NCBI GenBank assembly: GCA_020186115.1
Contig: WSYJ01000005.1
Span: forward strand, 1 to 64,000
DNA length: 64,000 nucleotides
Direction: 5' to 3'
DNA from: Histomonas meleagridis
Lineage: Eukaryota; Parabasalia; Tritrichomonadida; Dientamoebidae
Part shown: positions 1-64,000 of the stretch, one piece after another
Layout: each line of letters opens with the position of its first letter
How positions within the stretch are numbered: position 1 is the first letter of the stretch
Notes under the pieces: model-generated
Told to the model about the DNA's origin: nothing
Database searches by the model: none
What the model saw: only the letters and a program-made list of their open reading frames with translations
Program-made: the position numbers and the translations under genes

Positions 1-1165
1 TTTTTTCAACAAAATCACAATATAAATTAAATAAATCAGGACCTGTTATGTTTTTGATTTTTTCGTAATTGTCTCTAGCGAATATTTCATAACTTGACAT
101 TGAAGCTTCTTTTATATTTTCTTTTGCTTCACTGTTCGGAATTCTTCTTAAATTTACTTTCGACACATCCATTAACATGAAAAATGTAAATAAATTTTCA
201 TAAAATTCAGGCGTGAATGAATCAGCAAGTTTTGAGAAATAATCAAAATCTTGTAAATGCTTATCACTTGTTTTTGTTACAACATATCTTCTATCATAAC
301 TTTCAATCTTTATTGGAACATCATTATTCGATACCATTATAAAATTCGCAACATTTTCTGTTTCTCTCATCGGTTCATTTTTTTTTTTTTTTTTTATTGT
401 TTTATCTGTTATAATAGATTTTAACGCATCAGAATTTAAAAATTTATTTGTATCAATACTTTGTAGTTCATTTAAAACCAGTAATTTTTTGTTTTCTAAT
501 GTTGCATTAAATTTACCGACTACTGATTCTATATTCGTAACATTTTCATTTGCGTATCTCGCCATTAATTTGCATATTACATCTGTAAAGAATGTATTTT
601 TTCCTGTTCCTTGATTTCCTAATATAACTAAAGCAACTCCAGTTTTGAAATTTGGTTTTTGAAGAATTGATGCAATCCAAATTAAAATATATCTATAAAT
701 TTCTTCATTACCATTTGCTATTACTTCTCTGACGTGATCTAAAAACGGTTGTATAATTTCTGTTTTTACTTTATCAAGCTTTTTATAATCATAACCTCTA
801 AAGTAAGAAAAAATTTGAGGATCATTTGAATAAAATTTTAATGCTTTTACCGTAAATATTTCTGTATTTTCTAAATATAAATCCCAAGCGGAAACGTTTT
901 TTGTTTTGTTTCCTTCGGTCCTTCTTCCAATAATTATTTTCTTTAGCTTTTGTTTCGCAACGTTTTCTGATGTATAACTTACTTTAACATAATCATTCAC
1001 TGCGTCATAATCTTTAAACATAAATACTTCAGGTGTTGAAAAAAAAAAAAAAAAACATTTCTTTAAATCATTTATTGCTTCATCTCCGTTTAAATCATAG
1101 TTTTTATTTTTTCTAATGTCCATTAAACAGAATTTGTCGTTTATGTCGATTGTAACTTCTGACAT
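1..1165 (-). CDS. SF3 helicase, D5/DUF5906-like (3' end off window)
   Basis: The reverse strand is open from the ATG at 1165 to the window edge (about 388 codons). A P-loop reading GNQGTGKN lies near 520-610 and is followed by a hydrophobic strand ending in NE (Walker B-like) and by a VSNND...DRR segment. That order is typical of superfamily 3 helicases such as poxvirus D5 and phage or plasmid primase-helicases, which unwind DNA at replication origins. Two homopolymers lie inside the frame: 17 A at 1039-1055 (encoding about five Phe) and 18 T at 378-395 (encoding about five Lys). Both currently keep the frame open. A gene of this type is not a normal eukaryotic chromosomal gene, so an integrated virus-like or plasmid-like element is inferred. 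The 3' end is not visible. Confidence 0.75.
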   Translation of the reverse strand, partial: MSEVTIDINDKFCLMDIRKNKNYDLNGDEAINDLKKCFFFFFSTPEVFMFKDYDAVNDYVKVSYTSENVAKQKLKKIIIGRRTEGNKTKNVSAWDLYLENTEIFTVKALKFYSNDPQIFSYFRGYDYKKLDKVKTEIIQPFLDHVREVIANGNEEIYRYILIWIASILQKPNFKTGVALVILGNQGTGKNTFFTDVICKLMARYANENVTNIESVVGKFNATLENKKLLVLNELQSIDTNKFLNSDALKSIITDKTIKKKKKNEPMRETENVANFIMVSNNDVPIKIESYDRRYVVTKTSDKHLQDFDYFSKLADSFTPEFYENLFTFFMLMDVSKVNLRRIPNSEAKENIKEASMSSYEIFARDNYEKIKNITGPDLFNLYCDFVEK

Positions 1166-1217
1166 CTTTTTAGTTGCATTAAAAAATCAAATTACTACTT
1201 TAAAACTAGACTTAATT

Positions 1218-1325
1218 TATAACCTGTAACGTAACGTAACCTTGGTTTTTGCATCTCATGTTCTTTATTCTTCTTCTTTTTTCCAAAATGTCAAAGTTAC
1301 AGGTAACGTTACGTTACAAGTTATA
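1218..1325. repeat. Inverted repeat with GTAAC iterations
   Basis: The left arm is 1218-1242 and the right arm 1301-1325. The arms are 25 bp, match at 23 of 25 positions and are separated by 58 bp. Each arm contains tandem GTAAC/GTTAC steps. It starts about 50 bp upstream of the helicase start codon. It could be an element terminus or an iteron-like replication site; the sequence does not decide between them. Confidence 0.7.
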
Positions 1326-1876
1326 GTTAGATTTTTCGCACATGCTTATTTTAAACTCGACCGTTAATCCTAATTTTCAATCATCCTCTATCGTTAATGC
1401 TTTCTTTTATGTAGCGCGGCTTGAAGCGAGCGTATCACGCGAAGCTTCAATAGCGCTGTGTGTGTGTGTGTGCGGATGAAACTTGGAGAATACATAAATG
1501 AGGTGAAAAAATTATTATGGAATCGAAAACTTTCCATGGAATCTTGATGGATATTCTGAAACTAGCTTGGTATTCCACATTATTATTTGACACACAAAAA
1601 CACTGCAATGTCACAAATAGGGCAGAAGACTTCAATAAATAACGTTAATACAATTTATTATTTTCACTAAATAATATATGTTAAACATTTTTTTTAAAGT
1701 AAAGATCATTTTTGAACATAAATTAATGAAAAATGTAAAATTTTAATATCTGAAATAGTACACTAAAATATTTTATTTATCTAAAAAAAATCATAGATAT
1801 ATAATTTATTCGGAAAACAATATAATTCAGTAAATTACATTTGTAGTATATATAAATTTTAAATAATTTAAACAAA
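1326..1876. other. Gap with GC-rich imperfect hairpin and (TG)8 microsatellite
   Basis: Positions 1413-1457 form a GC-rich imperfect inverted repeat (arms near 1413-1427 and 1441-1457) in otherwise very AT-rich DNA. It is followed directly by eight TG repeats at 1457-1472. No supported gene is present. This may be the boundary of the helicase-bearing element. Confidence 0.45.
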
Positions 1877-4876
1877 TTAAATAGGATCAACTATCGAAAT
1901 GCTTAAGTGAGGCATATTTTCAAGAATTTCTTTTTCAGCTTTGTTCTTCCGATATAAACAAAAAAGTAATACAAATCCTGATAATAAAATAATACCTCCA
2001 ATACATGAAATTATTGCGATAACAGCTATACTTAATCCATTCGATAATTCAACATATTTTGCACATTTATCTCGTAAATCATCATCAACTTTAATATTAA
2101 TTCCTTTCCAATAATTTTCAACACATTCAGATCCTGTACAATCATTATCATATTTTTCATATGATTCAATATTAGGTAAACAAATAGTGATATTATCTTT
2201 CGTTGTCGTTAAAAATATGTTATCATTAAATTTTGGTGGATCTGTCGGTAAAAGAAGAATATTTAAATTTGTACAATTTTCAAATATTTTCGTAGAGTTT
2301 TCATCAACTGTACTTAATTTCGTGATATTTAATATTTCTAAATTAAAACATCCTGAAAAATGTCCTTCACCTTCAATTGTATGAACTTCATTAAGATAAA
2401 GTGTTCTTAATGAAATACAATTTTGAAAACAATATGATGGAAGTGTATTAATCGTTCGAAGTGAAATATTATTTAAATTTATACAATTTAAAAATGCTGA
2501 TTTACTAATCGTTTTTAATTGTGGAAAAGAAATAGTTTTTAATGATGTACAATATTCAAATGTATTTCTTCCATAAATATATTTAAGCATTGGTAATTCA
2601 AGTGTTTCAAGTGTTGAACATTTAGAAAATTCATAACATGGATTTGTTGAATTTATTATTGATATTCTTGGAAGTTTAACTTCATATAATTTTCGACAAT
2701 TACAAAATGTATAACTTTTAATATTTATTAAGTTTTGAAGTGAAACATATTCAAGACTTTCAATATTATAAAATAATGATGAAGGTGCATTTAAAAGCGA
2801 ATTCATAGATATAATTTTTAATATTCGACAATTAAATGCAATCGGTCCAGATTTAATTAACTCAATAGAATTTAATGAAAGTTCTGTTAATGAACTACAA
2901 TTAACAAATGCTGTGTTTTCAATGATTTTGACTTTTGGTAAATTTATATGTTTTACATTATAACAATCATATATAAAATGTTCACCAATTATTTCAAGTT
3001 CTGGTAAATAAATACTTTGAATCAAATCGCATTGATAAAATAATATCGATGTAAAATTATTAAGTTTTGGTAATGAAACGTTAATTAAATTACTGCAGTT
3101 AAAAAATGCAAATGATCCAATTTGAACAAGATTTGGCAATGAAACACTGGTAATTTCATTACAATTGTTTAAAAAATATTTATCAAATATTTCAAGTTCT
3201 GGTAAATAAATACTTTGAATCAAATCACATTGATAAAATAATGTCGATGTAAAATTATTAAGTTTTGGTAATGAAACATTTATTAAATTACTGCAGTTAT
3301 AAAATGCAAATGATCCAATTTGAACAAGATTTGGCAATGAAACACTGGTAATTTCATTACAATTATATAAAAAATAATCGCCAATAATTAAAGCATTTGG
3401 AAAATTAATTGTTTCAACAATACTTTTAGTAAATGCATATGATCCAATATATCTTAAATTTAAAAACTCAAAATTACTTATATTTATATCAGATATGAAG
3501 TAATCGCTGACATTAATTAAATTTGGCAAATTAATGACTTTCAAATCACGACATCCTTCAAATGGCGAATTTCCAGCTTTGATAAGTCGTGGTAGCGTTA
3601 TATTTGTTAGCAATTCATTGTTTAAAAATGCATAATCACCACAAGTTTCAAGCGAAGGAAGATATAAATCGTAAAAAAAGGAATCACTAAATGCATAATC
3701 ACCACATGTTTTAACATTTGGTAATATTAAAGACGGCATAAGTGCTAAAATAAATGCATAATTTCCGATGTATTCGCAATATTCAAATGACAAAGAATAT
3801 GCATAATACAGGTCTGCAAATCCATAATCATCAATTTTTTTGATCTTAAGATTTTCAAAAATGTTTTTAGACAAATGACAGCTATGAAAAGCATGTTTTC
3901 CTATTGTTTCAACACTCGGAAAAATAACTGTGTCGATATATTTTAAGTTGGCAAACATATATTCTGGAACATTCTTTAATTTAGGCATTGAAATGTAAGA
4001 TAGTTTAATACATTCGCCGATAAAACCATAATCTGCATTTTCAAGAGAAGGTAAATCAAGTTTCTCAAGACGATACGCAGAATTGAATGCCCCTTCAGAA
4101 ATATTCACAACTTTTGGAACATAAACATCTATCAAAGAAGAACATTGGAAAAAAGCATATAATCCAATTGCAACAGCATTTGGCAAATAAACACTTTTCA
4201 TACTCTCGCATGAAATACACATACATGGAGAAACTTCTTCAAGTGATGGAAAATTTATAGATAAGAATGAACAAAGTTCAAACGTGTTAGATCCACAATG
4301 TTTAAGATGCGGGAAACTTACATTTTTTAATAGTGAGCAGCTATAAAATGCATAATTCGCTATCTCTGTAACATTTGGTGTTATAATTGTTTCAAGACTT
4401 ATGCAAAAATAGAATGCACTATTTTCAATATAGCTTATAGTAGGAGCTTCAACTGAAATCAGTTTGTAACAGTTAGAAAACGCATATGGATTAAATCGAG
4501 AAATATTAGCAAAATAAGCATGCGTTAATTGTGTAAATGATTCGAACGACAGGTAAGAGATGTTTTGTAACGGAATTCCTATTGAAACGTTAATCAGTTT
4601 TTGCATATTCCCCATAAGTAACGGAAAGTTATCAGGATCAGCAATAGAAACACCACTAGAAATTGAAAAAAAGTGAATTTTATCCATCACATCCCAGTCG
4701 TCCGTGCTGTATTTAATTTCGCCATTGATAATATCAACCTCTGAAAAATCTGTTGATTCGTTAATTCTCAAAGCATTGTTATATGCTTCTTCTAAACTTT
4801 CACCAGTTACATGAATATTTTTATTTATGAGGGCTTCAAACAGTGAACACGAAAAATAGGGCAAGAGCAAAAGCAT
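1877..4876 (-). CDS. BspA-like leucine-rich-repeat surface protein
   Basis: A 999-residue protein. Residues 1-16 are hydrophobic (MLLLLPYFSCSLFEA) and look like a short signal peptide. Residues ~90-930 are about 35 repeats of roughly 22-23 residues carrying patterns such as IGSYAF, NCSNLINVSLP and LETIxLP, the TpLRR/BspA type that is hugely expanded in trichomonads. Near the C-terminus a single membrane segment (LSIAVIAIISCIGGIILLSG region) is followed by a basic stop-transfer CLYRKNK and a short cytoplasmic tail ending in SIVDPI. A type I surface protein with an extracellular LRR solenoid is expected; in Trichomonas the family is linked to adhesion and binding of host or bacterial surfaces. 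The frame is intact, unlike the BspA copies near 57 and 60 kb. The start is the first ATG and places the leader at the N-terminus. Confidence 0.9.
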   Translation of the reverse strand: MLLLLPYFSCSLFEALINKNIHVTGESLEEAYNNALRINESTDFSEVDIINGEIKYSTDDWDVMDKIHFFSISSGVSIADPDNFPLLMGNMQKLINVSIGIPLQNISYLSFESFTQLTHAYFANISRFNPYAFSNCYKLISVEAPTISYIENSAFYFCISLETIITPNVTEIANYAFYSCSLLKNVSFPHLKHCGSNTFELCSFLSINFPSLEEVSPCMCISCESMKSVYLPNAVAIGLYAFFQCSSLIDVYVPKVVNISEGAFNSAYRLEKLDLPSLENADYGFIGECIKLSYISMPKLKNVPEYMFANLKYIDTVIFPSVETIGKHAFHSCHLSKNIFENLKIKKIDDYGFADLYYAYSLSFEYCEYIGNYAFILALMPSLILPNVKTCGDYAFSDSFFYDLYLPSLETCGDYAFLNNELLTNITLPRLIKAGNSPFEGCRDLKVINLPNLINVSDYFISDINISNFEFLNLRYIGSYAFTKSIVETINFPNALIIGDYFLYNCNEITSVSLPNLVQIGSFAFYNCSNLINVSLPKLNNFTSTLFYQCDLIQSIYLPELEIFDKYFLNNCNEITSVSLPNLVQIGSFAFFNCSNLINVSLPKLNNFTSILFYQCDLIQSIYLPELEIIGEHFIYDCYNVKHINLPKVKIIENTAFVNCSSLTELSLNSIELIKSGPIAFNCRILKIISMNSLLNAPSSLFYNIESLEYVSLQNLINIKSYTFCNCRKLYEVKLPRISIINSTNPCYEFSKCSTLETLELPMLKYIYGRNTFEYCTSLKTISFPQLKTISKSAFLNCINLNNISLRTINTLPSYCFQNCISLRTLYLNEVHTIEGEGHFSGCFNLEILNITKLSTVDENSTKIFENCTNLNILLLPTDPPKFNDNIFLTTTKDNITICLPNIESYEKYDNDCTGSECVENYWKGINIKVDDDLRDKCAKYVELSNGLSIAVIAIISCIGGIILLSGFVLLFCLYRKNKAEKEILENMPHLSISIVDPI
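2991..3370 (-). repeat. 198-bp internal tandem duplication in BspA gene
   Basis: Two adjacent copies (starting at 2991 and 3189 on the plus strand) of a 198-bp block, i.e. 66 residues or three LRRs, differ at only a few bases. The copies encode SVSLPNLVQIGSFAF followed by SIYLPELEI almost identically. This shows recent in-frame growth of the solenoid. Confidence 0.85.
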
Positions 4877-5849
4877 TTTATATTTTCAATTGAGTATTGA
4901 AATTTTGAGGGTTTAGATATTCAATGGTACTATCAATTCCAAGCAATTATGTAACTTTTTCAATGATTTCATTGTTTACTGTTATGGTTTACAGAGCTAG
5001 TCCAACAAGCCATTGTCACTTTTTGGTATTATTTTTTCAAATGATTTTTGTGAAAATTCAGGATTTTTTTATGCTCTTATTTGCTGAGCATTAATATGCT
5101 AGTATACATAGAATATGTTTATATGAAATTGTAATCCAAATCCGAAATTTGCCAAAATTGAATTTTTTTTAATTAATTTATTTTTTATTTTATTTTAATG
5201 ATGCTTTAATCAAAAAACATATGTTTTTAATATTGGTATTATTATTTTTATAACAAACTGAGGGGATTGTTTTAAAATTCAATATTTAAGCAAAAATCCA
5301 TTCTATATTGTTTCAAATTTTTTTATAGATAGGACCCAAGGATTTTTATGAATGAACTTGTTTTATTTTATCAATTCCTATGTTTTTTAGTTTCTTCGTT
5401 TATAAATAGGCATGTGCACAATATTTTGGGCAGCTTGGGACGACCCTATTCACAAATATAATTTTCATCATATTTAAGTTCGATTTATATGATGCACAGT
5501 TTAAATTGATAAAAATCATTAATATGATTATAAATATTGAATTTATTTAAAACTGATATCTGCATAAAATGCATTAATTCTTATTATCTATTTTTTCATT
5601 GATTTTAAAGATTATCGAAATATATACATTTTATTCATACCTGGTGTAACAAAGATTGTGAAATTCGAATGAAATTAACGTTTTATGGACAAAAGACAAG
5701 GTTTAATAAGCCATTCAAAATCGAAAAAGTTCCAAATTTCTACAATATGAATTCCTGAATTTTGACTGTGTTATCAACATTTTTCAGGGGTTATTTGGCC
5801 AAATCACCTTGACATCATTAGAAACCGTTAAACGTAGTTCTGCGTTTAA
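4877..5849. other. Intergenic, AT-rich
   Basis: No coding stretch is supported. The only items noted are a CACTTTTTGG motif at 5017-5026, also found near other genes here, and an AACCGTTA motif at 5823-5830, 20 bp before the next start codon. Confidence 0.5.
5823..5830 (+). promoter_or_regulatory. Myb-like AACCGTTA motif
   Basis: AACCGTTA lies 20 bp upstream of the ATG at 5850. The same core recurs in the short upstream regions of several genes in this window, e.g. 30240-30247. Myb-like proteins binding such sequences near transcription starts are known from Trichomonas vaginalis; function here is inference. Confidence 0.45.
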
Positions 5850-6907
5850 ATGGAACATGACGAAAATTCTGAAAGCAAATATTTAGCAAAAAATATGGAG
5901 AAGATTCGAAAGCAGGCCGCTAAATCTAAGTCACTTGACTTTATTGATGATGATAAATTACAATCTTTTCAAGATTATTTACGTGAACTTAAAGAAAATT
6001 TTCTTGAAAAGGAACAATACATAAAAGCTCGCGATGCTAGCGAACTTATAGAACGCTGCAAAACAGAAATGCAAATACGAGCAAAAGTTGCTTCAAAATG
6101 CTCAGAACATGAAGCAAAAAAATCGGCAACAGATCAGATGGTTACAAAGTATGTACTTTTTGTTTCAAAAAATATAAAACTATTTTTTGAAACATTTTTT
6201 TTCAAATACTAATCCATAGATATGATCAAAAAATACATGAACATGATGAAAGAACGCAGGACAAACTTTCAGAGCTTCACGAAAAGCATAAAAACGAAAT
6301 GGAAGCTTTTGAAACAGAATGGAAAGAAGATATGCCAGATAAATATCGCCGACCATCTCAACGACTTATAGAGCTTCGTAAATCTGCTCATAATCTTGCA
6401 CTTTGTGGGGAGTTTAATGAAGCGCAAGATCTGAAAAACGAAGCAGAGAATTTAGAGCGCAAAGAAACTGAAGAAGCGCAAAGGCGTCTCAACAAAGAAT
6501 ACACCATTGCCAAAAATAGATTAATCCGGAAACAGAAGGAGGAGATCCGTATCTTTCAAGAAAACGCAGAACAACAGCGCATTGTTTTACTCTCCAAAAG
6601 GCAAATCGCAGAGCAAGCATCAAATAACCGCAAAAACGTATTGAATTCAAAACCGTCGCCGAAATCAAGAAATTCGCCGCAATCTAAGGGATCACCAACG
6701 CGATTACTTGGAACAAGGAGATCGCCGAGCAGAAGTGCGGATAGAAAATTACCTCCTTTGATACCTCCAAAGGAAGATACCCAAAAAATCAAAGAAAATA
6801 GTCGGAAAATGGAACGGGAAATACATTCAAAGAAATATAGAGAAATACATATAGAACAAGACCCATATGTACACGAAAGTGAAAGTATGAGTTCACGCTC
6901 GGATTGA
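5850..6907 (+). CDS. Conserved coiled-coil protein, one intron
   Basis: Two exons, 5850-6148 and 6220-6907, give 328 residues when the 71-nt intron is removed. The frame then reads through without a break (exon 1 ends VTK; exon 2 continues YDQKIHEHDER), which is the best proof of the intron. Without splicing the first frame stops at 6212. The product is helical and highly charged, with a conserved-looking WKEDMPDKYRRPS segment followed by repeated A...E..LERKE helices. Its C-terminal ~100 residues are Ser/Pro/Lys-rich and probably disordered (several SPKS/SPQS-like sites). I do not recognise a named family; a cytoskeletal or flagellar role would be a guess. An AACCGTTA motif lies 20 bp upstream of the start. 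Confidence 0.8.
6149..6219 (+). other. Spliceosomal intron, 71 nt
   Basis: Starts GTATGT (6149-6154) and ends ACTAATCCATAG (6208-6219). The trichomonad consensus is GTAYGT at the donor and a fused branch/acceptor ACTAACACACAG, so both ends fit. Removing it restores one open frame. Confidence 0.85.
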
Positions 6908-7415
6908 TATGACTAAATGTTAAATGTGATTTTATAACTGTGAAAAATATTTACGTGTGCTGTAGCATTATTCATAGAGAAAATATTTAATTAATTTTAT
7001 TTATTTAAATTTGTATTTTTCACTCACTTCTACAAAGTAGGAGAATTTTAACAAAAAAAATTTTTTTTTCTGGATTTTCTTTTCAGATTTTAATTAACTT
7101 TTTCGGGACAGATATATTAAAATTTCTATTTTCAAACAAACTATTTAAAAATTTTTGATTTATTTTCATTTTTTGTTGCTTGACTTCAATTTTTTCATGG
7201 CAAAAAACATCGAGAATATCTTTGAGTATATTGTAATTGATCTTACACTTTTGCGATCTGTTTAATACGCATTTTCCAATAATATTCTTGTTATTTATGA
7301 GAAATTCAAACTAAAGAATTAAAAGTTTTAAGAACTTTAAATTTAATTGTTTCGCGTTTGAATCAATTTTTTATTTAATCATTAATACAAAACAAAATTA
7401 AATGAACAATATGTT
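6908..7415. other. Intergenic between convergent genes
   Basis: AT-rich DNA with poly-T tracts between two convergent 3' ends. I see no gene or repeat. Confidence 0.5.
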
Positions 7416-9011
7416 TTATTCATCCTGGAATAAGGTATAAAGCCAATTTGCCTGTTGCATGACGCCTTCATCTGCAACTACTTTATTAGAAACATTCTTA
7501 AATTCCTGAACAAGTCTATTATACAATTCCGGATTTTTATCCCTGATTCGATCCAAGTCCGCCTTTAATGTCAATATTTTATTTCTTTTTGTTTCTAATG
7601 CCTTCAGGTATTCGGGCGGTATAATTGGATTAATCACTGAAGCCGTTTTTTCCCAATTGAATACAACCGAAAACAGACTAAACCGTTCAGGTGCCATTTT
7701 CTCAAATTGGGACACCCCAAGTGACCCCATCACAATTGGGTCACCCCAAAAATTGAGTTGCGGATTAATTCCGACTGAAAGTATGTCAAGGCCGAATTTG
7801 GTGTAAAGCGCATTGTACGGTGCCAATGTGATCTTCGTACTGTTCCCAGTAAGAAGTGGGTTGGTGTTGGTGAGGAGATATGTGGTACAACGAGTGCAAG
7901 CATCAAGATGAACCATACGTGATGCAGCAATAATTTTGTTATTAATGCTATAAGACATATGAACACATGTAGCGGCTCCAACAAATATAGTGGAGTCCTT
8001 ACAATGACTGATGAAAACACATGAAACAGGACCACATATATATACAACCGTATGACGACAATCGTGGATAAAAACTTGGCATTGAGAAGTTGGATCAACG
8101 AATTCATAGTGCTGTGATTTCTTTTCAATGAGAATTGGTTTTTCAAGAATAATTGATTGATCTGTTTCAAGTTCTTGAACGGCGCGTGGAATCGATGGCC
8201 TGTACGCAATAGGTGAGAAAAAGACATTATCACGAAGATCAGCCTCTTTCATGAAGATTAATAATGGGTATATGATATGTTCAAATTTGGATGTTGACTC
8301 AACTTCGCAATCTTGAAGAAGATCTAATGCAACCATGAGGTCAGAGAACCTGTGGTTGTAACTTGGGCCTATCCATGCTACAATTAAAAATGATAAAGAT
8401 TGAAGATGTATTTTTGTCAATCCTTTTGGCGCAATGATTTGAAGGAATTGAGGAAACTCTTTTATGAAATAACGTAACATGAGCTGTAATGGTGAATGTT
8501 CTTGTCTGGGTTGTAATGGTGATTTTAATGTCATAACACGAGTAACAGACGTATCAGAAGCTGAGAGCCTTGAACTAATTGGAGATAATTTTGGTGCCAA
8601 CTTTGATGGAAATGCTTCCATGTTTGAAATTTCTGATACACCTCTGAATTTCTTTTTGACAAGCAAAGCAAATAAGAAACAAAGCATATCAGTAACCCTC
8701 ATAGTAAGCGACGGCAGACATGAAGGATCTGCAAGATATAATTGAGATTGAAGAAGTGCTTCATTTGCATCTTTTGTTATGAAGCATGTGAGAGTTGAAT
8801 ATATTGCTTGGATTTGATTTGCATTAAATCTAAATATTTGAGATACGGCTTCTTTAAATTGGGCAAACGTAAGGAAATCTGTTAAATCATCAAATTTTTG
8901 AGCAAAAAGTCGAATTTTCTCGAGCGATATTTCTGTTGTACAAAAAGTTGAAATTGCTGCGAGCTCGAATACTTCCCAATTAAGACAAAGTTTAGAAGAA
9001 AGTTCGGACAT
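7416..9011 (-). CDS. TBCCD1: TBCC domain-containing protein 1-like (C-CAP/TBCC)
   Basis: About 531 residues from the ATG at 9011. The last ~220 residues carry a beta-helical TBCC/C-CAP pattern: repeated short strands such as VFIHDCRHTVVYICGP, VSCVFISHCKDSTIF and CVHMSYSINNKII, then LLTNTNPLL and FGLDILSVGINP, as in TBCCD1. In animals, algae and trypanosomes TBCCD1 positions the centrosome or basal bodies and the Golgi. An upstream in-frame ATG at 9104 would add 31 mostly hydrophobic residues; I prefer 9011 because MSELSSKL fits a cytosolic protein and human TBCCD1 has a similar length (557). The middle part is helical and variable. Confidence 0.8.
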   Translation of the reverse strand: MSELSSKLCLNWEVFELAAISTFCTTEISLEKIRLFAQKFDDLTDFLTFAQFKEAVSQIFRFNANQIQAIYSTLTCFITKDANEALLQSQLYLADPSCLPSLTMRVTDMLCFLFALLVKKKFRGVSEISNMEAFPSKLAPKLSPISSRLSASDTSVTRVMTLKSPLQPRQEHSPLQLMLRYFIKEFPQFLQIIAPKGLTKIHLQSLSFLIVAWIGPSYNHRFSDLMVALDLLQDCEVESTSKFEHIIYPLLIFMKEADLRDNVFFSPIAYRPSIPRAVQELETDQSIILEKPILIEKKSQHYEFVDPTSQCQVFIHDCRHTVVYICGPVSCVFISHCKDSTIFVGAATCVHMSYSINNKIIAASRMVHLDACTRCTTYLLTNTNPLLTGNSTKITLAPYNALYTKFGLDILSVGINPQLNFWGDPIVMGSLGVSQFEKMAPERFSLFSVVFNWEKTASVINPIIPPEYLKALETKRNKILTLKADLDRIRDKNPELYNRLVQEFKNVSNKVVADEGVMQQANWLYTLFQDE

Positions 9012-9492
9012 TTTTTGAAAATATAACCAGGTGGTTATGTAAAGTATGCAATAATGTACGATAAGGCGCAGAGGAATTGGACAAAGAAGGTGTTGAAATC
9101 TCATATTAACACATAACTTGAGTTCAATTATTTGAAGAATAATAACAAGGAATCAAAATGCATTAGTGTTAGTAACTAATAGTTTTTTAAAATGGAAATT
9201 AAATGGATAAATTTGGTACTATACTGCAATATTTTAGCTTAGCTGGAAATTCTCCTTTGCTTAAAAGAATATCGAACATATTCATGCATCTATAAATTTA
9301 GATCTAAAAACATCTATTAGAAAGGTTGACTTTTGGTAGAACGTCTTTCTCTGGGGGGGGGGGGGTTTAATTACAACTTTTTAAAATAAAAATAATCGTT
9401 CACATTCAATTTTAAATGCACAAAGAAAACCAACCTTCCGCATTGAAAATTGTGGCAGGAGGTGGAAGAGGTTAAACACTTCAAAACTCAAA
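9012..9492. other. Beta-amylase upstream region with 13-G run
   Basis: Holds a run of 13 G at 9353-9365, striking in such AT-rich DNA. From about 9393 to the ATG at 9493 it is nearly identical to 63414-63513, the upstream region of the second beta-amylase copy. Confidence 0.7.
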
Positions 9493-10765
9493 ATGTTTGC
9501 ATTATTGTTCGGTACTGCATTATCCGGATGTGATGTATTCGTTATGGCACCACTTGCCATGTTCGATTCAAATCAAAATCTTCTCGATTCAGGCAAATAC
9601 GATTATTGGTTTGGCCAACTTCAAGGCGCTAATGTCAAAGGTATAATGATTGATGTTTGGTGGGGTATTTGCGAACAATCACAAAAGAATTACAAGTTTT
9701 CAGGCTACAGAACAGTTTTCAATATGATGAAGAACAAGGGTCTTAAAATCATTCCAGTCATGTCATTCCATCGTTGCGGTGGTAACGTTGGTGATACATG
9801 CAATATCCCAATCCCAGACTTTGTTTTCCAAGGTTCAATGCAACCATACTTCATTGATGTTTTCGGTAACAAAGACTCAGAATATATTTCATTTGCTTAC
9901 GATGATATCGAAGTTAATGGTCGTACACCACTCCAAATGTATCATGACTTCATGGTTGCATTTTCGTGATGAGTTCATTGATTTAATCAACGACGGCACA
10001 ATCATCGAGATCGAAGTTGGCGCAGGACCATGCGGCGAAATTCGTTACCCATCATATCAACTTGACAAGTGGACGTATTCAGGCTGCGGCGCATACCAAT
10101 GCTACGATCCAATGATGAAGAGCAAGTTCAAGCAAGCAGCGGCCGCCGCAGGTCATCCAGAATGGGATTCACCACCAACGGACACCGGCGACTACAACGT
10201 TCGTCCAGGGGGGTTCATCATATTGGGCGAACGGCTGGAACATCGAATACGGCAAGTTCTTCAACAAGTGGTATTCCAATTTGTTAGTTGAGCACGGCGC
10301 AAACGTATTAAAAGACGCACGCGAAATCTTTGGCAGCTCTCTCCGCCTCTCGTGTAAAATCTCTGGCATCCACTGGCACTACACTCAAGCTGCCACTGCG
10401 CGGAGCTCACTGCCGGATACTACAACATTTGGGACTACGACGGCTACCAAGTCTTGATCAACATGTTCAAGCAGTACAACATCGAAGTCTGCTTCACGTG
10501 CCTCGAGATGACCGGCGAAGACTACAGCGCAGGAAGCAATCCGCCGGCACTCGTTGCGCAGATCTTACGCGACACGAAGAACGCGGGCCTCAAGTTCGAG
10601 GGAGAAAACGCGCTCGAGAGATACGACTGGGCGGCGTACAACCAAATCAAGTCGTGGGTGCCGCAAGGACTGTCAACCTTCACGTACCTGAGGCTGTGCG
10701 ATAACTTGATGAACAACAACTTTAACGAATTCAAGAACTTCGTCAACCAAATGAACAACGCTTAA
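9493..10765 (+). pseudogene. Beta-amylase (GH14), three frame breaks
   Basis: Reading across three frames gives a complete secreted GH14 protein of about 423 residues; the enzyme releases maltose from starch or glycogen. The leader is MFALLFGTALSGC. The first catalytic Glu lies in CGEIRYPSY and the second in [20 protein letters not shown] is also typical. Breaks: (1) an extra T near 9961-9964 (TTTT here, TTT in the copy at 63514); (2) six G near 10207-10212 where five would keep the frame; (3) a missing C near 10396. Two breaks are homopolymer changes, so sequencing error is as likely as true decay. The 3' half is much richer in G+C than its neighbours, consistent with strong codon bias or transfer. 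Confidence 0.85.
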
Positions 10766-11125
10766 AGTAAATATGGTCTTTAGGCTGAATTTACTATGGA
10801 ATAAATAAATAATAAAATAAAAACAATTTTTTTCTAAAGAATTAATAATAAATAATAAAAGAATTACAATAACTTCATCATACATTTGTGATGAAATCTT
10901 GACTGATCCTATTGAAGTAAACTGGTGAAAAAAAATCGACAGTATCGGTTTCACTTTTTGAACGTGATTCTATCAAAGCCGATCGAAAAGTGCTGCTGGT
11001 TTTCAACGATTTAATTTTGAAACTATTGCGAATTTTCAATTATTTATTTTTTCAAAATTATAAAAAGTGTCATAAAGGAAGTCCTATTTCAATGAACCTT
11101 CTTTTTGACAAAAAGTGGCATTTTA
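10766..11125. other. Intergenic
   Basis: No gene seen. A CAAAAAGTGG motif at 11109-11118 lies just upstream of the next ATG (11126), as at 16501 for the P-type ATPase. Confidence 0.5.
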
Positions 11126-11737
11126 ATGTCTTTTGCTACTTCAAATCATCCACAAACAAATCAGTTAATGTCTGATGTGACTAATTTCAAGAAGCTGTGG
11201 GAAACTAAAGTCAAAAAAAACATTGAAAATCTTAAAAAACATGATTTGGAAGAAAACACCATTAAAGCAATCAAAAATACGATGAACCAATTGGAAAAAT
11301 TAAGCAACCAAATAAAAGGTAAAATTGGTAATAACCAGGAAGCTAAAGCCATATTTGATCCAGTTTTTAATGAGTTTTCTCAACAAAAACCAAATATTTT
11401 ACAACTAATTCAAAAGTTTGAGGATAAAAAAAGAGCTCAAGATGCTGCTGAGGATGCAAAAGCTCTCCAAGCCACCGAGGGTAATGTTGATCAACTTCAA
11501 GTTCAACATGATGCCGAAGATCTCCAATTTATTCATGAACAAACTCAAGACATTGTCGAAGATATGAAGGCTCTTAAGGAAATCACAGAGCAAGTCAACA
11601 ATAAAGTTCAAGCTGATCATGAAGTTGTTGTGAGAATTGATAATAAGATTGAAGAAGCTAAAACCGATATGGTTGAAGGCAATAAAGATTTAGAAAAGGC
11701 TCAAGAAGACCAGAAGAAGACATGCCACATCTGCTAA
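11126..11737 (+). CDS. Syntaxin/SNARE-like protein with C-terminal CHIC
   Basis: A 203-residue, almost entirely helical protein. Residues ~135-195 fit a SNARE motif with the usual RIDxxIEEA...VEGNKDLEKAQEDQKK ending (compare the syntaxin pattern RIExNV...A...L.KA...). The N-terminal half resembles a short helical syntaxin domain. There is no transmembrane segment; the chain ends TCHIC, which could be prenylated (CaaX-like) and/or palmitoylated, as in Ykt6 or syntaxin-11. By my alignment the zero-layer position holds Asp rather than Gln. The start is the ATG at 11126; no ATG lies further upstream in frame. Confidence 0.6.
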   Translation: MSFATSNHPQTNQLMSDVTNFKKLWETKVKKNIENLKKHDLEENTIKAIKNTMNQLEKLSNQIKGKIGNNQEAKAIFDPVFNEFSQQKPNILQLIQKFEDKKRAQDAAEDAKALQATEGNVDQLQVQHDAEDLQFIHEQTQDIVEDMKALKEITEQVNNKVQADHEVVVRIDNKIEEAKTDMVEGNKDLEKAQEDQKKTCHIC

Positions 11738-11978
11738 TTTAGATTCCATCATTAAAGGAATTCTAAACCACTATTTTTTTCCTATTAACTTAATAATGGT
11801 TTCTGTTTTTACTTTGCTTGGAGTTAGTTTCAAAACATTTTTACAAAAATATAATTTGGATGATTGATTTTGTTCTTTAATGACATTTTTTAAAACACAG
11901 AAATTTTTCATATTTGTGAGAAAATAATTTTTTGTTTTTTATGTGCGATAGAGTATTGTCTATCGGCTTTCCTTCCAG

Positions 11979-13367
11979 ATGTCGAGGCAAAGGGTACTTG
12001 ATCGAACTCTATATAATTTCGGAACATTGATTCAACATCATGAACAAGACACAAAGCTCCTACTTGTAAATAACAGAAATGATGAATTAGATATACCAAA
12101 AAATGATAATCTCAGAACATGGGAACGACATCATATCATACCTTGGGGACCTCTTTTTGATTTATTTATAGTTCTTCTTTACATTTTTTTTGCCCTTACA
12201 TATCAAGCTTGTAAAATTCATTTTTTTCTTAATTTCCAATCAATATTCAATGATTATTTTCTTGAGCAAGAAGATGAAACCACATCGTTATACTTCAAGG
12301 CAGAAGTAATTAATAAATCCCAAGAATCATCTCAAAAATTTTTTACATTTGTTGATGATTTTCCATCACAAGATTTAATTTCTGAAGGCTCTCCCTTATT
12401 TTTAGATTTTACGCTAGACGATGACACGAATTTTTCATATATTCTTACATCAGATAATGTTTCAATTGTCGGAGATTTATTCCAAGAATATTTTCCACGA
12501 ACAAACGAAGCCAATCTTGAAATGGAATATCTTCTAACACGAGTTTCTGGAACCACTGAATTTCATACTAACATTGCTTATAGCATCACATTTACACGTG
12601 AACCAGAATTAGGTTTTTTCGACATCAACAGTATCTTTGTTGAAACGAACACATATGAAGAAGGTCAATTGAAGCTTGCGAGTCAGTTGTCTGTTACCAT
12701 TATACCAATTGCGTTACTTATTGCGGACAGCTTTGCGATCATCATGACGATATTACGACTTTTTTCGTTTGCCAAACAAGCGAAAGAATATGCGACAAAG
12801 AATTACATTTCGTTATATCGGGCGTTTTTATGGAAAGTTGATGGCGGTGAATTATTTAATCTTTTATATCAGTTTGTCACTTTTGTATCTGTTTTGTTAT
12901 TTGTTAAATTTGTGGGATATGATTATGGGAAACATGAAAACATTTTACTTCTTTTGTCTTTTGCTGGTTTGTTACATTGCATAGGTCTGTTTAGACATTT
13001 GAGATTAAAAAAGGAAACGTGGTTTGTGTTTAGATTGTTCTCGAAGTCTATCGGGAGAACTTTGATGTTAGTTTTCGGATTTTTGCCATTTTATTTCGGA
13101 TTCGTGTTTATGGGAATCGGATTTTTCGGGCATTTTTCGGAGTTGTTTTTGGGGTTCTTGAGAGGAATGAAAATTATGTTCTCGTTGATGCATACTGACG
13201 TATGTATGGACACCCAAGACCAATTAAATGAGCACGCTGCTGCTTCGGAATGGTTAGTAACGGGATTCGTGATTTCGTGGCTGTTCTTGACTGGTGGAAT
13301 GGTAATTAATGTATTGATTGCTATTGTGGAAGACACAATGGAAGAATTAATTAATGAGGATGAATAA
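11979..13367 (+). CDS. Mucolipin/polycystin-type cation channel (TRPML-like)
   Basis: A 462-residue membrane protein. An N-terminal cytosolic segment leads to S1 at ~56-78 (PWGPLFDLFIVLLYIFF), a ~150-residue lumenal loop (~85-235), then S2-S6 (~238-262, ~298-315, ~322-342, ~362-385, ~425-450) and a short acidic tail. The layout and W..H.IPW start of S1 match TRPML/PKD channels, which release Ca2+ and other cations from endolysosomes. The pore helix MKIMFSLM is followed by HTDVCM where animal TRPML has NGDDMF, so one filter acidic residue is gone. It is shorter than human mucolipins (~580) mainly in the tails. A CTTCCAG directly precedes the ATG. Confidence 0.75.
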   Translation: MSRQRVLDRTLYNFGTLIQHHEQDTKLLLVNNRNDELDIPKNDNLRTWERHHIIPWGPLFDLFIVLLYIFFALTYQACKIHFFLNFQSIFNDYFLEQEDETTSLYFKAEVINKSQESSQKFFTFVDDFPSQDLISEGSPLFLDFTLDDDTNFSYILTSDNVSIVGDLFQEYFPRTNEANLEMEYLLTRVSGTTEFHTNIAYSITFTREPELGFFDINSIFVETNTYEEGQLKLASQLSVTIIPIALLIADSFAIIMTILRLFSFAKQAKEYATKNYISLYRAFLWKVDGGELFNLLYQFVTFVSVLLFVKFVGYDYGKHENILLLLSFAGLLHCIGLFRHLRLKKETWFVFRLFSKSIGRTLMLVFGFLPFYFGFVFMGIGFFGHFSELFLGFLRGMKIMFSLMHTDVCMDTQDQLNEHAAASEWLVTGFVISWLFLTGGMVINVLIAIVEDTMEELINEDE

Positions 13368-14078
13368 ATTGTTGTGTAATAGAATAAATAAATTTGTTGT
13401 TTGTATATTGTATTTAAAAAATGTAATTACATCACTTGTATATCCCAAAAATTGTTGATCATAATTTCATTCAGTACAATTATTGAGAACTTTTTAAATT
13501 ATTTTATTAAGTTGTATTTTTTTATCATGATCTCAATAAAGATTCTTTATATATCAAAGTAAGAAAAAAATTCAATCCCATATTTTTCATATTTTCCTCA
13601 AAATTTTAGTAAAAGAAACAAGATAAAATCTCATTAGAATGAATATATTAAAGAGTATTAAAGCGATACAAAGTACGGTATCAGCCCCATAATTTTAACA
13701 TGGATAAGGAATAAATTAATTCCAAATTCTGTGCTATCTTAGTGGACTTATTTAAAGATATATAAAATATATACAAACTCTCATAAATAGTGATTCAATG
13801 ACTTTCTTGTCTTGTATTATTTGAAACAAATATCATTGGGGAAAAAATCGAAAAATATTAAAAGTAATTCATTTCTCTCAAATGCATTTCTTTTAATGTC
13901 GAAACTTCATCAGAAACAATTATTTTAATAATGTTTTATCAACATTTGTTATGGTCAATGAAAGATATCTAATTATTTAAAATGTTTGACTGCATTTGCA
14001 CAGAATAAAAATAGTTCACAAATGTGATAATTTAGATCTTTATTGAACAATTTTATCTTTAGTTATAGAACGAATTTT
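13368..14078. other. Intergenic between convergent genes
   Basis: About 700 bp of AT-rich DNA between two 3' ends, without a supported gene, RNA or repeat. Confidence 0.5.
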
Positions 14079-16370
14079 TTATACTTTTTGTATTTTTGTA
14101 ATATTTTTCAATCGTAACGAATCCTCTTCATTCATAGATTTGTAACATTCCTGTAACAAACCATAAAATTCATCCATCACATCTCCATATTTATCTACAC
14201 TCATTTTTATTCCTCCCACAGAAACATTTTCAGTATCAATAGCTTCTGCCTTAACGGTCAACGGAATAAGTAAACGTAATAAATTTGCCACTTTTTCGGG
14301 GTCACTTTTCCAATGCTTTATCAAAGAGAAGCAAAGCGGATACATCTTGAAGAACCCTTCCTCATCGAGTACAACGGGAAGTAACCTCGAAGAAATCTCT
14401 GGATCAAGCTTGTTGAAGTATTCTGATGGCTTTCCGATGATATCATAAACTCCAATTCTTTCATTACTTTCAACAGCTCGAATTGAATTAACAATAATTT
14501 CATCACGGATGTCTGGGAAGTATCGAAGGAACGTAATGAACTCGTTGTAGCGGTGTTGGCGAAGATTTAGAATCGAAATCTGTGTTGCAACAAATTTCAA
14601 TAAATCTTCATTAAGACATCGCATTTTAGAAACTATTGACTGATCTTTTTCAACATTATTGAATATAGCAAAGTCAAAGAAATATGAAACTTCAAGAGTT
14701 CCATAGGAATTTGTAAATGACAAAAATGTGCAAATTGATGAGTTGACACCAATTGGAACAGATTCTGTACTAATAAATGTTTTAAGGCTTAAGTCTCTTA
14801 AAGAGCCAATCATTATTTTAGGACCAATGATTGAAATGATTAGATTGTATTCTGTGACACCAAAGAAATCATCAATGTCATAGAATTGTTTGATGATATT
14901 TCCATCATTCATGGAAATTACAACCATGTTTTTGTTATTAGTAAGGCCAATAATTTGATTTGTTTTTGTGCTTGTAAAAATTTTTTCGAATTTCAATTGA
15001 TTTGGAAACTTTTTCAATTCAAATTTATCGTTGAGAACGTTAATACTCTTTTTGCAAGCAATAACAAGAGAAAAAGAATCGCTATTCATTTGACGTGGTT
15101 TAGAAGTTAAAAGATAACTCCTAAGAATGTCTAATTTCTCTCTCATGACTCTGTAAACAAAAAGTGTGTAAATATTATTTTTTGAATCATAGTTAATCAC
15201 GCAAAGGTAGCGACCAAACCACTCGATCCCTTCAATCGAAACCTTGTTGTGTTTTGGAGTAAACAATTTTTGGGAAGATCTACTAAAAATGCTGACTTGA
15301 TTTTCACTTGCAATAGCAAAGAACTTTCCATATGCATCTGAGGCTACAAACTTGATTATTCCTAAAGAATTTATTTCATGCTGTAAAATTGAACAACCAT
15401 TTGTATTTGATCTAAATTCAATAATTTGAGAGGGAGAGTATAAGAGAGAATCTCTAGAAGTACCTCTTTTTATTATAGGATAACACCCTATTCCGCTTTG
15501 AGATACAGTTACAACGAAATCAGATGAAAACGAAGTGGAATAAGAAACGTTCTCTATCGACTTTTTGAATGAGAAAAACCGCATGTAAAATTTGTTCCAA
15601 ACGCAAATTTCGTTTGTACAATTGGCTATAAGAGAGCATCCATCATCAGAGAAAGACAAAGAGTTAAGGTCTTGGATTGTGAAAGAATGATAGTATCCCA
15701 AAGAATCTGTAATTATTATTTCATTTGTTGGTGTGCAAAAAACAACAAATTCACTCTCTTCAGTAGATAAAATAAATTTCGATTTGAAGTCAGCTTTATC
15801 AAAAGAAAATTCTTTTGATAGAACATCTTCTTTTGGCATTTCAACAATAGTTGAATCGGTAAATGAAATGATACATTTTGATTTAGAAGTATTTATACTA
15901 CGGATAGCAACATTTGATATGTTTTCTGAATAAACATTTTTGAAATCTTTTGAAAAAATGAATAATTTTCCTTTGTCATCTCCAATTAATAAATGATTAT
16001 CACAAAAACAAATTGTAACAAACTTTGATTCTTTGTGAACATAAATGTTTGCAAGTTGTAACTTATGATTTTGCTTTACATTCAGTGAAATGATTTTGCC
16101 AAATGTAGTTAAAATCAAAACAATTTCACCATCATTAATCATATGAATAAGCTCTTCCCCATTTTCGAGTTTAGATTGAAAATTCATTGTAACATTTTGT
16201 GATAAACCAGAAGATGTTTGTTCATATGTTGTAATTGAATGTGTTGAAATTACCATGAAAAAATCAGATTTGTGACACTTCTGAACTTCAATAATTTTAT
16301 CTTTGGAAGGATGTGAATATATCGATGATATTTTACCTACAAAAAACATTGATAAAAGGTATAATGACAT
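14079..16370 (-). CDS. RIC1: RIC1-like Rab GEF subunit (WD40 + RIC1 domain)
   Basis: About 763 residues. The N-terminal ~500 are short beta-strand repeats of WD40 propeller type (e.g. ICVWNKF, GVTEYNLIISIIGPKIMIGSL). The C-terminal part contains YNEFITFLRYFPDIRDEIIV and a helical segment matching the RIC1 domain pattern (LRLFP..RE.IIV..ARKT). RIC1 with RGP1 activates Rab6/Ypt6 at the Golgi. The start chosen is the ATG at 16370 (MSLYLLSM), which matches the MYFLSGW start of RIC1; the frame is open a little further upstream but has no ATG, and the ATG at 16381 is out of frame. The gene is divergent from the P-type ATPase, 150 bp away. Another WD40 trafficking protein is possible. Confidence 0.6.
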   Translation of the reverse strand: MSLYLLSMFFVGKISSIYSHPSKDKIIEVQKCHKSDFFMVISTHSITTYEQTSSGLSQNVTMNFQSKLENGEELIHMINDGEIVLILTTFGKIISLNVKQNHKLQLANIYVHKESKFVTICFCDNHLLIGDDKGKLFIFSKDFKNVYSENISNVAIRSINTSKSKCIISFTDSTIVEMPKEDVLSKEFSFDKADFKSKFILSTEESEFVVFCTPTNEIIITDSLGYYHSFTIQDLNSLSFSDDGCSLIANCTNEICVWNKFYMRFFSFKKSIENVSYSTSFSSDFVVTVSQSGIGCYPIIKRGTSRDSLLYSPSQIIEFRSNTNGCSILQHEINSLGIIKFVASDAYGKFFAIASENQVSIFSRSSQKLFTPKHNKVSIEGIEWFGRYLCVINYDSKNNIYTLFVYRVMREKLDILRSYLLTSKPRQMNSDSFSLVIACKKSINVLNDKFELKKFPNQLKFEKIFTSTKTNQIIGLTNNKNMVVISMNDGNIIKQFYDIDDFFGVTEYNLIISIIGPKIMIGSLRDLSLKTFISTESVPIGVNSSICTFLSFTNSYGTLEVSYFFDFAIFNNVEKDQSIVSKMRCLNEDLLKFVATQISILNLRQHRYNEFITFLRYFPDIRDEIIVNSIRAVESNERIGVYDIIGKPSEYFNKLDPEISSRLLPVVLDEEGFFKMYPLCFSLIKHWKSDPEKVANLLRLLIPLTVKAEAIDTENVSVGGIKMSVDKYGDVMDEFYGLLQECYKSMNEEDSLRLKNITKIQKV

Positions 16371-16500
16371 TCCATATTCATTCAAAAATTATTTGCCAAT
16401 GTCAATTTGTTTCAAAAATTAAAATAGTCGGTTAGAATCGTTTCTTTCTCAATTTAGACATGACAAATCGCGCGCTTTTATAAGCCGTTAGAATAACATA

Positions 16501-16509
16501 CCAAAAAGT
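16501..16509 (+). promoter_or_regulatory. CCAAAAAGT motif before start codon
   Basis: CCAAAAAGT lies 11 bp before the ATG at 16521, with a GCCGTTA Myb-like core at 16484-16490. Similar CCAAAAAGTG/CACTTTTTGG motifs occur at 5017, 11109, 19584, 42339 and 57998, in gene-proximal positions. A core-promoter role is inferred from recurrence only. Confidence 0.4.
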
Positions 16510-16520
16510 CAACCAGCAAA

Positions 16521-19199
16521 ATGGATTATGGGAAATACGTAGAAGAACAACTAAGTAAATATGGAAGTCATCCAAAAACAGGACTTCCAAATGAAAGAAT
16601 AAAAGCTAATCGACAAAATTTTGGCAACAATTGCATGAAAATAACAACATCAAAAAATATTTTTCGCTTAATTTTAAGCCAATTCAAGAACACAACTGTG
16701 ATTGGCCTTCTTTGCTCAGCCTTTGTTGCATACTATTCGATTATTAATAATATCAACCCTAAATTTAACTTTGAATATTACGTCGAGCCATTGATTATTT
16801 TAATTTCTCTTATGATAACAGCCTTTATATCAATATACTTTGAGCATAAAAACAGAAATCTTAAAAAAGAAACATTTAAATATTTATCACAAACTTTCAA
16901 AGTTCACCGAAACAATCACATCACAAATGTCAATGGTGAAGATCTTGTTTGTGGAGACATCATTGAGTTAAGTTCTGGCAACCGTGCACCAGCAGGTCTT
17001 TTAATCTTAAATGTCAATTCACCAACTGTTGAATACGAAACTCTTGATGAAAACTCACAGCTTACAACCTCCACCAACCGAGAAGGGGAAATCATTGCAG
17101 GTTCTTCTATTTTGAAAGGAAATCTTCAATGTCTTGTTATCAAAGTTTCCTCAATGAAAGACTTCAAAACAATTTCAGTTCGTTCCACTCCATCTGGGAA
17201 ACGTCTTATTTCACAACTTAATAACTTTAGCAAAATATCATCCATTTTAATCATCGTTTTATGTTTTTTGATTTTCCTTTTAAACGTTCAAAATCCGAAA
17301 GACACAAAAACTCTTTTAATCATATTTCGTCTTTCTCTTGCATTAGCCATTGTTTCTATTCCAGAGAATCTTTCATTATATTTACGTAATTCACAAATTA
17401 TTGCGTCACATGAAATGTCAAAGAACAATACAATAGTTATTGACACGCATTCCATTGATACAATTGGAAATGTATCTGTTCTTTGTTATGATTTATTTTC
17501 AACATTAGCATCTGACATATTAACAGTTAATCAATTTTCAACCATTTCTAATGAACTTGTTGATTTATTTCATGTTGAAAACAAAGGATATCAACTAAAT
17601 GGGAGAATTACACAAAATGATGAAGAATGTACTGATTTAAATTCACGTAAAGCAATTGAAAAATTAATAATATCTTTAATGCTTATCGATCAACCAGGAA
17701 TTATATACAATGAAAATAATTTTGTAATTACTTCATCTAATAAACGAATTCCTTCGTTACAAATATTCGCAAATAAATTAATGCATAAAGTTTTCGATAA
17801 AGATCCAAACATTCAACTTCTAAAAGCTTGGACATCAATAAAACGTAACAAAGAAACCGAAGTAATTGTAAACAATGAAAACAAAATTGTATTTAAATGT
17901 GATAATAATATATATAAAATCGGAAATTATCAGAAAGTTTTAAACAAATGTAAATATTATGTTGATGATGAAACTGGTGAAGAAAAACTAATTTCGAATG
18001 AACTCAGAAAGAAACTTGAATATTTATGCTCAAACATTTGGGCAAAACAATTTATACCAAAAGGAATTTCTTACAAAGAGAATAATAATGGAAATCATGT
18101 ATGGATTTCAGGTATTGCAATATCGAACTTACTTCGAAAGGACGCACTTTCATCAATCGAACTATGTAAGAGTTCCGACATTAAAACAATTTTAATATCG
18201 AATGAAGACGAAGAGATAACTTCAATGTACTCCGAAATGTTACGTTTTCCAAAGGATGATATTATTAATGATAAACAATGGTCTAAAATGAGCAATGAAG
18301 AAAAGAAAAATATTATCAAACAAAAAAATGTTTTTTGCGGATTTTCTTCAGCCGAAAAAATCGAACTTATAAATCATCTTAAAGAAAACAATGAATTCGT
18401 TGGATTCGTTTCAACAAATGTTGATGATATCTCTGCATTAAGATCTTCTGATGTAGGAATTACTTTAAGTAATAGTAACGAATGCATTAGAGGCGTCTCT
18501 TCAATGATACTGAAGAATAACTCGTTGAATTCGATATCAAAGGCTGCAATGTTCTCAAGATCAACAAAATTAACTTCAATCGCTTGTTTAAGATTTATTT
18601 TATCGTGTGGAATCGCACAAATCGTTAATTACTTGATTTATGGAATTATTGGTATTCAATGTAAGTTCTCATCTTCTGTTATACTCGTTTTAAGTTTATT
18701 AACTCTTCCATTTACTCAATGTATCGCTTCAAATGTTTACATGACAAAGAAGAAAACAAAGAACTTTTTGGCAAAAAGTGTCATACGGTTTGTCGTTTCG
18801 GGTATCGTTGGCGGCGTATCGGCTTTTGGGGCAGCCCTGTATTATTATTCATTTGATTCTAACGGTCTCCAAATTCCATATCAATCAATTTTATTCGGCA
18901 AAAGAAATTCAATGAAATCATTGTTTATAGATGACGTCCCAGCAACATTATCTGCTGTAACTTTGTTAGGAGTTTATATTATGAATGCAATTGATGCTGT
19001 TTCGGGTAGTGGATATAAAAGTATTAAATTGGCAGTGTTCATCGTCATCAGCATTTCATTGTTGGCTTGTTTCACATGTGTTAGACAAATAGGAAATGTA
19101 CTTCATTTAGCTTGGCTAGAACCAATGCAATGGTTAACATCATTTGTATTTACTATACCCCTTTTCGTAGTGAATTTCATTTTAAGAATAATATTTTGA
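16521..19199 (+). CDS. P-type ATPase (Ca2+-type) pseudoenzyme
   Basis: An intact 892-residue frame with the domain order of a PMCA/SERCA-type pump: membrane helices ~58-110 and ~237-290, actuator domain ~125-235, P/N region ~300-660, and C-terminal helices ~675-890. Most catalytic motifs are altered. Actuator TGES is TTST (~182-185). M4 PEGLP is PENLS (~281-285). DKTGTLT is DLFSTLA (the Asp, ~324, remains). N-domain KGAPE is KIGNY (~466). Hinge GDGVND is STNVDD (~631-636). A canonical pump cycle (phosphorylation, dephosphorylation by the Glu of TGES, Mg2+ binding by the hinge) should not run. The frame shows no decay over 2.7 kb, so a non-catalytic role is inferred. It is divergent from the RIC1-like gene. 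Confidence 0.8.
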   Translation: MDYGKYVEEQLSKYGSHPKTGLPNERIKANRQNFGNNCMKITTSKNIFRLILSQFKNTTVIGLLCSAFVAYYSIINNINPKFNFEYYVEPLIILISLMITAFISIYFEHKNRNLKKETFKYLSQTFKVHRNNHITNVNGEDLVCGDIIELSSGNRAPAGLLILNVNSPTVEYETLDENSQLTTSTNREGEIIAGSSILKGNLQCLVIKVSSMKDFKTISVRSTPSGKRLISQLNNFSKISSILIIVLCFLIFLLNVQNPKDTKTLLIIFRLSLALAIVSIPENLSLYLRNSQIIASHEMSKNNTIVIDTHSIDTIGNVSVLCYDLFSTLASDILTVNQFSTISNELVDLFHVENKGYQLNGRITQNDEECTDLNSRKAIEKLIISLMLIDQPGIIYNENNFVITSSNKRIPSLQIFANKLMHKVFDKDPNIQLLKAWTSIKRNKETEVIVNNENKIVFKCDNNIYKIGNYQKVLNKCKYYVDDETGEEKLISNELRKKLEYLCSNIWAKQFIPKGISYKENNNGNHVWISGIAISNLLRKDALSSIELCKSSDIKTILISNEDEEITSMYSEMLRFPKDDIINDKQWSKMSNEEKKNIIKQKNVFCGFSSAEKIELINHLKENNEFVGFVSTNVDDISALRSSDVGITLSNSNECIRGVSSMILKNNSLNSISKAAMFSRSTKLTSIACLRFILSCGIAQIVNYLIYGIIGIQCKFSSSVILVLSLLTLPFTQCIASNVYMTKKKTKNFLAKSVIRFVVSGIVGGVSAFGAALYYYSFDSNGLQIPYQSILFGKRNSMKSLFIDDVPATLSAVTLLGVYIMNAIDAVSGSGYKSIKLAVFIVISISLLACFTCVRQIGNVLHLAWLEPMQWLTSFVFTIPLFVVNFILRIIF

Positions 19200-19672
19200 A
19201 TAACAAAATATAAATGTTGTTTATTGGCGCACATGAACATGGACAAAATAAATAAGTTTTTGACTTCGTTCTTTTTCATTGAAATTGAGATTTAAGAAGT
19301 TTCTTTATTTCAAAAATATTCACTTTCTTTTTATTTAATTCATTTTTTTCATTAATGCATTTTGACAAAAAATTCATTTTGAGATTAATCGTTTTGCATT
19401 CCCAAAAAAATTATTTAAACAAAAAATTATTTATATAAATACTTAAATCTATGTTGAAAATATTGATTGGTGATATAAGCAACAAATAATATATGCCACA
19501 TGCATTGCAGAAAAACCCATTGAAAATAATGATTAGTGAACGTTAATCGATATGACTTTTTGAACTTTTTAGCAGATTAAAATCCACTTTTTGATATAAT
19601 TTAGCAGTTATATTTTGACAAATTTGTTCCAACAAAAGTGTGTTGACTGGCATTTTTATAAAACACACACAA
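19200..19672. other. Intergenic
   Basis: AT-rich. A CCACTTTTTG motif sits at 19584-19593 and TTTAGCAG occurs twice (near 19568 and 19601), upstream of the DUF3447 gene. Nothing else is supported. Confidence 0.5.
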
Positions 19673-20803
19673 ATGGAAAAAGCAAATCAAAAAACTCAAA
19701 ACGAATGGGAAATACTTATGTCAATCAAGCAAATAATTTTTGGTTTGAACTCAAAAAATTATAATCAATCAATAAATTCACTGATTCAAAAATTTGATTA
19801 TATTCATCCGATTACCTTCAATATAGTTATAAGTCAAATGATATATTTTAAACTTCTTACGAGATTGAATGATATAGATCTATATTTTAAATTACTAAAT
19901 ACAATTGAAACATTTGAAGAGAACAATAAAATTTCTTCAAAAGTACTTAATATATTTGCGAATTATCTTGCCAAAAAGCGCACATCTGAATCAAGTTACA
20001 TTTTACATAAGATGAACGAATATAATTATTTAAAGTCATTTTTCGACAGACCAGACTTCGAATATTCCAAGTTTTATTATAATGTCAATATGAGTAATTA
20101 TAAAGAAACACTAAAGGATGATTCTGAACTTCATAAACAATTAATTAAAGAAGGAGAAAATCCAAATGAAATCTCGAAAATGATTAGAAATGATGAAGTT
20201 GAAAAACTTCAAGAAATAACATCACAAACGAATTTTGATTTTAATCAAACAATTGAGCCATCACTTTATGAACGAAGTACATTTATAAATCAAAAAAATG
20301 TTACATTAGTTGATTTTGCTGCATTTTTTGGATCAGTTAAATGTTTTAAGTATTTAATTATGAATGGCGCAAATTTAATTGATTCAGGTAAATTTGCGAT
20401 TGCAGGTGGAAATTTAGAGATATTTCATTTATGTGCACAAAATTCTTCGAAATTTGAAAACACATATGAAATAGCAATTGAATTTCATCGAAATGATATC
20501 TTTAAATATTTTTATGAAAACAAATTAGAAAAAATTCAAGATTTGGAACAATTGGGAAAGAAATGTATAACATATCATAATTATGAAATTCTTTCATTTC
20601 TAATTGATGAAGGAATGAAAATTAACGAAGATTTCATCAGTGAATCAGCAAAGATTGGAAATCTATTTCTTGTTAAATACTTCCTTAAAGATCATCAATT
20701 ACCAAAAGACATTTTATTTTCTACATCAGAATCAGAAAATACTGAACTTGTTAAATATGTTTTAGAACAAAAAGAAATTGATATTAATACTAAAGATATT
20801 TAA
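19673..20803 (+). CDS. DUF3447/ankyrin protein, trichomonad type
   Basis: A 376-residue frame from the ATG at 19673 (MEKANQKT). The N-terminal ~200 residues are helical and variable. Residues ~210-330 match the DUF3447 pattern found in the large trichomonad ankyrin family (TLVDFAAFFGSVKCFKYL, IAGGNLEIFHLC, IEFHRNDIFKY). The C-terminus is the beginning of an ankyrin stretch ending EIDINTKDI, directly followed by TAA (20801-20803). Family members normally continue with many ankyrin repeats, and nine more cores follow at 170-bp spacing with a final stop at 22315. Either this protein is truncated here or the true product extends by an unrecognised RNA-level joining. Ankyrin stacks mediate protein binding; the partner is unknown. 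Confidence 0.75.
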   Translation: MEKANQKTQNEWEILMSIKQIIFGLNSKNYNQSINSLIQKFDYIHPITFNIVISQMIYFKLLTRLNDIDLYFKLLNTIETFEENNKISSKVLNIFANYLAKKRTSESSYILHKMNEYNYLKSFFDRPDFEYSKFYYNVNMSNYKETLKDDSELHKQLIKEGENPNEISKMIRNDEVEKLQEITSQTNFDFNQTIEPSLYERSTFINQKNVTLVDFAAFFGSVKCFKYLIMNGANLIDSGKFAIAGGNLEIFHLCAQNSSKFENTYEIAIEFHRNDIFKYFYENKLEKIQDLEQLGKKCITYHNYEILSFLIDEGMKINEDFISESAKIGNLFLVKYFLKDHQLPKDILFSTSESENTELVKYVLEQKEIDINTKDI

Positions 20804-22315
20804 ATGTTTTATTTATAGTTTATTTTATTAATTTTATGTTTCAAAATAAAATTTGGAAATTATTCACGTTATTTAGAACAATACTCTTTTATGCATGTGA
20901 AAATGGTCATACAGAAACAGTTAAAATACTTCTTGATCAAAAAAAAATTGATGTAAATGCTAAAGATATTTATTTGTTTTATTTAAAATTAATTTTAATA
21001 ATTTAATGTTTCAAAATAATATTTGGAAATTATTTGAATTATTTTGGACAGTACTTATGCATGCATCTGAAAATGGTCATACAGAAATAGTTAAATTACT
21101 TCTTGAACAAAAAGGAATTGACGTTACTGCTAAAAATATTTATTTGTTATATTTAAAATTTGTTTTATTTATTTATTATTTCAAAATTGTATTTGGAAAT
21201 TATTTATATTATTTAAAACAGCGTTTATGTATGGATATGAAAATGGTCATTCAGGAGTTGTTAAGTTACTTCTTGAACAAGAAGGAATTGACATTAATGC
21301 CAAAGATATTTATGTGTTTTATTTATGATTTATTTTAATAATTTTGGATTTCAAAATAATGTTTGGGATTTATTTGAAATATTTTATATAGCACTTGTAA
21401 AAGCATCTGAAAAAAATTACATAGAAATAGTTAAATTACTTCTTGCACAAAAAGGAATTGATGTTAATGCTAAAGATGTTTATTTGTTTTATATAAATTT
21501 TATTTTAATAATTTCTTGTATCAAAATAATATTTGGAAATTATTTCAAGGATTTTATACAGCACTTATAAAAGCATCTGAAAAAGGTCATATAGAAATAG
21601 TTAAGTTACTTCTTGAACAAAAAGGAATTAATGTTAATGCTAAAAGTATTTATTTGTTTTAATTGAAATTTATTTTAATAATTTTATATTTCAAAATAAT
21701 ATTTGGAAATTATTAAAATTATTTTTCACAGCACTTATTAAAGGATCTGAATATGGTCATACAGAAATAGTTAAAATGCTTCTTGAACAAAAAGGTATTG
21801 ATGTTAATGTTAAAGACATTTCCTTGTTTTACTTAAAATTTATAATATAAATTTCGTATTTCAAAATAAAATTTGGAAATTATTAAAATTATTCTTTACA
21901 GCACTTATATTAGCATCTTCAAAAGGCTATTTAGAAATCGTCAAATTACTTCTTGAGAAAGACGGAATTGACATTAATGCTAAGAATATATATTTGCTTT
22001 ATTTGCAATTTGTTTTCATGATTTTATGTTTCAAAATAACATTTGGAAATTATTTAAATTATTTTTTACATCACTTATGATTGCAGTTGCAAACAATCAA
22101 ACAAAAATAACTACATTACTTCTTGGTAAAGATGATATTGATATTAATGCTAAGAATATATGTTTGCTTTATTTGGAATTTATTTTAACAATTTCAAATT
22201 TCAAAATGAAATTTGGGAATCATTTAAATTATTTAAAACAGCACTAATGTTAGCAACTTCAAAAGGTAATACTCAAATAGTTAAATTATTGCATGATAGA
22301 AATAATACTACTTAA
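20804..22315 (+). repeat. 170-bp tandem array, nine ankyrin cores
   Basis: Nine ankyrin cores start at 20878, 21048, 21218, 21388, 21558, 21728, 21898, 22068 and 22238, exactly 170 bp apart. The first eight are 93 nt (31 codons, pattern TALMxASENGHTEIVKLLL then EQKGIDVNAKDI); the ninth ends with TAA at 22313-22315. None has a stop or an indel. They are separated by 77-nt linkers that share TTTCAAAATAAT and TTTGGAAATTATTT blocks. Because 170 is not a multiple of three, each core is in a different frame from the last. Linkers read in the frame of the following core are stop-free in all nine cases; read in the preceding frame at least five contain stops. No GTATGT donor or ACTAAC-type acceptor is present. 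Confidence 0.85.
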
Positions 22316-22648
22316 AATGCTTACTAAAAAGAAGGTATTTGATATGAATATTTTTTACCTTTTTAATTTTGGATAAGTCCAAATTTTATTCATTTTTGTT
22401 TATCATTACAAAGTTCACTAATATTTTATCAAAATATGAATACACTGATGATCTACTATTATTTTTATTACTTGCCATATAAGAAAAATAATTAGAAATC
22501 CAATTGTTTTCCGATTCGGAAAACGTATTGTTGTTTTATGAATTTGACCGTTTAAAAATTCAAAAGATCCGATAGCCATTTTTCTATTATTTATTTTTTC
22601 GATAGCATAGAAAAAATTGAACGATAGATTTATAAATTTCCTTTCAGG
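22316..22648. other. Intergenic
   Basis: No gene seen. An AACGATAG Myb-like motif lies at 22620-22627 and CTTTCAG directly precedes the next ATG. Confidence 0.4.
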
Positions 22649-23333
22649 ATGAAAATATGGCTTGTTACAGGCACATCAACAGGTATTGGTCATGAACTTG
22701 TTAAACTTCTTCTTGCCCGCGGTGATAAGGTTGTTGCAACCTCTCGAACACCGGAAAAATTAATCTCATCCATTGGTTCAGTTTCAGAAAACTTCCTCCC
22801 AATTTTTCTTGACCTCAATTCTGAAGAGAACATCAGATCAGTTGTTTCTAAAGCTATTGAACATTTTGGACATATTGATGTTCTTGTTAATAAGTGGTAC
22901 TATTTTCAATGTTTCATACATTGCAGCATTTCATTCCTTCTATGGGTTGGGCACGTACTCTGCCGATAAAATGGCACTTCGAGGAATGACAATTGCAATG
23001 CGCGATGAGTTCAAACATTTCGGTGTTCGTACATGCTGCGTTGCCCCAGGGCCATTTAAGACCGCATTCTTTGATCAGTGTGGCCAAGCCGATATAATTA
23101 TTGATGATTACGAAGAACTTCGTAAGACCCTTCCGCCACGCGAAAAGAGAAAGTGGGAGGACAATGTGAAAGGCGCGCAGCTTATCATCGATGCAAATGA
23201 ATTAGAAGAAATTCCAGAAACGTTATTCTTGGGAAAAGTGGCAATTGATATTGTGCGAAACGATTTAAAGAAAATTAATGATGAAATGGATAAATATGAA
23301 GAAATATGCTCACATTGTGGAGCAGAGTTATGA
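22649..23333 (+). pseudogene. Short-chain dehydrogenase with internal deletion
   Basis: The 5' part (22649-~22891) encodes the Rossmann start with TGTSTGIG and ends at IDVLVN. The 3' part (~22893-23333) begins at SGTIFNVSYIAAF and contains the catalytic Ser, the YSADK (YxxxK) pair and a C-terminus ending EEICSHCGAEL. In this SDR family IDVLVN is followed by NAG and about 45 residues before GTIFNVS; here these are missing and the halves are in different frames. The deletion joins AATAA to AGTGG directly. No splice signals are present. The result is a non-functional NAD(P)-dependent oxidoreductase, or a collapsed assembly. Confidence 0.8.
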
Positions 23334-23735
23334 GCGGTAAAATCAAATAATAAAAACTTTTTATTATATTTGCTGGAACAAAAAAGATACGTCACATGAA
23401 GTTACTGTGTTAAAGATCATTTCGAAATAATTTATTGAGTTCAGATATTGATTGAAATGTATATTAAGCCTTATAACCTGATGTTAGTCAAGTAAATTTT
23501 TTTAGATAGTTTTTTCTTCGTCTTAATTTGCATATATAAAAAATAACATTTTAAATTATAATTCATTCACTGTTATGGTACATATTTGATTATGATGTAT
23601 TTGGTTATCATAGCAGTTATTTTAGATGTATTTTAAATTGATAAATAAATTAATCAAACAATGCATTTACATATCACAAATGTAAGTTAAATTTATGTGT
23701 TTAATATACATATGTCCCATAAGATATTTGTTTAT
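23334..23735. other. Intergenic between convergent genes
   Basis: AT-rich, with no supported coding or structural element. Confidence 0.5.
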
Positions 23736-24185
23736 TTATATTTTAACAAAAAATGAGATAACTGCAAGAATTGCACATCCACCTGTAATAAAAAGAAAAT
23801 TCTTCAATGGACATGTAATAAAAAAATATGTTACTGCAATTACAACAAATGAAATCGCGAATGACTCGAAAAAGTACATTTGATAGCGCATAACTGAAAA
23901 TTTCAATAAGATGAAGATAAATACAACAGTAAATCCGATCCTAATTAAAAACACTCCAATGTGTTTATCTGGGTTAAGTATTATTGCTATAATTATTGCT
24001 ATGAAAAACATAATACCTCGATTTCTGATTGTTTGTTTTACAGCACAATAATCTCTTGATGCACTCGATTCACGGTCACTCATCATTTGAGTCGGCGTCA
24101 CGTTTTTAGAGGAACTTGTTGATGATCTTGCTGAGAAAGATCTTATTGGGTGCATCTCTTCTTGATTAACGTCCCACTTGGCCAT
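23736..24185 (-). CDS. PRA1-like small multi-pass membrane protein
   Basis: 149 residues. A polar Ser-rich N-terminus (~55 residues) is followed by four closely spaced hydrophobic segments from ~58 to the end, arranged as two pairs as in PRA1/Yip3 proteins, which bind prenylated Rabs on Golgi and endosomal membranes. The sequence match itself is weak (YCAVKQTIRNRG before the first helix), so other small four-helix membrane proteins are possible. The start is the only ATG upstream. The gene lies on the same strand as, and 157 bp downstream of, the COG5-like gene, another Golgi protein. Confidence 0.4.
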   Translation of the reverse strand: MAKWDVNQEEMHPIRSFSARSSTSSSKNVTPTQMMSDRESSASRDYCAVKQTIRNRGIMFFIAIIIAIILNPDKHIGVFLIRIGFTVVFIFILLKFSVMRYQMYFFESFAISFVVIAVTYFFITCPLKNFLFITGGCAILAVISFFVKI

Positions 24186-24342
24186 AATTCAAAGGTTTCC
24201 ACACAGAAAAACCCGTATCGTCAACCCACAAAACAAACTTTTAACACCGCGCAAACGTTATCACAATTTTCACAAATCGACACTTTTCCATTGAAATTGA
24301 ATAAAACCAACATTATCATCAGAATTGAATATTTACAACACA

Positions 24343-25764
24343 TCACTTTTCAGCAAGAACTGCGATCACTTCATCTGCAGCCTGATTACCAAATAACTTT
24401 GCAGCCACACCTCCTAATCCAGCTTTTACGTCATTCTTGAACATCTCTGCCTGATTTCTTAAAGCAGCATTATCATGTTTTGCGAGTTTTACGAAATCGT
24501 TAGCTAATTGAATTAACAATGCCTTAAACTTCATTAGTAATTCACTGTCGAACTTTGCAAGCTTATTCTGTATGCTCTCGCAATAAAGCGCGATCACATT
24601 TGGTGTTGTTCCTCTGTTCGGAGAGAAGTAACTAAAGAAGTTCTTCCGCATTTCTTGCTTTGACTGCTTCATGAACGCGTCCTGGAAACTGGAGAACGCA
24701 TTCACAACAATTTGGAACTGTTGGTCTTTGAATCCATCAGATAACAATTGATTTCGTATGAGTGGAATACGATTTATAAGTTCTGATGAAATTGGTTGAC
24801 TTTGTTGTGATATTTTTAACAATACTTTGCTCAGATTACTTGAGTATTCTGTAAGAGCAGATTGCGGTGATATCAGAGACGCATCAAAATCAGTGATTTC
24901 AGCATCTGGTGACTTTTGAATGGCTGATACGCAACTTTGGAATAATGTGTCAACTTTGGTGAGAGTGTCAGAAAGTTGCTTGAAATCGTTCTTAAGTACA
25001 TCAAAGATGGTCTCGGATGTGCTCTTTTCGAGTTTGGACCGAGAAATCGAACATAATGATTTTATCAATTTTTGATAATAGGAATGTGAAAACTGTGTGA
25101 GAGTTCCAAGATGCACAAAAACACATGCAGCATTAGTAGAGGAACTGATATCGTTCTTATCAATTGAAGACGAAAATTGTGTATCGGCAAGTCGGATTAA
25201 ACTATCGCAAAGTGGCTTTTTTTGAAGCCAAAACTTTTGGAATACTTCAATATTGTTGAGTTCACCAGTTTGCGCTGTTTTTTGAAGTTCACATAATTTC
25301 TTGATTTCACTTGTGATACCTGTAATTTTGGTAAGTGTAAATTTTTCTTTTGTCTGTTTGACACGAGATAGGAAAAACAATAAGAGACGAAGCTTTTTGC
25401 ATGTTGCATAAGTTGAATTTAATTTTCGCGCATTTTCCTGAATAGTATTAAATGGACCAACAAGTGAAAGGGCTACTGTTTCTGCTTCTTTTCTTGTTTT
25501 AGCAACTTGTGATTTGAGTGATGTTACATTATCTCTAAAAAATTTTACATCTCTTGCATTAGCTAAAAGTTCATCAGAATTAGCACATACCTCAGATCGT
25601 AAATCCTGTTCAAGTTGTTTTGATCTTTGAACAAGTAATTCAAGTGCAGCTTTAGGATCGATTTTCTCTAATGCACCCGATTGTTCTGTTTGTGAAAATA
25701 TTTGAGAAACAAAACTTGCTGTCGTTAATGGTCCGTTTTCAAGTTCGTCTATGAGTTTTTCCAT
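24343..25764 (-). CDS. COG5: Conserved oligomeric Golgi complex subunit 5-like
   Basis: 473 residues, all helical. The N-terminal ~130 residues match COG5: ALELLVQRSKQLEQDLRSEV, then a hydrophilic helix with LLANARDVKFFRDNVTSLKSQV, then VGPFNTIQENARKL and LRLLLFFLSRVKQ (compare IVEPYN...RTAQL and LLRRIIR in animal COG5). COG5 belongs to lobe B of the COG tether for retrograde vesicles within the Golgi. The protein is close to yeast Cog5 in size (~400) and much shorter than human (839). The start is the ATG just after an in-frame stop region. Confidence 0.7.
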   Translation of the reverse strand: MEKLIDELENGPLTTASFVSQIFSQTEQSGALEKIDPKAALELLVQRSKQLEQDLRSEVCANSDELLANARDVKFFRDNVTSLKSQVAKTRKEAETVALSLVGPFNTIQENARKLNSTYATCKKLRLLLFFLSRVKQTKEKFTLTKITGITSEIKKLCELQKTAQTGELNNIEVFQKFWLQKKPLCDSLIRLADTQFSSSIDKNDISSSTNAACVFVHLGTLTQFSHSYYQKLIKSLCSISRSKLEKSTSETIFDVLKNDFKQLSDTLTKVDTLFQSCVSAIQKSPDAEITDFDASLISPQSALTEYSSNLSKVLLKISQQSQPISSELINRIPLIRNQLLSDGFKDQQFQIVVNAFSSFQDAFMKQSKQEMRKNFFSYFSPNRGTTPNVIALYCESIQNKLAKFDSELLMKFKALLIQLANDFVKLAKHDNAALRNQAEMFKNDVKAGLGGVAAKLFGNQAADEVIAVLAEK

Positions 25765-26035
25765 TTTAGACGAGTTGTTATAAAGTATTCAAAAAAATGT
25801 AAACTTCTTCATGAACATCGAAATAAGGGACTGCACTCATAATATTTTTCTTATCATCAAATAAAAAGAATAAAAAGCATTTATATTATATCACACACAT
25901 TTATACAAATCCAATTTTTTCATTTCCAATTTAGCAATTTCCAAATCAGAAATTTATTTTAATTGTAACAAATATGACACCAAGAAAGCACAAATAATTA
26001 CAATTTTTTTTCAAAATTGTTTATCTTTAGTTTAT

Positions 26036-27022
26036 TTAGTCGAAAGCGTGACCAGCTGAACCAAGAACTTCTCTGTTCTTACGTGCGTACATTTCTGTAA
26101 GTTTTGTACGTGCTTCGCCAAGGTATTGACGTGGGTCGAACCATTCTGGATGTTCAACGAATAAGCGACGGATTGTACCAGTCATAACCATACGACCATC
26201 AGAATCAATGTTGATCTTGCAAACGGCAGAGCGTGATGCTTCACGAAGTTGATCTTCTGGGATACCAACTGCATCTGGCATTTTACCACCGTACTTGTTA
26301 ACCATTTCAACATATTCTTGTGGAATGGAAGATGAGCCGTGGAGAACAATTGGGAATCCTGGAAGCTTCTTCTCGACTTCGTGGAGGATATCGAGACGGA
26401 TTTGTGGCTTTGTGCCTGGTGGGAATTTGTATGCACCATGGGATGTACCAATGGCAATAGCAAGTGAATCAACACCTGTCTTGGAAACAAAGTCTTGGAC
26501 TTCTTCTGGACGTGTGTATGTGTGATGTTCAGCTTTGACATCATCTTCAACACCAGCAAGGATACCAAGTTCACCTTCGACGGTGACATAATCCTTTTGA
26601 GAGTGTGCAAATTCGACAACCTTCTTTGTGAGGGCAACATTTTCATCATATGGAAGATGTGAACCATCAATCATAACGGATGAGAAGCCCTTTTCAATGC
26701 AGCTCTTGCAAAGTTCGAATGAATCACCATGATCAAGGTGGAGAACAATTGGGATAAGCTTGTGTTCTGGATGGATTTCACGAGCATATTCAACAGCACC
26801 TTGGGCCATATAACGGAGCATTGTGGCATTAGCATACTTACGTGCACCAGCAGAAATTTGAAGGATAACTGGTGATTCTGTTTGAACGCATGCTGTGATA
26901 ACGGCTTGTAATTGTTCCATTTGTGAAAAGTTATATCCTGGGATAGCATAACCACCATGAACAGCTTTAGCGAAGATGTCCTTTGAGTTAACAAGACCGA
27001 GTTCTTTGTAAGAAACAGCCAT
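26036..27022 (-). CDS. fba: Fructose-1,6-bisphosphate aldolase, class II
   Basis: 328 residues from the ATG at 27022 (MAVSYKELG); the frame is open 10 codons further upstream but only from a GTG. Class II aldolases split fructose-1,6-bisphosphate in glycolysis using a divalent metal. Seen here: the PGYNFSQMEQ start, the metal/substrate motif HLDHGDS, VMIDGSHLPYDEN, TVEGELG, GTSHGAYKFPPG and VLHGSSSIPQ with metal-binding His, and KINIDSD binding the second phosphate. Codon use is richer in G/C at third positions than in neighbouring genes, fitting a highly expressed glycolytic gene. The stop is TAA inside TAAATAAA. Cytosolic. Confidence 0.97.
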   Translation of the reverse strand: MAVSYKELGLVNSKDIFAKAVHGGYAIPGYNFSQMEQLQAVITACVQTESPVILQISAGARKYANATMLRYMAQGAVEYAREIHPEHKLIPIVLHLDHGDSFELCKSCIEKGFSSVMIDGSHLPYDENVALTKKVVEFAHSQKDYVTVEGELGILAGVEDDVKAEHHTYTRPEEVQDFVSKTGVDSLAIAIGTSHGAYKFPPGTKPQIRLDILHEVEKKLPGFPIVLHGSSSIPQEYVEMVNKYGGKMPDAVGIPEDQLREASRSAVCKINIDSDGRMVMTGTIRRLFVEHPEWFDPRQYLGEARTKLTEMYARKNREVLGSAGHAFD

Positions 27023-27547
27023 GAGAAAAGTGATCTCAACCTGCTTGACCACTCAACATTAATTTCAATACAAGATTTGAATGCACTGATCGTGTAAACT
27101 ATTCAAACATTCTATCTGTTGTTCTCAAAATTGTTAAGTGTGCAATTCAAATGTTATCAGGAAAGGTCTTCCAACACAGCCGATTGTTACTTAATTTAAA
27201 ATGATTTCATGGAAAAAGTAATTGGTTCATTGACTTATCTTTTTGAAGATCTTTTTTCCTTGATGAAGTTAATACCTGTTTTTTGAACAAATATTCCAAA
27301 TGCAAATGAATATAATGATCTAAATTTGGGTGATTATGGGATTTATGTGAAATAATAACTATTTTATTCAAAATTTTAGAACAATTGCTCTATGAAATGT
27401 GGAATAATGTTTGAAACGCTGTGTTTTTTATTTAAACGATAACATCCAACCCTTTTCATTGAAAGTTGCAAAGTGGCAAATTGTTTATACAAAAAATTCA
27501 AACGATTTAATTAGTTTACACAGAACTGAAATTTACACCTGCACTAA
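27023..27547. other. Divergent intergenic region, aldolase / NIPA-like
   Basis: 525 bp between two divergent starts and presumably both promoters. An AACGAT Myb-like core occurs at 27436-27441 and again at 27502-27507. No gene. Confidence 0.4.
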
Positions 27548-28471
27548 ATGGCATCACGTTTAATTGGTGTAGGATTTTCTATTATTGGACAATGCTCAAG
27601 TGCACTAGGAATGAACCTTCAAAGGTATGCGCATACAATCAAGAGTGATAAGCCATTAATCAAAAGATTCCCATTTATAATGGGTATTATTTGCCTTGGA
27701 ATTTGCGAAGTATTTAACTTTGTTGCACTCACATTCTCACCTGTTTCTGTGATTGCTCCATTGGGGTCATTCAGCATAATTGCCAGTGCAATTTTTGGAA
27801 ATTTCTTTTTTGGAGAAAAAGTCAGTCAAAAAGGAATTATAGGAATCATACTAATTACTCTTGGCACTATGAGCACGGTTATTAATGGACCAAGTAACTC
27901 AAAAGATTTATCTGTTGAAGAATTTGAACAACTTCTTAAAAGCAAAGGCAAAATCATTTACTTTTCAAGCATCCTCTTTATAATGATTATTTTGAAAATG
28001 TTTGGCGGAAAACATTTACTTCCAACAATAGCATTAGCATCACTATCAGCAGGGAATACTGTTACCCTAACCAAAGCGATTGCTATGTTTGTGAAAATGT
28101 CAGTAACCACAAAAAATCAGCTTACCAGTTTTGTTCCATATGTAATTATTTTATTTGTTGTTGGTTCTGTTTTGCTTCAATTGCATTGCCTAAACATTGC
28201 TATGGAAAATCACAAAGCGTACATCGTTAATTCTCTGTATTTTGTTGCGTTGACAACTTTCTCAATTATTAATTCATCAATTTTGTATGATGAAATGATG
28301 TCAGTAACAGCACTCGGAAAGTTCCTATTCTTCATTGGATGTACTATGATGATGGTAGGAGTATTCATTTTGTCATCAAAATCAATGAAGAAGAAGACTC
28401 AGTCCGATACAGAGCCACTGCTGCATAACCCTCAACCAGAGCCAGAATTTGATGAATCTGAACAACTGTAA
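27548..28471 (+). CDS. NIPA-family magnesium transporter-like protein
   Basis: 307 residues with nine predicted membrane segments. The NIPA pattern is clear: start GVGFSIIGQCSSALGMNLQRYAH, then FSPVSVIAPLGSFSIIASAIFGNFFFGEK, LITLGTMSTV, and near the C-terminus LGKFLFFIGCTMMMVGVFIL. NIPA proteins carry Mg2+ at the plasma membrane or endosomes. The cytoplasmic tail contains DTEPLL, a fit to the acidic dileucine signal [DE]xxxL[LI] recognised by AP complexes, suggesting an endolysosomal location. An AP-1 gamma gene lies at 33.6-35.9 kb. Confidence 0.8.
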   Translation: MASRLIGVGFSIIGQCSSALGMNLQRYAHTIKSDKPLIKRFPFIMGIICLGICEVFNFVALTFSPVSVIAPLGSFSIIASAIFGNFFFGEKVSQKGIIGIILITLGTMSTVINGPSNSKDLSVEEFEQLLKSKGKIIYFSSILFIMIILKMFGGKHLLPTIALASLSAGNTVTLTKAIAMFVKMSVTTKNQLTSFVPYVIILFVVGSVLLQLHCLNIAMENHKAYIVNSLYFVALTTFSIINSSILYDEMMSVTALGKFLFFIGCTMMMVGVFILSSKSMKKKTQSDTEPLLHNPQPEPEFDESEQL

Positions 28472-28761
28472 TATAATAAAAATTCTTTCCCAAACTGAAA
28501 ATTTTCAATTAAGAATTAAATTCCTTGAGAAATTTCAACAAAATAACTTTTTCTTGAAAGGAACTCTCTTATAAGAGTGTGTTACATAGATTCTCTCACA
28601 GCTTTGACTTTTGATTGTCGATAATGAAATTGATTTAACTATAAAATTTCTTATTGAAAACATTTTCATATCAAATTTAAGTCAGTACAAAAAAAAATTA
28701 TTATTATGTTTTATTTTTCAGAATATTCAAACAGAAAATAATTTCTTCTTGCACATTTGTT

Positions 28762-30060
28762 TTAGAACACCGAATTTTCGGTTGTGCAAGTAAAGTTCTG
28801 AAATGCACTTTGAGTTTCTTCTTTAACGGACGTGTTTTCGCTGTTTATGGAGAGTATTTCATCATCAGAAAGGTCACTATCGAAATGTGACGTGTCTGTT
28901 TCTTCTTTAATTTCAGGTATCCATTCAGGCTGTATTCTTTTGTTTAGCAAATCATCTTGATTAATTCCAGCAAAGAAAGGATCACTTAAAACCTCTTTAA
29001 AGTCATCCTTTGCACCGCATCGCTCAGAAGGGTTCTTTTCAAGGAGCTTTGTGATAAGGCACATAGCTTCAGTTGATAAATAATCCGGAAATGTTGGATT
29101 GTTATGAACTATAGCTTGGTACGTCTTTTGTATGTTCTCATTTTGGAAAGGAGTGTTACCTGTAAGCATTTCGAATAATAGAATCCCAAAACTCCACCAA
29201 TCAACATTTTTTGTATATGGAACATTTTGCAACATTTCGGGTGGAATATACTCTGGAGTTCCACAGAACGTTGTAGTTGTTTCTAAATCTGTTTTTGGCT
29301 TGACTAAGCTCATGGCTGTGATTTTGATATGACCATCTTTGTCAACAAGAATGTTTGACGACATAAGATTTCGATATATAACACCAATGGAATGAAGGTG
29401 TCCGATACCAAGGGCAATTTCTGCTGCATAAAATCTTGCTCTTGATTCATTAAATCTTCCTTCTTCTTTAAGTTGTTTGAATAATTCGCCGCCTGGAACA
29501 TAGTCCATAACCATGGAAACCTTTGTATCTGTTTGGAAAGTGAATCGAGCTTTAACTAAAAATGGATGATTAATGTTAAGAAGTACATTTCGTTCAGCAA
29601 GCACTTGGTCAACTTGGTCAAATTCCTCAAGAGTAGCTTTGTCCATTGTTTTCATTGCGTATAATTGGTGGTCATGTTTATTTCTTACAAGATAAACTTT
29701 TCCATATGTCGAACGACCAAGTGGAGATATCACATGGAAGTCCTTCATTGCTGGTTTAGCTGATGTTGAATTTTCCTGAGTACCTCTAGCATCTTCCAAA
29801 GATGAAATCCAATCATCTGCCTCTTTTTGTGTACTAGCAACCAAGAAGAATGTCTTACGGCAAGGTATATTTATTTTAATTGCAGGTTGTTTGTGACATT
29901 CTGGTGCTCTAGAAATAAATTCAGCGTTTTTAAGGTTGATATGGCCTCTAACTTTAGAACCTGGTTTTGAATAATAGTAAAGGGTTTGATCTTGAAGCAC
30001 AAACCAATGCTTTTTCCATTTCCTAAATCTTCCTCTTTTCTTGAGCCAGCCAGATTCCAT
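28762..30060 (-). CDS. PH-domain AGC (AKT-like) pseudokinase
   Basis: 432 residues with AKT layout: PH domain ~1-95 (GWLKKRGRFRKWKKHWFVL ... WISSLEDA), kinase domain ~108-370, C-tail with a hydrophobic-motif-like FQNFTC near the end. The Gly-rich loop (LGRSTYGKV), the ATP Lys (AMK, ~137) and the activation segment TTFCGTPEYIPPE are kept. The catalytic loop reads YRNLMSSN (~229-236) where active AGC kinases have YRDLKxxN, so both the catalytic Asp and the Lys are lost, and DFG is AMS (~249-251), losing the Mg-binding Asp. It should not transfer phosphate. The frame is intact, suggesting a scaffold or decoy that still binds phosphoinositides. The start is the first ATG, right at the PH domain. 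Confidence 0.9.
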   Translation of the reverse strand: MESGWLKKRGRFRKWKKHWFVLQDQTLYYYSKPGSKVRGHINLKNAEFISRAPECHKQPAIKINIPCRKTFFLVASTQKEADDWISSLEDARGTQENSTSAKPAMKDFHVISPLGRSTYGKVYLVRNKHDHQLYAMKTMDKATLEEFDQVDQVLAERNVLLNINHPFLVKARFTFQTDTKVSMVMDYVPGGELFKQLKEEGRFNESRARFYAAEIALGIGHLHSIGVIYRNLMSSNILVDKDGHIKITAMSLVKPKTDLETTTTFCGTPEYIPPEMLQNVPYTKNVDWWSFGILLFEMLTGNTPFQNENIQKTYQAIVHNNPTFPDYLSTEAMCLITKLLEKNPSERCGAKDDFKEVLSDPFFAGINQDDLLNKRIQPEWIPEIKEETDTSHFDSDLSDDEILSINSENTSVKEETQSAFQNFTCTTENSVF

Positions 30061-30239
30061 TGGAAAAATTCAATGGCATATGCCACATTTCCTCAGAAAA
30101 ATCTCATTGAAATTTTGGTCGCATAAAAAAACGGTTTATTAGGGTACATGCCCTGAAAGTGGGTGCACCCCAAACTGTCGATGGACTTCACGGTTTTGCA
30201 ATTTCATCGTTGTACATGGTACAGCCCAAATTTGATAGA

Positions 30240-30247
30240 AACCGTTT
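30240..30247 (+). promoter_or_regulatory. Myb-like AACCGTTT motif
   Basis: Located 20 bp before the ATG at 30261, the same spacing as at 5823/5850. It supports 30261 as the start of the small gene. Confidence 0.4.
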
Positions 30248-30260
30248 TTATTTCGGAACA

Positions 30261-30365
30261 ATGGATGCTGCAGACGCTATTGCTATTGTTGTAGGTGTTG
30301 GAATCATTATCGTTGGAGCACTCGCTGGAGTTGGTTTCTACTTGAGACGTAATGAACAAAAGTAA
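30261..30365 (+). CDS. 34-residue single-pass membrane microprotein
   Basis: MDAADAIA, a ~20-residue hydrophobic Ile/Val/Gly helix, then the basic tail YLRRNEQK; expected to be N-out, C-in. The frame is open further upstream, but the next ATG (30216) would place the conserved-looking AACCGTTT motif inside the gene, so I prefer 30261. It lies between the pseudokinase and RRM genes. Tiny single-helix proteins of this size occur in ER complexes such as oligosaccharyltransferase (Ost4), but I see no specific match. It could be a chance frame. Confidence 0.45.
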   Translation: MDAADAIAIVVGVGIIIVGALAGVGFYLRRNEQK

Positions 30366-30799
30366 CAACATGGAAAAACTAATTATTAAACAGTTGATAT
30401 ACAACCCTCTTTTTGTTTAAACTTTAATGTGCACTTAAGCATGCGATATCTAAGTGTTCATGGATGAGGTTTTTAAGATATCAAAGTTAATTTTATTGAT
30501 TATGTAATTATTCAGAAAAAAAATATTGAATTTATGTCTACCTATTATTTATTTTAGAACTATGAGAACAGTAATAAGCTAAAAGATTTCATAATTTTGG
30601 ACAAAAGTTGTTGCTTGAAACATTCCAATGAATACATCTCATCAAATTCTTAAAACATAGTAAATGTAAAAACAAAATTGTATTCATCGTTTTGATGCAA
30701 ATGGAATGATTTTTGTAGATATATTTATTGAGTAAATTGGTTTTAAGGATAAATTAGTTCAAACAAACCTAACGAAATTCACAAATTGGCAAATTTAAA
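30366..30799. other. Intergenic
   Basis: AT-rich; no supported element apart from CCTAACG at 30769-30775 close to the RRM gene start. Confidence 0.4.
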
Positions 30800-31501
30800 A
30801 TGGCCCATTTAAGCCGTACTGTTTTTGTTGGTTCGTTAAACTACAGGACAGAAGCCGTGGACCTCCGCTTCAAGTGTGAGAAATTTGGTAAAGTGCGTAA
30901 CGTTGAGATTATCAAAGATGATGATGGGAAATCTCTTGGCTTTGGTTATGTTGAATTTGAGAAACCACAAGATGCAGAGTATGCTATTAGTCAACTTGAT
31001 GAAACTATGCTTGATGGAAAGATAATTCATCTTGAATTTAGTAAGCCTAATCTAAGGCGTAAAATGATGAAAAAGCATGAAGAAAAATTAGCAATGCAGA
31101 AAAGCCGAATGGAGAAAGAAAGTAAAAATTCTTCATCTCCTGATAATAGAGTTGCCCAGGGTTATGAAGATTACTCACCTCCACCATCAAGAAAGCGAAG
31201 GAACAGAGATTCAGACAGTGACGATTATTATTCACCTCCTCCATCCAAATCAAAAGAATCAAGCGATGATTCTTCATCTCCACCATCAAAGAAATCTAGT
31301 CATCACAAACACCACCGTCATCACCACCACCATCACCATCACAGTAAATCAAGCAAACCACCTAAACAACCTCGTGAAACTGAAACACCTCCACCTAAAG
31401 CAACTAATCCTGAACCAAGCAAACCACCAAAGGAACAGTCAAAGCACAAATCCCACCACAAATCACACCACCGTTCTCATGGTCATTCACATCGACATTG
31501 A
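30800..31501 (+). CDS. RRM protein with Ser/Pro/His-rich tail
   Basis: 233 residues. One RRM at ~7-83 with RNP2 VFVGSL and RNP1 GFGYVEF binds single-stranded RNA. A charged helix follows, then a low-complexity tail with SPPPS repeats, KSKESSDD phospho-type sites, a run of eight or more His and a Lys/His/Pro-rich end. The layout resembles SR-like or poly(A)-associated RNA-binding proteins; His-rich tails are typical of nuclear-speckle targeting in some kinases and RBPs. A role in splicing or mRNA processing is inferred. Confidence 0.8.
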   Translation: MAHLSRTVFVGSLNYRTEAVDLRFKCEKFGKVRNVEIIKDDDGKSLGFGYVEFEKPQDAEYAISQLDETMLDGKIIHLEFSKPNLRRKMMKKHEEKLAMQKSRMEKESKNSSSPDNRVAQGYEDYSPPPSRKRRNRDSDSDDYYSPPPSKSKESSDDSSSPPSKKSSHHKHHRHHHHHHHHSKSSKPPKQPRETETPPPKATNPEPSKPPKEQSKHKSHHKSHHRSHGHSHRH

Positions 31502-31764
31502 TATGATTTTTCTATGTTCAATTTCAATGCAATAAATATAATCATACCTACCACCTTTTACTTTATTCTATCACTTTCCTTATATTAACATATAATTATT
31601 TCCATAAAATCATTTTGTAATTTTCTATTCAATATTTTCTATGTGATCAATCAAACCAAAGTACGGTTTCAAACGTTCACCTTTTTGGAATTATTTTCTA
31701 TTTGTTTCAAATAATTTAACACAAAACAACTTTATTTTATTCGTACGAAGTTGGATACAAAGAG

Positions 31765-33129
31765 TTACAAAACAATTTTCGGCAATCTCGGGTAAATGAG
31801 ATCGATCCTTGGTTTTTGGTACTTTTGATTGGAGAACTGATAAGCGCCGCCATGCACCGGCTTCTTGTATACCGACGCCTGCATTTGTTGCGCCATTTTC
31901 TTTTGCTGATATTGTTTGACCCTTTGGGCCGCCTTCAGCCTCGCCTGATATATATACGGATCTATTGGCTGCTTCGAATACTGTGACGGAATGTTTCCTA
32001 CAATTGGCTTCAACTTTGGTTTTGGCTGAGCGATTGGTGGCTGTTGGATAACAGGAGCATATTGCTGTCGTATTGGCTGTTGTTCTTGTTGCTCTGGTTG
32101 AGGGAGAGGCTGTTCTTTTGGCTGCGTAATTTGCGGATATGGTTGTGGTGGTGAATTTACCGCATTTACATTTTGGAGGAAATAAAGAGAAAATGGAATA
32201 GTCTTCTCTTTTTGGTTCCAAGCAGCTTCATATTCGCGTATTTGTGCAAAGGCGGGGAGATTAAGCGCATCTGCTGCTGTAATTCGTTCTGATGGATTAT
32301 ATGTAAGAAGTCGACTAAGTAGTTCAATTGTTTCTTGTGAACACTTTGGAAGAAGGGTATGTAGGTCCTGAGGGGCTTTATGTTGGAAAGAAAGTGGAAT
32401 TTGAGTATTTGGATTTTTTCGAAATTGTGCTAAAACGTCACGAGCTGGCGTCCCGAGCAGGTTATGAATCCGCGCGATCTGATCAATCTCATGCTTACCT
32501 GGAAATAATGGGCGAGTTGTTAATAATTCATATAACATACAACCAACGGCCCATTCATCAACTTCAGGACCATAAGAACCGGACGTGAGAATACACTCTG
32601 GAGCTCTGTACCATCTTGTAGAAACATATTCTGTGTAAGGGCTTGTTGATGATGTAACACCTCTAGTTGAACCAAAATCTACTAGCTTAAGTAAAAAAGT
32701 ATCTCTGTTAACCATGCAATTCTCTGGCTTAACATCTCTGTGAAACATATTCTTGGAATGCATAAAAGCAATTGCTGATAATAATTGATAAATTAAAATT
32801 AATGATTCATTTTCTGTAAATGGCTTTTTGTGCTCTGTAATAAATTCGTATACATTGCAATCTAAAAGTTCAAAAACCATTGCAAAATATCCATTTTGAT
32901 TGTCATAAATTAAATCAAGGAGTTTAACAATATTTGGATGACCTTGTAGTTGTAGTAAGGATACGATTTCTGGCAAATGATTGACTTCTTCGAGAGATCT
33001 GTATCTTTTCTTTAATCTTTTTATTGCTACGTACTGATTAAAACGTGTAGATTTAGCCTTGAACACTTCGGCGAAAGACCCTTCTCCAAGCTTTGCTACT
33101 ATTCTGAAATCTGACCCCATTTTGTTCAT
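31765..33129 (-). CDS. MOK/RCK-type ciliary protein kinase
   Basis: 454 residues; kinase domain 8-~290 with all catalytic motifs: GEGSFAEV loop, VAIKRL, HRDVKPEN, DFGSTRG. The activation segment PYTEYVSTRWYRAPECILT, with the TEY phosphorylation site, and the PLFPGKHEIDQIARIHNLLGTP segment are closest to MOK/RAGE, the branch of the RCK (MAK/ICK/MOK) group that regulates cilium or flagellum length. The C-terminal ~150 residues are Gln/Pro-rich (QPEQQEQQPIRQQ) and probably disordered. Trichomonads are flagellated, which fits. Confidence 0.85.
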   Translation of the reverse strand: MNKMGSDFRIVAKLGEGSFAEVFKAKSTRFNQYVAIKRLKKRYRSLEEVNHLPEIVSLLQLQGHPNIVKLLDLIYDNQNGYFAMVFELLDCNVYEFITEHKKPFTENESLILIYQLLSAIAFMHSKNMFHRDVKPENCMVNRDTFLLKLVDFGSTRGVTSSTSPYTEYVSTRWYRAPECILTSGSYGPEVDEWAVGCMLYELLTTRPLFPGKHEIDQIARIHNLLGTPARDVLAQFRKNPNTQIPLSFQHKAPQDLHTLLPKCSQETIELLSRLLTYNPSERITAADALNLPAFAQIREYEAAWNQKEKTIPFSLYFLQNVNAVNSPPQPYPQITQPKEQPLPQPEQQEQQPIRQQYAPVIQQPPIAQPKPKLKPIVGNIPSQYSKQPIDPYIYQARLKAAQRVKQYQQKKMAQQMQASVYKKPVHGGAYQFSNQKYQKPRIDLIYPRLPKIVL

Positions 33130-33641
33130 TTTAAGCCTTGCAAAGGGTTCTGGGTATAACGAACAAAATCCGTTTTTCTTATCAAACTGACTATGTCAAA
33201 TTTGTCTTCTTACATCACATTTCCACAAATTAAGAATATAACGATCGAATTTTTTTCAATGCTTATTTTTTACAACACATTTGAAAATGTTGTACTTCGA
33301 TCAAAATTCTTATTATAATCTTTTTATTGGTTGTATACCACGCAATACATAAGCGAACCTAATCAATAATTCTCAAAATTCAATCTTACAAACCATTTAT
33401 ACAAAATGAATGAAATTGCCACAATTGCATTAAAATCATTTTTGATATCTATTAATATCTGAATTCTTATATAAATTAAATCAAAAGGGGCCAAATTCCA
33501 AAAAGGTTCCTCTATACATATCGAGAATTCACACTAAATAACTTATGAATTGACATTTCCAATGAAAACATTTAACTACAACAAGCATAAAAACAGATAT
33601 TTAACATTTACATCGAAACAAATCGATATTTTTATTCACAA
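33130..33641. other. Intergenic
   Basis: About 510 bp between two minus-strand genes. AACGGATTTT-like and AACGAT-like sites occur within ~110 bp of the kinase start. No gene seen. Confidence 0.4.
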
Positions 33642-35918
33642 CTAGTCAAAGATCGGGTTCACATCGCCGCTTTCTGTCACCGGCTGCGACCCATATTCGT
33701 ACGACACTACTGCCCTCATTGCCAGCTTCACGCTTCCGTTTCCGACGAGCATCATTTGCTGTACGATTGGCTGCCCATTTGTATCGAGCACGCTGCCCGA
33801 TTGCTGCTGTGCCTTCAAGCTCCATCCGATTGGCACTCCGTATTTCGCGTTGAAGTTATTCAGCCTTTGGCTTCCGGTGTTGAAGAAAGATGCTCTGATT
33901 GCAATTTGGTTTAAGTTCTGTGGGTTTTTAGCGATTTCGAAGTACATAACGAAGTCCTTTTTCCTCATGGCTTCTATCGAGCCGGGGAAAGGTTTTATGT
34001 TGACTTCGTTCAAAGGTTTCGTTACGTCATTTATTAAATCATTTAAATAATTCTTCTTATCATTAAAACTATTGTTGTTATTAGGGATATCGACAATTGA
34101 TAATAAATCGTCAACAATTTCTTCTTCTTTTTTGTTGGATGTTTCATTTTGTATTATTTCAATTTGTTTGTTATTATTATTATTATTTGTTATATTAGTT
34201 GTCATTTCAATTGGAGATAAAATTTCTTCGTTAATTTCATTGTTGCTTAATATCTTGATTAACTCTTCAGACCGTTGTTGTAAGTCAAGGTTTTCATTGT
34301 TCTTAAATTTCTCTAAAACTTTTATTGCGTCTTCTTTCAACTTAAATCTGATTGACAACTTCGAAATTGAGATTAGGATATAACCTTTGGTTTGATTATT
34401 AGTTTGTGGCATTAATAGAATTTGTTTTAATATTTCATATGACTTAATATTACTCGAAAATTCCCCAATGTACCACGACGCAATTTGAGTCATCGTTTGG
34501 TTGTTTGAATAGTTTACGAGCGACTTTTCGAATTGTTCAATTGAATACAATTGAATTTGGGGGTTATTTAACACCATGTTGCAAAATGACGTAATGAGGT
34601 CGTTGCCTAAATAGTTATCATTTTCAACAATGATTCGATATATGATATCAAACTTCCATTTAATGTCATCAGAGAACCTTTGAATTGCAGTAAATATCTT
34701 TGCAATCAGTTCAATCCGAAACTCAGAATCTGAAAGTTTGATGTAATTTAAGATCTCAGGAATCAAAGTGGTGATGTTCGTTTCATCAATTAACGCAGAA
34801 ATGACATTTAATGACCTTCGACGTATTGATGGATCTCTATGATTTAGACATTGAATAACAAATGACCGATAACGTTGTAACGCTATTGTGTCGCCATTTG
34901 TCCTTCCAATGATTTCGTTGTTTTCATTATAAAGTGTCTTAGAAAAGATGGTCAAAGCATAATACACAACGTTCGGCTCTTTAGACTTAAGGAGTCGGCC
35001 AACTTGCGCAAATGCTAAGCCTCGAAGCGATGATGTGTTCGATGTAGACATTATCGCATCAACTACAGCCGACATTACTGAGCGCCCACAGTTACGTTGT
35101 GTGTCAGCACACGTGAAAATGGTCTTTAGAACATCGTCCAAGTCTGTGCTCGGCTTTTTAAGGAGAGTTAAAATTCTTAAAAGTCGAATTTGTAAAAATG
35201 GATCGTTGAAAATAGAATATTGGAACTCGCGTGAACGAGTTCGGTTGAGTTGCGCTAATATTTTGATGAATGATTTATGATATTTGTGAAATGAGGTGAT
35301 TAATTGTGGCTGTTGTCGGATAATAGCTTCGATTAAACAGGTGGCAGAGATAAATACACTATGTGCACCGCTTTTAAGGAGTTTGTAAACTGATGGAATA
35401 AAGGAATCTGCTATATCTGGAAGCTTATCAACAATTCGAACAGCTGCCATGGCAGCATGTTTCATAATTTGGACTGACGAGTTGTCAATAAGCTTTTGAA
35501 CTTCGGTAACAAGTGTTTGACACATTTCTTGTGAGCCAATATTTGCTAAAAGTGAAAGAGCAAGTGTTTGAAATTGTGGATTATTTGATTGCAAATCCTT
35601 GAGTAAAGTGTGAGTAAGAAGAACTGTGGTCTCTGATGTTTCATTAAGGAGAACAGAAGCGGCCATATAACCTATGCGCTTATAACTAAGGCGTGGATGA
35701 CTCATAAGATTAACAACTTCCATTTGACCAAAAGAAACATTCTCCCCTATGATATCAAGAAAAACAAGTTTTGCAATAAGTCTGGGTTTAAGATCTGGAT
35801 CACAATTTCGAATAAGAGTTCTAATATCGGCTAGCTCGCATTTGATAATAAAGCGTTCATCTTCGAGGCTTTCGGCAAATCTGACTGATGTGATAAAGTC
35901 AACAGCTGATTGCGACAT
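33642..35918 (-). CDS. AP-1 gamma-adaptin-like large subunit
   Basis: About 758 residues from the ATG at 35918 (MSQSAVDF); the frame runs three codons upstream without an ATG. The trunk (~1-560) is an armadillo-type solenoid matching gamma-adaptin: ERFIIKCELADIR, KLVFLDIIGENVSFGQMEVV, YKRIGYMAAS, DPFLQIRLLRIL and DPSIRRRSLNVI. A low-complexity Asn-rich hinge (~565-640) follows. The last ~110 residues form a GAE/ear domain (KDFVMYFEIAKNP ... RASFFNTGSQRL). AP-1 sorts cargo between trans-Golgi and endosomes and reads YxxPhi and dileucine signals. The hinge shows no clear clathrin box. Confidence 0.9.
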   Translation of the reverse strand: MSQSAVDFITSVRFAESLEDERFIIKCELADIRTLIRNCDPDLKPRLIAKLVFLDIIGENVSFGQMEVVNLMSHPRLSYKRIGYMAASVLLNETSETTVLLTHTLLKDLQSNNPQFQTLALSLLANIGSQEMCQTLVTEVQKLIDNSSVQIMKHAAMAAVRIVDKLPDIADSFIPSVYKLLKSGAHSVFISATCLIEAIIRQQPQLITSFHKYHKSFIKILAQLNRTRSREFQYSIFNDPFLQIRLLRILTLLKKPSTDLDDVLKTIFTCADTQRNCGRSVMSAVVDAIMSTSNTSSLRGLAFAQVGRLLKSKEPNVVYYALTIFSKTLYNENNEIIGRTNGDTIALQRYRSFVIQCLNHRDPSIRRRSLNVISALIDETNITTLIPEILNYIKLSDSEFRIELIAKIFTAIQRFSDDIKWKFDIIYRIIVENDNYLGNDLITSFCNMVLNNPQIQLYSIEQFEKSLVNYSNNQTMTQIASWYIGEFSSNIKSYEILKQILLMPQTNNQTKGYILISISKLSIRFKLKEDAIKVLEKFKNNENLDLQQRSEELIKILSNNEINEEILSPIEMTTNITNNNNNNKQIEIIQNETSNKKEEEIVDDLLSIVDIPNNNNSFNDKKNYLNDLINDVTKPLNEVNIKPFPGSIEAMRKKDFVMYFEIAKNPQNLNQIAIRASFFNTGSQRLNNFNAKYGVPIGWSLKAQQQSGSVLDTNGQPIVQQMMLVGNGSVKLAMRAVVSYEYGSQPVTESGDVNPIFD

Positions 35919-36531
35919 ATTAATCAACAGACTTTGTCAAAATGCATTTGAATAGTTTATATTGCTGATATCTATTTTTTGCATTGTAATCTCAAAAGTA
36001 TTAGAATTTATCAGCAAGAAACAATAGGGAATATACAATAGGTCAAGGAGATCATATTGTTCGTATTTATTTCGAAAAATTTAGAATACTTAAAATTAAT
36101 ATTGTTTAATTTTCATAAAAATATTCATAAAAAAGCATATTTTAAGCATGTTTTGTATTATTAAAAAATATTTTGATATTCATTTGTTTTTATTAACTGT
36201 ATTAATAAGGTAATTTCTAAATTCTTAAGTGAGAGAATTTTTTTACTTGAAAAAATAACATTCAAAGAACATTTTAACGTCAACACAAATTTTTATTATT
36301 TTGTTTCCTAGCATTAATAGTCATATTATTATATTTTTGTCCCAGAATAGATACGATCATTTTGTAAAGCAACGAAATTTTTTTTTATTTGAACTTATTA
36401 AACGGTCCACGCCAGAAATTTCATAGAATTATTTCTGTTGGTAGTTGGTCCAAAAACCATTACAGTAGAATTTTATATCCATTCAAAATTAAATTAACCT
36501 TGTGAAACTGTCACTTTTATCCTAACTTCGG
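35919..36531. other. Divergent intergenic region, AP-1 gamma / Rab
   Basis: About 610 bp. An AACGGTCC core lies near 36400 and CCTAACTTCG directly precedes the Rab start. No gene. Confidence 0.4.
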
Positions 36532-37143
36532 ATGTCTGAACTCCCAGCAATTGATTCGAAGATCGTTTTACTTGGTGCTACAAGCGTAGGCAAAACATCA
36601 ATCATCTGCCGCGCTGTTTCAGATGAGTTCGATGCTGATATGCCAGCAACAATTGGTGCATGCTATACAGCGAAGCAAATCGAGCTTGAAAAAGTTAATG
36701 TTAATTTACAGATTTGGGATACAGCCGGCCAAGAACGTTTCAGGACCCTTGCACCAATGTACTATCGTGGATCTATTGTTGCATTATTGGTATTTTCAGT
36801 TATTGATGAAGCATCACTCACTGACGTTAAAAACTGGGCACAAGAAATGAAGTCACAAACAGACGAAATGCCAACCATCTTCGTTATTGGAAATAAAATG
36901 GATCTTGTCGAAGAAAGAACTGTCACAACAGAACAAGGAGAATCTGTTGCTAAAGAACTTGGTGCATGTTACTACGAAGTTAGTGCCAAATCTGGTCGAG
37001 GAATTGAAGAATTATTTGTTCGAGTTGCCGAAGAATCAGCTAAGAAACTTTCAGGTGACTCCTCAAATACAGGTGGCGGCAAGAAGGATGGCGTCAATAT
37101 TAAGGAAGGAAAAGAAGGAGGTGGAAAGAAATGCAGCTGCTAA
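36532..37143 (+). CDS. Rab GTPase, Rab5/22-like
   Basis: 203 residues with every G-box: GATSVGKT (G1), the switch I Thr in ATIGACY, WDTAGQERF (G3), GNKMD (G4) and SAKSG (G5). The RabF features IGACYTAKQI and YYRGSIVALLVF group it with the Rab5/Rab22/Rab31 class acting on early endosomes. A Gly/Lys-rich linker ends in KKCSC, a CxC double geranylgeranylation signal. It lies divergently from the AP-1 gamma gene. Expected to be an active switch, in contrast to the GTPase at 59.5 kb. Confidence 0.93.
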   Translation: MSELPAIDSKIVLLGATSVGKTSIICRAVSDEFDADMPATIGACYTAKQIELEKVNVNLQIWDTAGQERFRTLAPMYYRGSIVALLVFSVIDEASLTDVKNWAQEMKSQTDEMPTIFVIGNKMDLVEERTVTTEQGESVAKELGACYYEVSAKSGRGIEELFVRVAEESAKKLSGDSSNTGGGKKDGVNIKEGKEGGGKKCSC

Positions 37144-37409
37144 ATTTGAGTAAAAGAATGCTCGATCCAAGAAATGTTAATAAGCTTTGGAATTCTTTTA
37201 AAGTGAAAGCAATCAAATGCTTCAAATTCTATTGAAAAAAGAAACGATTTGAAATTATCAAAATTTAAATAATGTTTGAACAGATTCAATTTTTTTTAAA
37301 TAATAACCAAAATTGGTAACAAGAAGGTAGTTTCAGTATATTAAATAAAAATAATTAGAATTTACTCATGAACTTTTTCCGTTCTCTCACTTTGTTTAGC
37401 TATAGATAG

Positions 37410-38959
37410 CTAAACATATTCAAAATGAACGTGATAAAGATTTAGAAGAATTACATCATAAGAAACAACTTGAAGTTGGTGAAGCACTTCAACATAATGA
37501 AGAAAATCTTAAAAGTAAAGTTGAAGAAATCAATGAAATTATGTTACAATTTTATGAGCAGCAACGAAAATTAACAGAATTAAATAAACAAAAAACGAAA
37601 TTTCAAATCGAAGAAATAATGAAATTGAAAAATGAAATTCATGAACAAATTGAAGAAAATTCGCAACAATATAAAATTAATAAAAAATATCAAAATGAAG
37701 AAGAAAGAAAAGAAGATGAAACACATCGTAATATAATGGAATCTTTAACAAGACAAATTGATGAATGTAAAAAACGAAACTTAAAACTTTTAGAAGAATT
37801 AAAAATAATCAAAAAGAAGAAAGATGAAAAACTTAATTTGTTTATAGGTGAAACAGATTCTAAACTTCTTGAAGATATACATCAAATCTCTAAAGAAGAA
37901 GATGAAAATAGAAATCTGAATGATATAATCGAAAGAATTATGAAACAAAAAGAAGAAGTTGAAAAACGAATAAAAAAATTTTTAGAAGAAATTAAATCAA
38001 TTGAAAAAACTATTAATGAAACGAAAGAAAATTATGAAAAGAAAATAACACAAATACAAAACCAATGTGAAATTAACTTAAAGCAATTAAATAAAACTGA
38101 TTTACAATTAATACAACGAAAGAATCAATTAACGCGACATATAAATATACAAAACAAACGAATCGAAGAACTAAAAAAGAAAGAAAACAAAAACGAAAAG
38201 TTCGAAATATTACAAAATAAATATATTGAAGAAATTGAACAATATGAAAAAGAGATTCGAAATAAATATGAATTAAAACTTAATGAAGAAAAACAGAAAA
38301 CAAATGAATTAGAAATAAAATTTCAAAAATTAAAAGATCAAAATAACAAAGAAATTAATGAACTTGAAAATCAAATCAAAAATGAAAAAGAAAACTCAAA
38401 TAAAATTAAATCGAAAATGTTAATCGAAAGAGAAAATGAAATTAATAAAATGAAAGAACATTTAAACAATGAAAATAATGAAAAAATTTTAAAGTTAAAA
38501 GAAACGCATCAACAAAAAATGGATTCATATAAAACGGAATTAGAAAACTTAAAAAAGAAACATGAACAAAAAATTAATAAAATCGAACAAAAATTTGTCG
38601 AAAAAATCGAAGAAAGTAAATTTAAGCTAATAAAAGAAGAAAAAGAAATCGAACAAAAATTAACTGAATTAAATGATGAAACAAAATTTTTGGAAGAAGA
38701 AATTGTTTACTTGGAAAACAAAGAATGTACAAAATGTAAAGAGAAAAAAGAATTAATCAAAAAATTACTCGATAAGAAAAACGAATTACAAAGAAAAATT
38801 AATAATTCGATAAAAGAAGCGCATGCAACTGACTTGAAAATGGATAAATTATTCGGGAAAAATGCACGTGCTCCATCACCGCTGTTGGCTGATGGACAAA
38901 GAAAAGAAGTCGCGAAAATCGCTAAGCCAAAAACAAAAGCAAAAGCAAATTTGCCTTAA
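37410..38959 (+). CDS. Long coiled-coil protein, 5' end uncertain
   Basis: From the first in-frame ATG (37541) the protein is 472 residues, almost wholly heptad-repeat Lys/Glu/Gln/Asn helix, ending in a short basic tail (KPKTKAKANLP). A CTKCKEKKEL pair of Cys lies near residue 395. Coiled-coil coding clearly continues upstream in the same frame to an in-frame TAG at 37403-37405 (HIQNERDKDLEELHHKK...), about 44 codons without any ATG. The real 5' part is therefore missing: an upstream exon, with 37409 as a possible acceptor AG, or a loss. No GTATGT donor was found upstream. Cytoskeletal role inferred. Confidence 0.7.
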
Positions 38960-39423
38960 AATAAAAATATTTGTTTGTAATTAATAAATGAAATTATCGA
39001 TTTTGTTTTTAGTAAATAATTTTACGACATAAAATTTTATGTTGGACGAAACATTGTTCAAGATATTATATGAAGTACACTCCAAGTAAAATTCTTTTAA
39101 ATCTTTTCTTTGTTGCTTATATAATAGTTTTGCTTTTAAAAAGCGTTACATCTTGCACAAATTTAAATTGAAAGTGACTAAATGAAAATTTTAAAAAGTC
39201 ATTTTTTCATAGCCTCAACTTGTTTGCATATATTTATATGATATTACTTGAAATATACTTGGAATATTATTAATAATTCCAAAATTTCAAAAAAAAAATC
39301 TGTTAAAAGGCACCTTCTTGCCAATCGTGGGTTTAAAAGTCTTGTTTTTTGGCAATTTAACGAAGAAGATTAAATCATTATCAAAAAAAATGAAACACAA
39401 AACCTCAAGAAATTTATTTGGAA
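38960..39423. other. Intergenic
   Basis: AT-rich, no supported gene. GAAACACAAAACCTC near 39389 recurs near 44853; significance unknown. Confidence 0.4.
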
Positions 39424-39868
39424 ATGGTACCACCAAGTAAGATTATAAATTCTGCAAACGCAATCCTTGAGAAGTACAAAGTAAAAGATTCTGATTTTAC
39501 AAAAATTGAAGAATATTTAATAAATCATTTTGAAGATTCTGGCGTTTTATATATATATGGGCAGGTATAATTGTTGTTGTCGGTTAATATGGAAAGGTTG
39601 TCCTTCACAGGAGTTACGAATACTTAGATATACTTTTTTGTTTACTGCGTGTAAAGACTCAAGAATGCTAAAACTTAAATCACTTTAAATGAATTGCATC
39701 CAGTTTCATTAGATGAATTCTCCGGTACAGTTTATATAATAAGTCAAGCTATAGGATATGATTGTGGAAAATTAACAAAGTAAGAAATCGAAGAAGAAGA
39801 AAAAAAAACTTAATGAGGAAATAGATGGAATAAGCTTGAAAGAGTTGTTGAATTGTGATGATGCATAA
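39424..39868 (+). pseudogene. Decayed gene fragments
   Basis: A 48-codon open stretch from the ATG at 39424 (MVPPSKIINSANAILEKYK) ends at a stop. A second coding-like piece (NELHPVSLDEFSGTVYIIS, then IEEEEKKLNEEIDG after another stop) runs to 39868. Helical composition and codon use look like former coding DNA broken by several stops. I do not recognise the family. Confidence 0.4.
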
Positions 39869-40397
39869 TAGTATTATATTAACTGTAAATCTTCTCCATG
39901 TGCTTGTTCTTGAGTTCAAATGACTTTATTGCTTTTTAATTTGCGTTGGGTTTTGGGACTTCCTAATAATGTATTTAATTATTAAAAAATCATCGCTAAA
40001 AATTGTCTATGTAAATTTTTAAATTTCTGATGTAAATGTTTTATTGGAATTAGTAGTGCTTTGACATAGGAATCATATGTAAACTGAGTTAGAGTTCTCA
40101 ATTTCATCAATCATGTACATGATCTCTTCACATAAACAAGAATTTGAGAAATTTGATGGACACATACCACTATCTAATAGCAACCATTACCTACAAAATA
40201 ATCCTTTGGTCAGTTTACAAAGATGGTTGGTATCCATTTGAAAAACATCGTATGATTTGGCATTGATTGCTAAAACTTTAAAGAATTGTAAGCAAATAAA
40301 TTATCACATTTAAGTCAACTAATTCTATTATATGATATTATTTAAAGACAAATTTCAATAATTTCTATTCGTTAAAAAATTAAGAAAAAAAATTATT
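39869..40397. other. Intergenic, possibly degraded coding DNA
   Basis: Around 40165-40290 short stretches look coding-like but are interrupted by stops. Nothing can be assigned. Confidence 0.3.
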
Positions 40398-41402
40398 TTA
40401 AAGTTCATCAATAAATTCCTGTACAATCGATTCTGAAATCTTTCTTATGTGTGCATCTACTTCTTCATAATTCTGTACTGGTATTCCTAATTCCCAAATT
40501 GATTCCCATACATCTTGCACTAATTCTTCCAAAATAACAGATTTTTCGGCTTTAGCACCTACCTTAGATATCACACCATTTAATCTATTCTGGTTGATCA
40601 TGCATGTTGCAACAAAGAAAGGATTTGTTTTCACTGCATGATGATCAAAATCGCCTGAAAATTGATGAAACCGTTTATTTTTGCGCTTGAGCATAGGTCT
40701 GTCCTGACCAGGACCAGGCCACGATGCAGGTCTGATAACGATTCCTTCAGCAGTGTTGTTATGAATACGAGGGAGTCCAAACATAGGTGGAATAGTTGAA
40801 TCAAATTCAAGAGAATAATCCAAAAGTTTTGGAAGTGAGGCACGAGCTAAAGGCGGAGTGAAGTAAAGGCCAACTTCTTTTGCACATGAAGACATGGAGT
40901 CATATTCAAGATATTGAAATTTATTATTTTGATCAACCCAAACAATATCAAAAACTATAAGCTGGATTTTGTCGGAATAATAAACGCCTTCTTGGACTGC
41001 GCGTTGTTCAAGTGGAACTATTACATGTCCTTTTGCATTGATTCTAGAAGGAACTGGACCCGTCCAATTTTCATCAGAAGGATACCACCCACCACATAAC
41101 TCTCCATATATTACAATGTATTTCAATTGTTTTGGAGAAAGTTTAGCCGAGTTTAAATTTTCATATACTTTTTTAGCTTTTTTCGAAAGATCAAGAGCTA
41201 TAAGTTGATAGTTATAAAACCAATCATCTTCTTTAATAAAGCCAGTTCTTTTTGCAAACTTTACTTTCTTTCCGTCACTATAAACACTGAAATTACTTCC
41301 ATCGATTTTTTCTGTTGCAATCCATTCGATTTTCTTCGGAGCCTTAAATTCTCCAGTATTTTCATATATCTTTGGAAACTTCAAAAAAGCAATTTCATCC
41401 AT
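40398..41402 (-). CDS. Rnl2-type RNA ligase
   Basis: 334 residues. Nucleotidyltransferase motifs in order: motif I EKIDGSNF with the adenylated Lys (~33), motif Ia RTGF, motif III YGELCGG (~100), motif IV AEGIVIRP (~225) and motif V LKRKNKRF (~245). Spacing and the adjacent W.ATEK start match the T4 Rnl2/trypanosome editing-ligase group rather than DNA ligases (no OB-fold zinc or BRCT modules; ~330 residues is the Rnl2 size). Such enzymes seal 3'-OH/5'-P nicks in RNA duplexes for repair or editing. The substrate here is unknown. Upstream are AACGGTTC and AACCGAAA sites (~41448-41470 on the minus strand). Confidence 0.88.
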   Translation of the reverse strand: MDEIAFLKFPKIYENTGEFKAPKKIEWIATEKIDGSNFSVYSDGKKVKFAKRTGFIKEDDWFYNYQLIALDLSKKAKKVYENLNSAKLSPKQLKYIVIYGELCGGWYPSDENWTGPVPSRINAKGHVIVPLEQRAVQEGVYYSDKIQLIVFDIVWVDQNNKFQYLEYDSMSSCAKEVGLYFTPPLARASLPKLLDYSLEFDSTIPPMFGLPRIHNNTAEGIVIRPASWPGPGQDRPMLKRKNKRFHQFSGDFDHHAVKTNPFFVATCMINQNRLNGVISKVGAKAEKSVILEELVQDVWESIWELGIPVQNYEEVDAHIRKISESIVQEFIDEL

Positions 41403-41496
41403 TATTGTTAATAAAAAGCAAATTTTTTGATATTCAGTCAGAATTTCGGTTTATTTGTGAACCGTTATTACAATAGGTGTCAAATGCCCGTTTGTT

Positions 41497-41870
41497 ATGG
41501 AAAACGATAGAAAATTGGTCCAACAAAAATTGACAACGCTCTGGGCAATCGTACAAATAAATTTCCCGATTTATTTAAAAATATAAAAAATACATATTTG
41601 ATTGGAAATCATCAATTAAATGGTAATGAACCAAATTTAATATTCACCTTCAAGACAAATTATGGAAAAATTTCCAACAAAAATGATCCAAATCACCAAA
41701 GGTTTGATGAAGAAATCAAAAAAAATTGCTTCAAAAATAAATACATTTTAACAAAGATTCCAGATTTTTTAGATGGAAGTAATGTAGCAACTCGAAGGAT
41801 GCAGTTTGAAACAAATTATTGGTGGTTGTGAGTCGGTGAAAAGCCATTTTTTGTAAGTGGACCGCCAAAA
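41497..41870 (+). pseudogene. Frameshifted coding relic
   Basis: A start MENDRKLVQQKL at 41497 runs 29 codons to a stop. Overlapping it in the next frame is an open stretch from ~41509 to 41831 with no ATG (KFPDLFKNIKNTYLIGN ... PDFLDGSNVATRRMQFE), followed after one TGA by VGEKPFFVSGPPK. It looks like one former gene broken by a frameshift and a nonsense change, or a spliced gene I cannot resolve. Family not recognised. Divergent from the RNA ligase, 94 bp apart. Confidence 0.45.
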
Positions 41871-42395
41871 ATTATTGTGAAAAAGTGTTTTATTTCAATA
41901 CTTTATGTGAATACGATCAAAATATACTGATTTGACTTCAAACCTGTGAATAAAATCAATATTTTTTCAGTCATTAAACCAGGATAAACGACCATCACAT
42001 TGATTGTACTATAAATAATCTTCAAATTAAAAAATTTTATTTGACAGATTTTATTTTCTTCTACTAACAGGAAGCCTTCGGATAAATAAACGGTCGTTTT
42101 TGTACGTTAAATTCAAAAAAAAAAAAAAAAAAAAATGATTTTCGACTTCAATTTAAATTAGTCTCTATAGAGAAATAAGAAATTTCTTAACATTTTCTCC
42201 TACATTATTCACATTATCTCTTAAAGGAATTAGGCATATTAGAATTTTAAATAGTAAAATATTTGAGTTTTCAAAACCAATCAATTTTCTTTGACTTCAC
42301 TTCCAATATTTAAAAGTTGTAATGTTTGACTTGATTATCCAAAAAGTGCTCTGTTTTGGCCAGCGCACGTTTATTCCAGGGGTAGCACAGGTACA
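41871..42395. other. Intergenic with 21-A run
   Basis: A run of 21 A lies at 42116-42136, TACTAACAG at 42062-42070, and CCAAAAAGTG at 42339-42348. No supported gene. Confidence 0.5.
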
Positions 42396-43307
42396 ATGTC
42401 ATCAGAAGATGCAGAATATTCAAATGCAGAAGAAATCAATCTTTATAAAGATGACCCAGAATGGGCAGATTTAACCCCAATTCCACTTCCAAAAAGAGAA
42501 GATGAACCATTTATCATTGAATATTCACCAGAATATGAAGATTTATTTGGTTACTTTAATGCTATCCTTGCTAAGGAAGAAATTTCTGAAAGAGCCTTAA
42601 AAATAGTAAATGATGTAATTTCACGACATTCAACTCATTATACCGCTTGGTGGTATAAAACCAAGATTATGGAGAAGATTTCTTATGATCCTGTTACAGA
42701 GATGAATAATATTGATACTATTTTATTTGATCATCATAAATCATATCAAGCCTGGTATTTCAAGCAATGGCTTGTTGATCATCTTAAAGAAGACATCGAT
42801 CAAATTCAATTCCTCAAAGACATGTTTCTAAGTGATGCCAAGAATTTTCATGGATGGGGATTTGCAATATGGTATGCTTCCCGATGGAACAAAGCTAAAG
42901 AAGTCTATGACATTGCGATCTATGAAATAGAACAAGACATGAGGAATAACAGCGCATGGAATGCACGGAAAGTCACAGGCGAAATGTTAAAAGTTGATCC
43001 AGTCAAAGAATTTGAAGATGCAGCAAAGTCATTACTTGTTGTAGGAAAGAACGAACCCGCGTGCACATTTGCTATCGAGATGTGCAAAAAAGATAATAGT
43101 TTAATAGGAAAATTAAGAGAAGTTGCAGATGAAATGATCAAGAAAAACAAAGAAAATTATTTTGCATATCGATTATTGTTATATATCGAAACAATGAATG
43201 ATAACAAGGCAGAAATCGAAAGGTTGTGCGATGTGCTAATAAAACTTGACCCTTTGAGAACTTCTTACTACAATTTGGTAAAAAGCGGAAGAATTCCATA
43301 CCAATAA
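42396..43307 (+). CDS. FNTA: Protein farnesyltransferase/GGTase-I alpha subunit
   Basis: 303 residues of helical-pair (PPTA) repeats: HYTAWWYKTKIM, KSYQAWYFKQWLVDHL, KNFHGWGFAIWYASRW, NNSAWNARK and a final ENYFAYRLLLYIE. The N-terminal WADLTPIPL segment matches FTase/GGTase-I alpha rather than RabGGTase alpha. The alpha subunit pairs with a beta subunit (not in this window) to prenylate CaaX proteins. The repeat Arg of NYHxWxxRxW is replaced in some repeats. Plausible substrates nearby are the CHIC-ending SNARE-like protein and the CGIF-ending Ras-like sequence. The stop is embedded in TAAATAAA. Confidence 0.88.
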   Translation: MSSEDAEYSNAEEINLYKDDPEWADLTPIPLPKREDEPFIIEYSPEYEDLFGYFNAILAKEEISERALKIVNDVISRHSTHYTAWWYKTKIMEKISYDPVTEMNNIDTILFDHHKSYQAWYFKQWLVDHLKEDIDQIQFLKDMFLSDAKNFHGWGFAIWYASRWNKAKEVYDIAIYEIEQDMRNNSAWNARKVTGEMLKVDPVKEFEDAAKSLLVVGKNEPACTFAIEMCKKDNSLIGKLREVADEMIKKNKENYFAYRLLLYIETMNDNKAEIERLCDVLIKLDPLRTSYYNLVKSGRIPYQ

Positions 43308-43747
43308 ATAAACGTTTTAATAAAATATTGAATTTAATGAAATAACAAATGTTAATACCAAATAAAAAAACGTGTTAACTAAAATGGAAATGAGATTTAA
43401 TGACGAAATTTTTTGTTGCTTAGAAGCTAAATTCAAAAACATTTAGAAATTGATGTTACAATTGAAATAAGATTAAATAAAATAATAAAAGCAGTATTTA
43501 TTCATGACCTACTTTTTTAGGTTATTGTTTCTTTGAGTCATTGGCTTCATTCTTAGTGTAATTTCTATGGTATTAAGAAAAAAAAATTTAATCATTTTTA
43601 ATCAATCATTTTACAAAAATTACTAATATCAAGTTGATTTGTTATAGCAGTGACAACAATATTGGTTGACATTGAAGTCTTGTTTGCAAATGTAGAATAA
43701 AGATTAATAAAATTTTAAACGCACGTATTACTTAAGTTTGAACTTGG
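43308..43747. other. Intergenic
   Basis: 440 bp, AT-rich, nothing supported. Confidence 0.5.
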
Positions 43748-44701
43748 ATGACAAGCTCAAACTCTGAGGACTTTTTAGATAATTCATATGAATGGTCCCC
43801 AAAAACAGACACCCCTAAGACGTCTCAACTTAGCATTCAACAAAATATGAGATCTTTTAAAAAATCACAAAAATTTTCGACAAAATATACAAAGGATTTT
43901 GATACACTAATAAAACAAATTCATGTGAATCAAAGTGATGATTACTGGGTTAAAACCCAAGTCGATCATATAGATGAACAAGCAAATGAAGAATTAGACA
44001 ATATTGAAATACTAAAACAACAACAAGAAAATTTATTCAAAACACAACTGAATGAAAAGACCAGCTTTTGGGAAAATGAAATATCCGAAAGAAAAGAAGA
44101 ATGCGATAAACTTCGATCTCTTATTTCACAATTATCCACATCCATTGAAAATGCCAAAAACAAGTCCAATACAGATTTAAAAGATGCAACACAAAAAGCC
44201 AGGGAGAGCATCAAAGCAATAAAAAACAAGCGACAACAACAAATATTACAAATTAAACATCTTACAAATCAAATTCAAATTGAAACAAATCAATTTGAAG
44301 AAAAGGCGAAACAATATAAATTATCACAGACAAAATCAATGAAAACAAAAAACGAACAACTTCAGAAAGCAAAATTTAATTTAAAAAAACTTCAAATGCA
44401 ATACGAAGCAAAAGAAAAAGAAAATAATGAAAAATTCCGTCAACAAACGAAAATTGTTAAATCATTGCAAAGAGAACTTTTTAACTTAAATCAAATAAAA
44501 AATAAAAAACAAAACGAATTAGTTGAAATAAGAAAAAAATGCGCATCAACAATTCGAACAATATCTTCTTTAAAAGATGAAATTTCATCATTAAAAAGAC
44601 AATTAGCAATGTCAAACAATGAAATATTAGAACAACAAATTGCGATTTTTAATCTTGAAAAACAATTAATACCACAAATATTTAATAAAAATGTTATTTA
44701 G
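43748..44701 (+). CDS. Coiled-coil protein
   Basis: 317 residues. A Ser/Thr/Lys-rich N-terminus (~45 residues) is followed by continuous heptad-repeat helix to ~300 and a short hydrophobic end (IPQIFNKNVI). Rich in Lys, Gln, Asn and Glu. No catalytic motif or membrane segment. A filament or scaffold role is likely; the family is not recognised. The start is the only ATG near the beginning of the frame (MTSSNSEDF). Confidence 0.7.
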   Translation: MTSSNSEDFLDNSYEWSPKTDTPKTSQLSIQQNMRSFKKSQKFSTKYTKDFDTLIKQIHVNQSDDYWVKTQVDHIDEQANEELDNIEILKQQQENLFKTQLNEKTSFWENEISERKEECDKLRSLISQLSTSIENAKNKSNTDLKDATQKARESIKAIKNKRQQQILQIKHLTNQIQIETNQFEEKAKQYKLSQTKSMKTKNEQLQKAKFNLKKLQMQYEAKEKENNEKFRQQTKIVKSLQRELFNLNQIKNKKQNELVEIRKKCASTIRTISSLKDEISSLKRQLAMSNNEILEQQIAIFNLEKQLIPQIFNKNVI

Positions 44702-44980
44702 TTGAAAAACACTTTTTTATTTAACAACTTTAGTATTTTTTCCAAATATTTCTCATTTAAATGATAATTGCACGATTAAATAAGTATTCTCGATTTTAAA
44801 AAGATTTTTAGAGAAGAGAATTGCAAAATTTTTTATTGAATTGGTCAACATGACAAGAAGAAACACAAAACCTCCAGTTAGTATCCTCAGGAAATAATAA
44901 TTATGAAAAATTTTTATTATTGACTAACTTAAATTTGCAAAAGAACATTTAAAATATATCTTGAGTTTTTATTGAGTTTT

Positions 44981-47329
44981 TTACATTGTTTTTGAAGAAT
45001 CAACATCATTACAAAATCGTTTCCAGTCGATTCCATCATTTAAATCAGCACGATAATATCTAATTAAATTTTGTATATCAGAAGAAGAAATAATTATACC
45101 GAAATTCATAATTCTTTGTCTAAATTCGGAAACCGAAATTTTTTCTTCTTTTATGTCCGCGAAGAAAAACCTTGCATTTTTTCTACGTGCGCTTAATTTT
45201 GAGTGAATTGTATTTATGATATTTATAAATGCATAATCATTTTTTTCTGATTCATGACTAACTTTCACAGAAGCTAAATCGGAAGGTTGAATTTGTTCTT
45301 CTTCCATCGCAAGTAAAAGTCTTCTATAACTACATTTTTCTTTCATTCTTTGCGATTGGAAAGCGTTCATTAACATTTCTAATTCTTCTTTAGTAGCAGG
45401 AAAACCAATATAATTTAGAACAGCAACAAAATTCTTTCGTAAAACATAACCAGCTTTAGTTGGATCATAAGTTCTAAAGATTGAAGTACCATTTAAATTC
45501 TTATGTTGTAATATAACTTTTAATCTTCTAATTAATGATATTACTTCTTTTGATAAATCGGACTTTTGTATTTTTGTTGATAAAGATAAAGATGGATTTA
45601 ATGTAAGTTGATCATTTCCATATGTATATATATCATTAATAAATTGATTAAAATTAACAAGTTCTTTCTCAGTATCATAATAATATTTAATTAGTATCGA
45701 TATTTCTTTTTGACTAATTGGAATTTGGTTTTTAACTAATACGGTTTGAAAAAGTGGTGGACCGCAATAGTTTAACATTGGAAGTTTATAATAAAGAAAT
45801 TCGGATTTAAGATCAATGTTTTCTTCTTCTAAAATAGATTTAATTTTCGCAAGAATTTCCAATACATCATTATTAGGGATTTTAGGAATAACTTCTTCTT
45901 CATGTTCTTCTTCTTCTTCCTCTTTCTTTTCTTCTTTAAAAATTGGATCTACAATAGAACAAAATTCATTAATGTTAACATTTGTAGTTGTCCTACTTTT
46001 AATTAATTTCATTTCTTTTTGGTTGACATCATAATTAATGTTCCTAAAGACAAACATTAATTGTGGAAATGTAATTGTTCCTTTACAATAAGGATCAAGT
46101 TTTTCCATTAATGGACGAATTTGTAATCTTTTCCTAGCTAAAAATTCTTTTAACCTTTCGAATTGGTCATAAATTTGTTCGTTTTGATTAGAAATAGGTG
46201 TAATATCAGTTATAAATTCTTCATATTTAAATATGTCTTCATTTTCACTATATTTATCAAATAATGCTTTAAGCTCGTCACGATTAAGATCAAATCCTTC
46301 CGAACGCATAATTTGTGAAAACATTTGACATGGAAGAACTTGTTTATGTTTCGGATCAAAATGTCTTAAACGTTCTGCAATAAGACTTCTTCGAGTTTGG
46401 ACTTCATTTTGAATTCGTTTTAATAATTCTTCAATGTTTATTGGTTTAAATTCTTTTGTTTGAAGTGAAATTTTTTGATTTCGTAAACGAGTTTCTTCTA
46501 ATCGTTCTTTATTTTGTTGCTTTTCTAACGCATCACAAAATGCTACATAATCAAAGCCGCGTAAATTTGAAAATTGTCTTGTTAATTCTTCGATTTGTTC
46601 TTTGCTTGCTGTGGTTCCAAATTTATGGAGATCATCTACAAATTGTTCTTTTGGAATACATTTTCTTTTGTATTTATCTTGACTTAAAAATGTTTTATAC
46701 GGATCAATTCCTTTTGCTAAGAAGTCTTTAGCAATATTAGAAGGTATCGTATAGTTTTGAGATAAATTCCTTGAATTAAGTTTTTCTTGTTTTAAGAATT
46801 TTTGCATATCTGATTCAAGATCATAATAAGAAACTTCATTATTAGTTCGAAGATAATGTGCCGCAATATCTTTAATGAGAGTGCTAGTGCCAAAACATGC
46901 ATAAAATGATTGGATATCAACTGTTCCTCTATGAAATCGATCATATGGCTTTAAACATTCAACAACATTTGTGTTCCTTGAAACAAAATAACCAGAAAAT
47001 CTGTTCCAGTTTTCAGATGAAATAGGTTTAAGTGTTGGCGTAGAAAAAGAGTTATTATAATCATCAATAAATTTGAAGTATTTAATGATATCCCCTTCTT
47101 CTGGATCACATATGTATTTGTCTACTAATTGTTGAAATAATTTTTCATCAATAAAAATTGATAAATTTGTAAAAAAGCGACGGAAACGGTAAACTGTTAT
47201 TTTACCAGTATGCTTTATGTCAAGGTCATCGAAAGCATCCTGGATTGTTAATCCTTTCTTTCTCAAAGCAGCTTTGATTTGTTGGTAAATCTCTTCCATG
47301 GAAGATTTGTGCTTAACGTACTTTTTCAT
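44981..47329 (-). CDS. Large EF-hand-like repeat protein (EFCAB6-like)
   Basis: About 782 residues from the ATG at 47329. It contains at least seven EF-hand-like helix pairs spaced ~95-110 residues apart, each shaped like FDDLDIKHTGKITVYRFRRFF or LDPYCKGTITFPQLMFVF. Many loops lack one or more of the acidic Ca2+ ligands, so few would bind calcium. Repeated degenerate EF-hand pairs are typical of EFCAB6/DJBP-like axonemal proteins. A poly-Glu stretch (KKEEEEEEHEEE) lies near residue 475. It shares a 30-bp divergent upstream region with the gene at 47360. Confidence 0.65.
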   Translation of the reverse strand: MKKYVKHKSSMEEIYQQIKAALRKKGLTIQDAFDDLDIKHTGKITVYRFRRFFTNLSIFIDEKLFQQLVDKYICDPEEGDIIKYFKFIDDYNNSFSTPTLKPISSENWNRFSGYFVSRNTNVVECLKPYDRFHRGTVDIQSFYACFGTSTLIKDIAAHYLRTNNEVSYYDLESDMQKFLKQEKLNSRNLSQNYTIPSNIAKDFLAKGIDPYKTFLSQDKYKRKCIPKEQFVDDLHKFGTTASKEQIEELTRQFSNLRGFDYVAFCDALEKQQNKERLEETRLRNQKISLQTKEFKPINIEELLKRIQNEVQTRRSLIAERLRHFDPKHKQVLPCQMFSQIMRSEGFDLNRDELKALFDKYSENEDIFKYEEFITDITPISNQNEQIYDQFERLKEFLARKRLQIRPLMEKLDPYCKGTITFPQLMFVFRNINYDVNQKEMKLIKSRTTTNVNINEFCSIVDPIFKEEKKEEEEEEHEEEVIPKIPNNDVLEILAKIKSILEEENIDLKSEFLYYKLPMLNYCGPPLFQTVLVKNQIPISQKEISILIKYYYDTEKELVNFNQFINDIYTYGNDQLTLNPSLSLSTKIQKSDLSKEVISLIRRLKVILQHKNLNGTSIFRTYDPTKAGYVLRKNFVAVLNYIGFPATKEELEMLMNAFQSQRMKEKCSYRRLLLAMEEEQIQPSDLASVKVSHESEKNDYAFINIINTIHSKLSARRKNARFFFADIKEEKISVSEFRQRIMNFGIIISSSDIQNLIRYYRADLNDGIDWKRFCNDVDSSKTM

Positions 47330-47359
47330 CAAAAATTGTATAGTGTACGTTAAATATCC
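47330..47359. promoter_or_regulatory. 30-bp divergent intergenic region
   Basis: Only 30 bp separate the ATGs at 47329 (minus) and 47360 (plus). It contains GTACGTTAAATAT. Transcription starts for both genes must lie within it or within the opposite gene. Confidence 0.6.
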
Positions 47360-48040
47360 ATGATGAAAAAAAAGAGTTTTAATTACAGAAAATTCCCACT
47401 TCCAGTACTAACAGTTCAGGAAATGAAAACAATATTGTCAAGTGATCAAGATATGCCTACAACAAAAACAAAATTATTTATTCCTTTTTCCTTTGATCTT
47501 TTATCTCCAGATGGTGTGAACCAATATAAATCACAAAAAACATCTCAATCAATACAACTTTCAAATGTTACAACAATCAATTCAGATGAAATTATGTTAA
47601 ATAATAAACCAAAACCTAAACCTGAAAATAAATTTGCACCAATTGATTCCAAGGTAAAAGAAATTGAGGATTATATAAATGAGATTGAGCAAGATTTTGA
47701 TGATTTAAATATTCCAAAACCTAAAAATCCTCCGCAAGTTGAAAAGCTTTTTACTCAGCAGCAACCAATCCTCAAAAAACCAAAAAGCAATGAATCACAT
47801 GAAATAGTTTTTCAATCAACAAATTCTTATATTGATACACAGAATGACACATTACAGAATGCAAGGATTTTTGCATCAACAGAAAGGTCAAAAAACAAAA
47901 TTGCTTCAGCGAGAAAAAATTCAAGTGCAAAATCCAAAACAATTACATCACGAACAGAAAATAAAAAAATGAGTAATACCATACACAGCGATATTGATTG
48001 GGATAGAGTCAATCAATTAATGAATGATAATATTTTTTAA
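47360..48040 (+). CDS. Unrecognised Lys/Ser/Asn-rich protein
   Basis: 226 residues, mostly polar and probably disordered. There is a proline/lysine segment NNKPKPKPENK, an acidic helix VKEIEDYINEIEQDFDDL, a basic Ser-rich region near 175-205 and an end of DWDRVNQLMNDNIF. No domain recognised. Head-to-head with the EF-hand gene, so possibly co-expressed and flagellar; inference only. Confidence 0.6.
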   Translation: MMKKKSFNYRKFPLPVLTVQEMKTILSSDQDMPTTKTKLFIPFSFDLLSPDGVNQYKSQKTSQSIQLSNVTTINSDEIMLNNKPKPKPENKFAPIDSKVKEIEDYINEIEQDFDDLNIPKPKNPPQVEKLFTQQQPILKKPKSNESHEIVFQSTNSYIDTQNDTLQNARIFASTERSKNKIASARKNSSAKSKTITSRTENKKMSNTIHSDIDWDRVNQLMNDNIF

Positions 48041-48297
48041 AATAATAAATTGTTTTTTAATCGCGAACCATTTTTTTTAAACAAAAGATTCTTTTGTTTC
48101 ATTCGAAAACAAATAAATTTCCTTATTTTTCAAATATAGGAACAAATCGAATTTAAATGGTGAATAACATGAATTAACGCCACAAAGGCATTCAATGTAT
48201 TTTTTTTAGGAAATTCATCAAAACAAAAAACCAAATTTTAAACATGTTTATTAAAAACAACCAATTTTTTACCATTAAAAAGAATTTTTACTCTAAA

Positions 48298-49113
48298 TCA
48301 AATTTTTTCATTTTTAGATCCGATTGGATGTAATAACAAGTCAATTAATGTCTGTAAACCTTTAACTGTGTTATCATCATAGAATGAATCCGTAGAGTCA
48401 CCACCCTCAATATCAACATCTAAATATGCATGTGCGAAATCAATTATTGTAACTTTCATTGGTGCATCAGAATCACCATCGTACACCGCAAGTATTGATG
48501 CACTATATAATCGCATCTTTGGAAATATTTCAATTGTCTCTAAAAATGCACTACGTATTTTACATATGTTTTCAATGAATTCGTGCTTGCGTTTTCCAGG
48601 GAAAAATTTATGAAGAAGATCACAGACTTCAGAAATGTTTAATTTGTGCCCTTGAATACGATCGCATTTGTACGTAATAGTATTATCTTTTCGCATACGT
48701 GCATCAATGATCCTAATGGCATGTGTGGGCGTTGTGGTATCTTTGATATGATCAAGTTGAGCTTGAATTTTTTCCGGAGAGGCATCAATTTCAAATGTGC
48801 GGGTACCAAGTTTGATATCTATGACGCATGGTGATGAAAAGCCTTGGGTTTGATCTTCGAGGAGCAGCCATCGTTTGCCTTCAGATATATGTGAACCCAT
48901 ATAACGACAAGTATAAAGTGAAAGAGGTGATGGAAGAATTGCCCGATAAAAGTTATCTTCTCGAGCGATATAAGGTTTTGCTATTGCTTGTATTGATGTA
49001 GAATTGTATATTGACTTCTGAATTTCGCCATGGCCACCACCTTGTGTGTTAAGGTATCCAATGATTTTTATATCACCAGAGATTTGAGCATCATTTGGCG
49101 TGGATATGTCCAT
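48298..49113 (-). CDS. Inositol polyphosphate kinase (IPK family)
   Basis: 271 residues from the ATG at 49113 (MDISTPND); the frame extends seven codons upstream without an ATG. The family signature PxxxDxKxG appears as PCVIDIKLGTRTF (~95), preceded by LLLEDQT. Later SASILAVYD (the SSLL-type motif) and IDFAHAY (metal-binding Asp) complete the ATP-grasp-like site. IPK members make IP4/IP5 or inositol pyrophosphates; the size and GTRTF motif do not clearly separate IPMK from IP6K. Cytosolic or nuclear. Confidence 0.88.
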   Translation of the reverse strand: MDISTPNDAQISGDIKIIGYLNTQGGGHGEIQKSIYNSTSIQAIAKPYIAREDNFYRAILPSPLSLYTCRYMGSHISEGKRWLLLEDQTQGFSSPCVIDIKLGTRTFEIDASPEKIQAQLDHIKDTTTPTHAIRIIDARMRKDNTITYKCDRIQGHKLNISEVCDLLHKFFPGKRKHEFIENICKIRSAFLETIEIFPKMRLYSASILAVYDGDSDAPMKVTIIDFAHAYLDVDIEGGDSTDSFYDDNTVKGLQTLIDLLLHPIGSKNEKI

Positions 49114-49501
49114 TTTTTTGGTTAAAAATTTCAATCAAAGCCCAGAAAATAAACGTGTCAATTGGTGATCATCTTGATTCAAATACTGGACTACAGGATA
49201 ACCGTAATATCAAAATTTGTTGACTTTACACGAATATTTGGATGAAACAAATTGTGGGTGTTGACTACGTTTTCAATTAAGGTTGAAATACTAGTACTTC
49301 TATGAATTTTCTTACATACGATGTGATATTGAATACATAGCGTTTCTTATGTAAAGTTGAAGACTTCAATAACCGAACAGAGTCAATTCAAAAAGTCATT
49401 TTTTACCTCATTAAAGGAAATAAACGATAAAATAAATTGTACGCCAACAGGAAGGACGTTAAGATCAGATTTAAATCGATATCTGGCCACATCACGACGC
49501 A
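49114..49501. other. Divergent intergenic region
   Basis: 388 bp between the kinase and the helical-repeat gene. A GATAACCGTAAT site lies near 49197-49208 and CAAAAAGTC near 49388. No gene. Confidence 0.4.
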
Positions 49502-50989
49502 ATGGAAGAAAAACACATAGAAACACCAGTTATAAAAAAAACATCCATCGATAGAGTTCGTCAAGAATCCCTTCTCGAAATGAATATTCCTCCTCCACAA
49601 AATATTTTGTTTTTCCAACAAGCTTACATCGAAAAAATTAGACAATTCATTTCATCAATTGAGTTTGAACCAAATGAAACTCCACAACAGAGAGTTGAAA
49701 AAATTGATGCAATGAAAAAAATTGAATTCCCAACAAAAAGCTTTATATTTAGTCAAGGTTTTGACGTTCTTGAAAATTTAATTATAATTTTGCTTAAGTC
49801 CACACGTGCACAAGACAACGACATATCATTTCAATCAATGCAATATCTTGAAATTTTATTTCCAAAATTTCCAACAATCTTTTTTAGGACAATTCTTCCA
49901 CATTTTAATAGCATTTTCATTGACTTTATCAGGGTGAGTCATCATGCAGTTCTGGAGAATGAATCTCTCAAACTCATTGGAACAATTTCTCGCATTTGTC
50001 TCAATAATGCACAGTATATATATGAAACATTCTTTCCTTATGCATTTAAATCCCTCAAAAACGATGTTAAAAGTATAAATCGTTTTTATTCTCAATATTG
50101 TGATTATTCATTTTTTGCAGTTCGTTCATTTACAATGTATCTTTCGGGTAACCAAGGCCCTCCACTCGGTCCAGAGATAGTAAAAGAGCTTCTTATTACC
50201 GTAGCGAAATTTATTCGTACTGCGGTAATTCCTCAACATGAACAAAATGAACAATATATAGTTCCTGAACTTCCTGATGCATTGTATATATTTGTTGATA
50301 TTGTTCATACGAATCGGCCTGGCGTTCTTAACATTGTTAAAGAAACGCAAATTTTTACATTTATAGCATGGTTCCTTAACAGAAGTGATATTAATCTTTT
50401 ACGTGCGGCAATTCTTCTAATTACATATTCTTTTGATAACGGAACGCGTTTTGTCGATGAACTTAGTATTGATTATTCATTTGAAAATTTTTATAAATTT
50501 TTACGTCATCATGATGTCGTAATACGTGTTGAAGCTGCACGTTGTATGAGTTCAATATGTAGAAATAAGCCTTCAATGTTAGGGATATTTGACATGGATG
50601 AAGTTGAAGATGTTTTAACTGGTTCTTTATTTGGACCAAATCCATCCTTTGTTCAGATACAACAGTTCCTTCATCTATTACGTAATATTATTGATTGTTA
50701 TCCAAGTGGGAAAATGTATCATTTCGATGTAAGCAAATTTGTTGAATATGGAATTGACCTAATGCAAAAAGAAAATGATGAGCTGACTGATTGTATGTTG
50801 CATTCTTTAATTAAAATGTTCATCCATTTAAGCGGCTTGCAACAACTCGAATTCTTTATCCCACAATTTATGGCGTCTGATGGTTTAGAAGTGATATCTT
50901 CCCTTTTCGATAGTGATATTGAGGAGATACGTAATCTTTCTCATGAACTTTTTGATCTAGTTTCTGAAGTCGTAAACGGTCCCGAATAA
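49502..50989 (+). CDS. Armadillo/HEAT-like helical repeat protein
   Basis: 495 residues, wholly helical, with ~10 two- or three-helix repeats (e.g. HHAVLENESLKLIGTISRICL, HHDVVIRVEAARCMSSICR, LFDSDIEEIRNLSHELFDLV). The general look is of an importin/B56-type solenoid, but no diagnostic motif is present. No membrane segment. Partner binding is the expected role. The start is the first ATG (MEEKHIETP). Confidence 0.65.
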   Translation: MEEKHIETPVIKKTSIDRVRQESLLEMNIPPPQNILFFQQAYIEKIRQFISSIEFEPNETPQQRVEKIDAMKKIEFPTKSFIFSQGFDVLENLIIILLKSTRAQDNDISFQSMQYLEILFPKFPTIFFRTILPHFNSIFIDFIRVSHHAVLENESLKLIGTISRICLNNAQYIYETFFPYAFKSLKNDVKSINRFYSQYCDYSFFAVRSFTMYLSGNQGPPLGPEIVKELLITVAKFIRTAVIPQHEQNEQYIVPELPDALYIFVDIVHTNRPGVLNIVKETQIFTFIAWFLNRSDINLLRAAILLITYSFDNGTRFVDELSIDYSFENFYKFLRHHDVVIRVEAARCMSSICRNKPSMLGIFDMDEVEDVLTGSLFGPNPSFVQIQQFLHLLRNIIDCYPSGKMYHFDVSKFVEYGIDLMQKENDELTDCMLHSLIKMFIHLSGLQQLEFFIPQFMASDGLEVISSLFDSDIEEIRNLSHELFDLVSEVVNGPE

Positions 50990-51410
50990 TCAAACGTTCG
51001 ATTAACGATCAAAACCGAAAAAAATTTGAGGCAGTTTGTTCGACCATCAGAAGAATGAAAACCGTGAAAGTCATTTAAAATTTTGAATTAAACCGTAAAA
51101 TTTGCAGCGGCAACAAAACGAAACAAATTTCATCAAAGAATATTTACATTTGTATAATTGATGCAAATCATTTGTAGTAAATAAGTGGCGCAATTAATTA
51201 AAATGTTCAAACATGGAATTTAAAATTAAACATCTAAATGAAACTTTTATTTTAATTTTTATTAATAACATTATTTCTAATTGTTCCCCTGCAAAGTGTG
51301 TTAATGTATTATAATTAAAATTTGTTTAGATATTTATTAAAAAGGTTTTTTCATCTGAGAAAAATTATCTGTTTTTGTGTTTTTGAGTAGTTTACCGAAA
51401 ACTTACAAAA
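50990..51410. other. Intergenic
   Basis: 420 bp. ATTAACGATC and AAACCGAAA occur just after the stop of the upstream gene (51002-51020). No gene. Confidence 0.4.
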
Positions 51411-53141
51411 ATGTCTGATCCATCGATCGAAAAAGATTCAGAAAGTTCTTCTTCTAATAAATTAAAACATAGCTCAGAGGATGAGGAAAAAGAAAAGCCA
51501 AATGAAGAAGTTGAAAAATTAACTCCGAAAAAACATAAAAAAAAGATAAATAAAAAACAATCTGAAAGTTCTGTTTCCACAGAACACAGGAAAAGAAGAA
51601 GGAAATCAAGAGCTCAAGAATCTGAAGAAACAAGTAATAAAACTCAAGAAGAAAAATCAAATTCCATGAAATCCAAACCTAAAGAAGTTGACCCTGTATT
51701 ATCTCCAAGCACATCCTTTGAGACTGAGTCAAAGTCAAAACCTCGAAAACTCAGGAAGAAGAAATTATCTAATGTTGAATCCTCACATCGTGGTGCAGAT
51801 CGTGTTTCATTTGCTGTTGGTGCAAAGAAGCCTTCACAAGCTGTTTCCAAATCCACCAGATCCGAAGCGAAGAAAACACCAGATACACCTCATGAAGAAC
51901 TTAAATCCATATTTAAAGAACTTGTTATGAATCACGACTACATCATGGATCAAATGCATGAAGCTGAATCACAATTCAAGTCCAATCCACGTGATTCACT
52001 TGAGTCACAACATAAATTTATTAAAGACTTTTTCAGCGACCTTCAAAACCGCATCACTGATGCCGCCACTACCTTTACCCAAAAGGTTGATGAACGACAA
52101 AAAGATGTTGTTGAAATTGGTAATCAGTTAAAGATCATTGAGAGTCAATTTAAAGCTGCTCGTAATGAATCCCTTGAAATTGCATTACTCCGTACACGAG
52201 GTCCTTTCCCTGAACCAAAAGCTTCCGAAATGCCAAAGCTGCAAACGGTCTCCAAACCGTCGACCATTTATCTTTTCCCATATAACGTTCGCCTTCGCCG
52301 TTTTTTGATTCACGTTGGCGGAAATCAAGAGAAGCTCAATGCCAGTGACCTAGTTAGAGTTAGTGATGAGCCTAAAGAGCCTAGCTTCTTGTCGCCATTA
52401 GATTACTTTGTGCCAAAACATATTTACACAGATAAAGATCCATTTATTACAACTGACCTCATAGAAAAACGTTCTGCGTATGTTAGAGCGGAGATGATAC
52501 ATGAGGGAATGCCACCACAGGCATTACCTTTGTCACGTGAATCATCATTAGGAATATTTGAAATGTCAACTTCACTCAGCCTTGAACACAATATGCCAAT
52601 AGCCCACGAAAGCGAAAAAGAGGCAGTGGAAGACAGCCCAACAGTACCAATAAAAGAGAAAAAGAAACCAATTCCAAAGATTCCAAATGAAAAGCGGACA
52701 AAAAGAGCTCAAAGACGACCAGTGAAAGGAAAGAAAGTCAAAATCGGAGTAGTTAACGAACAGCCGAAAGAAGAGGAAGAAGTCAAAGAAGAAAATATCT
52801 CAATTGAAAACAAAACTGAAGAAAAGAGTGACAAAAGCGATGAAAACGACACAAAAAGCGCAGAAGAAAGTGTTAAAAGTGAAAAAGAGAGTGAGAAAGA
52901 AGTCACTAAAAGTGATAAAATTGATGACGATGAAAACGAAAGTAACAAAGAAAGCAGTAAAAGTGATAGTAGCTCCCAAAGCAGTGATAAGGGCAGCAGC
53001 AACGCCGAAAGTAGCGATGACGATGACAATGATGATGATAATGAAAGTAGTGACAGCGACCAAGAAAGCAGCCGAAGTGATTCTTCGTCATCGGATAACA
53101 ATAGCACAAGCAGGGAGTCCGAGTCGAGCGGCTCCGACTAG
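51411..53141 (+). CDS. Charged disordered protein with helical/globular middle
   Basis: 576 residues. Residues 1-~165 are Lys/Glu/Ser-rich. Residues ~168-270 form an acidic coiled helix (FKELVMNHDYIMDQMHEAES...). Residues ~280-345 look globular (STIYLFPYNVRLRRFLIHVGG, PLDYFVPKHIYTD). The rest is Lys/Pro-rich, then ~120 residues of Ser/Asp/Glu repeats (KSDENDTK, SSDDDDNDDDNESSDSD) ending in SSGSD. The acidic Ser tail has many CK2-type sites. Family not recognised; nuclear or chromatin-linked is a guess. The last ~110 bp of the gene are homologous to the tandem array that follows. Confidence 0.75.
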   Translation: MSDPSIEKDSESSSSNKLKHSSEDEEKEKPNEEVEKLTPKKHKKKINKKQSESSVSTEHRKRRRKSRAQESEETSNKTQEEKSNSMKSKPKEVDPVLSPSTSFETESKSKPRKLRKKKLSNVESSHRGADRVSFAVGAKKPSQAVSKSTRSEAKKTPDTPHEELKSIFKELVMNHDYIMDQMHEAESQFKSNPRDSLESQHKFIKDFFSDLQNRITDAATTFTQKVDERQKDVVEIGNQLKIIESQFKAARNESLEIALLRTRGPFPEPKASEMPKLQTVSKPSTIYLFPYNVRLRRFLIHVGGNQEKLNASDLVRVSDEPKEPSFLSPLDYFVPKHIYTDKDPFITTDLIEKRSAYVRAEMIHEGMPPQALPLSRESSLGIFEMSTSLSLEHNMPIAHESEKEAVEDSPTVPIKEKKKPIPKIPNEKRTKRAQRRPVKGKKVKIGVVNEQPKEEEEVKEENISIENKTEEKSDKSDENDTKSAEESVKSEKESEKEVTKSDKIDDDENESNKESSKSDSSSQSSDKGSSNAESSDDDDNDDDNESSDSDQESSRSDSSSSDNNSTSRESESSGSD

Positions 53142-53835
53142 TAAACATTTTCAGTTTTCATAAATTTTTCCCGCGCAACGAAGTAATGAAAGCAGCGACA
53201 CGACCATAAAGCAGAAGAAACAGTTCTTCGCCATTACGAAGCACCGACTCGTGAACACTTTCATTTCCGTAAATTTTTCTGCGCGATGACGTAGTGCAAG
53301 TAGTGACACCTTAAGAAGGCAGTAGAAGCGAATATTCGTCATTATGCAAGAGCAGATTGAGCAGCACCGACTCGTGAACACTTTCATTTCCGTAAATTTT
53401 TCCGCGTGATGATGATAATGAAAGTCATGACACTACAAGAAGGCAGTAGAAGCGAATATTCGTCATTATGCAGCAGCAGATTGATCAGCACCGACTCGTG
53501 AACACTTTCATTTCCGTAAATTTTTCCGCGTGATGATGATAATGAAAGTCATGACACTACAAGAAGGCAGTAGAAGCGAATATTCGTCATTATGCAAGAG
53601 CAGATTGAGCAGCACCGACTCGTGAACACTTTCATTTCCGTAAATTTTTCCGCGTGATGATGATAATGAAAGTCATGACACTACAAGAAGGCAGTAGAAG
53701 CGAATATTCGTCATTATGCAAGAGCAGATTGATCAGCACCGACTCGTGAACACTTTCATTTCCGTAAATTTTTCCGCGTGATGACGTACACCGTTGCGAA
53801 CATTTTCTTTTACGTAAATTTTTCACGTGACATTT
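53031..53835 (+). repeat. ~124-bp tandem array derived from the gene's 3' end
   Basis: CACCGACTCGTGAACACTTTC recurs starting at about 53242, 53365, 53489, 53613 and 53737 (spacing 123, 124, 124, 124), with partial copies at each end. Each unit also has TTTCCGTAAATTTTTCCGCG, GATGATGATAATGAAAGTC, AAGGCAGTAGAAGCG and ATTCGTCATTATGCA. The coding end of the preceding gene (53031-53160) aligns with the unit: GATGATGATAATGAAAGT, ATTCTTCGTCATCGGATAAC, TCCGACTAGTAAACATTTTC, CATAAATTTTTCCCGCG. The array is thus an amplified copy of that gene's last codons plus 3' flank, now without an open frame. Confidence 0.85.
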
Positions 53836-54069
53836 CATCGTCGCCAGTGAAATTGTTTGTCCTCACTCAAAACCACCAAAAAATGTCAGTTTTCAATCAA
53901 AAACGTGTAAAACAGAGAATTTTTATAGGCGCTTGGTGGGTCGGTTATGTAAATCACCCAAAAAGCAGTTTACAAGAACCCAAAAACTTGACCCGAGAGG
54001 CATTTTTCCATTCAATTTTTCAATGCCTTTTACCAAAAGGAATTTTGCTTCTTCTTTTGCATTCGTTCA
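53836..54069. other. Region between array and MATE gene
   Basis: Probable promoter of the MATE gene, containing ACCCAAAAAGCAG near 53958. An overlapping open frame here looks like chance. Confidence 0.4.
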
Positions 54070-55641
54070 ATGTCGTCACCAGAGACAACAAAAGACTCTG
54101 AACCCGACGAGGATTCACCCTCCGAGGTCGGTCTTTCAGAGAGAGAAGAGGAAGAAGAGCAAAAAGAAGATAAAAATTCGCTTGAACATTATCGTCTTGC
54201 TGGTCGGAAGCCTCTTATTACAATTCTTATCCTATCAATCGGGCCAATTCTTTCACAGCTCACAAGTTCTTTATACGGAGTATTCGCAACAATTTGGGTG
54301 TCAAAATCAATAGGAGAGGCCGGAATGACCGCGATTTCAACATACACTGCGTTCGATAACGTCGGACGCTCGTTCGGTTATTTCGTTTCAGTCGCTGGAA
54401 GCCAAACAATTAGTAGCCTATTCGGAGAAGGTCGTCCAGAAGAAGCGGGACAAGTTATCTGTGACTTACTGAGAGTCAGTGTATTATTTGGTATATTAGT
54501 TCCAGCAGTATTATGTCCAACAGTCAAACTCGGAGTCCAATGGTTCGGCGCGAGCGAAGAAATTGTGGAATTGGGCTATGATTATATGTTGCCGATGCTT
54601 GTCTGCTCATTCTTCACATGCGTATTCGTCGGCGCTGGTGGTTTTCTTCAAGGCGAAGGGAAATCATTGATCTATGGATGGATAACTATTGCTTCGTCAG
54701 TGGCTAATATGTTTTTCTTATGTCCGCTCTTTCTTCTTGCATTTAAGACTGGAATTGTTGGCGCAGGAATCGCTACTGCTATCTCTGAGTCTGTGCCCGC
54801 GATTATATTAGTGATTTTATATTTCTGTGGTAAGTTTGCGGTGAAGCCAAAAGTTGGACAATTATTGAAGAAGTTTTCGCCATATACATTGCCAGCTTTA
54901 CGTGTTGGATTATCTCAATTGATTGCAAACTTGTCAGTAAGTTTACCTGGTATAGTTATCCGTAAATTAATAGGGCTTTCAACAAGGACAACAGAAGAAT
55001 TCGATAACGCGTTAGCCGGATTTAATGTTATCACAAGATATGCGGCTATTACTAATGGTCTATTGATTGGATTAACTAATGGATTCTTACCTGCTGCTTC
55101 TTATGCTTATGCTGCCAAAAATTATAAGAGATGGATTCGATTGGCAATACATATGAATTGGTTGGGATTCACTTGGGGTACTATCACTTCGATTTTTTCA
55201 TATTCAATTCCAAACGAAATCTCAAAAATATTCGCAAGTAGTAATGGATATTTAAGTTATGCTGGGCCAATGCTGACTGTTGGTAATGCATTAGGTTTCG
55301 TAGTTTTCGCGAGATTTACAACGCCTTCAATGTTACAATCAATGAAAAGAGGTATAACTTCAACGATTTTAAGTTTGTCATGTCAATTGGTGTCAATTAT
55401 TGTATTTGCCGTCATTATGTATTATACTGATAAATATAATCCAACAAGAGTTTGTTGGTGTTATCCTTTGAGTTACGCGTTTGGTTTGGTGGTGGGTGCT
55501 ATTGTCATATTTTTCCCTGTAAGAAAAATGGTAAAAGTAATTAAGGAAGAAAATGAAAAATTAAAGAATGATGAGGAGGAGGAAGAAGAAGATATAAAGG
55601 ATCATGATCATGAAGAAATTAATGAGCTTTCCGAGTTTTGA
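54070..55641 (+). CDS. MATE family transporter
   Basis: 523 residues with about twelve membrane helices in two similar halves. An acidic N-terminal tail (SEREEEEEQKEDK) precedes helix 1 (~50). MATE features: PLITILILSIGPILSQLTSSLYG, GMTAIST, FVGAGGFLQGEGKSLIYGW, and in the second half PALRVGLSQLIANLS and GLLIGLTNGFLPAASYAYAAKNYKR. MATE proteins export cationic drugs or metabolites in exchange for H+ or Na+. The long helical tail ends with poly-Glu/Asp. Start from the first ATG. Several stretches resemble prokaryotic and trichomonad MATE paralogues, a family expanded in trichomonads. Confidence 0.9.
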   Translation: MSSPETTKDSEPDEDSPSEVGLSEREEEEEQKEDKNSLEHYRLAGRKPLITILILSIGPILSQLTSSLYGVFATIWVSKSIGEAGMTAISTYTAFDNVGRSFGYFVSVAGSQTISSLFGEGRPEEAGQVICDLLRVSVLFGILVPAVLCPTVKLGVQWFGASEEIVELGYDYMLPMLVCSFFTCVFVGAGGFLQGEGKSLIYGWITIASSVANMFFLCPLFLLAFKTGIVGAGIATAISESVPAIILVILYFCGKFAVKPKVGQLLKKFSPYTLPALRVGLSQLIANLSVSLPGIVIRKLIGLSTRTTEEFDNALAGFNVITRYAAITNGLLIGLTNGFLPAASYAYAAKNYKRWIRLAIHMNWLGFTWGTITSIFSYSIPNEISKIFASSNGYLSYAGPMLTVGNALGFVVFARFTTPSMLQSMKRGITSTILSLSCQLVSIIVFAVIMYYTDKYNPTRVCWCYPLSYAFGLVVGAIVIFFPVRKMVKVIKEENEKLKNDEEEEEEDIKDHDHEEINELSEF

Positions 55642-56238
55642 TATTAATAAAGCGCAATAGAAAATTTAATTAATTTTTTGATGTGCCGATAATCAGCATC
55701 AAACTTGACTGGTTTACAAAAATGTTTGGAGAACGTTTAAATTTAAACAACAGAAAAAGTGAAAAGTGAATTATAATTAAATCATACATTTAATCATTTA
55801 ATCATCAAGCGTATGTGATCAGTTTATACACCTCATGTGGCTACTTTTTATAAATCTCGGAAGCCATATGACTTATGATCACAAAAAGTGTGTATAATTT
55901 TTATAAGCAAAAAATACTTTTTCGATCTAAAAAAAAGGAAGAACAAAATCTTTGTTTTTTTACTGACAGAAAGTGTACATGTGCTGCTGAGAACAGATTC
56001 TGATTTTATTGGTTTCTTACAATTTTTACATTTTTTATCTTGGCAGAAAACTTCACCATCTTTAACTTTTTTTTAAAAAATGCTAACATTCAGAGTTATT
56101 TTTATAAAGTGATAATAGTTAACGATTTAGAATTTTAATATGTTTCACTTTATCATAAAAAAATGAAATATAATCAAATTAGAATTTTTAGTTTTACTTT
56201 AAAAAGCAAGAGCTGGCATGTCATTTTTATATGAAGCC
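55642..56238. other. Intergenic with a repeated upstream-like element
   Basis: 55704-55745 resembles 58313-58354, the region just before the CK2-like kinase start (shared GGTTTACA and GAACGTTTAAA). No kinase gene follows the first copy, so it may mark a lost gene. Confidence 0.45.
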
Positions 56239-57812
56239 TTAAGAGGATGAATACGACTTCCTTTTTTTCTTTTTTAGAATGAAAATGATAATAACAATTA
56301 TCACAACAATTACAATAACACCAGCAATAGATCCAACTGTGGCACCAATAATTGTACCAGTACAATTAATTGATTGCGAAGTGTTATAGCTGTACATTCA
56401 GCAAAACCTCTGACAGTATCAAATCTACAAAATGTTGTACTTGCATAAGATTCAGTAACGAACACAGCTTCAGCAGGAACACTAAAAAAGAAGAAGATCC
56501 ATAACATGTAGGCTCTGAAATACCATAATAATAAATATAATTAAGTTCTGTACATAAAGAAAATGCAGCGTTTTCAATTGTTATAACTGATTTACTTATG
56601 TAAACAGTTACTAATGGTTGGCAATAATAAAATGCATGATCTCCAATTGTGGTAACTGTATCAGGAATTGTGAATGATGTAAGACCTGATTCAGAAATAT
56701 GTTGGAATTATATAAGACTTACTACTGAAATTATCTTCTTTAAGTTGATTACACTTTGAAAATAAATATGTACCTAATGTTGTAGCATTTTCGGGAATTT
56801 TAACTGATTCTAACATAGAGAAAAAACGGAATGCTTCTTTTTCAATGCTTGTAACTGTGTTGGGAATAACAATATTTGTGAATTTACATGTAGAAAATGC
56901 TCCCTCTTTAATTGTAGTTAATCCTTCATTAAGTGTAAGTGTTTTCAATAAGCATCCTCTAAATGAACTAATTCAAATTGTTACAACAGAGCCAGGTATA
57001 TTATCTCTTCTAAATCATTACATAAATAAAATGCATAATCCGATATTTGTGAGTAAATTTGAGTTAAACGTCACGGTAACAAGTTGATCACAAGAACAAA
57101 ATGCACGACCTCCAATGGTTGTCAAATCTTTTTTGAGTGTAACTTCATTGAGACTAGAGCATCCTTCAAATGAACTGTAGCCAATGGATTTACATGAATC
57201 AGGAAGTGTAATGGTTTGTAGATCCTTGCATGATTTAAATGCAGAATCTCCAATACTGGTAATACTATTTCCAAGTGTAATTTGACTAAGTTGAGAACAT
57301 TGACTAAGTGCACCTTCACCGATGGATGTAACTGAATCAGGAATTGTAATGGTTTGCAAATTATTACATCCATTAAATGCGTAATCACCAATGCTAGTAA
57401 TATTGTTATTTAGTGTAACTTTACTAAGAGAAGAACAGGACTGAAATGTACTTTCACTAATAGATGTATCTAAATCAGGAATGGTAATGGCTTGCAAATT
57501 ACTGCATACATTAAATATATGATCTTCAATGGTGGCAACATTTTTCCCGAATTGAACAGTACTTAAGTTCCCACATTTATCAAATGCATTATGTTTGATA
57601 TTTATAACTGAACCTCATAATGTTACATCTTCAAGTAGAGTCCATTCATAAAATGCATAAGTAGAGAGGGTATGAATACCATTTCCGATGATCAGATGTC
57701 TGGTTGAGGTTTTATAGGAACCAAATTGATTCTGATAAACAGTTCCGTAGTTTTCAAGAGTAAGGGTGTCGTCACAAATAATGTTAGAGATCAAACTAAA
57801 GAAGACAAACAT
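56239..57812 (-). pseudogene. BspA-like LRR gene, multiply broken
   Basis: Starts at ATG 57812 with a signal peptide (MFVFFSLISNIICDD). A TGA at 57615-57617 replaces a codon within VTLxGSVINI. The same frame then resumes through classic BspA repeats (SIGDYAFNGCNNLQTITIPDSVTSIGEGAL and similar) to ~57018; further repeats follow in other frames (56691-56948 and beyond). The end is a membrane segment and basic tail (GSIAGVIVIVV ... KKKKRKSYSSS) with stop at 56239-56241. At least one nonsense and two or more frameshift changes separate the pieces. The repeats are of the ITSIGDxAF type, unlike the gene at 1877. Confidence 0.85.
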
Positions 57813-58361
57813 GGATTTTGATTTTTAAAATTGAATGCTTCACAAAATCCGTTCAACTGTTGTGAAAAATTATTCCTCTTTATCCGATAGTATTTTTGAA
57901 TGGTTTTGAATTATCAACGTGAATTAAATACTTTACATATATATTTGAAACGAAACCACAGAAAAGTTTGTTAACAAACCTCAGAAACGAGTTCAATCCA
58001 CTTTTTGTGATAATCAGTTATTTGAATAGTACGATACGGTGAACCCAAAAAGCATAAAAGAAAAAGAACATTAAGACACCTCAAATTTGGCACAATTAAT
58101 GCTTTTTATGGGTTACATATGCATGAGTTAAGCTATATATATAGTGGATAAAGTTTCAAAAAAATTTTTATAGACAATATTCAAATATAAAAAGATCAGA
58201 TAATTTGCAAGGAAATTAAAATATTAATCGTCTTGTAAGTAAGTATTATAGAAGAAATGGTATGAAATAAATTTGCATACCATTTTGATGATAAGCTTAT
58301 CCCAAAGGTCGGATTTGATTGGTTTACACAAAAGTTCGACGAACGTTTAAAATTTTTGCTA
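57813..58361. other. Intergenic
   Basis: CCACTTTTTG at 57998-58007, and the GGTTTACA...GAACGTTTAAA block (58321-58351) just before the kinase start. No gene. Confidence 0.4.
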
Positions 58362-59282
58362 ATGTTTTTGCTATGCATTTGTTTAGGCATTCATCTTTTG
58401 TCAAAAAATCAACAAGCAGAGAAATATAATTCGTATCAAATAAATTATATTAATGAAAGCATTGACTTTTTAGAAGAAGTGGGATCTGGAAGATTTTCTA
58501 ATGTATATAAAGCTAAGCTCGAAAATGGAACAATAGTTGCAGCTAAAAAATTAAAACCAATTGAGGACTGGCGATTAAAACGAGAAATATCAATTCTTAC
58601 TCTTCTTCAAAAAGTTCCTAATGTACTTCACTTATATGGTGTTTATGGTGACTCCTATTCGCCTATAATTGTAACAGATTTTATAAAAGTTGATAAAAAT
58701 ACAATTCCAACGTATTCTGATTTACAATGGGCTGTAAAATCAATTTTATCTGTTTTAAATGAAACGCATAACATGCACATTTTCCATAGAGACATAAAAT
58801 GGCAAAATGTTCTTTGCTCATTTTCTGATCATCAAATACGAATTATTGACTGGGGCCTTGCAGAATATGTTAATCCAGGAAAAAAATATAGTTATAGCGT
58901 AGGAACAAAATCTACAAAAGCTCCCGAGTTACTTTTCAGGTTTCCTTATTATGGAACAGAAGTTGATATTTGGGCATCAGGTTGCATAATGGCAAATTTA
59001 ATGTTTGGAACTCCTTCGTTTTTTAATGGCAATAGTAATGAGGGAATCCTCAACAAACATGCTCGATTCTTTGGAAAGGAAATAATAAAATTGGCACAAA
59101 AATACAACTCGAAGAAAATGTTTCCATATTTTAGGAGACAAAGTTTTTTGGAATATGCACTTCCGCACACACGACACTTGATAACAAATAACTCCATAAA
59201 TTTATTAACAAAACTTTTGACTCCAGATAGAGAGAAAAGACCAAGTGCTGCAGAAGCTCTAAAACATGATTTTTTTAAATAA
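58362..59282 (+). CDS. CK2-alpha-like kinase with N-terminal hydrophobic leader
   Basis: 306 residues from the ATG at 58362. The kinase domain starts near 38 (EEVGSGRFSNV). Lys is in VAAKKL, the catalytic loop is HRDIKWQN and the metal motif is DWG, the CK2 hallmark replacing DFG; GTKSTKAPELL and YGTEVDIWASGC complete the set, so it should be active. The CK2 basic cluster (KKKKIK) before REI is replaced by EDWRLK, so substrate choice and heparin binding should differ. Unusually, residues 1-16 (MFLLCICLGIHLLSK) are a hydrophobic leader that could be a signal peptide or anchor. No later in-frame ATG before the kinase core was seen. Confidence 0.8.
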   Translation: MFLLCICLGIHLLSKNQQAEKYNSYQINYINESIDFLEEVGSGRFSNVYKAKLENGTIVAAKKLKPIEDWRLKREISILTLLQKVPNVLHLYGVYGDSYSPIIVTDFIKVDKNTIPTYSDLQWAVKSILSVLNETHNMHIFHRDIKWQNVLCSFSDHQIRIIDWGLAEYVNPGKKYSYSVGTKSTKAPELLFRFPYYGTEVDIWASGCIMANLMFGTPSFFNGNSNEGILNKHARFFGKEIIKLAQKYNSKKMFPYFRRQSFLEYALPHTRHLITNNSINLLTKLLTPDREKRPSAAEALKHDFFK

Positions 59283-59509
59283 ACTGTTTTTAATATGGTG
59301 AAGAAATTCACAGTAAAAAAGTTTTTTGGTGTGAAATTCCACATGATAACAAACAATTCAACTTTTATACTAACAAATTCTTGATTCTAAATATAATGAA
59401 ACATGATAAAGTTTAGACAGATTTAATACAATTACAAAGATTAATTTCAAGAGAAAAAAGTGAAAAACCAATGAGATAAGCTTTACAACATATAAATTTA
59501 ATCTTTTAT

Positions 59510-60100
59510 TTAAAAGATTCCGCATATTTCGATACGCCGTTGAACTTTCTGATCTTCTTTCGGATCGGGCGTTTTTTGTTTTTTAAGGATTAAGCGAATG
59601 AGCGTTTCAAAAGTATCTCTTACATTTATGTTTTCAAGAGCTGACGTCTCAAAAAAAGGAACGCCCCACTCCCTGGCAAGCTCTTCTTCCTCTTGATGAC
59701 TCACTTCGCGTTCATTATCTTGGTCACATTTGCAACCACATAGAATAATTGGCACTTGAGCATGATCCTTTATTCGCATTATTTCTCTGTACGCATATTT
59801 TGTATAATCAAATGATTGTTGGTCATTTATTGCAAAGAACAGAATAAATCCATTTCCGTTTTTGACCCAGTCACTATGATAATCAAAAAGAAAGAGAGAC
59901 AGTGTATCAAAAATTACTATCTTAATGGTTTCATTGTCAATTGTGACGGTATGGCAATATTCCTTATCATCATAATACTCAGGATCATCAGCTAAGAAAT
60001 AACCTTTTGTATATTGGACCACCATTGCTGTTTGCCCAACGCAAGACAAACCAATTCCAACAATATTTAGTTTTCCATTTAGAATTGAAAAAATGTACAA
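59510..60100 (-). pseudogene. Degenerate Ras/Rab-like GTPase
   Basis: Open frame 60100-59510 with Ras-fold order, but the G-boxes are damaged: P-loop GLSCVGQT lacks the Lys of GxxxxGK[ST]; DTAG is DTLS; NKxD reads CKCD. The G5-like SAL remains, and the C-terminus is CGIF, a CaaX-type signal. No ATG begins the frame: an ATG at 60078-60076 sits where a small GTPase would start (before GKLNIVGIG) but is one base out of frame. Either a pseudogene with a frameshift at its start, or a nucleotide-independent GTPase-like protein starting at an internal Met. Confidence 0.6.
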
Positions 60101-60211
60101 TTTTCAGGTAAATTAAAAAATCTTTTTCACCAAATAAAGTATTTAAAATTGTTTCAGAAATTATTGTTAATAATGTATGAGAGCTTAAAATAATACATTC
60201 AGAGAATGACC

Positions 60212-60455
60212 ATGTTAACATCAGCAATAAATGGAGAGTCAGTTAATACAATAAATAATGAAGCATTTGCATCATTGAAAAAATTTGAATATGTACAATT
60301 TCCAGAGAAAACATTGAATGGAATCGGATAAGGTACATTTTCAGAATGTATTTCATTAATTAATATTAATAATTTGTGTAACACAATTAGTGATAATGCA
60401 TTTTCGAAATGTACAGGACTTGAAACAATAACTTTAGATGTAGGCGTACGAAGAT
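60212..60455 (+). pseudogene. BspA-like LRR fragment
   Basis: From ATG 60212 one frame reads BspA-type repeats (TINNEAFASLKKFEYVQFPE; then FSECISLININ and ISDNAFSKCTGLETITL) interrupted by TAA at 60329-60331. The 60460-60560 stretch, on the minus strand, also resembles BspA repeat (VTSIGDLVFY). A relic of at least one gene. Confidence 0.7.
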
Positions 60456-60839
60456 TTCATAAATTCCAGCTGTAATTCCAATTGATCCAATAATAATTGT
60501 TTTATATAAGTATATAAATAAAATACAAGATCTCCAATTGATGTAACTAGATATAAATTGCTTATAAATGGATCTATATTTTGGTAGCTTCTTAAACTAC
60601 GATTGCTTGTAGATCTCTATGCAATCTAATTTAACATCGCATTTTCATTCTACCGATTCATGTATATATCTCAGATATATCAATAATAAAATAGAAATCA
60701 TTATTATTTCTTAAAGTAGGAGTAGATATATCATTTAGACAATATATTATTTCAGAATGATCTATGATTGATTTTTTTAAAAAAAAGCAAAAATTCATTT
60801 TTTATATATATGAGAGCAAAGTTTATATTAAAGATAATT
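60456..60839. other. Degraded BspA-like DNA and spacer
   Basis: Minus-strand BspA-like remnant at ~60470-60560; the rest is AT-rich and empty. Confidence 0.35.
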
Positions 60840-61430
60840 TTATTGACGAGATAAAAAATTGAACTTAATTAGTAATGCAATTATCCAAATCGAAACAATA
60901 ATAAGAAGAAATAAAGACGCGCTTTTGAGTTTGTTGGCCATTTGTTTAATCTGAATAGTTGTAAGATTATTGGAAGGGCCAACAATGAACTCCTCAATTA
61001 AAACAAGTATTCCTTTCTTTTCAAAGGGGAGTTGCATCAGGTTTTGCTGGTTTGGAGGAATTCTGAATATCTGTATTTTTTTACCATTCTTTTCTTTTTT
61101 ATCTTGACTTGCTTTCTGTAAGGAAGCTGAATCATTGCTATCGCTTTCAAATTTTCCAATGCGAACAGGATATACATTTTTCCCGATATGGAAGAATTGT
61201 GGTAATTCATTGTAAAAAGAATTTTTTTCATTTTCGTTTTCAAACTCTTTCAAAGCGAAGGTAAGCCAATTTGAATTATTGTAATCTGGCGGATTCTGTT
61301 CTAGATCAAGCGAATTAAAAATTAATGGATTTTGTTGTTCTATATATTCAACTAAATCTGAGACCTGCTCTGGAGTTTCTATTCCAAATACTGTAATATA
61401 ATTTTCTTCTTGTTGTTCTTCAAAGCTCAT
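60840..61430 (-). CDS. Nup53/Nup35-like RRM protein with C-terminal membrane anchor
   Basis: 196 residues. Residues ~10-90 fit the Nup35-type RRM: YITVFGIETPEQVSDLVEYI, a central NWLTFALKEFENENEK, and VYPVRIGKF. A polar linker follows, then a single membrane helix (ASLFLLIIVSIWIIALLIKF) and a tiny tail. Nup35/53 links the nuclear pore scaffold to the membrane, usually by an amphipathic helix rather than a full transmembrane helix. AACGGTTATAATCGATC lies ~30 bp upstream. A different tail-anchored RRM-like protein is possible. Confidence 0.5.
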   Translation of the reverse strand: MSFEEQQEENYITVFGIETPEQVSDLVEYIEQQNPLIFNSLDLEQNPPDYNNSNWLTFALKEFENENEKNSFYNELPQFFHIGKNVYPVRIGKFESDSNDSASLQKASQDKKEKNGKKIQIFRIPPNQQNLMQLPFEKKGILVLIEEFIVGPSNNLTTIQIKQMANKLKSASLFLLIIVSIWIIALLIKFNFLSRQ

Positions 61431-61930
61431 CTCAGATTGTTGGTTGTGGTTGATCGATTATAACCGTTATTTAAATATTTAAACGGCTTTTATTTAAACA
61501 TTTTTCCAATTTCTAATTTATCTTCGTGTGAAAATTATTTTAAGGATTATGTGCAAAATTGCATTAAAGATACCTATTGTATTTCATATTACATGTTTTA
61601 AATTCCAAAAAAAATATATAAAATCAAAAATTATTTTTTTTTTTACTGCAATAATATAAACATAAAATACCTATGTTAGTTTGGCTTGATAAAGAATACA
61701 TGAAAAAATTGATTTTTGGCTTGGTTTAGTCGTGAAGCCTTACTTGCCTTGTATAACGATATGAATTTCAAAATGACGATAGTTTTTTTATGATTGGAGA
61801 TCTTGGAGGAAAACAATTTCCTTATCATTTAATTTATCGAATTTCGTATGACGTAAAACAAAAGAAAAAACAATTTGCCGTGTATACATTTCTTATAAAA
61901 AAAAAAAAATCACGAAAGTAGCTTTATAAA
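61431..61930. other. Intergenic between two minus-strand genes
   Basis: Contains the AACCGTTA/AACGGCTT sites just upstream of the Nup53-like gene (61463-61488) and A/T homopolymers. No gene. Confidence 0.4.
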
Positions 61931-63328
61931 CTAAACCTCTTTGCTATAAGCCATGACTGGTTCTGAGTTAATAAGTGGCTCTTCGATTCTGCTATTCTCC
62001 ACTTGATTTGGAACGATGATCCAATAGCACAAAATCGCTGAAATAGCCGCAAACACAGAACCCGATCCAAGGATTGGCGCCTTTTTATCAGACAAAGCGC
62101 CGATTCCAGATCCCAAAGCGAAACTCGAAACCTGTTGACCCAAAACGCAGAAACAGTTCAACACGCCCATATAAGTACCCATTGATTCACTTGCGACAAT
62201 CATTCCGATGATTGCGAAAGGAACTGAGTTAAAGATCGCGCAAGAAATGCCAATCAATGAGAGTAACCCCAATGCTGCCCATTTGTTCTTCACAAAGAAT
62301 ATCGGTATTAAACAAGCGGCTTCGATTATTTGCGAGATAGCATAAGCCCATTTCAATCCAAAGAACTTAATGACAGTTGGCTGGACAAGTGAAAATAATA
62401 GAACTAACGCATTAGAAACAGCAATGGTCACCATACCAAACGCTTTTCCATCATCGTATTTCTTGGCCAGTTCTGGATCTGTTGATCCTGCAACACCACC
62501 ATAAATATCAGATGCAAAGAAATCAGTGGTGGTGTTTTGGAATGGGAAGTTGGCAACCCACGAAAAGAAGTATACAATGGAAATTCGAAGAACAGGTTTT
62601 GGAATTGTTTTGATGGCATTAAAAATCTTCTTGAATGGATTCTCATGAGGGAGTTCTTCGGTATATGTTTCTTCTTTACCGCAAAATATAGTTATGGTGA
62701 CACAAATTACAATCAAAACAACTCCAATGATAAATGTAAGTTCATCATTGGTAAATTTACCGTTAGTATAATCGCCTAATTTAAGGCCACCAATCAAGTT
62801 GGTGACAATGGAAGCAAGACCAAGCATTAATGACCCAATTGTATTTGCAATGATTTGTTGTGATTGTGGTACAATATCACCAACAATAGCACGTGAAGGG
62901 CTCTGAAGAGTATTGGTAGCAACGTTAAGTTCTAAAAGACCAAAAACAAAAACAAATATTGACATTCCTTTCTTTGCTTTTCCGAATAAGCCGCCAATTT
63001 TTTCAACAAAATAAAGAAGCAGAAATCCAATTACAATACCAATACATCCAACAATGATAAAAGGTCTTCTTCTTCCCATTTTGAAATGAGCGATATCACT
63101 GTAATGACCTGCTAAAGGTTGAACAATAAATCCTGAGATAGGTCCTAAAAGCCATATAATTGCAGAAGCAACTTGAGAAACACCAAGACGTTTCATAATT
63201 GGAGTTGCAAGAGCGAATTCAACAGAATACGAAATTTGGTAAGCCATCATTGCACAACATATTCCTATAATGTGAATCTTTGAAATACTTTCTCGTTTTG
63301 CAAGTGGAATCCATTCATCACTTTTCAT
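61931..63328 (-). CDS. SLC45/sucrose-type (GPH) sugar transporter
   Basis: 465 residues, about twelve membrane helices. The loop between helices 2 and 3 reads GHYSDIAHFKMGRRRPFI, whose D...GRRRPF is the hallmark of plant sucrose/H+ symporters and animal SLC45 carriers. GPISGFIVQPLAGHYSD is also typical. These move sucrose or maltose with protons. It is divergent from the beta-amylase copy at 63514 (185 bp apart), so uptake of maltose from extracellular starch is a sensible joint role. The region between them has AACGATC and AACGTT sites. The C-terminus has no sorting motif I can name. Confidence 0.88.
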   Translation of the reverse strand: MKSDEWIPLAKRESISKIHIIGICCAMMAYQISYSVEFALATPIMKRLGVSQVASAIIWLLGPISGFIVQPLAGHYSDIAHFKMGRRRPFIIVGCIGIVIGFLLLYFVEKIGGLFGKAKKGMSIFVFVFGLLELNVATNTLQSPSRAIVGDIVPQSQQIIANTIGSLMLGLASIVTNLIGGLKLGDYTNGKFTNDELTFIIGVVLIVICVTITIFCGKEETYTEELPHENPFKKIFNAIKTIPKPVLRISIVYFFSWVANFPFQNTTTDFFASDIYGGVAGSTDPELAKKYDDGKAFGMVTIAVSNALVLLFSLVQPTVIKFFGLKWAYAISQIIEAACLIPIFFVKNKWAALGLLSLIGISCAIFNSVPFAIIGMIVASESMGTYMGVLNCFCVLGQQVSSFALGSGIGALSDKKAPILGSGSVFAAISAILCYWIIVPNQVENSRIEEPLINSEPVMAYSKEV

Positions 63329-63513
63329 GTTTGTTAACGTGCTCTACAAACGATGAGATCGAACGATCAAAGAACGTTTTTTATGGACAAATGTTGGCTT
63401 TTTCAAACAAATATAATCGTTCATATTCAATTTTAAATGCACAAAGAAAACCAACCTTCCGCATTGAAAATTGTGGCAGGAGGTGGAAGAGGTTAAACAC
63501 TTCAAAACTCAAA

Positions 63514-64000
63514 ATGTTTGCATTATTGTTCGGTACTGCATTATCCGGATGTGATGTATTCGTTATGGCACCACTTGCCATGTTCGATTCAAATCAAAAT
63601 CTTCTCGATTCAGGCAAATACGATTATTGGTTTGGCCAACTTCAAGGCGCTAATGTCAAAGGTATAATGATTGATGTTTGGTGGGGTATTTGCGAACAAT
63701 CACAAAAGAATTACAAGTTTTCAGGCTATAGAACAGTTTTCAATATGATGAAGAACAAGGGTCTTAAAATCATTCCAGTCATGTCATTCCATCGTTGTGG
63801 TGGTAACGTTGGTGATACATGCAATATCCCAATCCCAGACTTTGTCTTCCAAGGTTCAATGCAACCATACTTCATTGATGTTTTCGGTAACAAAGACTCA
63901 GAATATATTTCATTTGCTTACGATGATATCGAAGTTAATGGTCGTACACCACTCCAAATGTATCATGACTTCATGGTTGCATTTCGTGATGAGTTCATTG
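63514..64000 (+). CDS. Beta-amylase (GH14), 3' end off window
   Basis: Open from the ATG at 63514 to the edge (162 codons). The leader MFALLFGTALSGC and the N-terminal GH14 region GIMIDVWWGICEQS...FHRCGGNVGDTCNIPIPDFV are present. It matches 9493-9979 at over 99%, with about four base changes, and lacks the extra T that breaks the first copy, so it reads on through VAFRDEFI. Homology with the first copy starts about 100 bp upstream of the ATG. Secreted starch degradation is expected. Catalytic Glu residues lie beyond the window. Confidence 0.93.
   Translation, partial: MFALLFGTALSGCDVFVMAPLAMFDSNQNLLDSGKYDYWFGQLQGANVKGIMIDVWWGICEQSQKNYKFSGYRTVFNMMKNKGLKIIPVMSFHRCGGNVGDTCNIPIPDFVFQGSMQPYFIDVFGNKDSEYISFAYDDIEVNGRTPLQMYHDFMVAFRDEFI

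Follow-up and report, generated by a model that had tools for sequence, protein, structure and literature searches.

How can a tandem array of ankyrin repeats encode protein when its period does not preserve the reading frame? The question is raised by a 64,000-nucleotide window of the Histomonas meleagridis genome (positions 1 to 64,000 of contig WSYJ01000005.1), in which an open reading frame (ORF) with a DUF3447 domain is followed by ankyrin cores recurring every 170 bp, two nucleotides more than a whole number of codons. A preliminary description of the locus offered two readings: (a) an RNA-level joining or frameshifting, for instance over a non-canonical intron of 68 nt for a 34-residue repeat, and (b) a non-coding amplification so recent that stops have not had time to arise.

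Layout of the array and anatomy of the linkers

Tandem Repeats Finder places the array at 20765-22288 (period 170, 9.0 copies, 0% indels). Nine 170-bp units laid out from 20790 likewise show zero indels, in agreement with the exact spacing of the nine cores described earlier. ORFs open at all nine junctions (20794, 20964, 21134, 21298, 21474, 21644, 21814, 21984 and 22154), which confirms that each linker can be read without a stop in the frame of the core after it. The ORF ends bear out that in the preceding frame at least five linkers (the 1st, 2nd, 4th, 6th and 7th) contain stops. The 5′ part scores 34.8 bits for DUF3447 and 32.9 bits for Ank_2 in Pfam. As previously noted, the raw upstream ORF ends at a junction (GAT ATT TAA at 20795-20803), its TAA lying inside the first insert of linker 1, and a proper TAA closes the last core. 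The linkers are indel-free, as had been claimed, but the length of 77 nt given for them becomes 80 nt when they are defined from NAKD to TAL.

Across related arrays, linker variability peaks at 3-nt spots (offsets 17-19, 37-39 and 77-79), and GGA is nearly fixed at offsets 57-59. The variable spots are the key to the linker, which consists of four 17-nt A/T inserts with single codons between them: NAKD-[17]-x-[17]-x-[17]-G-[17]-x-TAL. One insert precedes each of the four beta-hairpin codons x-x-G-x between KD and TAL; the codons correspond to the ankyrin hairpin D-x-x-G-x-T, and skipping the inserts yields 34-residue repeats. The inserts are position-specific and A/T-rich, with the consensus sequences ATTTATTTGTTTTATTT (e1), ATTTATTTTAATAATTT (e2), ATTTCAAAATAATATTT (e3) and AATTATTTAAATTATTT (e4), which start with A(T/A)TT and end with ATTT. 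The linker is a four-fold 20-nt module, and the consensuses of e1, e2 and e4 have 13-14 of their 17 positions in common. In 173 units, the G+C fraction is 0.296 in the triplets, 0.275 in the core and 0.046 in the inserts. Judged from the sequence, this anatomy, with a codon every 20 nt between 17-nt inserts, is almost certainly correct. What stands of reading (a) is the 68 nt (2 mod 3) to be passed over per 34-residue repeat; in place of its single 68-nt intron there are four 17-nt pieces, parted from one another by single codons. The features are listed in Table 1. The automatic parser left the last three inserts of the diverged linker 7 (21818..21897) unskipped.

Table 1. Features of the DUF3447-ankyrin gene and its array, in window coordinates.
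Feature	Position	Strand	Details
5′ gene part	19673..20797	+	375 uninterrupted codons; DUF3447 and first ankyrin repeats; ends ...INTKD (ORF, Pfam)
Linker 1	20798..20877	+	inserts 20798-20814, 20818-20834, 20838-20854, 20858-20874; codons ATA TAT GGA AGA = I Y G R
Ankyrin core 1	20878..20967	+	TILFYACENGHTETVKILLDQKKIDVNAKD
Linker 2	20968..21047	+	inserts 20968-20984, 20988-21004, 21008-21024, 21028-21044; codons K N G W
Ankyrin core 2	21048..21137	+	
Linker 3	21138..21217	+	inserts 21138-21154, 21158-21174, 21178-21194, 21198-21214; codons K I G K
Ankyrin core 3	21218..21307	+	
Linker 4	21308..21387	+	inserts 21308-21324, 21328-21344, 21348-21364, 21368-21384; codons M W G(GGG) Y
Ankyrin core 4	21388..21477	+	
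Linker 5	21478..21557	+	inserts 21478-21494, 21498-21514, 21518-21534, 21538-21554; codons K L G Y
Ankyrin core 5	21558..21647	+	
Linker 6	21648..21727	+	inserts 21648-21664, 21668-21684, 21688-21704, 21708-21724; codons E Y G F
Ankyrin core 6	21728..21817	+	
Linker 7, diverged	21818..21897	+	inserts 21818-21834, 21838-21854, 21858-21874, 21878-21894; codons K R G F
Ankyrin core 7	21898..21987	+	
Linker 8	21988..22067	+	inserts 21988-22004, 22008-22024, 22028-22044, 22048-22064; codons A Y G F
Ankyrin core 8	22068..22157	+	
Linker 9	22158..22237	+	inserts 22158-22174, 22178-22194, 22198-22214, 22218-22234; codons G Q G(GGG) K
Ankyrin core 9, last	22238..22312	+	own C-terminus
Stop codon TAA	22313..22315	+	in frame with all 36 inserts passed over; 676 codons from 19673

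Codon signature of the hairpin triplets

The triplets at offsets 17, 37, 57 and 77 contain no stop in 772 cases (193 units from 22 sources, including the 20 units with an 80-nt linker of the large array L011). One base upstream of the four triplets, stops occur in 156, 56, 12 and 118 of the 193 units. Glycine occupies the third triplet in 178 of them. Column shuffles predict 8.6, 8.6, 1.9 and 21.9 stops at the four triplets, and shuffles within loci 3.1, 4.9, 1.5 and 16.9 (P 0.012, 0.002, 0.049 and 0 of 3000). Scored against 68 insert-free ankyrin contexts, the reading with spacing 20 and last triplet at 77 is the best of 237 equal-spacing readings (9.78 bits per unit; runner-up 5.69). When all four offsets are left free, 17/37/57/77 comes 28th among 1,088,430 readings, and the three best readings shown put T-3 at offset 44, a triplet with little variation. 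Six cores with their five hairpins score 180.3 bits for Pfam Ank_2, compared to 148.5 bits for the cores alone, as well as 169.1 bits for Ank and 170.9 bits for Ank_4. The reading has the form of the ankyrin repeat, which spans 33-34 residues and comprises a D-x-x-G-x-T-A/P-L hairpin and a pair of helices. Ankyrins of the PDB align through the hairpins, and Ankyrin-1 does so without gaps in the alignments shown. A frameshift of -1 per unit was rejected, the codon signature being in the linker triplets and not in the raw frame. Reading (b) is unsupported as stated, since the triplets are stop-free and ankyrin-patterned. The triplets sit between inserts and so acquired their variation once these already existed.

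Substitution patterns

Tree parsimony gave omega values of 0.89 (core), 1.85 (triplets) and 1.17 (glycine) and was replaced by nearest-pair counts, because its ancestral states contained artefact stops. Nearest units form 147 pairs; codons with more than one difference were set aside (77 triplet, 147 core, 1 glycine), and the changes may be non-independent, as old variants have possibly recombined. In the variable triplets, single-base changes comprise 135 replacing, 2 silent and 0 stop changes, against 104, 22 and 10.8 expected. Structural core codons have an omega of 0.56 with no stops against 7.4 expected, and the whole core an omega of 1.01. The glycine triplet lacks a purifying signal (11 replacing and 2 silent changes; expected 7.7 and 4.7). 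Over all codon classes, one stop is found where some 29 are expected. Private, young variants (n = 46) fit neutrality, with 26 replacing to 9 silent changes in structural codons (expected 25 to 8), and the array may thus once have been selected and now be silent. Insert substitutions accumulate roughly as fast as silent ones (0.033-0.035 per site, against 0.023 at four-fold and 0.037-0.040 at two-fold sites in a paired comparison), hence no recognition motif is evident beyond length and shared ends. An initial impression that inserts were more conserved than silent sites (0.043 versus 0.107) was dropped, as the paired comparison gave similar rates.

The family in the genome and in another species

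The genome search proposed earlier does find further 170-bp arrays: the 43.3-Mb H. meleagridis assembly holds approximately 3,000 such units. Among the loci read, four-insert units dominate (80 nt in 193 of 245 linkers). In the 40-core array L011, homopolymer changes of one base are numerous in linkers and also affect some cores; we took these for sequencing errors of long reads or for decay and excluded L011 from the counts so marked. Outside L011, an exact length of 80 nt is found in 173 of 205 linkers, and 11 of 205 have lengths that break the skipping frame. No internal stop occurs in 17 of 26 array runs, of which 14 extend at least 75 nt beyond the start of the last core; the linker lengths other than 80 nt in the 17 runs (60, 63, 77, 83 and 86) all keep the frame. 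Damage is seen in seven runs with 1-10 stops and two ending early. Controls skipping 16 or 18 nt are weak for this parsing, as skipping is optional for the parser. When reading starts at the upstream ATG and the threshold for inserts is stricter, six of 12 genes lack internal stops and six have 1-14; no upstream ORF was found in 14 runs.

Protein records of another species imply the same inserts. Its raw ORFs span several 51-codon units (P0042, P0043, P0045 and P0047), and its ENA contigs, mostly about 0.5-2.4 kb, keep the inserts. Units without e1 are also present in H. meleagridis. Insert-like 17-mers outside arrays number 22 in 200,693 bases, against 20 in one shuffle, and the motif e3-GGA-e4 has no match in the viral or genome contig collections searched. 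A generic ankyrin query (150 of 8766 candidates) found gap-free matches over at least two repeats only at 44-58% identity and no insert-free copy of this repeat type, in both cases among the matches listed.

Splice signals and comparison with known systems

No GTATGT- or ACTAAC-type signal fits, as already remarked in the preliminary description and now seen in both the insert consensus and genome-wide counts. The T. vaginalis-type motif ACTAACACACAG is not enriched (three genome matches, two in the reversed control), and GTATGT...ACTAAC...AG has 12 genome matches versus 111 in the reversed control. The inserts have neither the 5′ GTAYGT and fused ACTAAC...AG 3′ end of U2-type parabasalid introns nor GT-AG ends or a branch site. 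When one 68-nt intron bounded by GT...AG or AT...AC was tried by hand, the phase came out wrong. One unit does not fold above chance (z 0.29), and Rfam yields a single, sub-threshold match in 19000-23000. A U6 candidate lies at C36:377228-377335 (43.7 bits; cut-off 44).

Ciliate internal eliminated sequences are also short A/T-rich pieces between coding bases. The Histomonas inserts, however, occur in the DNA assembled from the cultured organism and lack a constant TA at both ends because the flanking codons vary. Introner-like elements likewise place many related inserts in coding regions, whereas those studied here are 17 nt, have no splice sites, hold fixed positions in one repeat type and apparently spread with the repeat unit. 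T4 gene 60 is a case of programmed translational bypassing, in which non-coding pieces inside an ORF also need skipping. Another is that of the byps of Magnusiomyces capitatus mitochondria (PMC8211752), while the Histomonas inserts are nuclear, 17 nt long and occur in thousands of copies. Closest in form are the tiny spliceosomal introns of Stentor coeruleus (15-16 nt; PMC9505925), Bigelowiella natans (18 nt) and Trichomonas vaginalis (23 nt; both PMC12316389), equally very short, A/U-rich and near-uniform in length. Unlike these, the inserts lack GU...AG ends and a visible branch site, leave 3-nt exons, occur four per 34 codons and dozens per gene, and turned up here in no more than one repeat type, 200,693 bases having been tested outside the arrays. 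Within the DUF3447-ankyrin proteins of parabasalids, the upstream DUF3447 ORF and the ankyrin reading after skipping are shared, but an uninterrupted member (C40, around 1073915, a 984-codon open frame) has no inserts. In the open-licence PMC literature searched, no description of such inserts was found; one of its papers, PMC10063853, names the RNA assembly PRJNA935845.

Discussion

We tentatively propose that the array forms the 3′ portion of a single ankyrin gene whose inserts are excised precisely from RNA, a reading that we hold at slightly below even chances. This caution stems from the RNA-level excision, which is less certain than the anatomy. Because of the codon signature of the triplets, a protein would appear to need all 36 inserts passed over exactly. 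Each 34-codon repeat is interrupted by four 17-nt inserts; a non-canonical, splicing-like RNA reaction would recognise or measure the 17-nt piece, and its precise excision would leave 3-nt exons. We know of no precedent for dozens of exact excisions with such exons. RNA excision is a first guess, with ribosomal bypassing and a dead array as live rivals.

Either rival has perhaps one chance in a handful. If the inserts stayed in the mRNA and the ribosome hopped each 17-nt piece, massive programmed bypassing would result. This would suit their strict length and relaxed sequence, the lack of any splice-site likeness and, if the short ENA contigs of the other species are transcripts, the presence of inserts in RNA. 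Bypassing elements, however, carry matched take-off and landing triplets and often a hairpin; here the codon before the inserts varies, the inserts end mostly in TTT and the one unit folded stays at chance. To our knowledge, no ribosome makes dozens of hops at intervals of 3 nt. Known hops come one at a time or, in Magnusiomyces mitochondria, several to a genome. Equally unlikely is a relic, in which an ancestor still passed over the inserts, the family then grew and today's arrays are silent or in decay. The neutral-looking private variants, the nine damaged runs, the 11 frame-breaking linkers and the lack of a purifying signal at the glycine triplet in nearest pairs are compatible with it. 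The 17 stop-free runs, none of which has a frame-breaking linker, and the near absence of stops between nearest units argue against it, although recombination may make those changes non-independent.

The other explanations fare worse. That the inserts are translated, units without e1 (51 nt, or 17 codons of insert) giving a 51-residue repeat with an aromatic loop and four-insert units being broken, is improbable. Such units occur in both species and raw ORFs of the other one cross several of them, though ORF-based records favour such units. Yet they have two of the four hairpin codons out of the raw frame, and these mostly keep glycine and avoid stops; moreover, four-insert units prevail. Insert substitutions at positions 1, 2 and 3 number 124, 84 and 103 in the frame of the following core, without third-position excess, and 84, 103 and 124 in the preceding frame, a mild excess. 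An ordinary intron of 68-80 nt in every repeat is very improbable: its total length suits a 34-residue repeat, but codon-like triplets would lie inside it, no GT...AG in phase was found by hand, T. vaginalis-type motifs are not enriched genome-wide, and the triplet statistics already count against it. Least credible of all is a degenerate 20-nt minisatellite with an accidental ankyrin match. The four-fold module and the likeness of e1, e2 and e4 fit it; the stop-free triplets, glycine in the right module and the top rank among equal-spacing readings do not. As to the free stops and frame-breaking indels of a decayed satellite, the triplets and most runs are free of stops, alongside nine damaged runs and neutral private variants.

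Leaving the choice between excision machinery and ribosome aside, we consider it somewhat probable that the genome carries thousands of 17-nt nuclear intervening sequences with single-codon exons, passed over dozens of times per message, and that the codons between them were diversified as contacts of a binding repertoire. Such a role of the repeats is likely, because ankyrin repeats usually contact their ligands at the positions that vary here. Should the inserts be skipped, they would be intervening sequences of a new class, lying at the lower end of the known intron sizes and having no splice signals, and their exons of one codon would be the shortest possible in frame. Inserts would then number on the order of 10,000, as estimated from the approximately 3,000 units, against 573 introns annotated for the genome (PMC8529796). 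The splicing or decoding mode would be one not described in the literature searched, and a large ankyrin repertoire of this poultry parasite would escape gene prediction.

Anatomy of the linkers

The array consists of nine copies with a period of 170 bp and zero indels; every core is out of frame relative to the preceding one, a DUF3447 ORF (found by Pfam search) lies upstream and a TAA closes the last copy, all as the preliminary description had stated. Based on core matches, 245 linkers (the stretch between NAKD and TAL) were delimited, of which 193 are exactly 80 nt long. Linker variability peaks at offsets 17-19, 37-39 and 77-79, while GGA is near-fixed at offsets 57-59. Since these positions, taken as codons, spell x-x-G-x between KD and TAL, i.e., an ankyrin hairpin, the linker consists of four 17-nt inserts (e1 to e4) with a codon after each, the third being glycine. 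The unit then counts 170 - 4 x 17 = 102 nt, or 34 codons. The codon sets of the nine window linkers are IYGR, KNGW, KIGK, MWGY, KLGY, EYGF, KRGF, AYGF and GQGK, with GGG as the glycine codon in two. The four consensus inserts have the ends A.TT...ATTT in common. The inserts e1, e2 and e4 match one another at 13-14 of their 17 positions (P by chance about 0.02 to 0.005), which suggests a common origin; e3 matches the other inserts at only 9-10.

A genome-wide family

The array is a member of a genome-wide family. In the assembly searched (121 contigs, 43,276,120 bases; the genome publication gives 43 Mb and 28% G+C, PMC8529796), a 511-base array piece has 212 matches, mostly 78-86% identical among those listed. 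The 37-mer e3-GGA-e4 occurs 2,721 times with at most two mismatches (reversed control: 0) and AAAGAT-e1 3,222 times (reversed control: 3). The loci read comprise 20 of 6-10 kb, twenty of about 3.3-3.5 kb and six short stretches; the statistics rest on 22 sources, namely the window and the array loci L009-L028 and L003. In one array (L011), the one-base changes are probably long-read errors in a repeat beyond the reach of short-read polishing. The arrays L018 (minus strand) and L019 (plus strand) point to an inverted duplication on contig C1.

Features located in the window and elsewhere in the genome
Feature	Location	Observation
P-type (E1-E2) ATPase-like ORF	window 16497-19199	900 codons; immediately 5' of the array gene
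First insert of the array	window 20798-20814	in-frame TAA closes the DUF3447 ORF at KDI; this linker alone among 193 has a stop at that offset
Terminal stop of the array	window 22313-22315	TAA
Short-chain dehydrogenase gene	window 22628-23333	split over two frames; Pfam adh_short covers only positions 1-83 and 127-189, so the middle piece is missing
Tandem repeat	window 53240-53784	richer in G+C; period 124, 4.4 copies, 95% matches
L011	C72:127500-137400	40-core array; linkers with many homopolymer changes of one base, cores with some frame breaks
L018 (minus), L019 (plus)	C1, about 826-857 kb	almost identical decayed array in opposite orientation
L030	C40:1072415-1075705	part of an ankyrin open frame
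U6 snRNA candidate	C36:377228-377335	43.7 bits, slightly below the Rfam cut-off of 44

Codon signature of the triplets

Not a single stop occurs in the four linker triplets of 193 units (0/772), while shifting the triplets one base upstream yields 156, 56, 12 and 118 stops out of 193. Column shuffling predicts 8.6, 8.6, 1.9 and 21.9 stops per triplet position, and within-locus shuffling, with every distinct linker counted once, 3.1, 4.9, 1.5 and 16.9 (P = 0.012, 0.002, 0.049 and 0 of 3000). The third triplet is glycine in 178 of 193 units; GAA accounts for 11 of the 15 exceptions. When 237 equal-spacing readings were scored with a profile built from 68 ankyrin contexts of other proteins, all insert-free, spacing 20 with the last triplet at 77 ranked first at 9.78 bits per unit (next: 5.69); with free offsets, the 17/37/57/77 reading ranked 28th of 1,088,430. 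The G+C fraction is coding-like in the triplets (0.296), compared to 0.046 in the inserts and 0.047 at third codon positions (173 units, L011 left out).

Nearest units were compared in 147 pairs for codon differences of a single base. The variable triplets show 135 replacing, 2 silent and 0 stop differences (expected: 104, 22 and 10.8). The glycine triplet carries no purifying signal in these pairs (11 replacing and 2 silent versus 7.7 and 4.7 expected). Omega is 0.56 for structural core codons and 1.01 for the whole core, as the core has variable positions of its own. Because the first three triplets are only three bases wide and flanked by inserts, their variation must postdate insert placement, so that the absence of stops would hardly be a leftover of an insert-free ancestor.

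Length changes and the gene-level reading

With L011 set aside, the 80-nt length is shared by 173 of 205 linkers. Another 21 have frame-keeping lengths (60, 63, 77, 83, 86 or 100 nt), explained by an insert, an insert plus a codon, or codons having been lost or gained; seven of the ten 63-nt linkers come from the single array L022, itself with stops. Frame-breaking lengths (64, 65, 75, 78, 81 and 82 nt) occur in the remaining 11, located in L010 (a fragment of two cores), L013, L015, L018-, L019+ and L022-. Six extra stretches, picked for 153-bp or other in-frame spacing in the ankyrin search, all contain e1-less units, mostly with the codon of e1 retained, and two of them carry one stop. Such units are in frame unskipped since 3 x 17 = 51.

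A parser passing over the inserts was applied to 26 runs with at least four cores, using insert profiles that exclude the locus being read. Internal stops are absent from 17 runs, with 9-51 inserts skipped (e.g., L024: 51; L028: 48; L018+: 47; L003: 46; L017: 39), and 14 of these extend at least 75 nt beyond the point where the last detected core begins. The others end 12 nt inside (L025), 12 nt before (L020) or 14 nt before the last core (L003, close to the end of the sequence examined). No frame-breaking linker lies in the 17 stop-free runs; among its parsed carriers, L013 and L015 have stops, and L018- and L019+ terminate after two inserts. Runs with 1-10 stops are found in L010+, L011, L013, L015, L022 (two runs) and L026. 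In the window, the parser skipped 33 of 36 inserts; linker seven, which has diverged, was read manually. When reading began at the upstream ATG and the threshold was set more strictly, 12 of 26 runs had an upstream ORF; six of these were free of internal stops (L009, L017, L018+, L023, L027 and the window) and six had 1-14. We take the parser result as supporting evidence rather than proof because its stop penalty may steer the skipping, some stops being dodged by leaving an insert unskipped. For six cores, Pfam Ank_2 scores 180.3 bits when the hairpins are included, against 148.5 bits without them, and the skipping reading aligns to Ankyrin-1 across the hairpins.

How the inserts may be passed over

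From the anatomy and codon signature observed, we infer that the inserts are passed over. It is unlikely that they are removed by the spliceosome as presently known, since the inserts lack GT...AG ends and a branch motif, parabasalid intron motifs are not enriched in the genome and the single unit tested showed no RNA fold, the U6 candidate notwithstanding. Inserts accumulate substitutions at about the silent rate, so recognition would depend on the shared ends (A.TT...ATTT) and length.

We prefer excision at the RNA level, as introns of 15-18 nt exist (PMC9505925, PMC12316389). In the parts seen of open-licence PMC papers, neither 17-nt inserts nor exons the size of a codon are described for Histomonas or any other parabasalid. 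That ribosomes would instead bypass the inserts seems less probable to us, and we give about the same weight to a silenced relic, in which the arrays are no longer expressed. The neutral appearance of 46 private variants, a small set, weighs against ongoing selection.

Related proteins and an insert-free gene

The same pieces occur in proteins from ENA contigs (P0014, P0038, P0042-P0045, P0047 and P0057) as (NAK)D/N/S-x-[19 residues such as VYFNNLIFQNNIWNFFKLF]-x-TAL or close variants, the 19 residues equalling 57 nt, or 17+3+17+3+17. Every W in this stretch back-translates to GG at the position of the glycine; W is absent from two units of P0043. The best-scoring match of P0014 in the H. meleagridis genome is 51% identical, so its source is another organism. 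Seven further records (P0001, P0002, P0003, P0008, P0009, P0012 and P0017) resemble the DUF3447 ORF of the window in having a terminal I one residue past the equivalent KD, KG, QD or RN, at a stop or contig end. Finally, L030 in H. meleagridis belongs to an uninterrupted ankyrin open frame of 984 codons without inserts, and this insert-free gene is a useful control.
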